Assembly (NCBI RefSeq): GCF_051622035.1
Contig: NC_135362.1
Location: 18,190,501-18,254,500, forward strand
Direction of reading: 5' to 3'
Source of the DNA: Arctopsyche grandis
Taxonomy: Eukaryota; Arthropoda; Insecta; Trichoptera; Hydropsychidae
DNA: 64,000 nucleotides
This document shows positions 1 to 64,000 of this stretch, one piece after another (within the stretch, counting starts at the first letter, position 1; each line of letters starts with the position of its first letter). The position numbers and the translations under genes were made by a program. A model generated the notes under the pieces. The model saw only the letters and a list, made by a program, of their open reading frames with translations, ran no database searches and had not been told where the DNA came from.

Positions 1-88
1 ATTTAAAGTTGAAATTATTCGAAGCATTCGAAAGTTAAGGCGTACCAAGTGAATAGTAATTAATTTTAAGTGTAAAGTAATCGAGTTA

Positions 89-609
89 AGGTCTGTTCAT
101 ACCTATCCACCACGAACTGGCAGCAGCACAGAGAAATGTAATATTGGCTTTAGGTGTTCTTTTGTTGTCAAGTGACATTCTGTCCACGGACAGATCTAAA
201 TAATTTTAGCATCAGTCGTATTTGACGCTTAGTGCTCGACGTATGTCCGATAAAAACTTCTCTGTTTGTTTATATTACTCGCAAGATGGGCAAGCATCGG
301 TAAAATTGCACAATACATTCAAAAACACACAATAAACAACATGGGATACATTTTTATAAGTAAATTGATCCGATTGTATTCCGTGCGATGTAGCGTATTT
401 ATAGAGACGTACCGCGTAAAATTGACAACAATTATTTATTCGTAAGGGCAGTGGTCTTGGTACATTATATATGGACGCATTCATACTCCATTCGTGCATG
501 CGCATTCACGCATCCATACGCGTCCATATAGAATGTACCAAAGAATACTGTCCGTACTTGCAGGATACCTACTGCTGCCGGTTCGTGGTGGATGGGTATG
601 ACCGGGCCT
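89..609. mobile_element. PIF/Harbinger-type MITE
   Basis: A 521-bp non-autonomous element. The ends are imperfect inverted repeats of about 38 bp: the left begins AGGTCTGTTCATAC and the right ends GTATGACCGGGCCT. A TTA trinucleotide flanks both sides (86-88 and 610-612), the usual 3-bp target duplication of PIF/Harbinger elements. The same terminal motif bounds the Harbinger remnant at 36566-37473, so the two are probably one family. No coding capacity is seen inside. What is seen: the ends and the duplication. The superfamily is inferred from them and from the related copy. Confidence 0.75.
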
Positions 610-2218
610 TTAAAGTTTAATGTACCTAGTGAATAATGTCTAAAATAAAGTTATATTATATTTTCCCCTGCTTTATTATGTATTTTTTATTCTCTTTTTA
701 TTACTAACCTCTTCTTAGTTCAGAATCGATTTTGTCGTCTGACGAAGTTTAGGTTCTTATCCGATCGTTTTCAAACATTGCTATTTTGCTCGGTTTGGTC
801 ATCAATATAAGTGGAAATGACGTTCGCCATTACCATGGTGAAAAATAATCGTAATAGACACGTTTGAAAATACTGCATCTTCCTTCACGGTGACGTCTAT
901 CGTCCACACTGTTCTGATCTTTTTTTCCCCTTTCGCCCCCTCTCGCTATGGCAGATTGAGCACTTGACCATACTCATGATCAAAGTTTACGGAAAGAATT
1001 GGTGATTTCTTAATTAGTTTTTTTTTATATATCGTCTTCATTTTTAATTTTTAATTTAACTTGACATCAATTTTCTTTTTATTATTATTCTTTTTAATTT
1101 TATGTCTCTTCTATGTGTAATTTACCACAGTGACCAATTGGGGAAACCTGTTATGTCATTGTGGCATTAATTTTCTATAAATAAATAAACACGTATATAG
1201 TGATATACATACACATGTATAATTTATTTATTTATTTATTTATAGTAGTTTTGGACCATTGTGGCTTTACAGGAAGAACCTAATGCGCCACAATGGCCTA
1301 CATAATGTATATATTTGTCTTATTTATTAGTTTCAAGAAGTTCAATTCGTAAAATGCGCTGACATCGTGCTTAAAATTTTCGAGATAAGTAACATTCCAA
1401 TGCGAGATAAAAGTTTATGTATATGCATATGTATAATAATTAGCTAACGGAGTTTATTCGCATACGATAAAAATATCGTATGCGTAATCACGACAATGGA
1501 AGTTGTTTAATGTGCAAAAACAGCACAGACAATGTAATGTACATATGTTATAAGTATGAAATTTTCAAATTAGAAAGTGAATAAAGAAAAGTGCAAAGAT
1601 CGAAGTGTTGTTTTTGTGCGTGCGTCTCAAATTTTCTTTTTTTTGCGTATGCAATGCGTTTTTCTTTACATATTTAATTTTGTTCGATCGCAAACAGTTG
1701 TGCTTGTGTATGTGTGTTGAGTTTGTATTATGAGATTATTTCGTTTATATGGTTTGTTTGATGCAAACATACATACATACAAAACAGGCAGGTCAAATAA
1801 AATTGAAAAATTATTTTGGAGACGTTAATCAAATGGACTAAATCATAGTGTGCGCGTCATTTTTCGTGATTTTCATTTTTTATGTATAAAATTTATATTT
1901 TTATGCATAAAATGTTTTGGTATTGTTGGACAAATAAATGTTTGTAAATCGATTAGATTTTAGCATACATATATCGAGACTCGTTTGGCCTCAAAGTTCA
2001 AGGTAACTCCTTGTAGTATGTGTAATTTGAATATGACGTATTCATAGGCATCTAGTTTCATATGACGTATTCATAGGCATTGTATGTATTATTAGGTGTG
2101 TGTGATTGAATTTATTCTTATTCCAAACATTTTAATGGTGTCAGATGTTCATATTTCAAGCCTTGATACGATTTTTCTTTGTTTGAGTGGAAATTTGTTT
2201 TATATTTGTTAAGTAGTC
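610..2218. other. Intergenic DNA, no gene seen
   Basis: AT-rich DNA with TATG/CATA microsatellites. A stretch at about 735-905 matches one at about 59690-59835 in the last third of the window (shared GGTGAAAAATAATCGTAAT core), so it belongs to a dispersed repeat. A 21-bp segment containing TATGACGTATTCATAGGCAT is duplicated at about 2030-2080. No open frame here resembles a gene. Confidence 0.5.
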
Positions 2219-2487
2219 ATATGAGCCGTTATATTTGAAGGGGGTGGAAGTCCAATTTTCAGTTCCCAAAACACTATTTCTGTTTGACTTAATTCACAAA
2301 TTGTTATCACTTCTTATAATTCAATGTGTCCAGAACCTCGGCAAAGCAGAACGAACATATTACAGGCCACCAGTATTTTTAAATATTATTAAACTTAAAA
2401 CATTATATTATATTTAATGTTTTACGAAATATTTCTCGAAATGAAGAAAAGTAGACTTTTGCCACTTTCAAATATAACGGCTCATAT
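2219..2487. mobile_element. MITE with 21-bp terminal inverted repeats
   Basis: A 269-bp element whose left end, ATATGAGCCGTTATATTTGA, is repeated in exact inverted form at the right end (about 2467-2487). The inversion continues with mismatches for roughly another 15 bp. There is no coding capacity. The superfamily is undetermined; the target duplication may be TA and cannot be separated from the repeat itself. Confidence 0.65.
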
Positions 2488-2996
2488 CTCTATTACTTTC
2501 AAGTCTAATTTTATTTTAAAATTAAATGAACATGCATTTGAAAATTCTCAGTTGGTGTGTACATGTATGTATGTACTTTAATTATGAGGAAAAAATACAT
2601 ATACCACGTATCATTTTAAATTTTTATTTCTTAGAATAATACAGCTTATTGAATACATCGAATTTACACAAAGGGATTTAATATTCTTATTTATGATCAT
2701 AAATATTTAAACTTTCTTTGTTATTTGGAAACTCCAAGGTAAATTTTCCCGGGAAATATCGGTACAAAATTTAAACAATTACCTCGTTTTTTGTTTGATT
2801 ATTGTCTATTTACGCGAAAGACACATGAAAAAGGCATTATTATCACAAATTTAACATGCACGAACTGATTGTAACATTTATTCATACTCACAAATAAAAA
2901 ACGACGAAAAAACCCAAGAAAAGCTTTTTTCGCTAACGGGTTATTTTTATGTATTCGCAAACATTGTACTAAAATTATTTTTTCTATATTTTACAG

Positions 2997-3057
2997 ATTC
3001 TCAACGGAGAAGTCAATTTGAGATGTCTTCTCACGATACCATAAATACAATAGAGAG
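2997..3057 (+). other. Candidate 5' UTR exon of the ephexin gene
   Basis: A 61-nt block with a good polypyrimidine/CAG acceptor before it and a GGTAAAT donor after it, sitting upstream of the ephexin coding exon. One frame is open and has an ATG, but joined to the exon at 6636 it stops after 18 codons. It therefore fits a non-coding leader exon better than coding sequence. RNA data are needed; this is inference from splice signals only. Confidence 0.3.
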
Positions 3058-6013
3058 GTAAATTAAAATTTAATTATATCATAATGTCAAAATAAATATC
3101 CCGCGATCTCTTAGCGCTTCAAAAATTGGCGAAACATGTAAAAATACTTATTTTTCATCCACTCAGGACTCCCGTTTTTCCCATAACAACTTTTAATTGA
3201 GACAAACTGGTTCTGAAATAATAAAAGGCCAACACGGTTAACAACCTTTTGAACGGAGTCGGTTCATGCGTATAATAATTTTTCCTGGTGTGCTCTTCAT
3301 GTTTAAATATAATTCTAATTTATCCGTAACTAAATAATTTCTATAGTCGATTATATACATACCAAATGTTTTCTTTATGAGATTAATAAATATTATGAGA
3401 TTGCCATCAGGAAAAAATCATCGCGACTCAAATAATCACGAACCAAGTGGATTGCCTTGGTATGTACAGGTGTATGTTGGACGAAAATGATAGCTTTTTA
3501 GCTGTTTAAAATTCTGAACAAACACAAAGAGAAATTACTTCTCGCTTTTCTAACGGAAAGTTGGTTTCATAGTATCATAAGCACTTTTGCGTCCAAGTTT
3601 TTCAGTATTTAAAGTACTTTCTAGATATTCACGAACGTATTCTTCAGAATAATGCATTTTCGGTGGTTGTTTTTAGCTTTTGATTTTACTACCCACTCTT
3701 TGATTTTTTCGAGCATTAGAAAAAATGAAAAAAAGCAGATCGACATTTCCTCTTGGGACAAATCATTATCAATTTTTATAACCACAAACCATGTACAAAC
3801 TTTAAATCTTCTGTTGACGCGAGTGAGATTTTTTATTCATTATCATTCTTTTTTTTAAATTGTATGTGTTTAATCCTTTAATATTTATAGTAATTTCACT
3901 CACATGACATGATTTTTATTTGAATTTCCACTTGTTATTCAAAAGGCGAATATCTTGTGCACTTACTCAATACATCACCTTGTTTACGCGTGAATGGAAT
4001 AAGCAATCTTTCAAACGATGCACAACAATACAGACATTGAACCTGTTCTACCAAGATAAAATACGAATAATAAAGTTTAGTAGCCGAAGATCTAAATTAA
4101 CATTGTGAATTTCATATATATGTATGTGGAAATTTCTGGGAATATTGTATCAGCATGAATGACAGGATGTTGACCGCAACTGTAAGTTGATAGTGATGCG
4201 ACCGTTAAGTGCAACAAGCATTCGCTTTGTGCTAAAGTGCACCAATAAAATGTTCATTTCAATAATTTGAGACAATCATTTCAAAAATGCCATGTAAACA
4301 CACTAATTAAATACTCGGTTCGGTAGCTCTAATCGAAATTGGCAACAGTAGTAGCGTTTTCGAAATATTATCTGTGAACCAAATGAACTGTTAATACAAT
4401 TAAGTTTTTGTTCAATTTCACTGTCCTCTCTTGCTGATATAGCCTTGATTTTGGAAACACAATGCCTATGTCGAAAAATGAGAAATCTTAAGGTCAATTC
4501 CGTCAGACTGTTGACACATGTTTGTAACCTCGTGGATTTTCAATTTAGGTTTTCCCCGCTTATATTTTCAAAAAAATTTGCACGGATGAGAAAATTGTAT
4601 TTTTGTGAAAATTTCTTCCATAAATCCTCAGTATAAATATGATTTTCGCAGTTCAGACAATTTTTTTCAGTCTTTCATAAAATAGTTTTCCAAATTTGGA
4701 CCTTATTATTAAAAAAAAACAATTATAATGCATTTGTGTAAAATACAAAATCATTAAAGCTAAATTTTGAATTCTCTATAAAAAAAAGTGTACTTTTTTA
4801 TCTATGATCCACATACCGTTTTCGTTATTTTCTCCGAGCACAATTTTTTTCGTATAAAGTAAAAGGCGTAAATTTCGAGTCGAAGTTTCAAAAATCGATT
4901 GAATTTCGTGGCCGGGTGAAATTTTAAATCGATCTGATACAATTTAGATACATTCTGTTTAGAATAAGTACATACACAGTATGAACGTGGGCAGTCGAAC
5001 GAGTGAAAACTGATCGATTGAGATGCTGGTTTTTTTTTTCTTTTACCAACGTTATTAATATTAGTCGAAAGTACCATAAAGAAGTATCGATATAGCCGAC
5101 ATTGAAATAAAATATATTACCGAAGCAACTACGATCAGTTTTACATGCAGCTATATTATCAGAAATAAATCAAAAAGTGAAAATTGTTGGTGCTATAAAA
5201 GTATAAACGATTCACTTCGTTTCATTCGACACTCGTTTATGACTGTACATTTTATTTTATTCTAATTTAATTGAATTACGTTTGCGGTATAGCATAAATT
5301 CGTGCAATTTCTAAATGGGTCAAAATATTTGGCCGCGATTTTTGCATTCCGTTTTACCTACTCGAATTTCACCTATCAAACGATTGTGGTAAGTATAGTT
5401 ATCATTGTTATATCGACTTGGGAGGAAAAAATTGGTAAATTGGCTTACCGAAAGATCTCTGGTGGGCACCATTACTTTCAGATAGGCTTCAATTGACAAG
5501 TCGGGCGGTGTTTTGTCGAAAAAAAGCTTTCACTGGCTCTTAGTGCTCGGTAAAAGTGAAGTGAGGAGCTTTCACTGTTGTTTATTGGGCCGGTGTCGGT
5601 CCTTTGTGGTTGCCGCGCCCTGCAAACCCTCGAAGGCACCTCCTCATCAGGTGGTCTCGCCACTTTCCCGTCTGGACAAATTCCTGAGCAATTTAACGCG
5701 ACATCGTCAACCAAAACTGGATACCACACGCGTTGCATGATTCGCCACACTCCTTGTGCTTTGTGCATTTTCGACTATTATTTTTGAAAAGAGTATTTCT
5801 GTGAGTTTATTTTGGTCGGGAGATTCTAATTTATCACCATCTAATTTATTATTACGAAAAACCTGTATATATCTTATTACTTTTGACTTACAATTATATT
5901 TTTGTGAAAATTGATGCCGACAAACTACATGTGTGTGTATGTATGTATACATATACATATGTACGTACGTATGCATATGTTGTACATCTAAGATTGCACA
6001 GACTTCTTAGCAA
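3058..6013. other. Intergenic or leader-intron DNA
   Basis: Mostly AT-rich and without recognisable coding sequence. A GC-richer patch at about 5490-5760 could be promoter or leader sequence for ephexin, but I see no decisive core element. Short open frames here overlap on both strands and resemble nothing I know. Confidence 0.4.
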
Positions 6014-6445
6014 TAGCCAGCAGCATAGCTAGGTCGTTAAGCTTCCGCTTAGCGTCGTGAGGTACCGGGTTCGATCCCAGGGCCGGGATTCGAGTGGAAA
6101 TGAATTTTTCAGAGTATGCTGTTGGTCAGACCTGGATTTGTGACTTCAGGTTGATCGTTTCCTATCAGAGTTTGCCAATTTTCTCTGATTTCATTGATGA
6201 AACGGTTCCCGGTAAAAATTGGCTAAAATCCTATATATACAATATGTCACCAATAATTTGTGATTGATTAATGTGCAATAAATAAGTTTGTGTACAATTT
6301 GATAGATGTCTCATTGATTTGCGAGTTTTTCAGTGTCTCGTAATTCAGTGACTTATATAATGAATAAAAAATGCTGCAATATTTGTAATTGGCCATTGGG
6401 GTTGCCTGTAAGGCCTTCCTGATATATATATGTAGAAAAAAAAAA
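6014..6445 (+). mobile_element. tRNA-derived SINE, copy 1
   Basis: The head carries a box-A-like TAGCTAGGTCG and a box-B-like GGGTTCGATCC about 40 bp apart, as in a tRNA gene, but it does not fold as a full tRNA. A body of about 330 bp follows and then an A-rich tail. A second copy in the same orientation lies at 11886-12286 and shares head, body (including TTGCCAATTTTCTCTGATTT) and the AAGGCCTTCCTG end. Internal Pol III promoters, a shared unrelated body and an A tail define a tRNA-derived SINE. Confidence 0.8.
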
Positions 6446-6635
6446 CATATTATTGAATTGTATTTTGTATTGACTTTTCCTTTTTTACCAGGCAGAAAAA
6501 ATGTTTACTCAAATAGAAACGCTCAGAATTGAGTACATATGTGTATAATATTATAAAAACAATTGAGTTTATAAAATCTCAAATTTTAAATTTTGATTTC
6601 AAAATTATCTAATTTATTTTTTATATTATTTTCAG

Positions 6636-6689
6636 ATGTGGACCTGAATGAGGGATTCAATGCTATTTCCAAGGCTTAGGTCATCATGA
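6636..6689 (+). promoter_or_regulatory. Upstream ORF relay in the ephexin leader
   Basis: The exon acceptor is at 6634-6635. A 3-codon uORF (ATG TGG ACC TGA) occupies 6636-6647. A second ATG follows immediately at 6648 and opens a 13-codon uORF whose TGA (6687-6689) overlaps the main ATG (6686-6688) as ATGA. This layout suits termination-reinitiation control. It depends on this exon being used as leader, as the splice signal suggests. Confidence 0.5.
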
Positions 6690-9600
6690 GGAACGATACC
6701 ACCGAACCTCATCAAAAGCCATTGGACACAAATTTTAAAAATCTCATCAAGAACAACGTCAAGGTGCAAGGTGCACAATTACCGGACAAAGCACTACAAA
6801 AAGGCAAAACTAAAGTTTTAAGTTCGGAAAAGGCTGATTTAAAAGTAAATAAAAACATCTCGAATAATCCAACGTTGAAATTTAGGCCAACTCCTTTAAA
6901 AAATAGTGATCTCACCAATGAACTTAAAAAAAAACTTGAGAATACCTCAACACATGTTGAACTTCGGAAAAAAAGTATTAATGATATAAATATTTGCAGA
7001 AATTCGGTAAACAAAGCGAAGCAACAGTTTGATAACTTTGAATGTCCAGAATTAAATAAAAAACATATATTAGAATTGAACAAATTGTTGAAAGGTGACA
7101 AAAATGTAAAAAAATGTAATGATGATGATTCGAGAATAAAAGGTGGAGGTGTTTCACAAATATCATCTATCACGAATAAAATCCGTTTGAATTGTCATTT
7201 GCCAACCCAGCCTAATAATTTGGCAAAATTAAATAGTTTGAAACCTCAGTCACCAAAGCAGTGTTCCGATTCTGTAAAAATAATAAATAATGTGTATTCT
7301 CAATCAACGAGGCAAATTAAGGATTCGATGACATCAAATTTGAAAGATTCCAATACTACTCATAAAGTAAGCTTTAAAACCAAAAACTTTTCAAGGAAGC
7401 CAGCTTATAGCAAAATATCCACTACTTCGAATTCAACTAAAGTTGCAACATTGACCCACAAATTCAACGAAATTATAAAAGAAAATGATTCTAGGGATAC
7501 AAAGACGACTGTTATATTAGGATCTAAAAATAAATCAGAATCCGTTAATTTAAAATTAGGCAAAAATAATACCGTTATTATAAGCAAAATCGGTCACCAC
7601 AAGAAATTATTTAGTATTAACGCAATAGATGGAGTTAACGTAAAACGTTCACCACTGGTTAGAAGAAAATTGGTACGAGTTAAGTCCGATTCTGCCGTAA
7701 AAAGGAAAAATCTTCCAAAGAAACGAATCAATAATCTTGGTTCGTCATTTAATCATTCGCATATTATTGATGATCAATCTTCACACTCAACTGATGCAAA
7801 AACTTTCAATAAACCAAAACAGAAAATTACTATATCTCAACATTCCAACATTGTCCGTACGACAATACAAAAATTTGAAAGTGAAAAAACAGAAGAAACA
7901 CCAAAAATGAAAAGTGATACTAGTGAAGCCAACAAAACTGATAAAATTGTTAAATTGAATATCAATATTAAACCTAAAATTCCTGAAAAAAAAGTTAATG
8001 TTTATATCACCAAAAATGTAGTTATACGTGATGGAAAACCTAAAATAAAATTAATTAAAAAAACCACTATTGATAATAAAAACGCACAAGAATTGAATGA
8101 GAATGAATCTGAACCATTCGATACTACAAATCGATCTTTTAATGATAAAGAAATACTAAATGAATATTTAAAAACTATAAACGAAGATGAAATAATCACA
8201 GAGAAGTCTCTCCAAAGGCAAGAAACATCAATGAATTCCTATACTTGTATTGAAAATACGAATAATAATATAATACATTTAAGAATTTCCCAAAAGAAAG
8301 ATAATGATATGAGTTCACAAGAAGAAAAATATGAAGACCGGTGTGATGAAGAATATCAATACATTACTGATGCCCCAAGACCAAATGATTCTTTTTTGTG
8401 GAGAAATTCCAAAAGTGAATTTATGCCATATTCTGATGTAAAAAAAGAATTTCATAATTCAGTTCCATACGCTTGTGTTACTCCTATAGTTTCAGCTACA
8501 GAAACTGAAATATCTAGTACAGCTATAACTATAGATGATATTTGTCCTCCATTCGAAGCTTATTTGGATAAAGCTGATAAATTATTACAAATAAAAAAGC
8601 GGGAAATAGCAAATGAAATTAAAAAAGACAAAATGAATCAAACTCCCGTGAATGAAGCTATAAACATAACACTTAAACCATTACAAGAAAAAATATTAGA
8701 AGCGATCAATTCCTTAGTAGAACCTGATAAAACCAACATTAGAGATGAAATGAATTTTTCAAATTCTTATGAGGATTATGAAACATTTGAAACAGTAAGC
8801 GACGATATTAACTCATCAAAAGACATACCAAGTTCGCAAACGTCGATATCATCTCAATCACACATAAAAATGAACTGTCCTCTTCCTGAATTGCCAATGG
8901 AAAATACTGATAACGTTTATCAATGTCTTTATGATTTTAATTTTGATGACAATGATTATGAATACTGTCATCAAAAAATTGATTCTAAGAGAAGTCCAAG
9001 TGATTCAGAAGATGCTTATGACTATTGTACAACACCAGAGCCCAAATTACCTCCGGCAAACGTATCAAATGATATTGTACCAGTCCTACCAGAGAGAAAA
9101 TATATTGAAGTAACTAAAGATTTCTCAATTTCTAAGTCAAATAGTATTGCGTCTTCTGTGGGTTATGAAAAAATTTCTTCTATATATGAAAAATCTCTTA
9201 TACTTCCACAAAAATCTCATTTAGAATCGTCAAAATCAGATGCTAGTAAGGGAAGCATTTTAAATTATGATTCCTGTAGTGAAGAAAATATATACGACGT
9301 TATCAAGACAACGGACTCAAATTGCTATGAAAGTATATCGGAAGGCGCTCAATCTCCAATTAAATTGCGTCAAAAGCAAAATAATAAAAATCTCGCACAA
9401 ATAATTGCAGAGAAACAAATTCCATTTGATTCAATTTCAATCTTGAGTCAATCGTGTTCAGGTTCTATCATGTCCAGTGACCAGAAAACAAACAGTATAT
9501 ACGAACAGAGATCAATCACAAGTTTTGATAGATCTACTATAGTATCGTATGGAAAAGCACCTAGTGAAATTAGTTCCAGTGATCGTAGTGACGATTGGGA

Positions 9601-12600
9601 AGATATGTCTGACCAAGAAAATACAACAATTGTGATGTATGCTATTTTTTTAAACAACTTTTTATTCCATTTTTTTTTGTGTTTTTTTAATATTCTTAGT
9701 TTTTTAGTAATTTTATTATTAAATGCTTAGCTTAAACATTATTTTAAGTCATTCGAAAAATGTATTCGATTTTTATCTTGAATAATTAATTTCTATTGAT
9801 ATCTCAATTGTAACATTTTTTAATTTTTTATTGCATAAAGATAAAAAAGAATTCTTTATGCAATAAAAATAAAAACAGCTTTTTAAAATCATTAATCTTA
9901 TCATATGCCATTCTAATGCCAAATTAATATTGTCTGAATAGCAATGTTCAAGAAATAACGAGAGGCAAACATAGTCCAACAAGTTGGTCAAGAAAAGTAA
10001 GACATCACTGGAACAAATCATCTAAAAATGAAGACGACAGTAATGGTAAGTGTATAAAATTTAACACGTTAAATAATAATGATCATACAACTTTATAATA
10101 ATATTTTTTTAAGCGGTTGAATTTTTAAATATAATTTTCATTTTAATATATTTCATTCACTTTTACTTAATATATATCAAATTATTCTTCATTACTGATT
10201 TGGTCAATAAACCAGTTTTGACATTAATATATGTATGTATGTGTAATTTACATTATGAAATGCTGTTACTAAATAATCCATAGCAAGCTCGTTCGAATAC
10301 TTGTGTATGCATAATACCCACCCACGCTTGAATTAAGAGCAAACATTTAAATTTTAGTATGAAATGTTTCAATGCTATACTATTTTGGTCAAAATATAAA
10401 ATAGAGCGAATGATGCATTAATTGGCCGGGTGATAGTGGTTTTTTGCTTCATTAGATGCAAAACAATAATTTAGATCTGACACTCTTCACAGTCAGGTGG
10501 TTGTTGACTGTTATATATGTAGGTCCATCAGCCATAGCGTGCTATGAGGACAAGCAGTCAACAGCCATTATCCGGAACCTATGTAGTTGGCCATGATGAC
10601 GATGTACATATTTACGTTCTCTACCTTTATATATTATTATACTGTTTCAAATAAATTTTACATTTTTGAAATACAAGTATTATACTCGTATTTCAAAAAT
10701 GATCTACGACAAAATACGAGTACGTATGTACATACATACATATGTATTTATAATATTTGGTTGAGATTTAAATCCACATTGGTATGATTTTATAAAAAAC
10801 ATACATATGTAGATTGAGTAAATACACATCCAAACATGTATGTATACGTACATATATGTATAAAAATCGTTTTTTTTGTGGAAATTTTCTTTCTGAACAT
10901 GTTTTTAAATCTACATTAGTAGTTTTACTATCAATTCAATATCAATAAATATATTAAGATAATATATTTATTGATATTATATTTTTTTACAATTTATATA
11001 TTAGAGTTTTTGTACTTTTTACAGAATTTTACTGAGCGAACGTGTAAAATTAAATAATTAAACTCAAAAAAGTACAATTTTCTTTTAAAATTGTAACTAC
11101 ACTCGAGTTGAAAAAAAGTTTAATTGAAAATTACATTCAACCCAGTAATTTAAATTACCTTCAATGGCTATATGCAGTGGTGTAGTGCTAAATAAAAAGG
11201 ACCCAGGTCGGTGTTTAATTTTTATGACCCGCCCCTCCCGCTTTTTTCCTTACTAAAAAAAAAGTTGTATACTAATATTGGTAGTTGAAATATTTATAAT
11301 AAAAAAACAAATAATAATTAACAAATATTCTGACTTTTTGAAATTATGATATATTTTTTATATTTTATAAAAACATCCATAATGCACCCTCTTCAAACCC
11401 GTGTTTGTGTGTCAACAGCAACATTTTCTTTTAGCGATACTAAAACCATGCACATATGTTGTACATACATACATATGTCAAAAAACTATCAAATTTCAAC
11501 ATGTGAATTTAGAGATGACTATTCATTTAAGCTAAGTTCCCTCATTTTATCTATCCTCAAGTGCGTATGGGAAATAGTTCAAAGAATGTTTTCTTTCGAA
11601 GCTTTGGGTGGTTTTAGATAAAAAATCGAATAAAGTTCATTAAACGTCTTTTAAGTTTCGAATGTGCTCAGACTACTATTCGATTGTGGTCATCGAGTGT
11701 TAGAACGAGAGTCTGCTCACAATATTTGGAATACAAAATTTTATATGAAATTTGAGTCAAAATATTTTTTAATTGTACTCGGAAAAACAATGTTTATATC
11801 AATCAAAGTGCCAGGGCGGCGACCTGGCCCGACTACACCACTGGCTATATGGCTTTTCACAAAATTAACAATGTCAACATTACATTAGCCAGCAGCATAC
11901 CTCGGTCGTTAAAGTTCTGCTTAGCGTCAAGAAGGCGCCGGGTTCGATCCCTGAGCCCGGGCCTCGAATGAAAATGGATTTGTGACTTCAGGTTGATCGT
12001 TTCCTATCAGAGTTTGCCAATTTTCTCTGATTTCATTATTGAAACGGTTGGCTAAAATCCTTCCTACCTACTATGTCACCACTATTTGAAGTTTGATTGA
12101 TGTACAATAAAATGTATGTACAATTCATAGATGTCTCGTTAATTTGCGAGTTTTTCAGTGTCTCGTAATTCAACGACTTGTAATAAAAATGCTGCATTTG
12201 AATTTGTAATTGTAATTTGTAATTGGCCAGGAAGGCGCATTCGGATTTACCTGTAAGGCCTTCCTGGTATATATGTAAAAAAAAAATCGTTCTATTTTTT
12301 TACATACATACAAATCTAAAAAGGCAACTCAATATATGCATGTGGTTGCTTTGTTTTCCATACTGTATGAATTCTTTTCAAGTGAAAATAATTACATACC
12401 AAATATTATCTTTGGGTCTAATATTACACTCGCGTTCATTTCCTAGTATTTCATTGGCTAACTGCGATCATAGTTATTTAAATTCAATTTCACATTACAC
12501 ACAAACTCGTAACAAAAACATGGTTTACATCGATTATATATAAATCTGGCACACAATGCTCAAGTCATTGTAATTTCACATACGCTCATATATGTACATA

Positions 12601-15600
12601 TATATATAGAAATATAATAAAGCACCAATCGGAAACGGGCAATTTGGAGATGTACAATCGCCAGAGTACATTCGTTCAGGTAGATGACGCGAATCCGAAG
12701 TGGCGGGGGCGTAGGCTTAGTGCTCTCGAGCCCCGATGCCTCCGGCCCCCGCACTGGACACTCGTCCAAAGTCAGTGAAAGTGAGCCGTCGTCAGTGTGC
12801 GGTAGGACTGCAGTGGCTCTCGGTTGCGTAACATTACGAACACGGACCAGAGTACATACATTCGCGTATTCGCGGAACAGACGCGTATCGATTTCTCGCC
12901 CGCGATTCGACCGACCGACTGACGCTTTCCAATCTTGGCGATCCAGTGTTCAGTGCGTTTCCGCGGATCTTGACATTCAGTGCACACTACAGTACAAAAA
13001 TTCAATCCACCGACTACCGTTTCCGGACGCTCTCGATTCGATATCATCTTACGTGTGTTCTTACAACAATGACAGATGTTGAACGCTGGTCTGGCAAGGC
13101 CGTTTTTTAGCTTTCGTATACGTAATGTGTGAATTGTGTTGTTTGTTTGCGTTAGAATAGGTTCAAATTGTGTTTGCATTAACGTTGGATAAGTTGTGTG
13201 CGATTTTGGTTGAGACAACCTTGCGTGACGTCACTATGTTTCAGGGATATCGACGCGCAGATACACACGAAACCTGCTCGACTTTAAATACATTGATTCG
13301 TAGCCTTTTTCAACATTTAAAATCAACACTTTGTTTGGAAATGTCTTCGGTATACCTTCCAATTGGATTCGTATTAGAAAATAAATTATATCATCGCAAA
13401 TTACTGATGATCAGTCATTTTTTATCGATTCAAGATCTCTAACATGTTTGAAAAATTTCGTTCAAGATTGTATTGTATGGATGTCCTTTTTTATTATTTA
13501 TTATACTATCGCTATTTTAATATTTACTCAATTTAACCCTTTGGCTGCTACGAGGTTTTTCAATGTCCAAGCGAAAAATGCTAACATTTGTAATTATTTT
13601 GAAAAAAAATAAATATAATATTTTTTTTTACATACTTACTTCGCCGAACACTCGTAATTTTTATAATACTTTATATACATTTTTAAGAAGCAGTCGTGGA
13701 CTCGTGCTCTCTCTTTCTGTCTTGCTTTTACATGCGTGCGTGCGAAAGAGATACCTACATATGTATATACACTAAATAAGTTTTGACGATTGTTTTCCGA
13801 GGCTTTATTCTTTTCAATAATCTATTTTTAGATATCGATGTATCCTTACAACATGCGATATATTCGAAACAGGTAGCGGTCTCTCTCTCTTTCTTTCTTG
13901 GTTTTAATTGTGTACGTGTGAGCGAGACACACAAGGATGCGAAGTTTCTAATAATCAAATAATTTTTCAACATGTATCATAAACATTTTGTATGCATTTC
14001 AGTTGCATTTGATTGATTGCATGAATTCGTGACGTCTCGTGACCTATATAATTGAAAGCGGATTTCTATTGTTTTTTGCCATTTATTTTAACTCTGCAAA
14101 ATGATATCGGACAGTGAAAGTGATGAAAGCGAAATAATAGCTCCTCGCCGAGGAACTCGACAAATCAGCAGCTCTACTGATTCTGAAAATGAATTTATCG
14201 ATAATAATCAATTCCCAAGTAATAACTCCTTATATGACATTGACAACGAACCCGAAATTTACTTTGATGATGAACCCGAAATTGAAGAGCTTTTATTTAA
14301 AAAATTGATAAATATTTATAAAGCTTGATTGAAAAATAAATATAAATACGTATATAAAAAAAATGTTTCGTGCCACTGATGCGCTGGTGGCTCAAAGAAA
14401 GTATTGAAATACGACAATTAATGACGTCAACAACGATCGTCGTAGCAATCTTCGCCGATTTCAAAACAACGATTTATCGTTGTTGTAGCAGTCAAAGGGT
14501 TAAATAAAAATATAATACATTTGTTCAATCTATTTCCTTGACGTTTTTTGTCACGTTCTAAAACATTATTTTCCATGAATAGTAGGTAATAAATTGCTAG
14601 CGCCATAGATATAATTTTATGTTAATATATGTGTGCATTGATATACAGATGTACTTTTTACAAAATTAGAACCAAAATAGAATGCGTATATATTTTTATT
14701 TCTGAAATTAAATTGATTCTTTCCACGCCTACACTAATACTAATACGACCTGAACGAGTAATTTTTTACTCGTAATCTGATTTGATTTTTTTTTAATATT
14801 TCATGGAGTCGCATTGAACTATTTGGAAAATGTAAATTTTCTAACGAGTCGTCATCAAATGCATCGAAATCTAAACCACGAAACGATTTTTTTATTACAA
14901 GTCTTAATCACAAAAAAGCCGTTTTTTTCATCAAACTTGATAAATTGAGCGAGACTAAGACTTATATAAATGTAGAACAAAACAGTAAAGAAGTTGACAC
15001 ATAGTGTACTAGGATTGTTTCCTTCCCATCCTAGGTACCTATTTCATGTACAGAAATGACATTTGAAATGATTTTGACGGCAATTTGATTCACTAGTCTA
15101 CTTAAAAACTGATTAAATGACTCAGCTATCCATTAATATAACCGGAAATTCAATTTTTGATGGAAAAAATATTTCGGAACATCGTTGGTTCGGAAAATTC
15201 TCGCAATTGCATTTTTTGCATCGGTAGACAGGGTTATACATCGACGAAAAAAAAAACCCGCTTAATTGATTATCAAGGCTATGTATAGAAGAGTCGCTCG
15301 CATGCAACCAGTTTCCGATCCGCGCTTCGACAAAATGCTGAATTGCCAATTGTATTTTCCACCTTACGGGGACAATCGTTCCCGAACAATAACACACAAA
15401 CCGATGGATAATCTCCAACTAATGCGCACATTCGTGCACAATCTTCATCAAACGATGGAAACTGTGTTAGTACAAACCGCCTATTGTTTCCCCGCTAATA
15501 TTCTACCATTGTGTAAGAAAAATAAATTCTTGATGTTTTCCATGCGTCATAATCGATCCCCACTTTGTTCCGTTTGCTGCGTTAACAACTTTTTTGTTTG

Positions 15601-18600
15601 ACTTTCGAACGCAGCATCTCCATATGGATGGCTGCTTAATGTAGTGATTCGTGATACAATAATGTGTACGATTAATCACGTAGGTGTTTCACACCGGACA
15701 TTAGCTTTTTTCATTGAAAAGTCGTTTATGGTTGCTCGAATCCGGCTCACAGTGGTGTCCCTCTATTACGCTAATTTGTTTCCAACCTTACTTTGCCGAA
15801 TTATGAAATATGCATGGCGTCTTCGGAAGCAATTAGCAATCTACACCGGTTTTATGTCTCGACTTAACCACCGGATCTTTCCGCATACTCCGATTTCCGC
15901 TCTGCAGGCGATTTTCGCTTACAACTGGTACGTCTCATTAATTCGTTCGAAATCTAGGCCAAGGAATCGAACCGCGCCTATTAATTAAATGTATCGTTTG
16001 TCACACTTCCAGATGTACACATCGCGAAAGTAGATAGTATTTTCATCAAAAAACAGACGGGTTTGTCGTGCTTCAATGACGAAATTTGGTGTTAATCGCT
16101 GGATTTTGGACGGCAATCGTACAATATTTTCGGTCTTTGATTTTTGTACTAATAACACTTTCGACATTCCATAATACGTTGCTGAAATTTTGGTTGTCTA
16201 AATTGAAATTCTTGTTGATTTTTCATTCCGCAACCATCGCAATCCGACGGATTTTGTCTAAGAACCGTTAAATGATTCCGCGTTTATTCAACGAAAAGTA
16301 TAACAATTTTCAATCGATAAGAAGTCAAGGAAATGAGTATCAAGAATAATCTTTAAAAGGCGGAACTGCAAAACTGTAAAGTATTTCATTGAAAAAATAT
16401 GTTTTCATTATATAATTTTTTGTAACGATAGATATACATATGTATGTACGTATGTATTTACTGATAAAATTTGGATGGTATAAAAATATATATGTATAAT
16501 AATAATTAACAAACAACAGTTATCGTCGTAATCGTAACTGAAGTCGGAACCGGAATAGGAATCTGAATCGGAACTGTAAATGAAATAGGAATTGGGAATC
16601 GGAACTGAAATATTAATCGAGAATCGGAACTGAAATAGGAATCGGGAATCGGAACTAAAATAGAAATCGAAATTTTAAATGAATTAATTCTAAAATTTGT
16701 TTTTTTTTAAATCTCCGTAGGTACTTGTTGATGCAATCGCCAATCGCTACATACAAACATCTAAACCGACACGATCTATTCATATTATATAGCAGTATAT
16801 TAAAATATTCGTTTGCCATTGTGCAAATATTTTTGGAAACGTCGTGTTGTGACAATATTGACTCGACGATACGACGCAAGCAATATTGCGCCGTATCGTC
16901 GCGCTCTGTAATGTATGTATGTATGTACATATATGTAAACCGATTTTGCCTTTCACTCGTCCAAAACAAGTATGAACGTGCCGTAAACAAGTGGTGCTGT
17001 ATAGCATGAATAGAACTAGTATTTTCCGTGTAGTGCTGTGCCGAGCTGTTGACGTAAAGTGCTGGATAATATAAACGGGCCTTTATCATTCATAGAAAAA
17101 GTAAACATTTATTAAACTACATACATACATACATACACTGTTGAAAATTTTTCATACTAAATAAATTTACTCTCCTTTTTTTAAGACTACGCTACAATTT
17201 TTTATATAAATGTTAAACACAACCAAACGATGTTTTTAGGTACAATTTCAATTTAACAACCAATTTATGAGAATTGTTTATATTCATACATATTTAAATA
17301 TTTTTTATTTGTGATCTCATCTTTCTGTGCTCTGCACTCGATGACCTTGCCAGTTTCTTGTTCTTCAATTTTAACCAGTTTTCCCATATACATACATACA
17401 TACATAGGTAAAGCACATAGGACTAACGCGTTGAAAAAAACCGTCTCAGTTAAATTTAAAAGAACTATGTAAAAAGTGAAAAACTTTTTGAATTAATAAC
17501 TTCGGAAACGTTTAAAATGAGCCATGAGTATGAAGTGGGCTCCCCAAAAACGCTCTGTATTTACTTCCGGTCCAACGCCGGCGAGGAGAGTCCGCCGACA
17601 ATGCGGAGATCAAGGTTGAACATCACTGACCAAATATAGATCTGGCTGATCATTTTTATATCTTCACAAACCGGTCTATCTATTTTTAAATTTTTGAACA
17701 TCAACCATGAAATCATTCCTTATCATGGTATCACTCGCTTCTTTATTATTGTAAAAATTTGGATATGATACATTTAATTTAGCTTATTCACACGATTCAT
17801 TCAAATCATATGTATTTAATTATAAAACGGTAAATAAACATGTTCAAAAAATAACATGCAAATATGTATAAACATTGCACCATATGATTGAAGCGTGGAA
17901 TCGTTGTGTAATTGAATTTAATTTTAAAATTACACATGTTAGTTAATTTATTTGACCATATGGAACGTCGATTTGTTATGTATATTAACAACATACAATG
18001 TATTTGTTATATCTATTCATCACGTGCTTGAAGTGACATCACACAAACCGAGAAAGTGTTAAAAGCAATGTTGTATATGTATGTATATGTACATATTACT
18101 ATACAAAGTATATTTGCTATGAACTCGTGAAGATTCAATAATATCAGCTGGATTTGTTTTATTTTATTAGAATATGATAATGATGTAGTACAATTTTTAC
18201 TTTGTTCAATTTAAATGTCTATTTTAGTATTCGTATCATCTCCGTCTGTAGTATATATTCCAACATCAAAATCCGTAAAGTATTATTCAGATAATGATGA
18301 TGTATATCAAATGTCTTGCGTATATCAAAATACCGATGCGGTGTTTACGGCCATTCAGGAAAAGATTGTCAGACCGAAAGATTTGTGTGGTTTAGCAGTT
18401 TTCAAGATGCTGCTGTTGCACGACAATTCATTTGAAACACAAGAAATGACTCTTCTTATTGGTAATCATACATTCTAATTTTTAAAGACGCTATTTTAAA
18501 GTTGTATGCATCTCATTTATTATTTTACGTGTTCATTGATGTTTTTGAATTGACTTTTATTTGTACTAAACAATTTTACTTTTCATTTTATCCTATTTAG

Positions 18601-21600
18601 ATATGGATAACAGTAGTGATAATGAACATCTGTATGAATCTCTTTCATTTGGCGCCTTACCAGATACAAAAGACGAACCATATGATGATTCAGATTCGTT
18701 CGATAGTGGATCAGAGCATTCATTTGATCAAGTTCCTGAGGTATATATGTATATATGTATAACATATGTAAATGCAATTATCGTTTTCCATATAATATTG
18801 TTTTCTTTTTATAGAACGATGATCCTAATATCAAAAATCCTCGGCTTCCTGATCCTCCTGTGTCTACTAGCACATATACCTTGACACATTTTGCAAAAAA
18901 AATGAAACAGTTTACGACTAATTTCACAAAAAGTACGAGAAAAAAATCAAGTAAGTGCTTTTATATATTATTTTTTAAATCAATTTGAGAATGTGTTCTA
19001 ATGTTCATGAATATTAAAAAGATTGATGTTTTAAAAATACTTTTAGATATTAACTCACCAAAAATACAATCACCTACATTGGAAATAAACCAACCTCGTT
19101 TCATGTCACCACAAGGTTCTTTGGATAAATCTAATGGAAGTTTGTCACCAATTTCACCACTGTACGAAAACGTAGTATACCCAAATTCGGAAGTACCGAG
19201 TCGGCCCGTATCAACCTCATCAGACAAATCACCACAAAATCTGACAAATAAATCAAAATCGAATAACGTGACCACAAATGATGTTGAAGAAAAGTCGAGT
19301 ACTGAAAAGGATCAGAATTCTAAAAAGATTTATCTATCACTCAAGTCAAAATTCCGTAGACCTGTGTCTATTATATATGGTTCGAATAGTACAACACTTA
19401 AGAAAAAAACAAATTCCACTTTTTATGTGCCCAAATTACCTGATGAAGTTGAAGACGATAAAAAGTAAGCTCACGTGTTAATATTATAAACAGAATTTTC
19501 AAGTAGAGGAATACAGTGCATATGTATGTATGTAAATAAATGCTTAATTTATAATTACTTTTACAGATATGAAAAAACACCACCAATTAAGAAATCTGAT
19601 GACGGAATTTCTCAAAAGAATAAAGCTGCTACCGAAAGTGAGGTGAATTGTAATACAAACGGGAAAAAGCACTCTCCGTTGAATTTATTAAGAGTGTCCA
19701 TTCCAAAAATTGGAAACATTCGACCAAATGCTCCTCCACCTCCTCCACCACAAACAATTACCTATGGTAAGTAGTAAATACATCAGCTATACATTTACTG
19801 CGTTTTTTAATTAAAATTTCAAATGTTAACTTTATCATTTTCCAGATAAATCACCAGATTCCAAAAAAGACGAAATCATTCGTCGTTCATCAGCATGTTC
19901 TTACTACAATCGCAAATCTCTTGAACAAAGATCTGAAGAAAATCGCATCTCAAGAGGAATAGCGTCATGGTAAATCAATACATAATCGCCTTTAAACATT
20001 ATGTTTCTATGTATTTGAACTTTAAAATTACACATAATCTTTGTAACAGGTATGATGAAACGGGACTTTACCAATCTAGTAATATTTCAACAAGCAGTGG
20101 AACTAGTAGTACTATGAGTGGATCTGGTACTTGCTCCACGTCTGCGGCATTTTCTTCCCCATCTACTCCAATACCTCCAATAGGCATGTTTAACCATGAA
20201 CCGCTTTATCAATTCTATGATGCAGCTAAAGTTGAGGTTATTGTGTGTTTTTTATAATCCAATATTTTTCCTTTTTATTTGTTTGATGTCTAATTATATA
20301 TTTAAATCTTTAGTTAGCATGTCGGGATATCGATGAAAATTTCAACTTGGATTCAGAGATTTACGAGGAAATAGATAACGACAAGGAAAAATATTTACCA
20401 CAAAGACCACCAGCAATGACTTTGGTGAATCCTAAAAATGGTCCATCTCGCACCCTGTGGTGCGAAGTACCTGAAGTTATTAATTCTTCTATTTTAAGTA
20501 CGAAAACAATATTAAAATGCATGAACATAAAAATCGTTTAAATTAATTTAATGCTATTAAGTTGTTTAGAAAAGGATTAATTTATTTATTAAAATATTAT
20601 AGGTTCGATGAGTGACAGAACACGGAAAGTACAGGAGGCTAAATTTGAGATTATTACAAGCGAAGCTTCATATTTAAACTCTTTGACTGTTCTCGAATCT
20701 CAATTCATTAACCACCCAGCTTTTCGCGATGAAATGATTATTAGCAAAAATGACAGGCACACTCTTTTTGGAAACATTTCCCCAGGTATAATTTTATGCA
20801 CATGTGATTTAATGTTTATGCTCACTTCGCCGTTTAATACAATTTCAAATTTTTCAGTAAAAAAATGTTCAGAACGCCTCATGTCTGAGTTCGAAAGTTG
20901 CTGGCAAGACAACATTCTTTTAAGGGGCTTATGTAAAATTTTGAAAAATCATGCAGAGAAATACTTTCATGTCTATGTTACATTTTGTGAATATCAAAAT
21001 CGACTGCCTAAGACATTAAAAAAATTAAAATCACAAAAACAATTCATCACATTATACGAACAGTTTCAAACTCAACCAATGTGTCACAATCTATCACTTG
21101 ATTCATTCTTATTACTGCCGATGCAAAGGATTACAAGATTGCCTTTATTGTTGGATGCGGTATTGAAACATCTCAGTACCGATGATGATGAATACCAACC
21201 ATATGTAGAGACTTTAAATATTTTAAACGGGGTATGTAGTTTTTTAGTCAAACACCACTTAGTAATTTGAATAAATATCAAATGAGGTTTCATTAATTAC
21301 AGGTTGTTAATCAATGTAATGAAGGCAATAGAAATATTGAACGAATTGACGAAATGAAAACAATTAGTTGTCAAATAGAATTTCCTCAGAATATTAAAGA
21401 AATTCAACTTATAGAGTCTCAAGAACAGAACAAACAAAATTCTAAGCCTTGCAGATGGCTTGTTAAATCTGGCGATTTAACTCATTTATCTTGGAGAGCA
21501 GAGGATCAATCTAAACTTACATTTGGAAGAAAAATACAAAAATCTACTATTTACTTGTTTTTATTCACAGATTTACTTGTAATCACAAAAAAGAAAGGGT

Positions 21601-22374
21601 GAGTAATAAAATTTTAAAAATTTTAACTTGCTATGAAGTCAAAATGAGTATTTACAACTCTTTGTTTTTAGTAATGAAGAAAAATATACTGTAATAGATT
21701 ATTGCAAGCGATCATTGGTTGAGATGACACGTGGCGATACAGTGAACCAGAATCCTCTTAAAGAATCTGCAGGAAAATATGTTGTTCTTCTTACGTTATT
21801 GGAAAACTTTGATAGTAAAATTGTGGAAATGGTATATTTAAAATGACAAATGCATCGTATTGTATTCTCTACATTTTTTTTAATAAATTTAATTTTTCAA
21901 TTTTAGTTATTGTCATGTGAGAGTGAATCTGTTAGAGAGCGGTGGTTGGAAGCATTTTCTAAACCTACGCATGATAATCCGAACGAAACCATTTACGAAG
22001 GGTGGGATTGCCCACAGGTTACTGCCTTATACAATTATCAATCAATTCAACAAGATGAATTGTCTCTACAACCTGGTGACATTATAAATGTGAACAAAAA
22101 GATCATTGATGGTAAAAAAAATTTATAAGTTTTCTATACTAATTATATTAAATAAGAAGTATGAAGAATAAAACCTGTATCTTTTTTTCCATGTTAAGGT
22201 TGGTATCATGGTGAACGCCTCAGAGATGGTGAAACTGGTTGGTTTCCCGGAAATTACACTCATGAAATAGCATCAGCCCATGTTCGAGCACGAAATCTCA
22301 AACTTAAATACAGACTTTTAGATCTATCGGGAAACTATCTCAATCAACAAAAAAAGAAAGGCATACAATATTGA
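6686..22374 (+). CDS. Exn: Ephexin-type Rho guanine nucleotide exchange factor
   Basis: Sixteen coding exons: 6686-9636, 9942-10045, 18228-18461, 18601-18740, 18815-18950, 19047-19464, 19569-19766, 19846-19969, 20051-20236, 20314-20497, 20603-20785, 20858-21231, 21303-21598, 21672-21831, 21907-22111, 22199-22374. All phases agree, giving 2022 aa. The first ~1550 residues are Ser/Lys/Asn-rich and disordered-looking, with a proline run in exon 7. A DH domain starts near residue 1565 (VQEAKFEIITSEASYLNSL; LLPMQRITRLPLLLDAVLK is its last conserved helix). A PH domain follows, then an SH3 domain at about 1935-1990 (ALYNYQS, DELSLQPGD, GWFPGNY). DH-PH-SH3 in that order is the ephexin family (NGEF, ARHGEF5/15/16/19/26; Drosophila Exn), which loads GTP on Rho proteins at the membrane downstream of Eph receptors. 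The first coding exon is nearly 3 kb. The start is the first long-frame ATG. A possible poly(A) signal lies at 22472. Confidence 0.9.
11175..11843. mobile_element. hAT-type non-autonomous transposon
   Basis: A 669-bp element in the large ephexin intron. Ends are CAGTGGTGTAGT and its inverse ACTACACCACTG. A perfect 8-bp target duplication GCTATATG flanks it (11167-11174 and 11844-11851). An 8-bp duplication with CAG...CTG ends is diagnostic of the hAT superfamily. The interior is AT-rich, with no transposase seen. Confidence 0.85.
11886..12286 (+). mobile_element. tRNA-derived SINE, copy 2
   Basis: Second copy of the SINE at 6014-6445, in the same orientation and lying 42 bp beyond the hAT-type element. 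The box-B-like GGGTTCGATCC is intact and the box-A region is diverged (TACCTCGGTCG). It ends with the AAGGCCTTCCTG motif and a short A run. Body identity to copy 1 is high by eye, with small deletions. Confidence 0.8.
12640..13260 (+). promoter_or_regulatory. GC-rich promoter-like island inside the ephexin intron
   Basis: A sharp rise in G+C and CpG in otherwise AT-rich intronic DNA. It contains several TCAGT initiator-like sites (about 12770-12980) and a perfect CRE palindrome TGACGTCA at 13226-13233. It precedes the ephexin exons that encode the shorter C-terminal half with DH-PH-SH3. A second transcription start for a short isoform is the simplest reading. I could not fix a first exon or donor, and frames over the island are not conserved protein I recognise. 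Confidence 0.45.
13537..14499 (+). mobile_element. Internally deleted piggyBac-like transposon
   Basis: A 963-bp element flanked on both sides by TTAA (13533-13536 and 14500-14503). Its ends are CCCTTTGGCTGCTACGA and the inverse of CCCTTTGACTGCTACAA. TTAA targets and CCY ends are the signature of piggyBac. The interior keeps only the 5' part of a transposase gene (14101-14328). The two clean TTAA copies suggest insertion as a deleted, non-autonomous copy, not later decay. Confidence 0.9.
14101..14328 (+). pseudogene. piggyBac transposase N-terminal remnant
   Basis: A 75-codon ORF beginning MISDSESDESEI, followed by an acidic stretch rich in D, E and S. That is the usual N-terminus of piggyBac-like transposases. 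A stop follows directly, and the catalytic DDD domain (several hundred residues in the family) and the C-terminal zinc-binding region are absent. It is probably non-functional as a transposase; whether the short peptide is made is unknown. Its place between piggyBac-type ends supports the call. Confidence 0.75.
14504..16534. other. Ephexin intron segment with an unexplained GC-richer patch
   Basis: From about 15120 to 16280 the DNA is visibly richer in G+C than its flanks and contains overlapping open frames of 98-114 codons on both strands (15122-15418 minus, 15266-15601 plus, 15644-15988 plus). None resembles a protein family I know, and no splice chain links them. It could be an old repeat, a decayed gene or regulatory DNA. 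The remainder is AT-rich with nothing to report. Confidence 0.35.
16535..16675. repeat. Minisatellite of GGAATCGGAACTGAAAT-type units
   Basis: About four to five imperfect tandem units built from GGAATCGGAACTGAAATA, with interspersed shorter forms such as GGAACCGGAATAGGAATC. It is purine-rich on the plus strand. No coding role is seen. Confidence 0.75.
16740..17082 (-). mobile_element. Truncated Harbinger-family copy
   Basis: Reading from 17082 leftwards, the sequence begins AGGCCCGTTTATA. It then follows the left part of the Harbinger element at 36566-37473, including GGCAAAATCGG and the GATACGGCGCAATATTGCTT block (rendered inversely here at about 16865-16890). A TTA lies just outside the right end (17083-17085). 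I could not place the other end, so the copy is probably truncated. The left boundary is approximate. Confidence 0.6.
17083..18227. other. Ephexin intron, nothing specific
   Basis: AT-rich intron with CATA microsatellites at about 17120-17140 and 17390-17405. A short GC-rich block at about 17540-17620 is unexplained. No coding or RNA gene is seen before the acceptor at 18226-18227. Confidence 0.5.
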
Positions 22375-23638
22375 ACAAGTGGTTATAATTAATTGCTTTT
22401 AAGAAAACTGGTCAGTTTGATATTAAAATTTTGGTCACACAAACACATTTTTGGACATGTCTTGGTAATTTAATAAACTTCAATATTTCTTCTACAGTTG
22501 TCTTCCAAATTTAATCATACAATTTTAGTATATTTCCATTATTCCATAATTATTGAAAACATTTATTAGTTTCCCTTGTATGTTTATCTATAAATTTTTG
22601 CCATTTCTGTATTTAAGAAAAATCAAGTCAAATCATGATATGTACCTGCAAATCAGTGATGAAATTCTAAAAATAATTTTATTCATGCCATATATGTATG
22701 TATCACTTAAATTTTTTATCTATTGATAAATGTGTGTAGGCATAAAATACAAAAATTAAAGGAAACATTTTTAATTTGCAGAAATTTGCCCAAATAAAAA
22801 TATTTTGAAGCAAAACGCGATTAAATGTATTCAACTAGTCTCTAAATTATATTGTGTAAATAAAAAAACTTTATATAAGAAATTAAAGACAATGCGATTC
22901 TTATTTCTTTAAATATTATTAACTATATACTTATTTACTTTTATAAACAAATAAGAATTTTATTTGCTGCCAAATGTATCTATTTTAGTTATTGCTTATA
23001 ATATAAATATTATATTTTGATAATTATTCATTTTATAATCTCTTGTATTACCAACGCTTTCTCAAATCAAATTTGTAATTCCACTATCTCCTCATGTTTT
23101 AAGACTGTTTAATGATTATAATTATAATGATATTTACTTAGAATAATAGAGCATGCATTCCGAGACAGGAATGCTTGAGAAAAAACAAACGTACTTAATT
23201 GTAAAATATTTATTAACATGTTTATAAAAAATAAAAGTTCTCATAAAAATAAATAGTGTCATACTTTGATCAATATTATGAATAAGTCATTTGCACCAAT
23301 TTAAGTACAATAAATGCATAAGGAATGCTTCAATCAGACTTTCACGCCGCTTTCTGCAGTTATCTAATTATATTATATTAAAATATATGTACCATATACT
23401 ATATATTATATTTTTTTCATTGTTTATATTTATCACATACAACTTGGTCGGAGCAAATACGAAGCAAACTTAAAGTTAAAAAAAACAACCACGCAAAACA
23501 AATGACTCCAAAATATGCCCAGTATAATGGTGACACTACCATTCATAATTATAGATTCATGTATGTATGTATTCATAATTACTTTTAAAATGTATAATCT
23601 CTTCATAACGACACCATAATTTTTTTTAAGTAAATCCC
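22375..23638. other. Convergent 3' intergenic region, ephexin / logjam
   Basis: AT-rich spacer holding the ephexin 3' UTR, with an AATAAA at 22472-22477, and the end of the convergent logjam gene. No other gene or repeat is evident. Confidence 0.5.
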
Positions 23639-24914
23639 TTAAATTCTCGACCTAGTGTTTCCAGTTTTCACTTCGAACAATTTTCTCACAAAGTACACTT
23701 GAAGCGAAGACGTAGCAGCGATCACGAGGATTTGGGCGAGCGACCACATCATCACGTAATCGTTATTGGCAGATAATAAATTGTAGTCTCTGGCTTCCCT
23801 GCCTCTAGAATAATATTGAAATTGCAGCATCTCATTGATGTTACGTTCCACAGTCTTAATAGTCGTCTGAAAATAAAAATATAAATAGAGAAAATAGAAA
23901 ATATAGTGCTAGAACAAAAAGATAATACTAACTGTGAAGTTTTCCATGTTGAGATGCATTTCTTCCACTTCTTTCGATAACCTGTCCCACTGATCGTATC
24001 TGATAACCGTTAAATATAAATTGACTAATTTTCCAGCGAAACGTGAAAACTGATTGTCAATGCACACGGAATAATAACCTCCGGTAGAGGTTTGATCCGT
24101 GTAATCTGCGTGAGGTTTCCATTCGTAGGGATGCACTATCTGTCCGTTTGGATGTCTCACTGCAAATCCAGCCATTCCATCGCCGCCCCGTAAAACCTTT
24201 ATTAGAAAAAAAAAAATAATGAAAACACGAATGTTCCATAGAAGAAAATCGAATGAAGTAATTGAGCGATTTTGAAATAAATGAGATATTTCTGAAGTCA
24301 TACATATGTCTATAAGTTTACATATAATAGTTTTACTTGTTTTTTATATTAGCAATGGTGTATTATTCACAGTGGGTAGAAACAATATTTCAATCTTTAT
24401 AGGTTTAAAATAGTTTGTTTGATATGAATTTATGTATAACTTTGCACATTTCAAGCGTGAATAATTGTGCAATTTGAAATACAGGCTTTCCATATGGTTT
24501 GATGACAATGAAATATTGCAAATGGGTACGAATTGTCAAATCAGCAAACGATTCCAGTGAAAGCCACAAAGTATGTCGTGCTCATTAAAAAAACGCGAAA
24601 CGTGGCCATATGCCAAGATGAAAAACAAGTATAAATGCACTAATGACCTGGAAGCTGGCATAAAATGTGGCTCCGGGCTGCACAAACTGAAAGTAGCAGT
24701 CTTCTTTGCCGGCATCGATGTGTACTTTGTAGTCCATCGCGACGGCCGGTAAGTTCTCGTACCAGGGCGAGTTGGTTCCGGCTCCGGCTCCGGCTCCGGC
24801 TCCAGGAGCAGCAGCAGCACCAGCTCCGGCGACCGTCGTCTCGGAGACAGAGACGGTGACGACCATCATCAAGGAAATCAAAGCCCCCAGCGGGGCCGCC
24901 CAGCGCGACCACAT
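23639..24914 (-). CDS. loj: p24/TMED cargo receptor, logjam type
   Basis: Three coding exons: 24914-24648, 24196-23933, 23866-23639; 252 aa. The first ATG is at 24914 and opens a typical signal peptide (WAAPLGALISLMMVVTVSVS). An Ala/Gly/Pro-rich linker precedes the GOLD domain (AMDYKVHIDAGKEDCYFQF, with the second Cys in GGYYSVCIDNQFSRF). A coiled coil and one membrane span (SLAQILVIAATSSLQVYFV) follow, then a short cytosolic tail with RKLFEVK. p24 proteins cycle between ER and Golgi and select cargo for COPII/COPI vesicles. Drosophila logjam (TMED6-like) is the nearest match from memory, with similar GOLD, stalk and RKLFEVK tail; it is needed for oviposition behaviour there. The linker lies in a GC-rich hexanucleotide repeat that probably varies in length. 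Confidence 0.92.
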
Positions 24915-25103
24915 GAAAGATCGGCGATCGGCCACCGCCACCGACACCGACACCGATACGGATGACAACACTCGCACCGACCTCCCTACCAGGCCGCGGC
25001 CAACTGACAGCTCAGAACGACACGCGACACACTACGTGAACCTACCACACATATTTGCGACCATACTCTTTTACTTTATTTACAAATTTATTGTTTCTCA
25101 TTA

Positions 25104-25230
25104 GTAGAGTACGGATAGCCAAGTTGCCGCTCATTGTTGTAAATGCTTTGTAAAAAAGGTTCGGTAAACCTTTAACAATGCATTTACAATATTTGAACAA
25201 TAAATGGCGCCTTGGTTATCCGGGCTCTAC
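25104..25230. mobile_element. Short palindromic MITE upstream of logjam
   Basis: A 127-bp fold-back element. Left arm begins GTAGAGTACGGATAGCCAAG and the right arm is its near inverse, ending CTTGGTTATCCGGGCTCTAC. A 6-bp TCATTA flanks both ends (25098-25103 and 25231-25236). Nothing is encoded. It sits about 190 bp upstream of the logjam ATG, so it may lie in the promoter. Confidence 0.75.
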
Positions 25231-25236
25231 TCATTA

Positions 25237-26932
25237 GTTATTACACATATGTACCTGCTACGAGGCGACATTATTTTATTTTATTCTTACGACCAGTGGT
25301 GAATTTTTGTGAGATTTCTGGGCGTCTCTATACACATATATGTATATGTACATTAGACGAGAGTGAAAAACGTAAATTTTGGATTTTCATCGATGGATCT
25401 GGTGGAAAACTTATTGTAAATTGTCGTATCAAAAGAACATTAAAAAAAAAACATTTATCTCAAACAATATCCTATGTTAAACCAATCGATTTATGTCAAC
25501 AAAAGTTTTGAAAAAGTATGCTATTTTCATATATCTCTTTTTTGACAACTGTTTCAACTTCTTTTTTATTTAAAAAAAGAAGCTTAATATTCACCTATTG
25601 AAATTTGATATAGTCGATTATGATAAGTTTTGACTGATAAACGAGAATTCATAGTCGCCCTTTCGCTCTAGTCTCCACACAAAGCGCAGTTCACTCGCAA
25701 TAGGTGTTTGTTTGTAAGTATGGTAAACAGGTTACGTCGCAAAAGTGAATCGCTACCAGGATAATCGCCGCTACGAAAATCGCGTGCGCGGATCTCCCTT
25801 TTTTAATGTTTAAATTTACTCAAATATTACTGATAGAAAACGCACAAATTTTTAAAAATTCCGCACGTAATTTTTATTCGCGGATTTGATTTTTTCCTGT
25901 GGTTATCGAATATAGACGAGAGCCGTGCTTAATGCATTTTTGGAAATGCATTCGTGCGCTCGTAAAAGCCCCTCTGATTTTTATTATCGTCTACGGTATT
26001 TTGAGAAGACAATAAAAGTAAAACTTTATTTGCACATCAAGTACAATGAGATGATAGTAAAATTCAGAAAAAAATTTATTATAAAAATGTATTTATTTAC
26101 ATTACAAATTTGTTTACATTTTTAAGGTATATTTTATAATAATACTAATCAATTCGAACGATGAAAGTGGGTTTAGCTGCTATGACAGACAGCAAATAAA
26201 AGGATACCCGAGAAATTTTATAAATTGCAAACACTTAAGACATGAGATACATTGTACTATATACACAAAATACTTTCAGCTAAAATCTAATTACATTATA
26301 CATATAATAGTTACGACAAAAATTTTAATAAAACAACGATGTAACAAATAAAATAATATCATTTTAATCACAAAACAAATCTATCCATAGATTATGTAGT
26401 TGAATATTATAAAATACTTTTAAGAATGAATATACCTACTATATATACTGTCTAAAAAGAAATAAACAATCACGGTTCAATAATAATGTATACCCATCGG
26501 AGTAATTTTAAATACCCAAATATAAAATCTACATATACATACATAAACAATGAATTATATACTGCGAAATAACGAAATATTGTATGCACATGACATAATT
26601 TGATAAGACAATATCTCTATCACGAAATAAATAATATAGATATAAAAAATAGCTTAAGAATTCAAATTAAATGAGTTATAAATATTTACATATTGATAAA
26701 ACTATAAAATAACAATAACAATTTTATTTTACTATAAATTAATTTCTTATAAGTTTTAGAACCTCAAAAAGATTAAATACTGAATATCATATATATATAT
26801 TTTTTTTTTACTTGGCTTATGTTTGTTTTTCAGATATAGGAAAGTTTAAATTAAAACGAAAAGTTTTAATTAGTACACGTTTTTACAAGTTGGAATGTAA
26901 TACATAAATACATGTGGTAAAAATGCGAGTGT
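25237..26932. other. Intergenic DNA between logjam and the MGRN1-like gene
   Basis: This holds the logjam upstream region and the 3' UTR of the MGRN1-like gene, both on the minus strand. A GC-richer patch at about 25650-25800 is unexplained and could be promoter sequence. No gene is recognised; 26100-26900 is very AT-rich. Confidence 0.45.
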
Positions 26933-29900
26933 TCACTTTTCGTGAATTGTACTTTGACACAATGTACTGTGAGGATGATGAGTTGGAACATTTGGCGGAT
27001 TTACTCCAGCTAACAGTTGTTTGGTTGATGAAGATGAACTATACGAATCTCCCGATGACCTATTACTAAGATGGCTCAAAGGAGTACCTAAAATAATGGA
27101 ATACATATATGTATTGATGTTTTTTTTTTTTACTTTTCGGACAACATAAATAATAAATAAACTGAAATACCTGGCAAAGAGGTAACATGATGTGGTAGTG
27201 CCCAACGTTGTGGAGTACTTTCCGTTGAACTAATTATGTTTCCAATTGTATCCTAAAAACGCATTTTTTTTTTTTGAAAATTATAGATTATACGTATTTT
27301 GTATCCTAACATGCAGAAGTCATTACGTTCTTTATGTTTGCTTGCTGATTTGGCGAAGACAAAATTGTCGTGTGAGTATCTTCTGGAGTAAAGTAATCTG
27401 AATCCTCCGCTGGTACACCAGTTTCATTTTCAGTTAAACAAGGGGGTCCAGCGACAGCTGTATTCAAAAATGTAAATAAGAAAACATTTTACAATTACTT
27501 CAACTTCAAAATAAATTTACTACGCACAAGCGCTGGAAAGCTGTTCCGGTTCATCCGTGTCAGTGTCATCGATTGGCTCAAGCACAGCTTCCAAATGAAG
27601 AGGTAATCGCCCCACCGAGTTCTGTCCATTTTCAATTAGATTAATTGAATCATTTTTATTTCTAGGAACGGCATCATTACATGATTCTGTTAACAATGGA
27701 GATAACTTTTCAGTCTCACTGTCACCTTCACAGTCAAGTTCACCTTCTTGGCTTTCAAGTTCGGCATCCAAGTCATCAACATTATAATCGTCGTCAATCT
27801 GTAAAGTGGTCGACGATTAATAAACATATTTAAAAATATCATACAACTACTAAATATATAAAAACGTGATTGAAATGTCAATGAAAAGTGTACACTTACG
27901 CATTTATTCTTTTCTTGAATAATGTTATGATTTGCTTTTATTCGGTTTGATGATAATAAAGGACTACTAGCAGCTATTTTAGAATTAAGATTTTTGTGTT
28001 CTTCTTCTCGGGCCAATAATACGGACATACGAAACTATAGATAGGGAAAGCACAGTAAGGATAGGCACATAATAATTTTGACATGTATTGAGACAATCAC
28101 TATGCGATAATTATTGCAGTGCATTGAAAAATACTAATACAAACAAAAGCACTCACAAACAATGAAAAATAAACATATAATAATTTTAACAAACATTTGT
28201 GAATTTAGAAGAGTTCTAAACAACGCAAATCAAATAAAAGCAAAGTAAGGCATTGAAACCATTTTGTATTTGTAAAATTACATTATTTACCTCGGATGCA
28301 TTAGCTTGTGCAAGAGCTCTATCACGGGGACTTTTTCCTTCTAAATCTTTGGATGTTGTCTTGTATGTAATTGCTGGAACACTTTTGATTTTATTGTTGG
28401 CGCCAATGCTATTAGATGAATGCCTTTCTAAACTACACCGGTTCAATCGCGATTCTGCTTCAACAGTCTAAAATAAATATTCAGATAGGAAATGCGAAAT
28501 TTTTTTTTAAGAATATTCACAATCAGAAATCAAAGCAGTATTACCTGTATGGATAATTCTCCATCGGCAAGTGGAGTATTATTATTAGCTGATGTCTGAT
28601 GTGGCGCTAGCGGAGTTGGAGGGGGTAGTTGAACTCTAACAGGACAGGGACCATTTAATGCTTCGATTAAGGACACGGCTTCATATCCTGCAGGGATATT
28701 TTCAGAACTTCCCTGAAAAATTTAAGCGTTGTTTTTTTTTTAATTTTCTAATGAATATCTACATATAAGCATATTATTATGTAAATAAGTGATGGGGTTT
28801 ACATCTGGAGGACTAGCTGGAAGATGTTGAGCTTGTCCAGTTTGCTTTTGTAATGCTCTAATCTGAAGCAAAGCACGGAATGGAGCTCGGCATATGGGAC
28901 AATTGTTGGCTTGGTATCGCAGTGAATCAGCGCATGAATTACATAAACACAGATGCCGACAAGGTAAAATTAAAGTATCGCGAACATCACACATGCATAT
29001 AACGCATTCACTGCCATTATCTTCACAATCTTCATCACCATTAACCTTCAATTAATTTCATAAAAATAACATTAATTAATGGAAACAATCGTCTGCAAAA
29101 ATTGTTCGAAGCTCATCTTCAATTTTTACCTTACTGTTATCCAAATTTTTATTTTCAATTCCATATATTTCTTGCAACAGATAACATAAACCATCAACGT
29201 AAAGTTTTTGTTTTAAGGCTTTCAAAACATAGGTCCCATCAGTGTGCTTTTCTATTACTGCTATTGTTGTATGCGATTGACGTAATTCTAAAAATTATTG
29301 CAAATTTAATTTTCGAATACTATTATCATTTTTTTAGTAACTTATATGAAATACCTTCAGAGCCTTCTTCCACAACACAATGTATCGCTATGGGCAAAAC
29401 ATCTTTTTCTGGATTGTATAGAAGGTCTTCCTCTGAGTACTTGCTTGGATCAAAGATATGAGTAGTTTGACAAAATTGTTGATTCGCACCCCGTTTGTAC
29501 CGATAGGTATGAGAATTCATAGTTGAGTCTTTTGGATTATAACTGGAAAAAAATGACAGTTTAATAAAAAAAAAGAACAAAACAAATATTGGATCAAATA
29601 ATTTTTTAATACATACACAACACCATTTGGCGTGAATTCTTCTGAACAAAAATAATATATTGTGATACAACAACGAGAGTCACAATCAAAAGTGAATTCT
29701 ATGTTAAACTGTGTGCTTCTAATCGGTATGGTGCCATCGCCTTGATCAGCTACTTTCCCAATTGGATCTGCACAACGAACAAAACGTAGAGATTCTTTTC
29801 TAATATTTACAAGACTTTTTAGAGTTTTTGTCGGTTCGTTGGCTTGGGGCGGTGGATAAGGAAACTAGAATAAAATTGATTAAATTAATTATTACATTAC

Positions 29901-32900
29901 TTGAAAATTTATAAACTGCATTAAAGTGAAGAATATTTTTACCGGAGTTGGGCGACTCCCTAAAAAATTTAAATCTGCATTTTCACCAAACAAGTATGCC
30001 TCTGGTTGTGGCGTGTCGAATCTTTCTCCCCCCATGATGAAATGGCTTCCAAAATAATTACCTAAATTCATATGTGCATAATCAATAAGCGTATAAATAA
30101 ATTCAACAATACAAAATATTATATATAAAATAAGTTACATATAATAATAATAATAATAATAGTTTTTTATTCCAGACGATGAGGAGAATAGTGCAATCCC
30201 CAACGCCCATATAAATAATATATAGATAATAAAAAAAAAAAAAAAAAAAAGTATTGAAAAATAGTTAACAAAAAATAAATAAATAAATACATAAGTAAAT
30301 ATATAAATATTACTGATAATAAATAATAATAATAATAAATAATAATAATAATAATTATAATAAATAAATAATAATAAATAAGTCTAATAATAATAAATAA
30401 TAATAATTTTATGTCTATTCAAGGCGGTCGGTGTAGCAGTTCCATCCATCGAACATACAATGAAGAATGCAAATGAGAAGATGCAGCAGCAAGAAGACAA
30501 TTAGGCGATAAAAATATACGAAGACGTAGAGAGGCCGCTCTCATCCTGAGAATGGCTTCAAAATGAGGCACATGCCCTTCTACAAACATTTGCGACGCGC
30601 TACAGCTCCTAGGTAACCCGAAAAGAGCACGGTAACAGTTGTTGTATTGTACCTTTATCTTCCTCATCGTCTCCCGCTTGTATCTGGTCCATAATTCACC
30701 AGTATAGAGGCTAGTACAAAAGGACATAAATAATTGTCTCTTAACCTCTACACTGGAGTGGAAAAATCGTCTAGCCAGCATATTTGCCCTTACACAAATG
30801 GCTCTTCTTTGTCTTTCGATGTCACGGTCATCAGATAGATCCTCCGTCAGCAAGTGTCCCAGATACTTGACTTCCCTAACAGTTTCAAGATTACGCCCAT
30901 CTAAAATAATGTTGGGGACGAAATGAGGACCTCGACCGTATCGGAAAATCAATACCATGGATTTACTCGTATTATACCGCATATTATGTTCTGCAGCATA
31001 ACTCGAGCAAACTTCCAGGAGGCGATTCAGAGCTGACGGAGAAGGCGCCAAGATCACCATGTCATCCGCATAGCTGATGTGGTTACTGCATATTCCTCCT
31101 ATGTGGCAACCAACTCCAGTCTGTCGAAGGCGATGTGAAAGTTCATCCATGTAAAGGTTGAATAAGCCAGGAGACATTGACCCACCCTGTCTAACCCCGC
31201 ACTTCAAAGAAGCGGGATCAGAGTATGAATTCCCCCAGCGTACATGGCTGAACTGATTCCGGTGCCAGGATGCTAAAAACCTCACGATTTGACTTGGAGC
31301 TCCCCTTTTTAAAAGTTTGGACCAAAGTAGATCATGATCCACTCGATCGAAGGCCTTGGATAAGTCTAGAAAACAGGCGTATACGGAAGTTTTTCGCGAT
31401 GTATAAAAATCCACTACCTGTTTTAAAGTGTAGATGGCCATGTCCGTCGACGAGTGCTTCTTGAATCCAAACTGCTCATCAGCTGACAAAAGGTAGCCAC
31501 TTAATCTGCAACTCAATATCTTCTCTAGAATTTTAGATAAAATGGTGGCTAGAGCAATAGGACGATAGCTGTCAATGACTGAAGCATCAAGCTTTGATGA
31601 CTTGAGGACAGGAACAATAGTCGTCCTTGAAAACTCTTCAGGTACATGTTCATGCAAAATCATCACATTGAAAAGCCTTGCTAATATGATGAAGAAATTC
31701 TTACCACTATGCAGAACATGATCCGTACTAATGCTGTCCCAACCAGTTGCTTTCCCTCCAGACATTGACCTTAACGCAGTTTCAACTTCTTCGCCAGTTA
31801 TGACGAAAAACGAATCTTCTGAGATAGACATAACCATATCAGCCCTGCCCATCAAATCCGACTCTTTGAAATGCTTGCTAAACATATTGGCAATACTCCG
31901 ATGGTTGTAGATTCCATTAATATGTACCGGGATAGTACTGTTTACTGCTAAAATAGCATTTGTAGCATTCCAAAATTGCTTGAATTCTTTATTTCTATGA
32001 TATAGGGCTATCTTGTCCATAATACTTTGATTAGCGTTGCGTTGACATACCTTCAGTGCAATTTTAAAAACATGCCTAGCATGACGACGTCGGTCGGCAA
32101 TTTCTCCTGTAGAAGGGCGGCCCGCTGCGACCCATTCTATAAATGAGTTCCTCGAATCTAGGTAGCGTGCCGCTACCTGATCGTTCCAACCAGGAACCAC
32201 CTTAAACCTCTTATCATTATACTGATGCGTTGGTGAAGAAAATGATGTCGAAGCGGCATTTCTCAACACATCTACAATCGAATAATAGAGGTAATTAATG
32301 GAAGTCCTATGCTCAGTATCAGTGCATTTTCTCAAATTGCAATTTTGAAGATTATTATCACATACAATACGATCCAAAGAGTTAATTACTTCTAGTGAAT
32401 ATGCAATTATGTCGGAAGGGTTGCGTGGCATCCAAGTTGCAATGTCGCGATGACGATAATTGTGATATGGTCTCGAACGATTCAGACCATTCGAAGCAAT
32501 TATAACAAAAAGCGGACGATGATCTGACCATACTACGTCAGTGTGGACTTTAAAATCTTGAATGGATCCTAAAATTCCTTCAGATGTGATACAGTGATCC
32601 AACCACCGTAAGGAGCCGTGTGCGTCACTAACATATGTAAATGTATCAGATGGAAGACACGCATAATCATGAATCCTCAAATGATTTTCTTCACAGAAGG
32701 ATAGTAGTTCGTTCCAAAATAAAGAGCCAGGATGAGCATTAAAATCACCCATGACAATAAAATTCGAGCGACTATGATCTTCGATAGCGGCATTAACAAT
32801 GCCCAAGCAAGTAGTAAAATCTTCAAAGTTTTCTGGTTTTGCCGTCGGCATATATACATTAATAATTAACAATTCAATATCACCTTGCTGAATTTTAATG

Positions 32901-35363
32901 CAAAGTAATCTCGGATTATGAAGGTCAATTTGGGTGACTGTAAAAGTTTTTTTGTACAATATACCAACACCACCATAGGGACGTCCAACTAAAGGTCCAT
33001 TACCGCTGTCCACTGCAGATGTACCAGTGCCTTCAAATGATGGATGGAATCTTCTCAAGTATACAGTTTCAAATTCTAAAAACCATGTTTCTTGTAACAA
33101 AATAACGTCGGCCTCATTACATAGTTTGGAAATGTAGGATTCAGTACGTCGAAAAGAGCGACAATTATAGCTGACGATTGTTATTGTTTTGTCCCCCATT
33201 AATATAGTTTTTTCGGAAACGTCGGAAAACAATTCCGGTCGGCCATAAATCTTGCACGAGCAGTTTTGTTGCATTCGTGGCTTCAGTTGCAACAATGAAA
33301 GACTTGAAACCACATTTTGTTCGAGATGGTAGTTCTTTTAAGGTGAATTTGAAATTTACTTTTTTCTTTAAATATCTACTAATTATTTCGACATTCGTCT
33401 CTAACGAGAATCTAGAGATGTAAATTTCAGATTCTGGAATTACAGCTTGCAATTCAGAATCCTTGCAAGTGCCTCTTAAGTTGGCACTTCGTCTAATGTT
33501 TTTTTTCGTTTTAACTAATTTGAAATTATCGTTGTTATCATTTTCAGCTAGTGGAGCGCCAGCACTGGTTGACACTCCCTGATTGTTTGCATCGTTCGAT
33601 GTAACATTTTTCGAAGCGCCGCCACTGGTTGACGCTCTCTGCTTGTTTACATTATTCGATGTAACATTATTCGATGCGTTCGGCACAGGAGGTAGTTTCG
33701 ATTGGCTATTATTTTTGTTGGTTTTATTAGTCTGCTTACGTACGGCATCCGCAAAGGTTCCGGTTTTTTTTAATATCTCTTCCACCAAGTTAGACGCATT
33801 CAAATCGCGATTTGAAACATCGTAAGTGATCTTGTTCATATCTTCGCGCAACTCAGCTATTGCATCCTTAATGAGAGAAATATCATTCGCCCCACCCTGA
33901 GACTTCAGAACTCTCACCTCTTCCTTCAAATCTTGAATGGCACTCAGTAGTGATGTAACATCAATCGAATCGAAAGAAACAGGAGGCAAACGTCGCAGGT
34001 TGACAGCGCCAAAATTTGGTAGAACAGACACATCTGTTTCTTTAAACATTTTAATAATGTCTTGAATACATCTTAACTTTTTTAGATCACCTTGTCGTCG
34101 TGTATCTCGCACATCAGGCAGAAGTGAAATGAGCACGTTTCTCGCCACCATCATTTCATCCTCAGTAAAGAAGTCGCATATTTGGACAAGTGATACTTCA
34201 TCTAGGGTGTCTATCTTATTGCGTATGAACGCCAGAACTTCGTTAATCACCACTCTACAGGCACAAATCGTGGCCATATCGGTAGAAAGGTAGGTAAACA
34301 CGTCCGTCTGTGTATACCACACAACGCGAACTCATATTATGGAGAAGATAATATGTATATGTACATCCTGTTCGTTATATTATTTTTGTTTTTTACATTT
34401 TCAAAGGAAGATAAGATGAGTGATTCAACAATATATGTACATATGTTACTATAGGAGAATAGTCGAATTATTATTATTTTTTAATCTTTCCCATAAAAAT
34501 ATATATCACATATAAAATATGGACTGTGAAGCTTATATATTTCCTCCCGTTTTGAATTCAATCCCAAAATAACGACTCAAAAAAAAAAACAGAAAAATTT
34601 TGAACGCAATTAAATTTTATTGAATATTTGTGCAATTTCGATCAGATTAATCAAAGACGAAAGATACACTAGAGATAGATTAGTCCAGTGAGAGATAGGC
34701 TAGACAAAATAGATAGATTAGACCAATATTCTTCAAAAAATACTGAAAAGTTCTGTGAATGATTTCTATATATGTACATATAAGCATTCATAACGTCAGA
34801 CACAGAAAACATTACCATATACTACATGAAATAAGAATGTTTGTAACTAAACATGCACCTGAATTGACTTGCAAAAATAAATTACATCGATTGAATTCGA
34901 GTGATCACCAAATTTAGACTTCCTTTGAAAATTGTCACCACCTGGAAGGATTCCAAAATTAAATAGAAATCGACAGACAAGTGAGAAAATAAAGTTGTGT
35001 CAAAGAGAATAAGAATCAAATGTGTGACTACTGAGGTTGATATCATCCAATATAGCTTAATAAACAAATTTTAATAGTAGGTACATTATAAACGAAAGGA
35101 CCAAGTAAAAGTGTTCAGTGATTTAAGTATGGAAAACAATTATCTGGACCGAAAGTAGATTGAAATTGCCAATACAATCATTGGACACTCTTAAATAAGG
35201 CGCGATTGGATAAGATTCGATCAGTTTGCCAGTTAATTATTATTGGCCAGTGCATGTGTGTATGTGGTGTTTTACCTGTGGGTGGTGGGTATCTGTAAGC
35301 GTGTGCGGCCGCCACATCTGCGTGCTCAGCGGCTGCCGCCTGACGAGACCCCAACGACCCCAT
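26933..35363 (-). CDS. MGRN1: MGRN1/RNF157-type RING E3 ubiquitin ligase
   Basis: Thirteen exons: 35363-35276, 30061-29943, 29864-29617, 29542-29355, 29287-29130, 29045-28803, 28712-28545, 28467-28291, 28034-27900, 27798-27528, 27457-27327, 27252-27171, 27087-26933; phases close to 720 aa. The N-terminus MGSLGSR has Gly2, suiting myristoylation as proposed for the family. The signature block AYLFGENADLNFLGSRPTP and the MGRN1 substrate-binding region follow. A C3HC4 RING begins near residue 281 (CVICMCDVRD; CRHLCLCNSC; CPICRAPF). The tail is acidic and Ser-rich. These ligases ubiquitinate membrane-receptor and endosomal-sorting targets. I see no P[ST]AP motif like the one mammalian MGRN1 uses to bind TSG101. 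The donor ending exon 10 (GTGCGT) is weak and was chosen because only that phase stays open. Intron 1 (5.2 kb) contains a LINE in sense orientation. MGRN1 and RNF157 are not separable here. Confidence 0.9.
30419..33274 (-). CDS. LINE ORF2: endonuclease and reverse transcriptase
   Basis: ORF2 polyprotein of about 951 aa from ATG 33274; a second candidate start is ATG 33199 just before the endonuclease. The apurinic-type endonuclease has IVSYNCRSF, LLQETWF, VMGDFNAH and SDHRPLF at its catalytic positions. The reverse transcriptase has SYRPIALATILSKILEK, FLDLSKAFDRVDH, GVRQGGSMSPGLFN and the active-site YADDMVIL. It ends in a domain with scattered Cys and His and no RNase H. It overlaps ORF1 by at least 33 nt in another frame, so translation probably relies on reinitiation or frameshifting. 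It nicks target DNA and primes reverse transcription from the nick. Clade placement (Daphne/CR1-like) is from memory of motif context only. Confidence 0.92.
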   Translation of the reverse strand: MQQNCSCKIYGRPELFSDVSEKTILMGDKTITIVSYNCRSFRRTESYISKLCNEADVILLQETWFLEFETVYLRRFHPSFEGTGTSAVDSGNGPLVGRPYGGVGILYKKTFTVTQIDLHNPRLLCIKIQQGDIELLIINVYMPTAKPENFEDFTTCLGIVNAAIEDHSRSNFIVMGDFNAHPGSLFWNELLSFCEENHLRIHDYACLPSDTFTYVSDAHGSLRWLDHCITSEGILGSIQDFKVHTDVVWSDHRPLFVIIASNGLNRSRPYHNYRHRDIATWMPRNPSDIIAYSLEVINSLDRIVCDNNLQNCNLRKCTDTEHRTSINYLYYSIVDVLRNAASTSFSSPTHQYNDKRFKVVPGWNDQVAARYLDSRNSFIEWVAAGRPSTGEIADRRRHARHVFKIALKVCQRNANQSIMDKIALYHRNKEFKQFWNATNAILAVNSTIPVHINGIYNHRSIANMFSKHFKESDLMGRADMVMSISEDSFFVITGEEVETALRSMSGGKATGWDSISTDHVLHSGKNFFIILARLFNVMILHEHVPEEFSRTTIVPVLKSSKLDASVIDSYRPIALATILSKILEKILSCRLSGYLLSADEQFGFKKHSSTDMAIYTLKQVVDFYTSRKTSVYACFLDLSKAFDRVDHDLLWSKLLKRGAPSQIVRFLASWHRNQFSHVRWGNSYSDPASLKCGVRQGGSMSPGLFNLYMDELSHRLRQTGVGCHIGGICSNHISYADDMVILAPSPSALNRLLEVCSSYAAEHNMRYNTSKSMVLIFRYGRGPHFVPNIILDGRNLETVREVKYLGHLLTEDLSDDRDIERQRRAICVRANMLARRFFHSSVEVKRQLFMSFCTSLYTGELWTRYKRETMRKIKVQYNNCYRALFGLPRSCSASQMFVEGHVPHFEAILRMRAASLRLRIFLSPNCLLAAASSHLHSSLYVRWMELLHRPP
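33165..34277 (-). CDS. LINE ORF1: nucleic-acid-binding protein
   Basis: A 370-residue ORF starting MATICACRVV, taken as the first ATG of the frame. The N-terminal part (VSLVQICDFFTEDEMMVARN) resembles the FTEDE-type ORF1 of CR1/Daphne-like elements. It is followed by a predicted coiled coil (IQDLKEEVRVLKSQ; IKDAIAELREDMNKI) and a low-complexity section in which an ASTSGGA/VSTSAGA unit is duplicated. The C-terminal region (EIYISRFSLETNVEIISRYL) looks like an RRM/PHD-type binding fold. ORF1 proteins coat the element RNA. No CCHC knuckle is evident. Confidence 0.8.
   Translation of the reverse strand: MATICACRVVINEVLAFIRNKIDTLDEVSLVQICDFFTEDEMMVARNVLISLLPDVRDTRRQGDLKKLRCIQDIIKMFKETDVSVLPNFGAVNLRRLPPVSFDSIDVTSLLSAIQDLKEEVRVLKSQGGANDISLIKDAIAELREDMNKITYDVSNRDLNASNLVEEILKKTGTFADAVRKQTNKTNKNNSQSKLPPVPNASNNVTSNNVNKQRASTSGGASKNVTSNDANNQGVSTSAGAPLAENDNNDNFKLVKTKKNIRRSANLRGTCKDSELQAVIPESEIYISRFSLETNVEIISRYLKKKVNFKFTLKELPSRTKCGFKSFIVATEATNATKLLVQDLWPTGIVFRRFRKNYINGGQNNNNRQL
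34331..35275. other. Remainder of intron 1 of the MGRN1-like gene
   Basis: AT-rich intron upstream of the LINE, with no gene or further mobile element identified. A GATAGATTAGA-type short repeat occurs at about 34670-34720. Confidence 0.45.
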
Positions 35364-35406
35364 CGCAATTCGCAATTCGCAATTCACAATTCACAATTCA
35401 CAATTA
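35364..35406 (-). repeat. Heptanucleotide repeat abutting the MGRN1-like start codon
   Basis: Six tandem 7-bp units, GCAATTC three times then ACAATTC three times on the plus strand. On the transcribed strand this is a (GAATTGY)n leader ending directly at the ATG (35363). Length changes here would alter the leader immediately before the start codon. The ATG is supported by the conserved MGSLGSR and AYRYPPPTG context. Confidence 0.8.
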
Positions 35407-36562
35407 GCACCACCACACCCTTTATCTACCGTCGCTGCCTAATATATTACAACTACTGATCATCAATCACCACCACTCTCACATCTACTGTCAAACTGAC
35501 AATATGACCCAAATTGCTTTCACATGTGGCCATATTCTAATTTCTTTCTTGCGGCATTAATTTTCATTCTCTCCACTAAAGAATCTGCAGTAATTTAATC
35601 GTTCGGTTTTTTAAAATGAGACTTTCACAAATTTGATTTCTTAACAACTTTTATTTCTAAATGTTTTAGAGTACCGGTACCTCATGTACCTTCAGTACGG
35701 GTCTACGTGACTTGACAGAATGTTAAATTACAGAATACGCAAATATCGGAAGGCAAAGATCGAAAATCGAAAGATCTTAAGTCGAAAGATCAAAAAAAAA
35801 TGGTGCATGGTAAATGGTACATACTCACTTAATTTGCGCGAGCAGGATACAACAGGAACAAGTGGAACATGTTTTTCCTCCCGTATTCTGCGCGCGCACA
35901 TTAACATGGGTCAATACGACAGTTGTATTTGTCAGATGTCAGGTGCAACCTGGGTGATTCCCAGATCGTAGGAAGGATGAACGACAAGGACAATATTCAA
36001 TTCACTCAATTGTATTAATTGCATCATGAATAAATATATTCATTGCATTTTTTTTATCGCCCCTCCCTAAAAAAGCTTAACATTCCAACGGGCGCGCTGT
36101 CGTAAAATTTACAACAAATGCGCTTTATCGCATCTCCTACTTTTACCACTTAGTGATAAGCATCGAGCTTCGAGCTATTCGAAGGTCAGTGTTTCCCGAA
36201 ACTGCAGGCGAATCGGTTGCGCTTAGAAGTTTTTGTGAGTCATCGATATTTGGGAATTTCCGTTGAGCGTTCCGTTGAATCCTTTACATGCAAGTAGCAT
36301 TCTGCAGTTGATGTGGTTTGTAATTATTGTAAGGATGAAAATATTAATTTTGACTAATAGATAATATTGATTCTGATTAATAATTTTAACTAATGATCGA
36401 ACAGGTCGATAAAATATTTTGTTTTTAAATGTTAGCATATTTAGAGTGTTGTTTTGGTTTTTTGTTTAGAAAGTAAATATATATACTTTTTAAAGTATTG
36501 TAATTTATCATTTTTCATAACCTTACAATATTTCCTTAACATTTACATAAAGAAATCACCAT
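35407..36562. other. Divergent intergenic region, MGRN1-like / MED9
   Basis: Upstream DNA of the MGRN1-like gene, with no recognised coding sequence. GC-richer stretches around 35830-35950 and 36060-36230 are unexplained. The region ends at the Harbinger element. Confidence 0.45.
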
Positions 36563-36565
36563 TTA

Positions 36566-37473
36566 AGGTCTGTTTATACTTAACAGCACTGCACGACTCC
36601 ATTTCAAATATGTCATTTTATTACATTTCTATTCATATCTACCTACACGTCACGTTCACAGCACTTTGGCCGAGTGCAAGGCAAAATCGGCTTACTTATA
36701 CATTACAGACCATGACGATACGGCGCAATATTGCTTACGTCGTATTGTCGAGTACTTACAATATGAATGCATATACGTGCATTCGTAGCTACGCGTCAGA
36801 ATACAAGTAAGCAAAAATGTTTTGGCGTTTATCGAACGAAAAATGATGTATAATCACGCTGTTGTTGGAAGAAGAAGCTCAAGAAGACAATAAAAAAGCA
36901 CGGAGGCGTTTTGATGTGCATCCCATGTTAAAAAATAGAAAAACCGAAGGAGAGTTTTGGACACTGTATAAGGAGCTTGTGGATGATGGACAATTTTTTT
37001 TTAAACATTTCCGTATGAACCGATACCAATTTGAAACAATACTGGATAAAATAAAAACACAAATCACCAAAAAATCTACAAAATTTAAGGAAGCATTGTC
37101 AAAAACTCATTGTCAGCGCCAAAACCATGTCGAAAGATTGAACAGCTGTCAACTGTCACTATCGATAATTGGTCCAAAACAGCAAAGCGGCAGACTCATG
37201 ACTACCAAAGAATACTTTTCGTACGGCCGGATACCTGCTGAAGTCAGTACGTGCCGACTAGGTATGAACGGTAATTGGACTATTCGTCACATTGGGGTGG
37301 TCACAAAGACAATTTTTGCCATGAAAATCGCGAATACACAATATTTGGCACTCAAGTTCTCGTTACTATGATAGTTATCGTTAGTATGATGGACTTTTCG
37401 GCTGCCAGATGTTCCGTTATAGAGATTTTAGTGACTTTGTGACCAGTAATCACCGAACCGTATGAACAGACCT
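36566..37473 (+). mobile_element. PIF/Harbinger element with decayed transposase
   Basis: A 908-bp element. Left end AGGTCTGTTTATAC and right end GTATGAACAGACCT are inverted repeats, with TTA on both sides (36563-36565 and 37474-37476) as a 3-bp duplication. It contains a HARBI1/ALP1-like N-terminal coding remnant. Its right subterminal region (37437-37459) shares about 20 bp with the fold-back element at 46115-46385. It ends about 290 bp upstream of the MED9 ATG. Confidence 0.85.
36862..37371 (+). pseudogene. HARBI1-like transposase-derived remnant
   Basis: An open stretch of about 170 codons without a convincing ATG. The first ~75 residues carry the Harbinger N-terminal signature: an acidic leucine start, RRRFDVHPML, GEFWTLYKELVDDGQFFFKHFRMNR in pieces, then YQFETILDKI. 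After about residue 80 the similarity fails and the DDE nuclease domain is missing. It is a remnant of a full-length transposase of several hundred residues, cut down by internal deletion. Confidence 0.75.
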
Positions 37474-37759
37474 TTAAATAAATAAAACAGCATTTAAATG
37501 GATAAAACTTGATGACGTAAAATTGACGACATGCGCCTGCTCAAAGGAAATAACTCCGCGCGCCCGCTGGAAGGTTAAACAGAATGTCAAAATAACGTTT
37601 TATATTGAAGTCAATTCGATTGTGATCGTCGTTCGCCGTTCGCCGTTTGACAATGGCATGGCGCATGGCATGTCAGGTTGGCAGCGCGTGGGCTATTACT
37701 ATCGAAAGCCGGTGTCGGCGTTTCGTCGGGGAGCGGGAAGCGGGAAGCGGGAAGCGGGG

Positions 37760-38927
37760 ATGGAGACGGTGGGCGTGGGGGCGACGGGGCCGGGAGGGGG
37801 CGCGGGGGCGGCGACTCCGGGGGCGACGGGAGTGGGGGCCGGAGTCGGAGTCGGAGTCGGAGTCGGAGCAGGAGTGGGGACGGGCGCGGGCACGGGCGCC
37901 AGCACTCCTACGGGAGCGGAGACGACGAGCCCCGTGGGAGCGCCGGTGCCGGTCGTGTCGGCGGGGGCTCGCGACGTCGACGCCGACGTCTTGCCGCTCG
38001 TCTACGACATCATCCGCAGGTCAGCTTTTTACTACTTTCCTTCACTTCACTTCACTTCAAAAGTCAAAAGTCTTTAGTCGTGAGTCGAGTGACAGACAAC
38101 TTTTGACAGCTGTCATTTCTTGTCTCCTTACGGTTGGTAGTGACTCTCACTCTCCTACTCTCGCGTTGACATTTCAGCTTGGAGCGGGACGCACACGACA
38201 GTTCGACGAAAGCTCGCGACTCCCACGACTGCAGTGTTAAAGTTCTCGAGCTACACGCCAAACTTGACAAAGCACGTGCACAGGTAAAACATTTCACTAT
38301 TATCTAACTTAACCTAAAAGTTTGTTACGTTGGCCCCATGTATTTGTGTTGTCGATATTTATATTCAAAAGTCATCTTCGATACTTTTCATTCTACATTC
38401 ATCTTCTCGTCGGAAAGATTGTTCATTCATTTATAAAACTAAAATTAACTATTATGTTAAATCACCGTTGCAATTTTAAAACTTGAGAACTCACTCATTA
38501 TCCTACGAGGCAGCCATTTAAACTTTGGCGCATTCAGTACATTAGCATACCAGGTGCTATTCTATTATTGGTACTATATATGTGTATGCTATTTATGACG
38601 TCTGTCGACGAAAAACGTAAGTCACCCTCAACACAACACACCAGTCATCGACAAACAGCACTTTAAATAAAATACTTATGTAATCGCGTTTTCAAATCAA
38701 CCGGTTTGCAGTTTACAATTATTATAAAATTACTCGGATCAGTTTTGTTTTGTTTTGTATTACAATTTTGACGTTTTTTTTTTTAGATTCGCCGATTGCC
38801 TGGAATCGAGTTCAACAAACAAGAACAATTAAGACAGTTTGAAATTTTAAGAAACCAGTTACATTTGAAAAGAGAACTGTTACAAAAATATAGGAACATG
38901 TGCTCATTCGATACTCCATTCCAGTAA
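37760..38927 (+). CDS. MED9: Mediator complex subunit 9
   Basis: Three exons: 37760-38019, 38178-38283, 38787-38927; about 168 aa. The N-terminus is a long Gly/Ala/Val/Pro-rich low-complexity segment coded by GC-rich hexanucleotide repeats. The conserved C-terminal domain follows: DVLPLVYDIIRS, then ELHAKLDKARAQ, IRRLPGIEFNKQEQL and RELLQKYRNMCSFD. This matches the MED9 (Med9/CSE2-type) middle-module subunit, whose C-terminal helices anchor it to the Mediator core for RNA polymerase II transcription. The ATG at 37760 is preferred; an in-frame ATG at 37658 would add 34 residues. The next ORF starts 22 bp after the stop. Confidence 0.9.
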
Positions 38928-38949
38928 AAGTGAATAAACTCGTATCGAA

Positions 38950-39216
38950 ATGCCTCTCAGGTTTTTGTTTCGATATTTAGCTAATAATGAACAGTTGGTC
39001 CAACGTATAGCTGAATCTTATCCCGTTCGAAAGGCAGCGAGATTTTGCGTATCCATCTACTATCGCACTCAAAACATTGCGAGGGAAAGTTTGCCCCCGA
39101 CTGATAAATTTGACGTAGCGTGGATGCGTTCTTTTTTAAGTCGTTTTAAAGACAATCTTTCGCACGGTATTAAAGATGCACAGCAACAGTTGAAAGATAA
39201 AGGGAAAAGAAATTGA
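38950..39216 (+). CDS. NCBP2AS2-like small protein
   Basis: A single-exon ORF of 88 aa. The N-terminus MPLRFLFRYL and the block QLVQRIAESYPVRKAARF match the human NCBP2AS2 family (LRRLL, QLVERLSESRPIRRAAQ, as I recall it). The tail is lysine-rich. The family is small and was long overlooked, and it has been linked to secreted or mitochondrial roles; the function in insects is unclear. It begins 22 bp after the MED9 stop on the same strand, with no room for a separate promoter unless that lies inside MED9. AATAAA motifs follow at about 39315. Confidence 0.85.
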   Translation: MPLRFLFRYLANNEQLVQRIAESYPVRKAARFCVSIYYRTQNIARESLPPTDKFDVAWMRSFLSRFKDNLSHGIKDAQQQLKDKGKRN

Positions 39217-41328
39217 TAAATAGGATACTTTATCTGAATTTGTATATAAAATTGATTGTGACGAATGCCTGTTGAAACCAATTAAATTTTAAAATTAGAT
39301 GTATGTAAGAAAAATGTAATAAATAAAAAAAAATTAATTATAAAATACTTTCGATGATTTTAATTTTTGCATTAGTTAAATTTATATGCATAGGTTGGCG
39401 TATTGTGAAATTAGTAAAAAATAACTAACACCATTTTCATGAAATATTTATTATTTATCTTTCATAATTCAATTTATAATTTTCAAGTTTTTTTTTTTTT
39501 TAAATCTAACACCATTTTTAAAATCAAACACACTGTTAGGAAAAATATGTATTTTTATAAAATATCGATCTCGTGAAATGTAAAAAGCATAAAGTATTTT
39601 TAGATTTTTTTTATTTTATAATTAGTAAAAGAGAAATCACGTCACAAGTTCAATGTTGTAAAATTGATTTAAATGTAACCTTATTAACTTACAAATATTT
39701 AAGTAAGCTGCTTATAAAAGATAAAAAGAACATTCATATCAAATTAGCTAGAGTTCTCTGCTGTCGAATAAGTCTTGTGCAATACTAAAATTGTTTTAGA
39801 TCATTTTGTACATTATAAATACTACCTCATTACATAATAATAAATATGCCGAAAATACTTTTATTTACAATATTGGAAAAATTTAATAAAATTTGTATTG
39901 ATTCGAGTGGAATCATTTGATAACTGAAGCAGAAACCAAACAAAAACAATGTTAACTTCATTAATATTGTGTGTGGCAATTGTAAAAACGAAAACGTAGA
40001 ACGCAAAATCCAATATTCAATCACTTTCACTTTGAGAAATAAAGTTAGTTGAATGTGTATCATTAAAAAGCGTACTTTGATTCATATTTATGAAAATAAT
40101 TATTGGAATAGGTTTAACCGTGTCAATTGAAGTCATCCAAGAAATAAATAAACGAAAATTTTCTAAAGAAAACGATTTTAATATACCTGATGTTTTCAGA
40201 TCTAGTTTTATATCGTACATATTTAAATTAATGGACATTGAATTTCTGATTTATTTTTTCAGCTATCAACTGAAAATGTCAATATATATGTATCTTTATT
40301 TAGTCGCAGGTTTCGACTGACAAAACTCAATGATGTACAACAGTTTTTATAAATATAATATTTACGTATGTAAGGTAAAATTCATGGCGTGGAGTCATGG
40401 AGTCGTAGCATTTCAAACGTAGTCAGAGTCGTAAAAAATCAACCGACTCCGACTCCATTTTATCATTTTGATTAATTAATAATATTACAATATGTGTCAA
40501 CCAGTCTCCAATTTTATTGAAATAAATCCACTAATAAATTGCAATTGAATAATATCTTTATAAAACTCATGAAATTAAATTACATTATAAATAAAAACGT
40601 AGAGTTGCACGTATGTATTTTGATGTTGTGGCCAAAACCGATTAATTCCTGCGTTTCGTACTTTTTTTTATTGAAATTCGTAGACATGCACTATGAATAT
40701 ACTTAATTTTTTATATTTTGAAAATCGCTATTATTTTTATTACCAACAATTTTATACATTGGCAAGAAAAGTCGATTTTTCTAAAAGCGTTCCAAGTTGA
40801 AGTCGGGACTCGAATCATGAGATAAAATCGGAGTCAGTAAATTTTGAAGCGACTCCACAGCCCTAATAAAATAAGTCATTATGTGAAAATTTATCGAGAA
40901 AACGTACATACATAATATGTAAGTGTTTTAACAAACGTGCTAAAGAATAGTCTGCCATTTTAAAACTTAAACTTTTTGAATATTCCAGAAAAACCACATA
41001 TCAACAAATTTCCACGCACATTTATGTATCTTCTATGAATAATAAAATATTTTTTAAATCACATTTTGTCGATATGTAAAAATATAAATTTTCTCAGAAC
41101 ACCCAAGTTTAAAATGGGTGCATACCATTAATAAACCAAAAAAAAAAATCACAAGAATTTCAACTTAAATCTAATCAACAATCGAACGGAAGACGTTGCC
41201 ATATTTATACAACTGTATTACTATTCACATTGCAGTGTAAAACATGAGACAGTGTTTACCATAATATTATTGTAATAATAGCGTCTACATTTTCCGAAAA
41301 TATTTGTAATACTCGTATCATACTTTCA
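39217..41328. other. Convergent intergenic region with a degenerate MITE
   Basis: AT-rich DNA between the NCBP2AS2-like gene and GTPBP1, whose 3' ends face each other. At about 40385-40865 there is a repeat rich in GGAGTCG/CGACTCC. Its right end reads GACTCCACAGCCCT and a related inverted form (GTGGAGTCATGGAGTCG) lies at the left. This resembles hAT-type MITEs with AGGGCTGTGGAGTCG ends, but no clean duplication was found. Nothing else is recognised. Confidence 0.5.
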
Positions 41329-44300
41329 TTAATTTTGAACACTCAGCGTGATAGATTGTTGCTCGGTCGTACTGATATTTTGTTCTGGTTGTACGTCAAC
41401 TTCATTATTGGCCGCATTAGCTTCAGTTGGCTTTTTCCCTCTAGACTTGCGGTTTATTACGCGCTGTTGGTTATTTTCATTTCTTTTATCGTTTTGAATT
41501 TCGAATGGAGAGCCTGTATTTGTTACTTCTGTTGGCTGTACAAAAAAAAACCTCATTAAATATAGAAAAATAAAATATATCGCGCGGTATGTTTTCAATC
41601 AATCATACCAGGGGCATGTGTTGTTGTGGACAGGTTGTTCCGCTGTGATTTTGAGAATCGTGCGCTTGGTTTTGTTGATTTCTTCCGTGCATCTTATTAG
41701 GCTTTGTTCTCGGGGGTTGCTGAACGTTATTGGAATGTATTAAGCGTACTACATTTCCAACCGCTTTCGTGCGTCCCTCCCGGAAAAGCTAAAAATTATT
41801 AAAAAATATCGCTTTCATGTATACATAGTTGTGATTTTGCAACGTACATGTGGATTCTATCAAATTTTACAAAGCTACATTTGTGTATATGTTACAGTTG
41901 AAGTATATTTTGTACTATATACATTTGTAATATATTTTGACTTGTTGAAATATATTCCATCTAACCCACGTAAGTTGATTCAAATGGCGACTTACAATTC
42001 AACTGGTCAAAATATATTACAACTGAAAATACAGTTCAACTACAAGTTGGTACCCGTTTAGATGAGAGGTTAAGTTTTCATGAAAATGTCACTCAACTAG
42101 TAAATTGAGTTGGAAAGTCACATTTTTGTTTTGAACAGATTCTTAGAGTTTGATCGTAATATGGTACTCATTACCTTTGCTCGTAATAACTAGCAAATAT
42201 TAATGCATTGTTGGATTCCAAAGCATTCGTAAAAACATCAGAACTGTCAAAACTCAACTGTTATACATATTACAACTGACGCTCATTGTTGAAAGTGTAT
42301 TTGCGCTTGTACATAGAACTATGATTTACTAGTTGAATTGTATTAGAATATGAATGACTTAAAACGCCAGTTGGAATATATTACAACTGAATATATATAT
42401 GTACATAAATAAAAATTATTATAGTTACCATTCTCTGTCCCGGTTTGATATATTCTGGATGCTTGATGAAACGAAATCGAACAATGGCTTTATCGCCTGT
42501 TCGTAAAAATTCTTGTGACATACCCAAAATTGAAGCTGTCTGTCGAATACTTCCACAGTGAACTAATAAAGTTGTAAATATTTGATTTTAATTTAAAAGT
42601 AGCTTTATTTAAAATTGAATTGTTAAAACTATAAAACTAATTACCCATTGCTTGATAACTTGAAAGGATGGTAGTTGGGTGATGTAAAACTAATATTTCA
42701 CCATCAAACTGCCAACACGCTTGCGGATTCAACGCTGGAGAAACCATCACCATACCTTTTCGTATTTGAGATCGCTTAATCTATCGGAACCAATATTATT
42801 GTATAAATTCATCATTCATATTGTATTGGAAACTATCATTTCAATGATGATGTATTACCTTTTTTAAGGCAAAACTGGCTGTTTGGCCTCCTTTCACCTC
42901 GCGTACGTTCATTCGCTTTCTGTGAATACTTTTCACGGCAATCGGTATAAAACGACCTAACAGATCTGGTCCTAATAATAGAGTGTCGTTCAATCGAATT
43001 GTACCTTGTAATGTCGTCCCCGATACCACTGTCCCTACACCCTATCACAAAATTAAAATTAATAGATGTTTTAAACCATTTAAAGAAACAATTAATATGT
43101 GTGTAATTACTGGAACGGAGTACGTGTCATCTATTTGAAACTCGGCTGGCTCTTGATCTCGACTCGGCATTCGTGTATTTAATAAATTTAAGAACATAGT
43201 AAGGAGATCCAAATTTTCACCGCTCATGTTGGATACTTGAAATATCGGACACAGCCTAAAAGTGTTTTCACAGAACGATTGAATAAAAATTACAATTTAA
43301 AGACATATTATATTTTGTTCTTTTAACCTTTCAGAAACGAAATTAGTTGCACTTAAGATGACATCATCACTTGTTTTAACCATTACTGGAACTTTTCTAC
43401 AGCCAGGAGATTTAAGTAATCTTATCAATATCTTTAAATTTTCCTGTAAAAATATTCAACGTTAACAAGTTTTTGCGTGAAATTAGCACTTCATCAAATT
43501 GCATCATATTACATACAGCCAATACATTCGGTGGACACATATCAATCTTTGTGACAACTACAAAAACGGGTACTGATAGTGCAAGAGCTAAACCAAGGTG
43601 TTCCTTTGTCATTCCAACAATACCGGCATTGGCACCAATCTGGAGTGGTTGTAAAAAAGTATTAGTGAGTGTTAATGCAAGATTAATATCAAAATTTCAG
43701 AGCTGACTGATATTTGAGTATCTCACCATCAACATTCCAAAATCAGGAGCATGTCCTGTCATACCAAATACAGTAGTTTTTAAGTAGCGCTCATGTCCGG
43801 CAAGATCAATGAAAGTAATTACTTTTGAAGATTTCGTGCAAACGTTTACCCAATCTAATGTTCCATGGGAAGGTTTGTTTACAACGTTTCCTATAATATA
43901 AAAATAAAATATTTCAATTAGCAGAATATCTTTTGGTTTTAATGCTACGTGTTTAGTATTATATTCACCTAAACTGTCGAATCCAAGTATATCATTTCCA
44001 ACTGAACTAGTTCGTCCACTTTCAATCTCATGTTTATGTCGAAATAGTCGTTGTCGGGCATAGCCTCTACCATTATCTAATTCTCCATGAGTTAATACAC
44101 CCAATAAAGTAGACTTTCCAGCATCGACATTACCAACAACAGCAACTCTGCAACAAATTAACATAAGATTAAAATTTTAAATAATTAAGAGATAATAAAA
44201 TATCTTATTTATAGCATACCTAATTTCCATGAAATCTGCATCTTCAAGTTTTTTCCTTAGCAAATATTGCCCTGTTAGTAGTTGATTTGGAGGAGAACCT

Positions 44301-44813
44301 TTCCTTTGCCGCAGCTCCACACACGCCGCTCCTATGTCAGTGGAAAGAGCTTGTAATGATGCCACAGAAGCGTTGTAATCAGCTTCGCATAGCCCATCTT
44401 CAGTATCGTCTAAAATCAGATTAATTTTTCATTACATAGATTTATAATAGTATGTATTTAAAAATGATTGACAACTTATTCATATTTATAATGGTGGAAA
44501 ATTTTGAAATTAAAAAGTTACCTTCGCTTATACCAATTTCATATATGATTTCACCTCGACCGACTTCAATTTTTTCCATTAGTTGTTTTTGCAATAGATC
44601 ATATTGTTCTTCTGTCGGGCTGATTAAAATATTCTGATAAGAGAAATAACATTAATATGATTTTTCTGACAATAACGTAGAAAGAATATTCATGGTTATT
44701 ACTTTTCCACGAATCGAAGAATAGTCTGTTAGTGGTTTTTCGTCAGCAGCTTCTGTTTCTTCCGAAATAGATATTGGTGGTTTAGCAGGTGAAGTCTTTG
44801 GCGGATCCATCAT
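41329..44813 (-). CDS. GTPBP1: GTPBP1-type translational GTPase
   Basis: Thirteen exons: 44813-44703, 44633-44522, 44409-44220, 44147-43969, 43890-43727, 43639-43517, 43443-43328, 43255-43111, 43041-42859, 42780-42645, 42562-42429, 41788-41609, 41535-41329; exactly 659 aa. G1 is GNVDAGKS (residues 143-150), G3 is DLAGH and G4 is TKID. The stretch GELDNGRG, then [18 protein letters not shown], is the GTPBP1/2 signature; EF-Tu-like domains 2 and 3 follow ([38 protein letters not shown]). GTPBP1 is an eEF1A-like GTPase linked to tRNA delivery, mRNA turnover and ribosome rescue. The Gln/Asn-rich C-terminus is poorly conserved. An acceptor at 44831-44832 shows that a 5' non-coding exon lies upstream. 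Closer to GTPBP1 than GTPBP2 by eye. Confidence 0.93.
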
Positions 44814-44832
44814 GCTTAAGATATTTTAGACT

Positions 44833-45897
44833 GGAAAATATAAACAATATATTGAAAATATTTAAAGAATTTGTAAAGATATTAATACAATAGCGAGAAT
44901 TGACAATGCTTCCAATTTTTATTACTCATAGTAATCAAGTGATGCAATAAAATGTAACAAAAACAAAGGTGATGTTGCAATTAGCTTTTATAATGTATGC
45001 AAATGCAAATTTCTGCAAAAATCAAATAACACTTTCCGTAAAAACAAAATATAATAAAAACTATGAAAAATGAAGCAAAATTTATTTCCAAACAAATTCT
45101 TCTATATTTAATAAAACATAAATTCATATACTATTGAGATATTAAGATAGACAAAAATATATTTGTTTTTTCATTGATATTCATTTCTAGTTGAATATTA
45201 TTATTAACTTATTGTGTCAATTACGCATTATTTATATGGTGTGATGCAATCCTGGTTGAAGTGATGATAAATATAAAAAAAACAATAAATCAATTACAGA
45301 TAATTATAATAATTTTGTTTGTTAATTTGAAACAAAAACGAGCATTCACAAGTAATATAAACATCAATAATACATCACAGGATTCATAAAATCTAATCTT
45401 TTTTTAGATATCGAGTATAAAACTGAATTCATGTATGTTAGGAGAGATTATATTTAAAAATGTTTAGATAAGATAAGTGTTCGACTAGTGTTTGGATGTT
45501 TTTGGCGCCGAATCAAGTAATTGTATTTGGGCGGGCGGTTGAGTCGACAATGTCAATGACAATGGTGGGTCGGTGGATTTCGCCAAATTACCTGGAGCTT
45601 CCCTCGCACTCACATTGGCTGAGCGATCGCACAGTCGAAATTGCAATCACAACCAAAGCGGTACCACTTCGGATTGCACAACTCGGCTACTAGATGGCTG
45701 ATATCTGTCACCGACGTAGGCGAGACGTCACCGCACTTTATTTATAAACGATACTCGACCCTAATATCACCATTCACAACCATATCTCGAGCAATATTTC
45801 ACCATTTCAATATAGGACGATGATAGGATGGAGTCAGTGGCCACCCACGAGATTTCGCAATGGCGAGCTGTGCGGATAAATCATCGGTTTGCAGTAA
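44833..45897. other. GTPBP1 upstream region
   Basis: This must contain the non-coding first exon and promoter of GTPBP1 (minus strand). The GC-richer stretch at 45500-45850 is the best promoter candidate. No coding sequence is recognised. Confidence 0.4.
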
Positions 45898-46037
45898 TGC
45901 TGCATTTAGACAAGGCCAATTGTTAATACATTTCACTAAGCCAAGCCAATGGAATGTCTTATGCTGCATTTACACGAGGCCAATATTGTCTTGGCTAAGT
46001 GGAATGTCTTAAAAATTGGCCTCCTGTACATGCAGCA
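45898..46037. mobile_element. Short TGCTGCATTT-type MITE
   Basis: A 140-bp element. Left end TGCTGCATTTAGACAAGGCC and right end GGCCTCCTGTACATGCAGCA form inverted repeats, and the inversion extends into a flanking TAA/TTA. The left-end motif recurs inside it (about 45961), so the left half looks duplicated. The family is shared with the composite element at 46514-47580. Confidence 0.7.
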
Positions 46038-46114
46038 TTAGTAAAGGGCAAATAAAACATCCGTAATTTATTCGTAGTGAATTTTTGACTGCGTTTGGAT
46101 ACCCTCTCTCTTTC

Positions 46115-46385
46115 TGTCGGATGAGTATAAGGGTTCGGTGATTACTAGTCAAATGTGAAACAGTCACAGGACAACCGGTCGCTCTAAATCGGTCACACGT
46201 GATCACCCGTCACGAGAAAACTGGTCACACCCTAAAATCAGTCACGAGAAAATTTGGTCCGATTTTAGAGTGTGACCAGTTTTAGTGTGACGGGTGATCA
46301 CGTGCGACCGATCTAGAGTGACCGGTTGTCCAGTGACTGGTTCACATATGACTAGTAATCACCGAACCCTTATACTCATCCGACA
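46115..46385. mobile_element. Large fold-back (palindromic) element
   Basis: A 271-bp nearly perfect palindrome: each arm is about 120 nt around a short centre near 46245. Outer ends are TGTCGGATGAGTATAAGGG and its inverse, followed by TTCGGTGATTACTAGTCA. The arms are built from repeated CGGTCACACG and ACTGGTCACA-like words. Half of the same unit recurs at 53144-53228 inside an LTR-like repeat, so it is a mobile or mobilised family. No target duplication is clear. Confidence 0.75.
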
Positions 46386-46513
46386 AAGTCATTTATTGCA
46401 GTTTTTTAGTATAGCTAAATAAAATATTCTTAATTTGCTTGTGGCGGCTTACCTCGTACTTTTATATGCATGCTATTTTTGTTTACTTTCGGTCACAGAT
46501 ATGTAAAGAGCTA

Positions 46514-47580
46514 TGCTGCATTTACACAAAACCAACATTGAATACATTCTAATGAGCCAAGTGGAATATGCATTCCATACATATGTACCAGTGGTGACTC
46601 GTCCCTATGGGCTGCGGAGTTGCAGCCCTCTCAGTATAATACAATTGCATGTTATCTTTGTTGTCCATATGGGCTGCAAGCTGCAGCCTCCCAGTATAGT
46701 ACATATGCATGTTATTTTTGTTTGTATTTGATCACCGGTATGGTGAACGAGCTACTACAGCCCGATTCATATCGGCAGTCCCCCTACTATGGATTCTCAC
46801 GAGCCGCCATTGATATGTACTACACTGGGAGCAGTGCCGGTTTTAGGGGGGGGGGGGCTGGGTCGGTGGGCGCCATATAAGTTAGGGCGCCACACGATAC
46901 GCCAAAGGTGCTTTAAAATTTAAAATTAGAGTACCATAAGCCTGTAGAGATATAGCACGACTTGTGATATCACCTATTTCCCTCATCGAACCTAATCTGT
47001 ACAAATGACATCATCGCGTCCTCTTCTCGTACACGAAAGTTAGCCGTGGCCGAAATACTTCGTCCAGCTTACCCATAAAGGCGATTCGACTCGCTCCGGA
47101 TACGCAATCACGAGTACACGGGAAATCCCAAGGAGCTACGCAACTACGCATCAAACATCGAACACAAAGGAAGACCTCGACCCCGTCGGAATCTTCCAGA
47201 ACGTGATCTCACCAGCCCAAGCAACACCTTTATAAACCAGTGTATCGTCCCCAGATGCCAGTGAGCTTCAGGAACTCAACCTAGCTCGTTCCAGTGAATC
47301 CTCTACCTACTTCGCTGTACATACAAATACACCTGTATTAATCGAGTAATAAAGATCCTCTTCAAAATTCAACTGAATTTCCATAGGCCGGGAAACGGTC
47401 CAAAACCTTCAACCCCCTTATAAGCCATTCAAAATTTTAGATTAGAGCGCCAAAAGCGAATGTTTTTCTAAGGGTGTTAAGAAAAAATTGCCCGGGGGCA
47501 CCATCGGGTGTAAGGCCGGCACTGACGAGTTGCTACTGCACAAGGCCAATATTAAATTTTGGCCTCCTGTAAATGCAGCA
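46514..47580. mobile_element. Nested composite of MITE and LTR debris
   Basis: The outer ends are the TGCTGCATTTACACA family (46514) and the inverse TGTAAATGCAGCA (ending 47580). This MITE has been split by later insertions. Inside are a tandem pair of about 70 bp (TGGGCTGC...GCATGTTAT, 46605-46715), a CAGTGCCGG...CCGGCACTG element (46832-47524) that includes a poly-G run at 46850, and an LTR-like piece within that. Order of insertion inferred from nesting: outer first, LTR piece last. Confidence 0.6.
46980..47425 (+). mobile_element. LTR-like fragment
   Basis: This contains a TATAAA-like box (about 47230), an AATAAA-type signal (about 47350) and the motif AGGCCGGGAAACGG. The same motif (AGGCCGGGATACGG) occurs at the matching place in the solo LTR at 52625-54117. 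No LTR ends or target duplication are visible, so it is a truncated relative. Confidence 0.45.
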
Positions 47581-48071
47581 TAATAGGAAAAAAAACTTTG
47601 AAGTGATCGAAGTCAGCATTCTATATATTTGTAATTATGTTTTAGATTTATATAGGATTTTAATTAATTTAAGAACGATGAAACAAGAACATTCATATTA
47701 TACTAGGAGGGCTACAGTCCATATGGGCCAGATGGGCTGCCACTGGATGGAGGTCTGACTAAATTATACGAACCAGCTTTTAGAAATATAACTCAAACCA
47801 TATTTCGTATTCACTCGACCCGAGTTGGCAATTAATTTGTTCACCAAGAATCGATTGAATGATATGTGAAACTGTATAAAATATTTTAAAATGATTGATA
47901 AGATGCGGAAAAACATGAGTAGGAATATGTGGAGTGTAGTGTTGGTGGTGAAGTTGGCAGCAGTGGGCACGAGCAGGGAGCCGTTCTCTTTGGGGCAGCG
48001 CGTGGCGAGCGGCTGTCATTTTCGTTCTCTCCGGGTGAATCGGGTGAATCCCCGCACATCCGGCTGCCGAG

Positions 48072-49447
48072 ATGGGGCGACGCCCCGCCAGATGGTAAAT
48101 ACTCCTCGTCGCTCTCTTGGCTTCCGCTCACCGCGTCACTTCGGAGCTCATCCACCGCTAAAAACCGAACCTTCGCAAACATCACCTCATCTCGACCTTT
48201 ACTTCTTCCACCTTGCAGTCTTTCAACCGTTCAACCTCCAAATTGTCCTCTTCTCCGTTTTAAACTGGTTCATTTCACTCCTCATCAAATCTTTCTCCTC
48301 CGTTGTCATTACGTCTAGTTCTGACTTGTTATCGTGGAATCCTAACCTATTCATTTGCACTACTCATTTCTTCAACGCACCTTAATTTCAATATCTTGGA
48401 CACACTTTCGACAAGATTTATATTTATTTACGAATTTTTAACAAGTGTGAAATGTGTGGAAGCATGTTTTTCGTATTTTACCACGTTTCTTCCAGCAGCA
48501 TGCTTCGTGGTATAGAACTTATATTGTATTGAAATACTCTGTAATACTATTAAGTAATTTGTGTAAAAATGAGACCAGCCAATTGAAAATTCGCTTGTTG
48601 CTTCTCTATATAGTAAAAAATATGTAACGTATTTATTTTTTTGTTCTAGTTATCGCTACTGCAAAAACAAACCGTACCCTAAATCTCGGTTCTGCAGAGG
48701 TGTCCCAGACGCCAAGATCCGTATCTTCGATTTGGGTAAAAAGAAAGCTTCGGTCGAAGACTTTCCGCTATGTATTCATTTAGTCTCCGATGAATACGAA
48801 CAGCTCAGCTCGGAGGCTCTGGAAGCCGGTCGCATTTGCTGCAACAAGTATTTGGTGAAAAATTGCGGCAAGGATCAATTCCACATCAGAATGAGACTTC
48901 ATCCGTTCCACGTTATCAGAATCAATAAAATGTTATCGTGCGCTGGAGCTGATAGGTATATATTGTGAAATCTGATGATTTTAATTTCATTGACTTGCTT
49001 TGACATTTTACTGATAATGTCCTGTCGTCGTTTTAGGCTCCAGACTGGAATGAGAGGTGCTTTTGGTAAACCGCAAGGAACTGTAGCACGTGTGCGCATC
49101 GGTCAACCCATCATGTCGGTGCGTTCGAGCGACAGGTACAAGCCTGCCGTCGTCGAGGCTCTCAGACGTGCCAAGTTCAAGTTCCCCGGCCGTCAAAAGG
49201 TCATTATTATTTTTTATTTTATAATCACCATTGAATTTATAAATAATAACTAATTTTCAATCGTTACTTTTTTCAGATCTATGTATCCAAGAAGTGGGGT
49301 TTCACTAAGTATGAGAGAGAAGTTTATGAAAATCTACGTGACGATAATCGTCTGGCTCAGGATGGTTGCAATGTCAAATACCGTCCTGAACACGGACCCT
49401 TGTCATACTGGAAGAAATGGCAAGCAGAGCTTGTTCAAACTGTGTAA
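48072..49447 (+). CDS. RpL10: Ribosomal protein L10 (uL16)
   Basis: Four exons: 48072-48094, 48650-48955, 49037-49199, 49277-49447; 220 aa, the normal length. It begins [18 protein letters not shown] and carries the family core [38 protein letters not shown] and [14 protein letters not shown]. uL16 completes the 60S subunit next to the peptidyl-transferase centre and is the last step in 60S maturation. The first coding exon is only 23 nt. The leader before the ATG includes a pyrimidine-rich CATTTTCGTTCTCTCC stretch like a TOP sequence. The last exon ends 81 bp from the stop of the convergent Pol eta gene. Confidence 0.98.
48095..48649 (+). other. RpL10 intron 1
   Basis: A 555-nt intron between the 23-nt first coding exon and exon 2. 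The first 250 nt are pyrimidine-rich (CTCC/TTCC) and may carry regulatory elements. No snoRNA or other gene is recognised in it. Confidence 0.5.
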
Positions 49448-49528
49448 ATTTTGAACATCAATAAAAATTTCGTACTATTATCATTTTGTTTTATTGCAAG
49501 ATCAAAATAAAAAACATACATTTTAATG

Positions 49529-52388
49529 TTATTTTTGAAAAAAGGAAGAAATACTTTTGGTAGTTTTCGTCTCGATAGTGGAGACCTTGGTTTCATTTTT
49601 TCTTTTTTTGTGACCTACACTCAACTCACTGGCACGATTAGTCACAATTGGTTTATTTAGCTCTATTTGTAACCTTCTCGCTTCGTGATAATCTAAATGT
49701 TCTTGATATTTTGACTCTTCTATTGCTTTACCACATTCAGTACAAGTGCTATGGGTTACATTTGCATCAATCTTTTGATTGTTTTGACTGGTAATCTTAC
49801 TAAATAATTTAATGATTGAATTGTTTGGTGCCGGTTCGTCAATTCGTTTTCTCTTATTGCTGTGTTTGATATCCAAAGTGGGTTTGGAGATACATTTACT
49901 ATTATTTATTGTTTCGTTAACTTTCCTTTCTTCGTTTCTTAATGACATGGCGAAATGATAATCGTTGTGTGTTGACAATTCAGATTCGACTATATGTGCA
50001 TTGCATTTATCGCATGCGACTGTTTTTTGCGGTGCTTCGGTTTCTTCTGGAGTATTATTTAGATTAGTTTTGTTTAGAGTGTCCGAGCTGAAGAATTTAG
50101 ATATGGAAAATGTATTCCGTGATCTGATGATTTCGCGTTTTTCGTTACTATCTTCATTTGGGTTTATTTCGTTATCTAAACTGTTCTCTGATACGTTTGG
50201 ATCAGATTTTTGCTCATCAATGTTCAACTTGGAAACTGATGCGCCTGGTGATTTTTCATGAACGTCATCTGTATTTGATTTAGCAGGTGTAGTGAATTTT
50301 TTAAAATACTTCACAAAGAAAGAATTTTGAACTGAATCATTTGAATCATCCGATTGCACGTGTTGTATTCCATTAGCTTTCGAATTTATTGATTGTTCTT
50401 TGATCAAATGTGTCGTATCAGCTACGTTTTTTTGTATTTCATTTGCTTCCTTACTCGATTTATCGACTTCAACATTTGGTTCTTTACTTTTCTTCATTTG
50501 ACCAAAAAAATCTTGAATGTTTTTGCCTTTTGAGTTTGCATTGCTCATGTTTTCAAATTTTCCAACACTAATTCCAAGAAACGTAATTGGACTTACCAAT
50601 ACCATTTTATCTTGTGGAATATCTAAAAATTCCCAAATTTTATGACGTTAAAATACAATTTATATATGAGATTTATAATTTATTGTACTAAATAGATTTA
50701 CCTGAGGTTTCAACTTCAGGAACACAAAATGGTTTTGAGTCTTTTCTGATTAAATTCAAAGAATTAACGGCTAAAGAGGCAGCACAGAAAATTTCTTCTC
50801 TAGATAAATTTACAGACCGAGAACCAGATACATTTTTTCCCTTGGTTACTTGTTTTGTGAAACTCACAACCATTTGGGTAGGATATCTGTTATTTTCAGA
50901 TGAATCTGATTCGAGTCTTTCTTGGATCTCGCTTGCTAGTTCTTTCAGCCAGTGAGATAAACTCGCAAAATCTGTTAAAGCCATTTTACCAGCAAATTTT
51001 TTACAGCATCCTATGCTTTTAGCATTAAAACGAGGTGTAACTGGCTCGTTATCTATTCCTCGGGCTATATTATAAAGCCAAGATCTATAAAATATCGATA
51101 GTTTTATTAAAATTATAGACGGCTGAAATTATTACAATATTAGATATGATAAATGATACCCATTCTTTTCATCAAATTTTTTTTGTAAATCCTTTTCAGA
51201 AAAATTTTCAAGTTCTTTCATGATGGATATGTTTAATGTTTTACATACCAGATCGCCAAACTTTCCTCCTAGATGTCTTATTTTATTTATGGATAGAGAT
51301 CTAAAATTAAGAAATGTTAATTATATTGGCTAAAAACGATACAAATGTGTATACAATCAAAATAAAAGACAAAAACACTTTACTCAAAAAGATTTGCAAC
51401 GCAGTTTTTTGGTAGAACAGTTTGTTTGTTAGGTTTATTCATGCCGCAAACCAATTTAGCCATTATTTTATTATGTGCAATACCAGCAGAACATCGGAAA
51501 CCTGAAAAACATAATTCATTTAAAACGAGCTATAGTCGAATGTTTTTGATGATTTTGAATAAAATACCTGTTTTTTCGTAAACAGCAGTTCTAATTTCGC
51601 TCACAATAACAGCGCCGACAAAAAGTTTCAATGAATGCAACTGATCAAATCCAGACATTTCACAATCAAGTTCATTTCTATCATATACATCCGAAGAAAA
51701 ACTTTCAATATTATCATATCCCAATATGTAAGTATTAGGTAAAAATTTGTCATGTATCCTTTCGCCCTTTGTATAACAATCAATTTTGGATGCAACCTAT
51801 AATAATTAAGTAATAATGTATATAGTTTAAGAATACATTATATATTTTTTTTGATCAAATATGTACATACTACGTCGGTTATATCTAAATATGCTTCATC
51901 AATCGAAGCCCTTTCTAGTAAAGGTGTAAATTCTTGCAAAACATGAGCAACGTCCTTTCCAGCATCTCTGTACCTGAAAACTTATTGATTTTAACGGAAA
52001 GTTTAAAAATTAGGATAGCAAAAACTGATAATAATCTCACTTTGAAATATCAGCTTTTCCACGAACGCAGGGTACACTGGGCAATTGGATTTCAGGACAC
52101 ATTTTTTTAGCTTCATCTCCTCTCATGTGTCTCGTTACACCCTTAGAGCGGGCTATATAATTGACTGCAATAATTCTAAGAACATCGATAAACTGTAGCG
52201 ACCTCAAATAGTTCAAAGTTGTATGTAATTTTGCATTAAATCATAAATCCTAACCCTCCTCCTTGCCATTGATTATACTGAACGACGGCTATAGGCTTTC
52301 CTTTCAATTCTGGATTCAGTTTTTCTTCAACTTGACAATAGAAACAATCCATATCGATTAAAACCACGACTCTTTCCGAAGACGTCAT
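49529..52388 (-). CDS. PolH: DNA polymerase eta (Y-family translesion polymerase)
   Basis: Eight exons: 52388-52255, 52175-52041, 51973-51871, 51796-51568, 51501-51384, 51300-51160, 51084-50702, 50622-49529; 778 aa. The catalytic aspartate is Asp12 in VVLIDMDCFYCQ, and SIDEAYLD gives Asp115 and Glu116, the same numbers as in human Pol eta. Finger, thumb and little-finger regions follow (CSAGIAHNKIMAKL; RHLGGKFGDLV). Pol eta copies past UV dimers at stalled forks. The long C-terminal exon has a PIP-like NIQDFF, then two UBZ zinc fingers (CDKC...HNDYH; CTEC...HLDYH), each preceded by an FF-type motif (SISKFF; SIIKLF), and ends SISSFFQK. The ATG is the first in frame and directly precedes the catalytic core. 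Confidence 0.95.
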
Positions 52389-53143
52389 TGTACTGTCAAA
52401 AAATTGCGGGAACGCAATGGACAGATGACGGCTGTTTCATTACCTTTGTGCCACCCTCTTTTATAAATACTGGCCATTTTATATGAATATTGCCCTTTCA
52501 TATTTAAATATTGACAAAAGTAGGCTAAAATACATACCAGTAAAATAAAAGCCGTTTTAATAAAAAAAACTGAATAGAACTACCAGAAATTGAAAAGGAA
52601 AATGTTTTAAATATATTTAAATAGTGTTGCGTAGGGCTGGGTGGAGGATCCAAGTAAAAGGCCAAAGTCGTGTCACAGCATTTATTGATGATTAAGGAGA
52701 TACACGCACTGGCAGTGCTCCGTCCAGAATGTCTTGATATCGCCTAAGTACCGCCTTATAAGGGGCAGGTCTCTCAGGGCTTCCGGCTACTTCCCTATTG
52801 TTTAGGCATGTACCCGGATATGTATTCCCACGGGTAAACCGACTACTAGTCATATGTAAACCAGTATTCAGTTTTCACGGCACATTTCAGGTATTATTTC
52901 CTAATGCATGCGCGCTTTATGTGTTCATGCGTTGTTGTTTATTTTGTACTTGGTTATGTACAGTGTGGTTTTTTTATTAGAACAGTGATGTGCGGTTGTT
53001 CTTGTGCGATATTCATGAACAACCGTCTCGTTCTCCGACGAAAGAGTCTCTTAGATTGTATTCGTTGGGGGGTGGTGGCCTCATGTTGAGGGCTTTAAGG
53101 GTCAAATTCCTTGACCTTTAAAGCGTAAAACCTTAGAATGTAA

Positions 53144-53228
53144 ACCAGTCACAGGACAACCGGTTGCTCTAGATCGGTCACACGTGATTACCCGTCACAC
53201 TAAAACTGGTCACGAGAAAACTGGTCAC
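53144..53228. repeat. Half-copy of the 46115 fold-back element
   Basis: About 85 bp matching one arm of the palindrome at 46115-46385 (AGTCACAGGACAACCGGT, then GATCGGTCACACGTGAT). It sits inside the solo LTR-like repeat, so it either inserted there or was captured by it. Confidence 0.7.
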
Positions 53229-53324
53229 ACTAGAGTCTAGATATTGTAGGAATCTCGTCGTCGTCATCGTCATCGAAACCTTCGAGAATATTCCGCAACA
53301 ACAAAATACATCGAGCGGAACAGC

Positions 53325-53600
53325 GCCAAGCATTCCAGAAAATACTACGCCTCGACGAAAGCAAATTCCCCTTGTACGCATCAATAACTAAATGCTCGTA
53401 CAACCACTTCCATCAAGCATTCCAGAAAATACTACGCCTCGACAAAAGTGCATTCCTCTTGTACGCATCAACAACTAAATGCTCGCACGCATCAATAACC
53501 ACTTCCATCAAGCGTTCCAGAAAATTCTACGCCTCGACAACAGTGCATTCCTTTCTTACGCATCAACAAACCACCACCATCGGTCAGGCGATTCCAGAAA
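53325..53600. repeat. Tandem repeat of about 90 bp, three copies
   Basis: Units start near 53331, 53418 and 53513, each containing CATTCCAGAAAATACTACGC (or a one-base variant) and CGCATCAACAA. Period is 87-95 bp. It lies within the solo LTR-like repeat. Confidence 0.75.
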
Positions 53601-53737
53601 CACTATAAAAGGAGGTACAACCCAAACAACGCCAGTCGACCCACAGCAGCAAGAGTCGACACACAACAGCAGACCAGTCAACATACAGCTCCTGACCAGC
53701 CACCACTACACTACGCGGACTTGGAAGATCAACCAGC

Positions 53738-53892
53738 CGGACGAGCCAGCAACACACTGCCGTATCCAGAGACCTTCCGAACATAGCCGAACAACGAGCC
53801 AGCAACACACTGCCGCATCCAGAGACCTTCTGAACATAGCTGAATGCCGAGCCAGCGACACTCTACCATATCCAGAGACCGCTGAACGACAT
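53738..53892. repeat. Tandem repeat of about 55-60 bp, three copies
   Basis: Three units with GCCAGCAACACACTGCC, CATATCCAGAGACC and GAACATAGC, diverged by a few bases each. It lies within the same LTR-like repeat, downstream of the TATA-like box. Confidence 0.7.
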
Positions 53893-54117
53893 ACTTTTGC
53901 CCACAAATACCATACCTTTGTACAACCATAGGCAAACAATAAAACTTTATAAAACTAGCACAACAGTGTTTCGTTAGGCCGGGATACGGTCAACACTTAC
54001 CTACCCCGCCTACAATATAATCATTGAAACCAATTATAACGGTCACACAGTCTCTGGGATGCTACTCGGCCTGATCCGATTTCAACTACTCGGCGGCTCT
54101 TTTTAGTATACGTAACA

Positions 54118-55039
54118 ATAGTAATTGTTTCAAATGAACGTAAAAAGTTTTGATATATTGATTATTTCAAATGTAATCAAATAATAAAACGAGTTTTGTT
54201 TTGGACATATCTTTAGTGACAGCCATAAGTAAAATATATTAATGAATATGGCATTTCGTTTATTTCGAAAATTTGTTGTTAGTTGGATTCATTGGCAAAA
54301 CTGAATGATGTGTGCAACCAGCTGAAGTTGTCAGCTTGGCTGTCAAGTGTTGTCGTGCTGTCAGTGATTGCGAAGCACTGGGGCTTCGGGGGCCACGGAG
54401 GCCACGGGGGCGTACGCCCTGCGAATTGCCTCCATTTTCATCGTTACAATGTCCACCGGTGGTTACGCCCTTTTGCTCCACAACAAGTAAAACGATTTTT
54501 ATACAACTACGTTGTACAATACATTCGATCAGTTGATGTATGTTTTTTCTAACAAATAGACATAAATTGTATGAGATCAGTAAATATGTAGTGTGAAGAA
54601 CTTATCGGGTTATAGTTTTTGGTTATGACCATTTCATGATTTCGATAGTTGAATTAATTAGGTGACATCCCCAGAAGATTTGATATTCGTTAGTTAAAGT
54701 ATATTTTGCTAAAAAATATTTTACCCCATGATCCACCTGCAATATGTTTTTAAAACCGTTTAGATCTAAAATTACAATTTAGTTTTTCAATGTTAACTTA
54801 ATGTCAATTTTGTTTTGCAATATAAGCTTACTGTTTTCGATTTCTACTCAATAAAATAACAAAGAAATTTATTCAAAAAATAGATAGACTCCAATGGGTT
54901 GATTTCAGTAGATACTTACATACATACTACTTGTATATGACAACATTTTATTTGAACGAAGTTTGGAATTTTTATAATGCGAATAGATTTTACAATTATT
55001 TATTCTTTTACTAGGTGCCCTTGGTGAAATCGAATCAAA
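54118..55039 (+). other. Upstream and leader region of TMF1
   Basis: A GC-richer block at 54290-54480 probably holds the TMF1 promoter and first exon. An acceptor at 55013-55014 shows that the coding exon is preceded by a spliced non-coding leader. The first-exon donor was not determined. Confidence 0.45.
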
Positions 55040-58000
55040 ATGAGTTGGTTTGATACATCAAGTATAACTAGCTTGGCGAAGTCGGCCTTGAAAGAAGCAC
55101 AAAAGACGATAGATAAGGCTTTAGATATACAGCAAGATGAGACTGATCTTCAAGCAACTGTTGTTACTAAACAGAAAAGCCTCACTGATAGTTCCCAATC
55201 TTCACATAAAGACAATTCAGATTTTTTTTCGTCGTGGGGGCTAACATCATCGGACAGTTTGAATTTGATTCCAAGCAAAGAGCAGTCCGTCATAACTCAA
55301 AGTCCATCTAAAGCCATGTCACAAAGTCTATGGGGGTCCTTCACCGGATCTTTCTTTGACACTGCCAATGCCAGTAAAGGCGGTGAGAACGAAAATGAAA
55401 AGAAATTCAAATCAGAATCGTTCGATTATTCTGAAATTTCAACCAAAGAAAATCCTCTTGATAAATTCTTCACGCATGAAGACTTTAAGGATAAACGCAG
55501 CTCCAGCAGTCTCACTCAGTTGAACACTATAATTGCTTCAGATACCAGTGATGTTGGTATTCATTCTGGAAATTTTAATATGGATGTAGCTAAAACGTTG
55601 GACTTAGACAATAGCGCGAAGAATGCATCAATAGAAGGTCATCCTGTTGTAGTCCGCAGATCATCTGATAAACAATATAATCCGTGTGCTAATCGCCTAT
55701 CTATCATATCATCTGAAAGTGGAAAGAATAGTTCTGAATCTATTGAAGTCTTGGGTTCTCAAAGTTTAAAAACAACGCCTGATTCAGAAGTAACATCCTT
55801 TAATCATTCCGTATCAACCAGCAGCAGTATGGGCTTAAGGTTGCCTTCCAGTTCTGTTGAAGTTATACCAGATAGCTTAGTGAGTCCTAGTTCTATCGAA
55901 CTTTTAGGTTTCACTCATTCGGCAGATGTGTCACACGCTTCAGACGATGAATTTGGCTCTCCATTAACATCACCATTAGAGAATGATAAGCTTTTTGACT
56001 CGAAAGCGTCACATATCAGGTCAGATGAGTCAAGTCCTCGGAACACTGATGATGATATTAAGATTGTATCAGAAACACACACAGTGAATAATGATGATGA
56101 AGATGCCTCTGCTGCCGATGATACAATATCATATAATTCCATTTCAGAATTTACGGCTCCTACTATACTAGATTTATCTGGAAATAAAGGAAATGAAATT
56201 ATAGTCAGTCGTAAGACAGGCCCTCAGTATTGTAGTGAAATGATCGATAGTTTCAATTCTGATATATCTGGGAATACTCGAAGTACTGAAGATATTCCGA
56301 TAACTAGAGCACCCGGACGAAGTGTATCACAATTTTCTTCGGTCCAACACTTAAAAACTAAGGATCTAATTGAAAAACAACATTTTCATCAAATGACTTC
56401 TAATATTGTCGGATGTGAGAATATAATCCAACCATCGAATGAAAATTTATACTCTGGGATAACTGACAGTTGTGCTTCTTCAAATGAGGGTTCTTGGTCG
56501 GATCGTACTTTGAATGCTGATAATGAAGGAGTTACAATGGATTCTAGTTCTGATGACGTAATTGCCAAGAAAACTGTGATATCTGATAAAAATTCTGCTA
56601 GTTTTAGTGTAAAAGGAATGTTGGAAGATGCTATAATAGATAAACTAAGTGATAAAATAAGTGAAACTTCTTCATATTGTAAAGTAAATGATGAGCCCGA
56701 CGTTAAATATCCTTCGTGGAAGGAAGGTGCACATTCTAGTTCTAGTCAAAGTTATGAAGAAGTAGATAAAAGTTCCAGTATTGACCATTTAGAAAATGTA
56801 CAACACAGTCACGTATTTTTACAAAGGGAACCTAATTCTCCTGTTAGTTCTGAAGGTCGGAGTGTTGATATGGTGAAAGTTGGGTCTGAACAAACTTCTG
56901 GACACACTTCAGGCGACGATCTCGAGACTACAACTTCGTCCGATATAGAAATTATACCAAGCCCAAATGGAGACTATGGAGGCACATATGGTATCAGTAG
57001 ACAAAGTCCAGCCAAATTACCTGGTAAGTTCTATAAACAGTCCACAGGAAATGTTGTCGATTTAGTACTCGGTAAAGCTTTAGCCACAAAAATTAGAGGT
57101 CATACAAGAGAATTGTCTGAAGTGTCTAATCAAAGTAATGCAAGTGATGAAAGTCATTGTTCAGAAAATGAACGACTAATGAAACGACTGGCTGAAATGG
57201 CAGAAATACTCGAAAGTAGAGAAGCGAAACTTATCGAAATAAGTCGAAAAAATATAGAGCTTAATGATAACAATGCCGATTTAAAACTTCAAGTGGAAAA
57301 TTTAAGTAGACAAGATGTTACAGATGTATCGTTAATTACTGAAGAATACACGCAACGTTTATCTGCTTTAGAGAAGAAATTTCAGCAAGCAATAAGGGAA
57401 AAGGTAGATATATATATATATACATGTTTTAGATAAAATATTTTTTTATTTGTATAATGTATTGTTAATTGTTTTTATATTTTAAGGATGTATTGAGAAA
57501 ACAAATGGAAACATACAAACAAGAGGCAGCAACACGTATGACAACGAGTGAATTAGAAGTTGCAGTTGGAGAAAGAGATGAAACTATTAAAGAATTGAGG
57601 GAAGAAGGTGAAAAGCTTTCCAAGCAGCAATTACACCATTCCACTATTATAAAGAGACTACGAGCCAAAGAAAAAGATAATGAACAAGTTATCAAAACAC
57701 TGCGGTAATGTTATGTGAAAAGAATTATTAAATTTATGTTAGAATTTTATACTTATGTAGAGATTACATTTTAGAGATAAAGTTGCTGAACAGGCTCAAG
57801 AGTTAGACAGGTTAAAAAGGTCCGCTTCTGCAAAAGAAGCTGTAGAATGCACTCAAATAGAAACGGTTTATAAATTAACCACTGTTAATAAAAAGCTCGA
57901 GACAGAATTAATAGAGGTAAAAACATTTTTCATTTTTTATTTTATATTATAAATGTACGTATTACTTTTATAGAATTTTATTATGTAACAGACTAAGGGT

Positions 58001-60769
58001 CAGTTGGATGATAACAATCAAAAGTTTGAAAGTATGAAAAAATCATTTGATGCAGCCAGAAAGGAAATATTAGAACTTCAAAAGAATCGAGGAGAACATG
58101 TTAAAAAGGGAGAAGCTTTAGCTGTCTTAGAAAGGGAAAAAAATAACGTTGATTTGGAGAACGAACAGTTGGTACATCAATTAGAAGAACTGCGCAACAA
58201 AATGAGACAAGGTATACTATTATAAATTTTTTGTCGTGTGTTTTGTCATATTAAGTTTATTAATTTATTGTGTCATTCAAGATGAACAACGATGTATGAA
58301 TCGAGAGTCGGCTCTACGCAGTGAAGTCAACCGACAAATGGCTCGAGCTGAGGAAGCAGAATCTGCCCTGCAACTAAGCAAAGTCGATATCAATAGTGGT
58401 GTCTTAGGAGGGACTACAGCTGAAGTTGGTGCCTTGTTAGCTCAATTAGCAGCACTGCAAGAAAATTCGTTAGAAAAGGATCGAAGGTTCCAAGTTAAAG
58501 AAAAGGGACTGCAACAAGCTGCTGGTAATTATTTGTTAATGTATTTTTTATAATTGATTAAACATACATATGTGATGCATTGAGTATATTTTCAGCCGAA
58601 GCTCAAATTAAATTTTCAAAATCACTCGATAGTAATCAAATCTTAAAAGATGAATGTCAAGTTTTACGTACAAAATTAGCCAGTGTTGAGAATAATTTAT
58701 CGAACATCAATCAGAAGTTAGAAAATTGTTCGACTGCTTGTGAAGAGCATATGGCACAACTCAACATCACATTAAAGAGCAGTGAAAGGTATATAATATA
58801 TGATTGCTTGGCAGGTTGGAGATTGACTATTGGTTTAATTTTGCAGTAAAAAGTAATTTTCATTTTAGATTAAAACAAGAATATGAAAATTACAAAGATG
58901 AAACCACTTCCACAGTGAAGAATTTAACGCAAAAATTGAAACATGTTGAAGATAGTTTGAATCTAGAGAAAATTGCATGCGAAGCAGAAAAGCGACGAAA
59001 TGGAATATTACAGGTTTGTTATGTTTGTTAGGGGTCTATCTAGATTTTCTCACATCTAGGATATGGGCGGTGAAATTTTAACCCAATTATAAAGTTAACA
59101 CGTTATTTGGGGGCACTGCAATATGGTTGAATCTGGGTTGGGACTGATTCGACAATGTTGGTGGATCACTTGACTTCCTTCCTGGCCATCACTATAAACA
59201 GCGTGCATAAACCACACCGTCATTTCACTCCTTTCACACCTCCATAGTTATATCATATACAATATTTTTCGGTACAGTACACGACATCAGTCAACAGATG
59301 TCTATTGTCTATTGAATTTTACACATACGTCTCAATACATTCGTACGTTTTTTACTTATTTAATAATAATGGCATCCATAAATCTGGGAAATAAATCCAA
59401 CAAATGGAACGAATGTGGGGTTCTGTCAAATGGGGGAGTAAACGGAGAAGAGGAACGAACCGGAAATTTATGGACTCATATCTGGACGCGACCCTTTTAA
59501 GACATATCTTCATTTCCACTATAATACGTATGTATAAACGTCGAGACATCTGTTGACATATGGTCTAAATGTGATGTTGCAGTGAAGCGTAACAACTGGT
59601 TTTTGAGCGCGAAGCGTGAGCTAGTGAACAAATACCTAAATAAGGCTTTTCTATGCTTTACTTCGCAAATGATTGAGCTAGATTTATTACAGTTTTCCAA
59701 TCGTTTTGAAATTTTGCCATTTTGCGCGGTTTGGTCAACGATGGAAATTCTGATAGTTCGGTGGTGAAAAATAATCGTAATGAACACTTCTAAATATGCG
59801 AAATTTTTGAAGACGGTGACTTTTAATAGCTAGTAGAAGTATATGTTTGGCTTTCCGCCACCCACTCGTCTTGTCAGATTTTAATTGTTTAAACGCCTAT
59901 AACTTTTTCTTTTTCACACTATATCTTATAAAATTTACATTATAGGTTCTCATTATCTCTCATATATATTTTTAGTTCACTCTAAGGTTATTCTTAGCTA
60001 CATAGATATTAAATTATTTTAGGAACAACTACGTGATGCTGCACTGGGCGCCGATCAGGCTCCAGGTTCTTCCATTTTACTTGCACGTTTAGTCGGAACT
60101 GGAATGCCAGTACCTGGAAGTGGAATAATATCTAATCCGAATGAAACTGTTGACAATCCATCTCCTCCAGGCAGTACAGGGAGAGATTCCGTTGCTTCTG
60201 AATCTCTTGGAAGTGAAGTGTGGCCAACGGTAATTTATGATCTTTAAACATTTCTACAAAAGCGACTAAATTATAATGTAAAGTTTATTTCAAGGATGAA
60301 GGAGACTCGTACACGATGGGTAGTATAGGAATGGGGTGTGAAATGGTTCCTTCGAATGCAGGTGGAGGGTTGTGCACTTTGGAACGTTTACAATCAGCAT
60401 TGCAACGACGTGAAGGTGAATTGCGTGCTGCACGTAGAGCTGGTCGTCGGTCACATGCACAACGGACAGCTCTCGCACGAGAACTTGCAATACATGCAGC
60501 AGAACTAGACAATATGCAGGTAAATATGATTAAAAGCTAACATTTTATTCTATAATAAGTATATATATTGATTTATATGCGAACTAATGATTTTTTAGAG
60601 TGTACAACACCAGTATGATGCACTTCTTCAAATGTACGGCGAAAAGGAAGAACAGTTGCAAGAGTTGCGGTTGGATTTGCAAGACGTCAAAGATATGTAC
60701 AAAATGCAGCTAGATGAAATACTAATGCTTAAGCGGCAAGTTAGCGAGCAAAGTAATCAAAATAAATAA
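55040..60769 (+). CDS. TMF1: TATA element modulatory factor (TMF1/ARA160), Golgi golgin
   Basis: Ten exons: 55040-57403, 57487-57704, 57775-57916, 57992-58211, 58282-58524, 58596-58788, 58869-59013, 60023-60229, 60295-60519, 60599-60769; 1375 aa. The N-terminus MSWFDTSSITSLAKSALKEA is the conserved vesicle-capture motif of TMF golgins. A Ser-rich disordered region follows to about residue 700, then a long coiled coil to the end. The conserved GEKLSKQQLHHSTIIKRLRA segment sits mid-coil. The C-terminal block (YDALLQMYGEKEEQLQELRL, then DLQDVKDMYKMQ) is the family's Rab6-binding end. TMF captures intra-Golgi vesicles and helps retrograde traffic; the DNA-binding name is historical. Exon 1 is unusually large (2364 nt). 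Intron 7 (1 kb) holds a repeat. Confidence 0.95.
59289..59557. mobile_element. MITE in TMF1 intron 7
   Basis: A segment bounded by TCAACAGATGTCT and its exact inverse AGACATCTGTTGA (about 59291-59303 and 59544-59556), roughly 266 bp long, with partial inner inversion (TACGT-containing words). No duplication is resolved. Next to it, at 59690-59835, lies the dispersed repeat also seen near 735-905. Confidence 0.5.
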
Positions 60770-63372
60770 TCACTGCTATCAATTCATATTTTCTAAAAAT
60801 ATGTAGCAAGCCTTTGATATTGCTAGTTTGATATATTTTTGCTTTATAAGGCATTTGAATGTGTTGAAAAAAATTGCAAAGTGCTGAATTTTTTGTACTA
60901 AATATACGTATGTAATAGTTTCTGTCCTAAAGATGGGTGCTTCATTTTTATATTACAAATAAACAGTTTTATCAAATCTTTTATCGGTAAGTAAGTAAAT
61001 TGAAGATAGTTAGATTTTTTAAATATAAATTTTAAGATATTTTGTTTAAATTGGCATATGTATTTTACAATCATGGCAGTAATTCTGTAAAAATGTTTAA
61101 TTTTCTAAAAAAAGATGAAATTGCAGTGGTCAAAATATGTCATGTCTGTTGGACTCTTTTTGCAGAATTATGCCCATATATAAAGTGGGATTGGCACAGT
61201 GTGATCTAAAAATACATATTCTCTGATGTTTGAAAGGTCTGTTACCTTGTCTTTGTATCGTAATCAGCATAATTTCTATCTTTAGACCTTTGTAAGTCAA
61301 CAGATGAATTTGACCAGTTTGAATTGGATTTACATAAGATCCGGAGACAAAATCCCACATTTATAATAAAATATACATATGCTAATTTATATACATACAT
61401 ATTCAAATTAAATCCACGTTGCTACAATATTGAAGTGCATTTTATTTATGTAGTTGAATCCTTAAAAACCAATGTTGAGAGGATATTTCATAAATTTTTA
61501 TACAATGTTTAAAGTATTCATTATGATTAGTATGCATACATATTATATGTACTATTCATATAAAAAAAAATATATTTTCACATATTGTATGTTATCTGCC
61601 TTCTTTTAAAATTTGTTACGTGCATTTAGTTCATAGATTATTTACATACATACACATGTGAGTATTTGCATTGTTTTTTTAGATTACTTGCTTACAAAAA
61701 GCGTTGTCTCGATCTTTATATTTGATTTGTTGTCTCGATCTTTATATTTGGTTGTATAGCGGTTTATAGCCGATTATATGTGTATATTGTTGTATATTAT
61801 ATTATTTATTAATAAAAATTATTATCAGTTATTGTAAATTTTGGTAAATTCTGTATATAAATAAATTCATACATATTATATTTTATCATAATATTAGTTG
61901 ACTATGCAAATTGATATTTATAAATTGCAATTTTTCAGTATATTATAAAATATCTAATATATGCATACACATGATTTTTATTTTGTTTTATTTTCAACTA
62001 CCTTTCTTTTGGATGGGTGGATGTGGGGATAAATAAAAACAAGCAAAAGTTAATCGCTAAAAATATCTTAATGTATTACTAAAATACGTAGTGATAATAA
62101 ACATACGTACATATTTTTTAAATTGAAGGAACAGACAAGAGAACATTACCACTAAAAATATTACCCATGAAGTAATTCAGTATTTTAAAAAATTTATAGT
62201 GAATATGAAATATTAATGCTAAATTTTTTATTGAAATGATGACTTCCAATTTGGCAACTACAACAAACAAACACACGAATATTTAAAATTTTGCCTACTA
62301 CTATTATATTAATGATTTATTAATATAAATACATTATAACTAATGAATAACTTTATTGAAATGATTTTTTCACAAAAAATAAAAGAAAAGAAAAACATCA
62401 ATTATCTTAGATTTTAAATACATATTATGTTCACATGCACTCTGTGATATTTTTTAAGAGTTTATGTATTTCATATGTATATGTATGTTTGTAGGTTTAC
62501 ATAGTCCTTGGTTTATAATAATAGTTTACAATGACATTTAGTTTGAACTACAGTGAATATATTTTCTACGTATGTATATTTATGTGACAACACTGATTTT
62601 TAATTTATGGTTAATAGGAATAAATCGACAAAAACTACATTTATTAATATTTAAATTCGAACTGTTGCAAGTACACCTATGTATTATATAAAGGGTTAAA
62701 TTGTATGCATATTTTAAATGTGAGCCAAGGACTCTTCAACCATTTGAAGAAAATTTTAGAGTTGTGGTACAGAATTACGAAAAATTTAAAATAAACAAAA
62801 GGTTAATATTATGATAGAGCAAACAAAAATTAAATTTAAATAACTGCAATGTTAAGCAAGCTAAAAAAGTTATTTTTAAAGAAAAACAATAAAAATTGCC
62901 ATCTCATTAAAGTTACAAATGTGTAATCTTTAAAATTTTTAATTAATAACGATTTCAAACATGTATTTAACTATTGCGGCAAACACCTTAAAACAAATAC
63001 ATATAATATAAAAACAAAAAAGCATTTGATAAGACTGAAAAAATAAAGACACTGATTAACATATTTCCAAATTTCAACTTCGGTATGTAATTGACGTTCT
63101 GGAAGCTGATTTTTTAACATTTAATAAAACATTTAATAATTCGCATTTGAGTTGGTGGAGTATGCGAATGTGAACCACATCATTTTAAATTTTTGGCTAG
63201 GCATTGAACGAATTACAGTGCCCGATATTTGTACGGGGACCGGTATGAGAATGCCGGCCGCGGTACTTCGCCGCACTGAAGAGACGTCATGCCCTCGTAA
63301 AACATCTCGTAGAGGTGAGTGAGCTTTTTCTGTACTTAACCTGGGCGTCGAACGCCAATTTTCACGCTTAGC
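60770..63372. other. Convergent intergenic region, TMF1 / SMG1
   Basis: The TMF1 3' UTR (AATAAA at about 60957) and the SMG1 3' UTR face each other over 2.6 kb of AT-rich DNA. A 26-bp unit (TTGTCTCGATCTTTATATTT) is tandemly duplicated at 61703-61752. Around 61175-61370 an inverted pair (TATAAAGTGGGATT and AATCCCACATTTATA) may be a small MITE. A GC-rich patch at 63215-63370 belongs to the end of SMG1. No other gene is seen. Confidence 0.5.

Positions 63373-64000
<628 letters not shown>

Follow-up and report, generated by a model that had tools for sequence, protein, structure and literature searches.

The gene for the Mediator subunit MED9 in Arctopsyche grandis is followed on the same strand, after an intercistronic gap of only 22 nt (38928–38949, +), by a small and complete NCBP2AS2-like open reading frame, here called ORF2, and we consider it probable from this arrangement that the two frames are carried on one dicistronic transcript, in addition to which cleavage at a poly(A) signal at position 38933 may give a MED9-only form. 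All positions are those of the window, by which we mean the whole 64,000-nucleotide stretch of DNA that was analysed (NC_135362.1, 18,190,501 to 18,254,500). A gap of 22 nt is too short to hold the usual 3′UTR of one gene and the promoter of the next, which argues for one dicistronic unit; two independent genes separated by it would have to overlap, each ending or beginning inside the other. The initial annotation had proposed that the two frames may share one mRNA, and this proposal is partly supported: a shared message would be the most economical reading of so short a gap, and it would fit the overlap between MED9 and CG42518 that is recorded in Drosophila.

MED9 and the NCBP2AS2-like frame

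MED9 is encoded by three exons on the plus strand (37760–38019, 38178–38283 and 38787–38927), which are separated by two GT-AG introns (38020–38177 and 38284–38786, the second being 503 bp long and bearing four TCAKTY initiator-like motifs) and which give a product of 168 aa. This product contains the full Med9 domain of Pfam (E 2.6e-21; 75.9 bits, where the cut-off is 26.9 bits; profile positions 1–80 of 80), which identifies the gene as MED9 and bears out its earlier description as complete and conserved. Exon 1 is coding and has a GC content of 77%, and exon 3 is coding up to the stop codon TAA (38925–38927). The start codon at 37760 is uncertain, because upstream ATGs at 37658 and 37670 are also in frame with no stop intervening. 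Out-of-frame ATGs at 37653 and 37665 are interspersed with these two, and the one at 37653 (+), which has a good context (ACAATGG), opens a frame of 172 codons across MED9 exon 1 that is relevant only if transcription begins upstream of 37653.

ORF2 (38950–39216, +) encodes 88 aa in a frame without an intron, and its ATG lies 22 nt past the end of the MED9 stop codon (38927) on the same strand, just as had been described. For comparison we used a human protein of 99 aa, which we take to be NCBP2AS2. The first 31 residues of ORF2 align with this protein without gaps from residue 1, with 15 identities and a score of 70, and the C-terminal part aligns poorly. Shuffled sequences scored 24 on average (standard deviation 4.2–4.3), and none reached 70 in two runs of 5,000 and 20,000 shuffles (0/25,000 in total), whose largest scores were 66 and 67. 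ORF2 is also the top match to the human protein among the 89 ORFs of the window, counted as ATG frames of at least 60 aa from the first ATG, and the next-best ORF scores 39. The human query sequence is identical to an unnamed entry in the small-ORF table of PMC11351124. ORF2 is complete, and its similarity to the human protein lies in residues 1–31.

In random sequence of the local composition, an ATG ORF of at least 88 aa started so close in 4 of 20,000 trials. A Pfam search with ORF2 returned no family above its cut-off, a search of solved structures returned nothing credible (best E 0.083), and a single-sequence fold, which has four helices (mean pLDDT 63.2, pTM 0.33), was too weak for use. 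Judged by the human alignment and the random trials, ORF2 is a gene and not a chance frame. The function of NCBP2AS2 has been called essentially unknown (PMC13326166).

Searches of the 475.7-Mb assembly that score only the best candidates located MED9 and ORF2 in one place each and detected no duplicate of either gene or of the stretch 38787–39340. No relative was confirmed in viral_contigs (22 pattern stretches) or genome_contigs (207); these collections hold viruses and prokaryotes only, so the empty result is uninformative on other insects. The human NCBP2AS2 gene adjoins NCBP2 in antisense orientation. Human NCBP2, used as the query, gave 13 matches, of which the top two are neighbours on contig C9 (73% and 82% identity) and the other 11, at 24–35% identity, look like other RNA-binding proteins. 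ORF2 follows MED9 on contig C8 and NCBP2 has its best match on C9, so the human neighbourhood of NCBP2AS2 is not kept here, a difference that bears on the origin of the name and not on protein homology.

Expression of the two frames

The 22-nt gap does contain the AATAAA that was first noticed there (38933–38938, +), and a GU-rich tract, GTTTTTGTTT, stands downstream of it at 38961–38970, within ORF2. Of the 10-mers compared for eight signals, this tract, with G or T at 10 of 10 positions, is the best, and it could act as the downstream element of the AATAAA at 38933, a plausible poly(A) signal that counts against a shared transcript. The chance of an AATAAA in such a gap is about 3% (0.0316), so its presence is weak evidence alone. 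The first AATAAA past ORF2 is one of two overlapping copies, at 39318 and 39322 (39318–39327, +), which are the likely mRNA end for ORF2; a weaker ATTAAA lies ahead of them at 39281. UGUA occurs three times in the 100 nt upstream of 39318 and four times in the 100 nt upstream of 39322, and is absent from the 100 nt upstream of the signal at 38933.

We infer that transcription from a MED9 promoter lying ahead of the start codon would yield one primary transcript, from which the two introns would be removed and which would end at 39318/39322, carrying both frames. Some transcripts may be cleaved at the gap signal, and these would be MED9-only mRNAs, because a cut directed by this signal would come right where ORF2 begins or slightly within it. 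An early end of MED9 and co-transcription with ORF2 had been presented as an exclusive choice; each is possible, but the choice need not be exclusive, and both may occur, as the upstream poly(A) ends in FlyBase suggest. From the long form, ORF2 would be read by ribosomes that scan past the MED9 start codon or that resume scanning beyond the MED9 stop. Read-through of the MED9 stop codon into a fused protein is rejected, because MED9 and ORF2 are in different frames.

The 529 nt that run from the start codon of MED9 to that of ORF2 hold two ATGs, both in the MED9 frame: the start itself and a sole internal AUG, nine codons ahead of the stop. Synonymous shuffles of the MED9 frame (n = 2,000) averaged 1.64 out-of-frame ATGs, and 8% of them had none; the scarcity of AUGs falls short of significance (P 0.08 when out-of-frame ATGs are considered; P 0.10 for so few internal methionines at an assumed frequency of 2.3%). 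The title of an article by Wall et al. from 2005 refers to first cistrons that lack in-frame AUGs, and MED9, with its one internal AUG, comes close to a strict rule of this kind and departs from it by a single codon. The MED9 start lies in the G-rich context GGGG-AUG-G, which is poor when measured by the A-rich start consensus of insects, and the ORF2 ATG is preceded by GAA. The predicted fold of MED9 exon 1 has an energy of −137.9 kcal/mol (z −1.83; 10 of 200 shuffles equally stable), and so GC-rich and folded an exon would impede scanning, which counts against the shared transcript as the best explanation. The frame opened by the out-of-frame AUG at 37653 would likewise count against scanning to ORF2, if transcription starts upstream of 37653.

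The alternative that survives best, although we consider it unlikely, has two monocistronic genes that overlap: MED9 would always be cut after 38933, and ORF2 would be driven by a promoter of its own within intron 2 or exon 3 of MED9. Such genes could draw on the good GU-rich tract behind the AATAAA at 38933, but this signal lacks an upstream UGUA, unlike those at 39318 and 39322, and the MED9 3′UTR would be just ~20–40 nt long. Promoter motifs are similarly divided: TCAKTY occurs four times in intron 2, against an expectation of 1.25 (P 0.038, uncorrected, in one of six motif-region tests), and a TCATTC at 38904 lies 46 nt upstream of ORF2, but by inspection intron 2 has no TATA box properly spaced from an initiator motif. 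The presumed MED9 promoter at 37400–37759 itself holds no initiator motif (0.25 expected) and no TATA box. The presence of initiator motifs in intron 2 and their absence there count for overlapping genes and against the shared transcript. Such motifs fail, however, to mark even the promoter that MED9 requires, unless this lies elsewhere. Precedent comes from the 45 of 159 FlyBase dicistronic loci that have monocistronic forms of both genes (PMC4528330). The Drosophila overlap of MED9 and CG42518 tells against two separate genes, though it is compatible with them too.

It is far less likely that ORF2 is expressed through a separate splice form from the same promoter, with the MED9 start omitted and each mRNA functionally monocistronic. 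An acceptor-like site ending at 38924, with 69% pyrimidines, lies 25 nt ahead of ORF2, and some FlyBase monocistronic forms result from splices that disrupt one coding region (PMC4528330); the strongest acceptor in 38600–38960 is nevertheless that of MED9 intron 2 (81% pyrimidines), and the locus has no known upstream untranslated exon. That ORF2 is no gene but a reading frame left open by chance in the MED9 3′UTR is scarcely credible, for the lack of a Pfam family and of a credible solved relative is outweighed by the ungapped human alignment, which no shuffle equalled and which was the best of the 89 ORFs, and by the rarity of such an ORF in the random trials.

Genomic surroundings and age of the pair

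A dicistronic MED9–ORF2 transcript might have left a retrocopy of the spliced joint message, and none was found by the best-candidate searches of the assembly, which counts against a joint mRNA. In the window, two overlapping long frames of 972 and 388 aa on the minus strand (30419–34331) look by eye like a non-LTR retrotransposon (endonuclease and reverse transcriptase, with a first ORF), and a 174-aa frame that precedes MED9 by some hundreds of bases (36847–37371, +) looks by eye like a piece of a transposase, its best Pfam match (E 0.64) being below the cut-off. Pfam matches above the cut-off elsewhere in the window are a RhoGEF domain (20593–21267, +), a member of the EMP24/p24 family (23909–24343, −; E 2e-9), an EF-Tu-like GTPase (43700–44176, −) and two ubiquitin-binding UBZ fingers (49532–50647, −); a weaker EMP24/p24 piece at 24585–25031 (E 0.017) is below it.

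The assembly contains a telomerase domain and TTAGG runs, with 24,896 forward and 18,545 reverse matches, overlapping ones included. The telomerase RNA-binding domain (L012, G000:C8:27114887-27115270) lies in an uninterrupted frame of 742 aa, so the telomerase gene is without an intron there. One TTAGG run of ~75 bp (G000:C1:24599938-24600012) is deep inside contig C1, which is longer than 42.6 Mb, and is either interstitial or a join. Flies, to our knowledge, are without telomerase and without TTAGG repeats, so these features argue against a fly genome. A search for the lepidopteran lipoprotein family returned no match, and neither did its control.

If CG42518 is the same gene as ORF2, the MED9–ORF2 pair predates the split of flies from the present lineage. 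We raise, as a possible but doubtful extension, that an insect MED9–NCBP2AS2 dicistron has existed since that split, in which the gap AATAAA would switch between MED9-only and joint mRNA and the choice of 3′ end would balance the two proteins. A gene order common to flies and to an insect with telomerase and TTAGG repeats would, if true, mean that the dicistron is old and selected, and an old dicistron would be a natural test of second-cistron translation in insects. It would also link the expression of a Mediator subunit to a small protein whose function is essentially unknown, and the phenotypes of MED9 knock-downs or mutants in such species could belong to the second protein. The Drosophila MED9/CG42518 insertion is homozygous viable and lethal over deletions, and the authors who report it state that deletion crosses alone cannot formally tie lethality to such insertions (PMC4978919).

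Comparison with dicistronic genes of Drosophila

Dicistronic mRNAs had been called rare in animals, which is too strong for insects, because FlyBase 6.04 counts 159 dicistronic pairs in D. melanogaster and 2.5% of its protein-coding gene models include a polycistronic transcript (PMC4528330); the arrangement is uncommon, yet well documented in flies. Of the 159 pairs, 45 produce both proteins from the dicistronic form alone, another 45 have a monocistronic form of each gene and 69 are mixed, and 5′ monocistronic forms are usually ended at an upstream poly(A) site (PMC4528330). The same source reports that small proteins are over-represented in dicistronic loci and that the distance from stop to start in exclusively polycistronic loci ranges from −34 to 319 nt, and its File S1 is the full list of FlyBase polycistronic genes (PMC4528330). 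The Drosophila MED9 pair is probably listed in File S1, and we do not claim that it is unpublished. Among the papers searched, none was found that treats MED9 together with dicistronic or bicistronic genes of Drosophila or with polycistronic genes of insects.

FlyBase reportedly treats MED9 (CG42517) and CG42518 as a dicistronic pair that was split from CG5134. The prefix CR denotes a non-coding gene. The insertion P{lacW}MED9-SH0499 has the associated allele CG42518-SH0499 (PMC4978919, Table 3), a double naming that footnote b of the same paper uses for an insertion in a region of gene overlap; for MED9/CG42518 the term given there is overlap, not dicistronic, and the strand is not given. In the top section of that table, 7 of 28 rows list overlapping genes, and in two of the seven the partner carries a CR number (PMC4978919); the Drosophila overlap need not be a dicistron. 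CG42518 is in addition the site of a noncanonical RNA edit (PMC12634045). The Drosophila locus and the present one are alike in that MED9 overlaps another gene, and CG42518 may be the homologue of ORF2.

MED9 and ORF2 are two complete frames close together on one strand, as in the dicistronic loci of FlyBase, and their 22-nt gap falls inside the range for exclusively polycistronic loci. The FlyBase dicistrons have cDNA or RNA-seq backing, whereas MED9–ORF2 is known here from sequence alone; the two are alike in having a common strand, a short gap and a small second protein. MED9–ORF2 thus appears to fit the FlyBase dicistronic class, and the AATAAA in its gap, together with GTTTTTGTTT, would fit the mixed kind.
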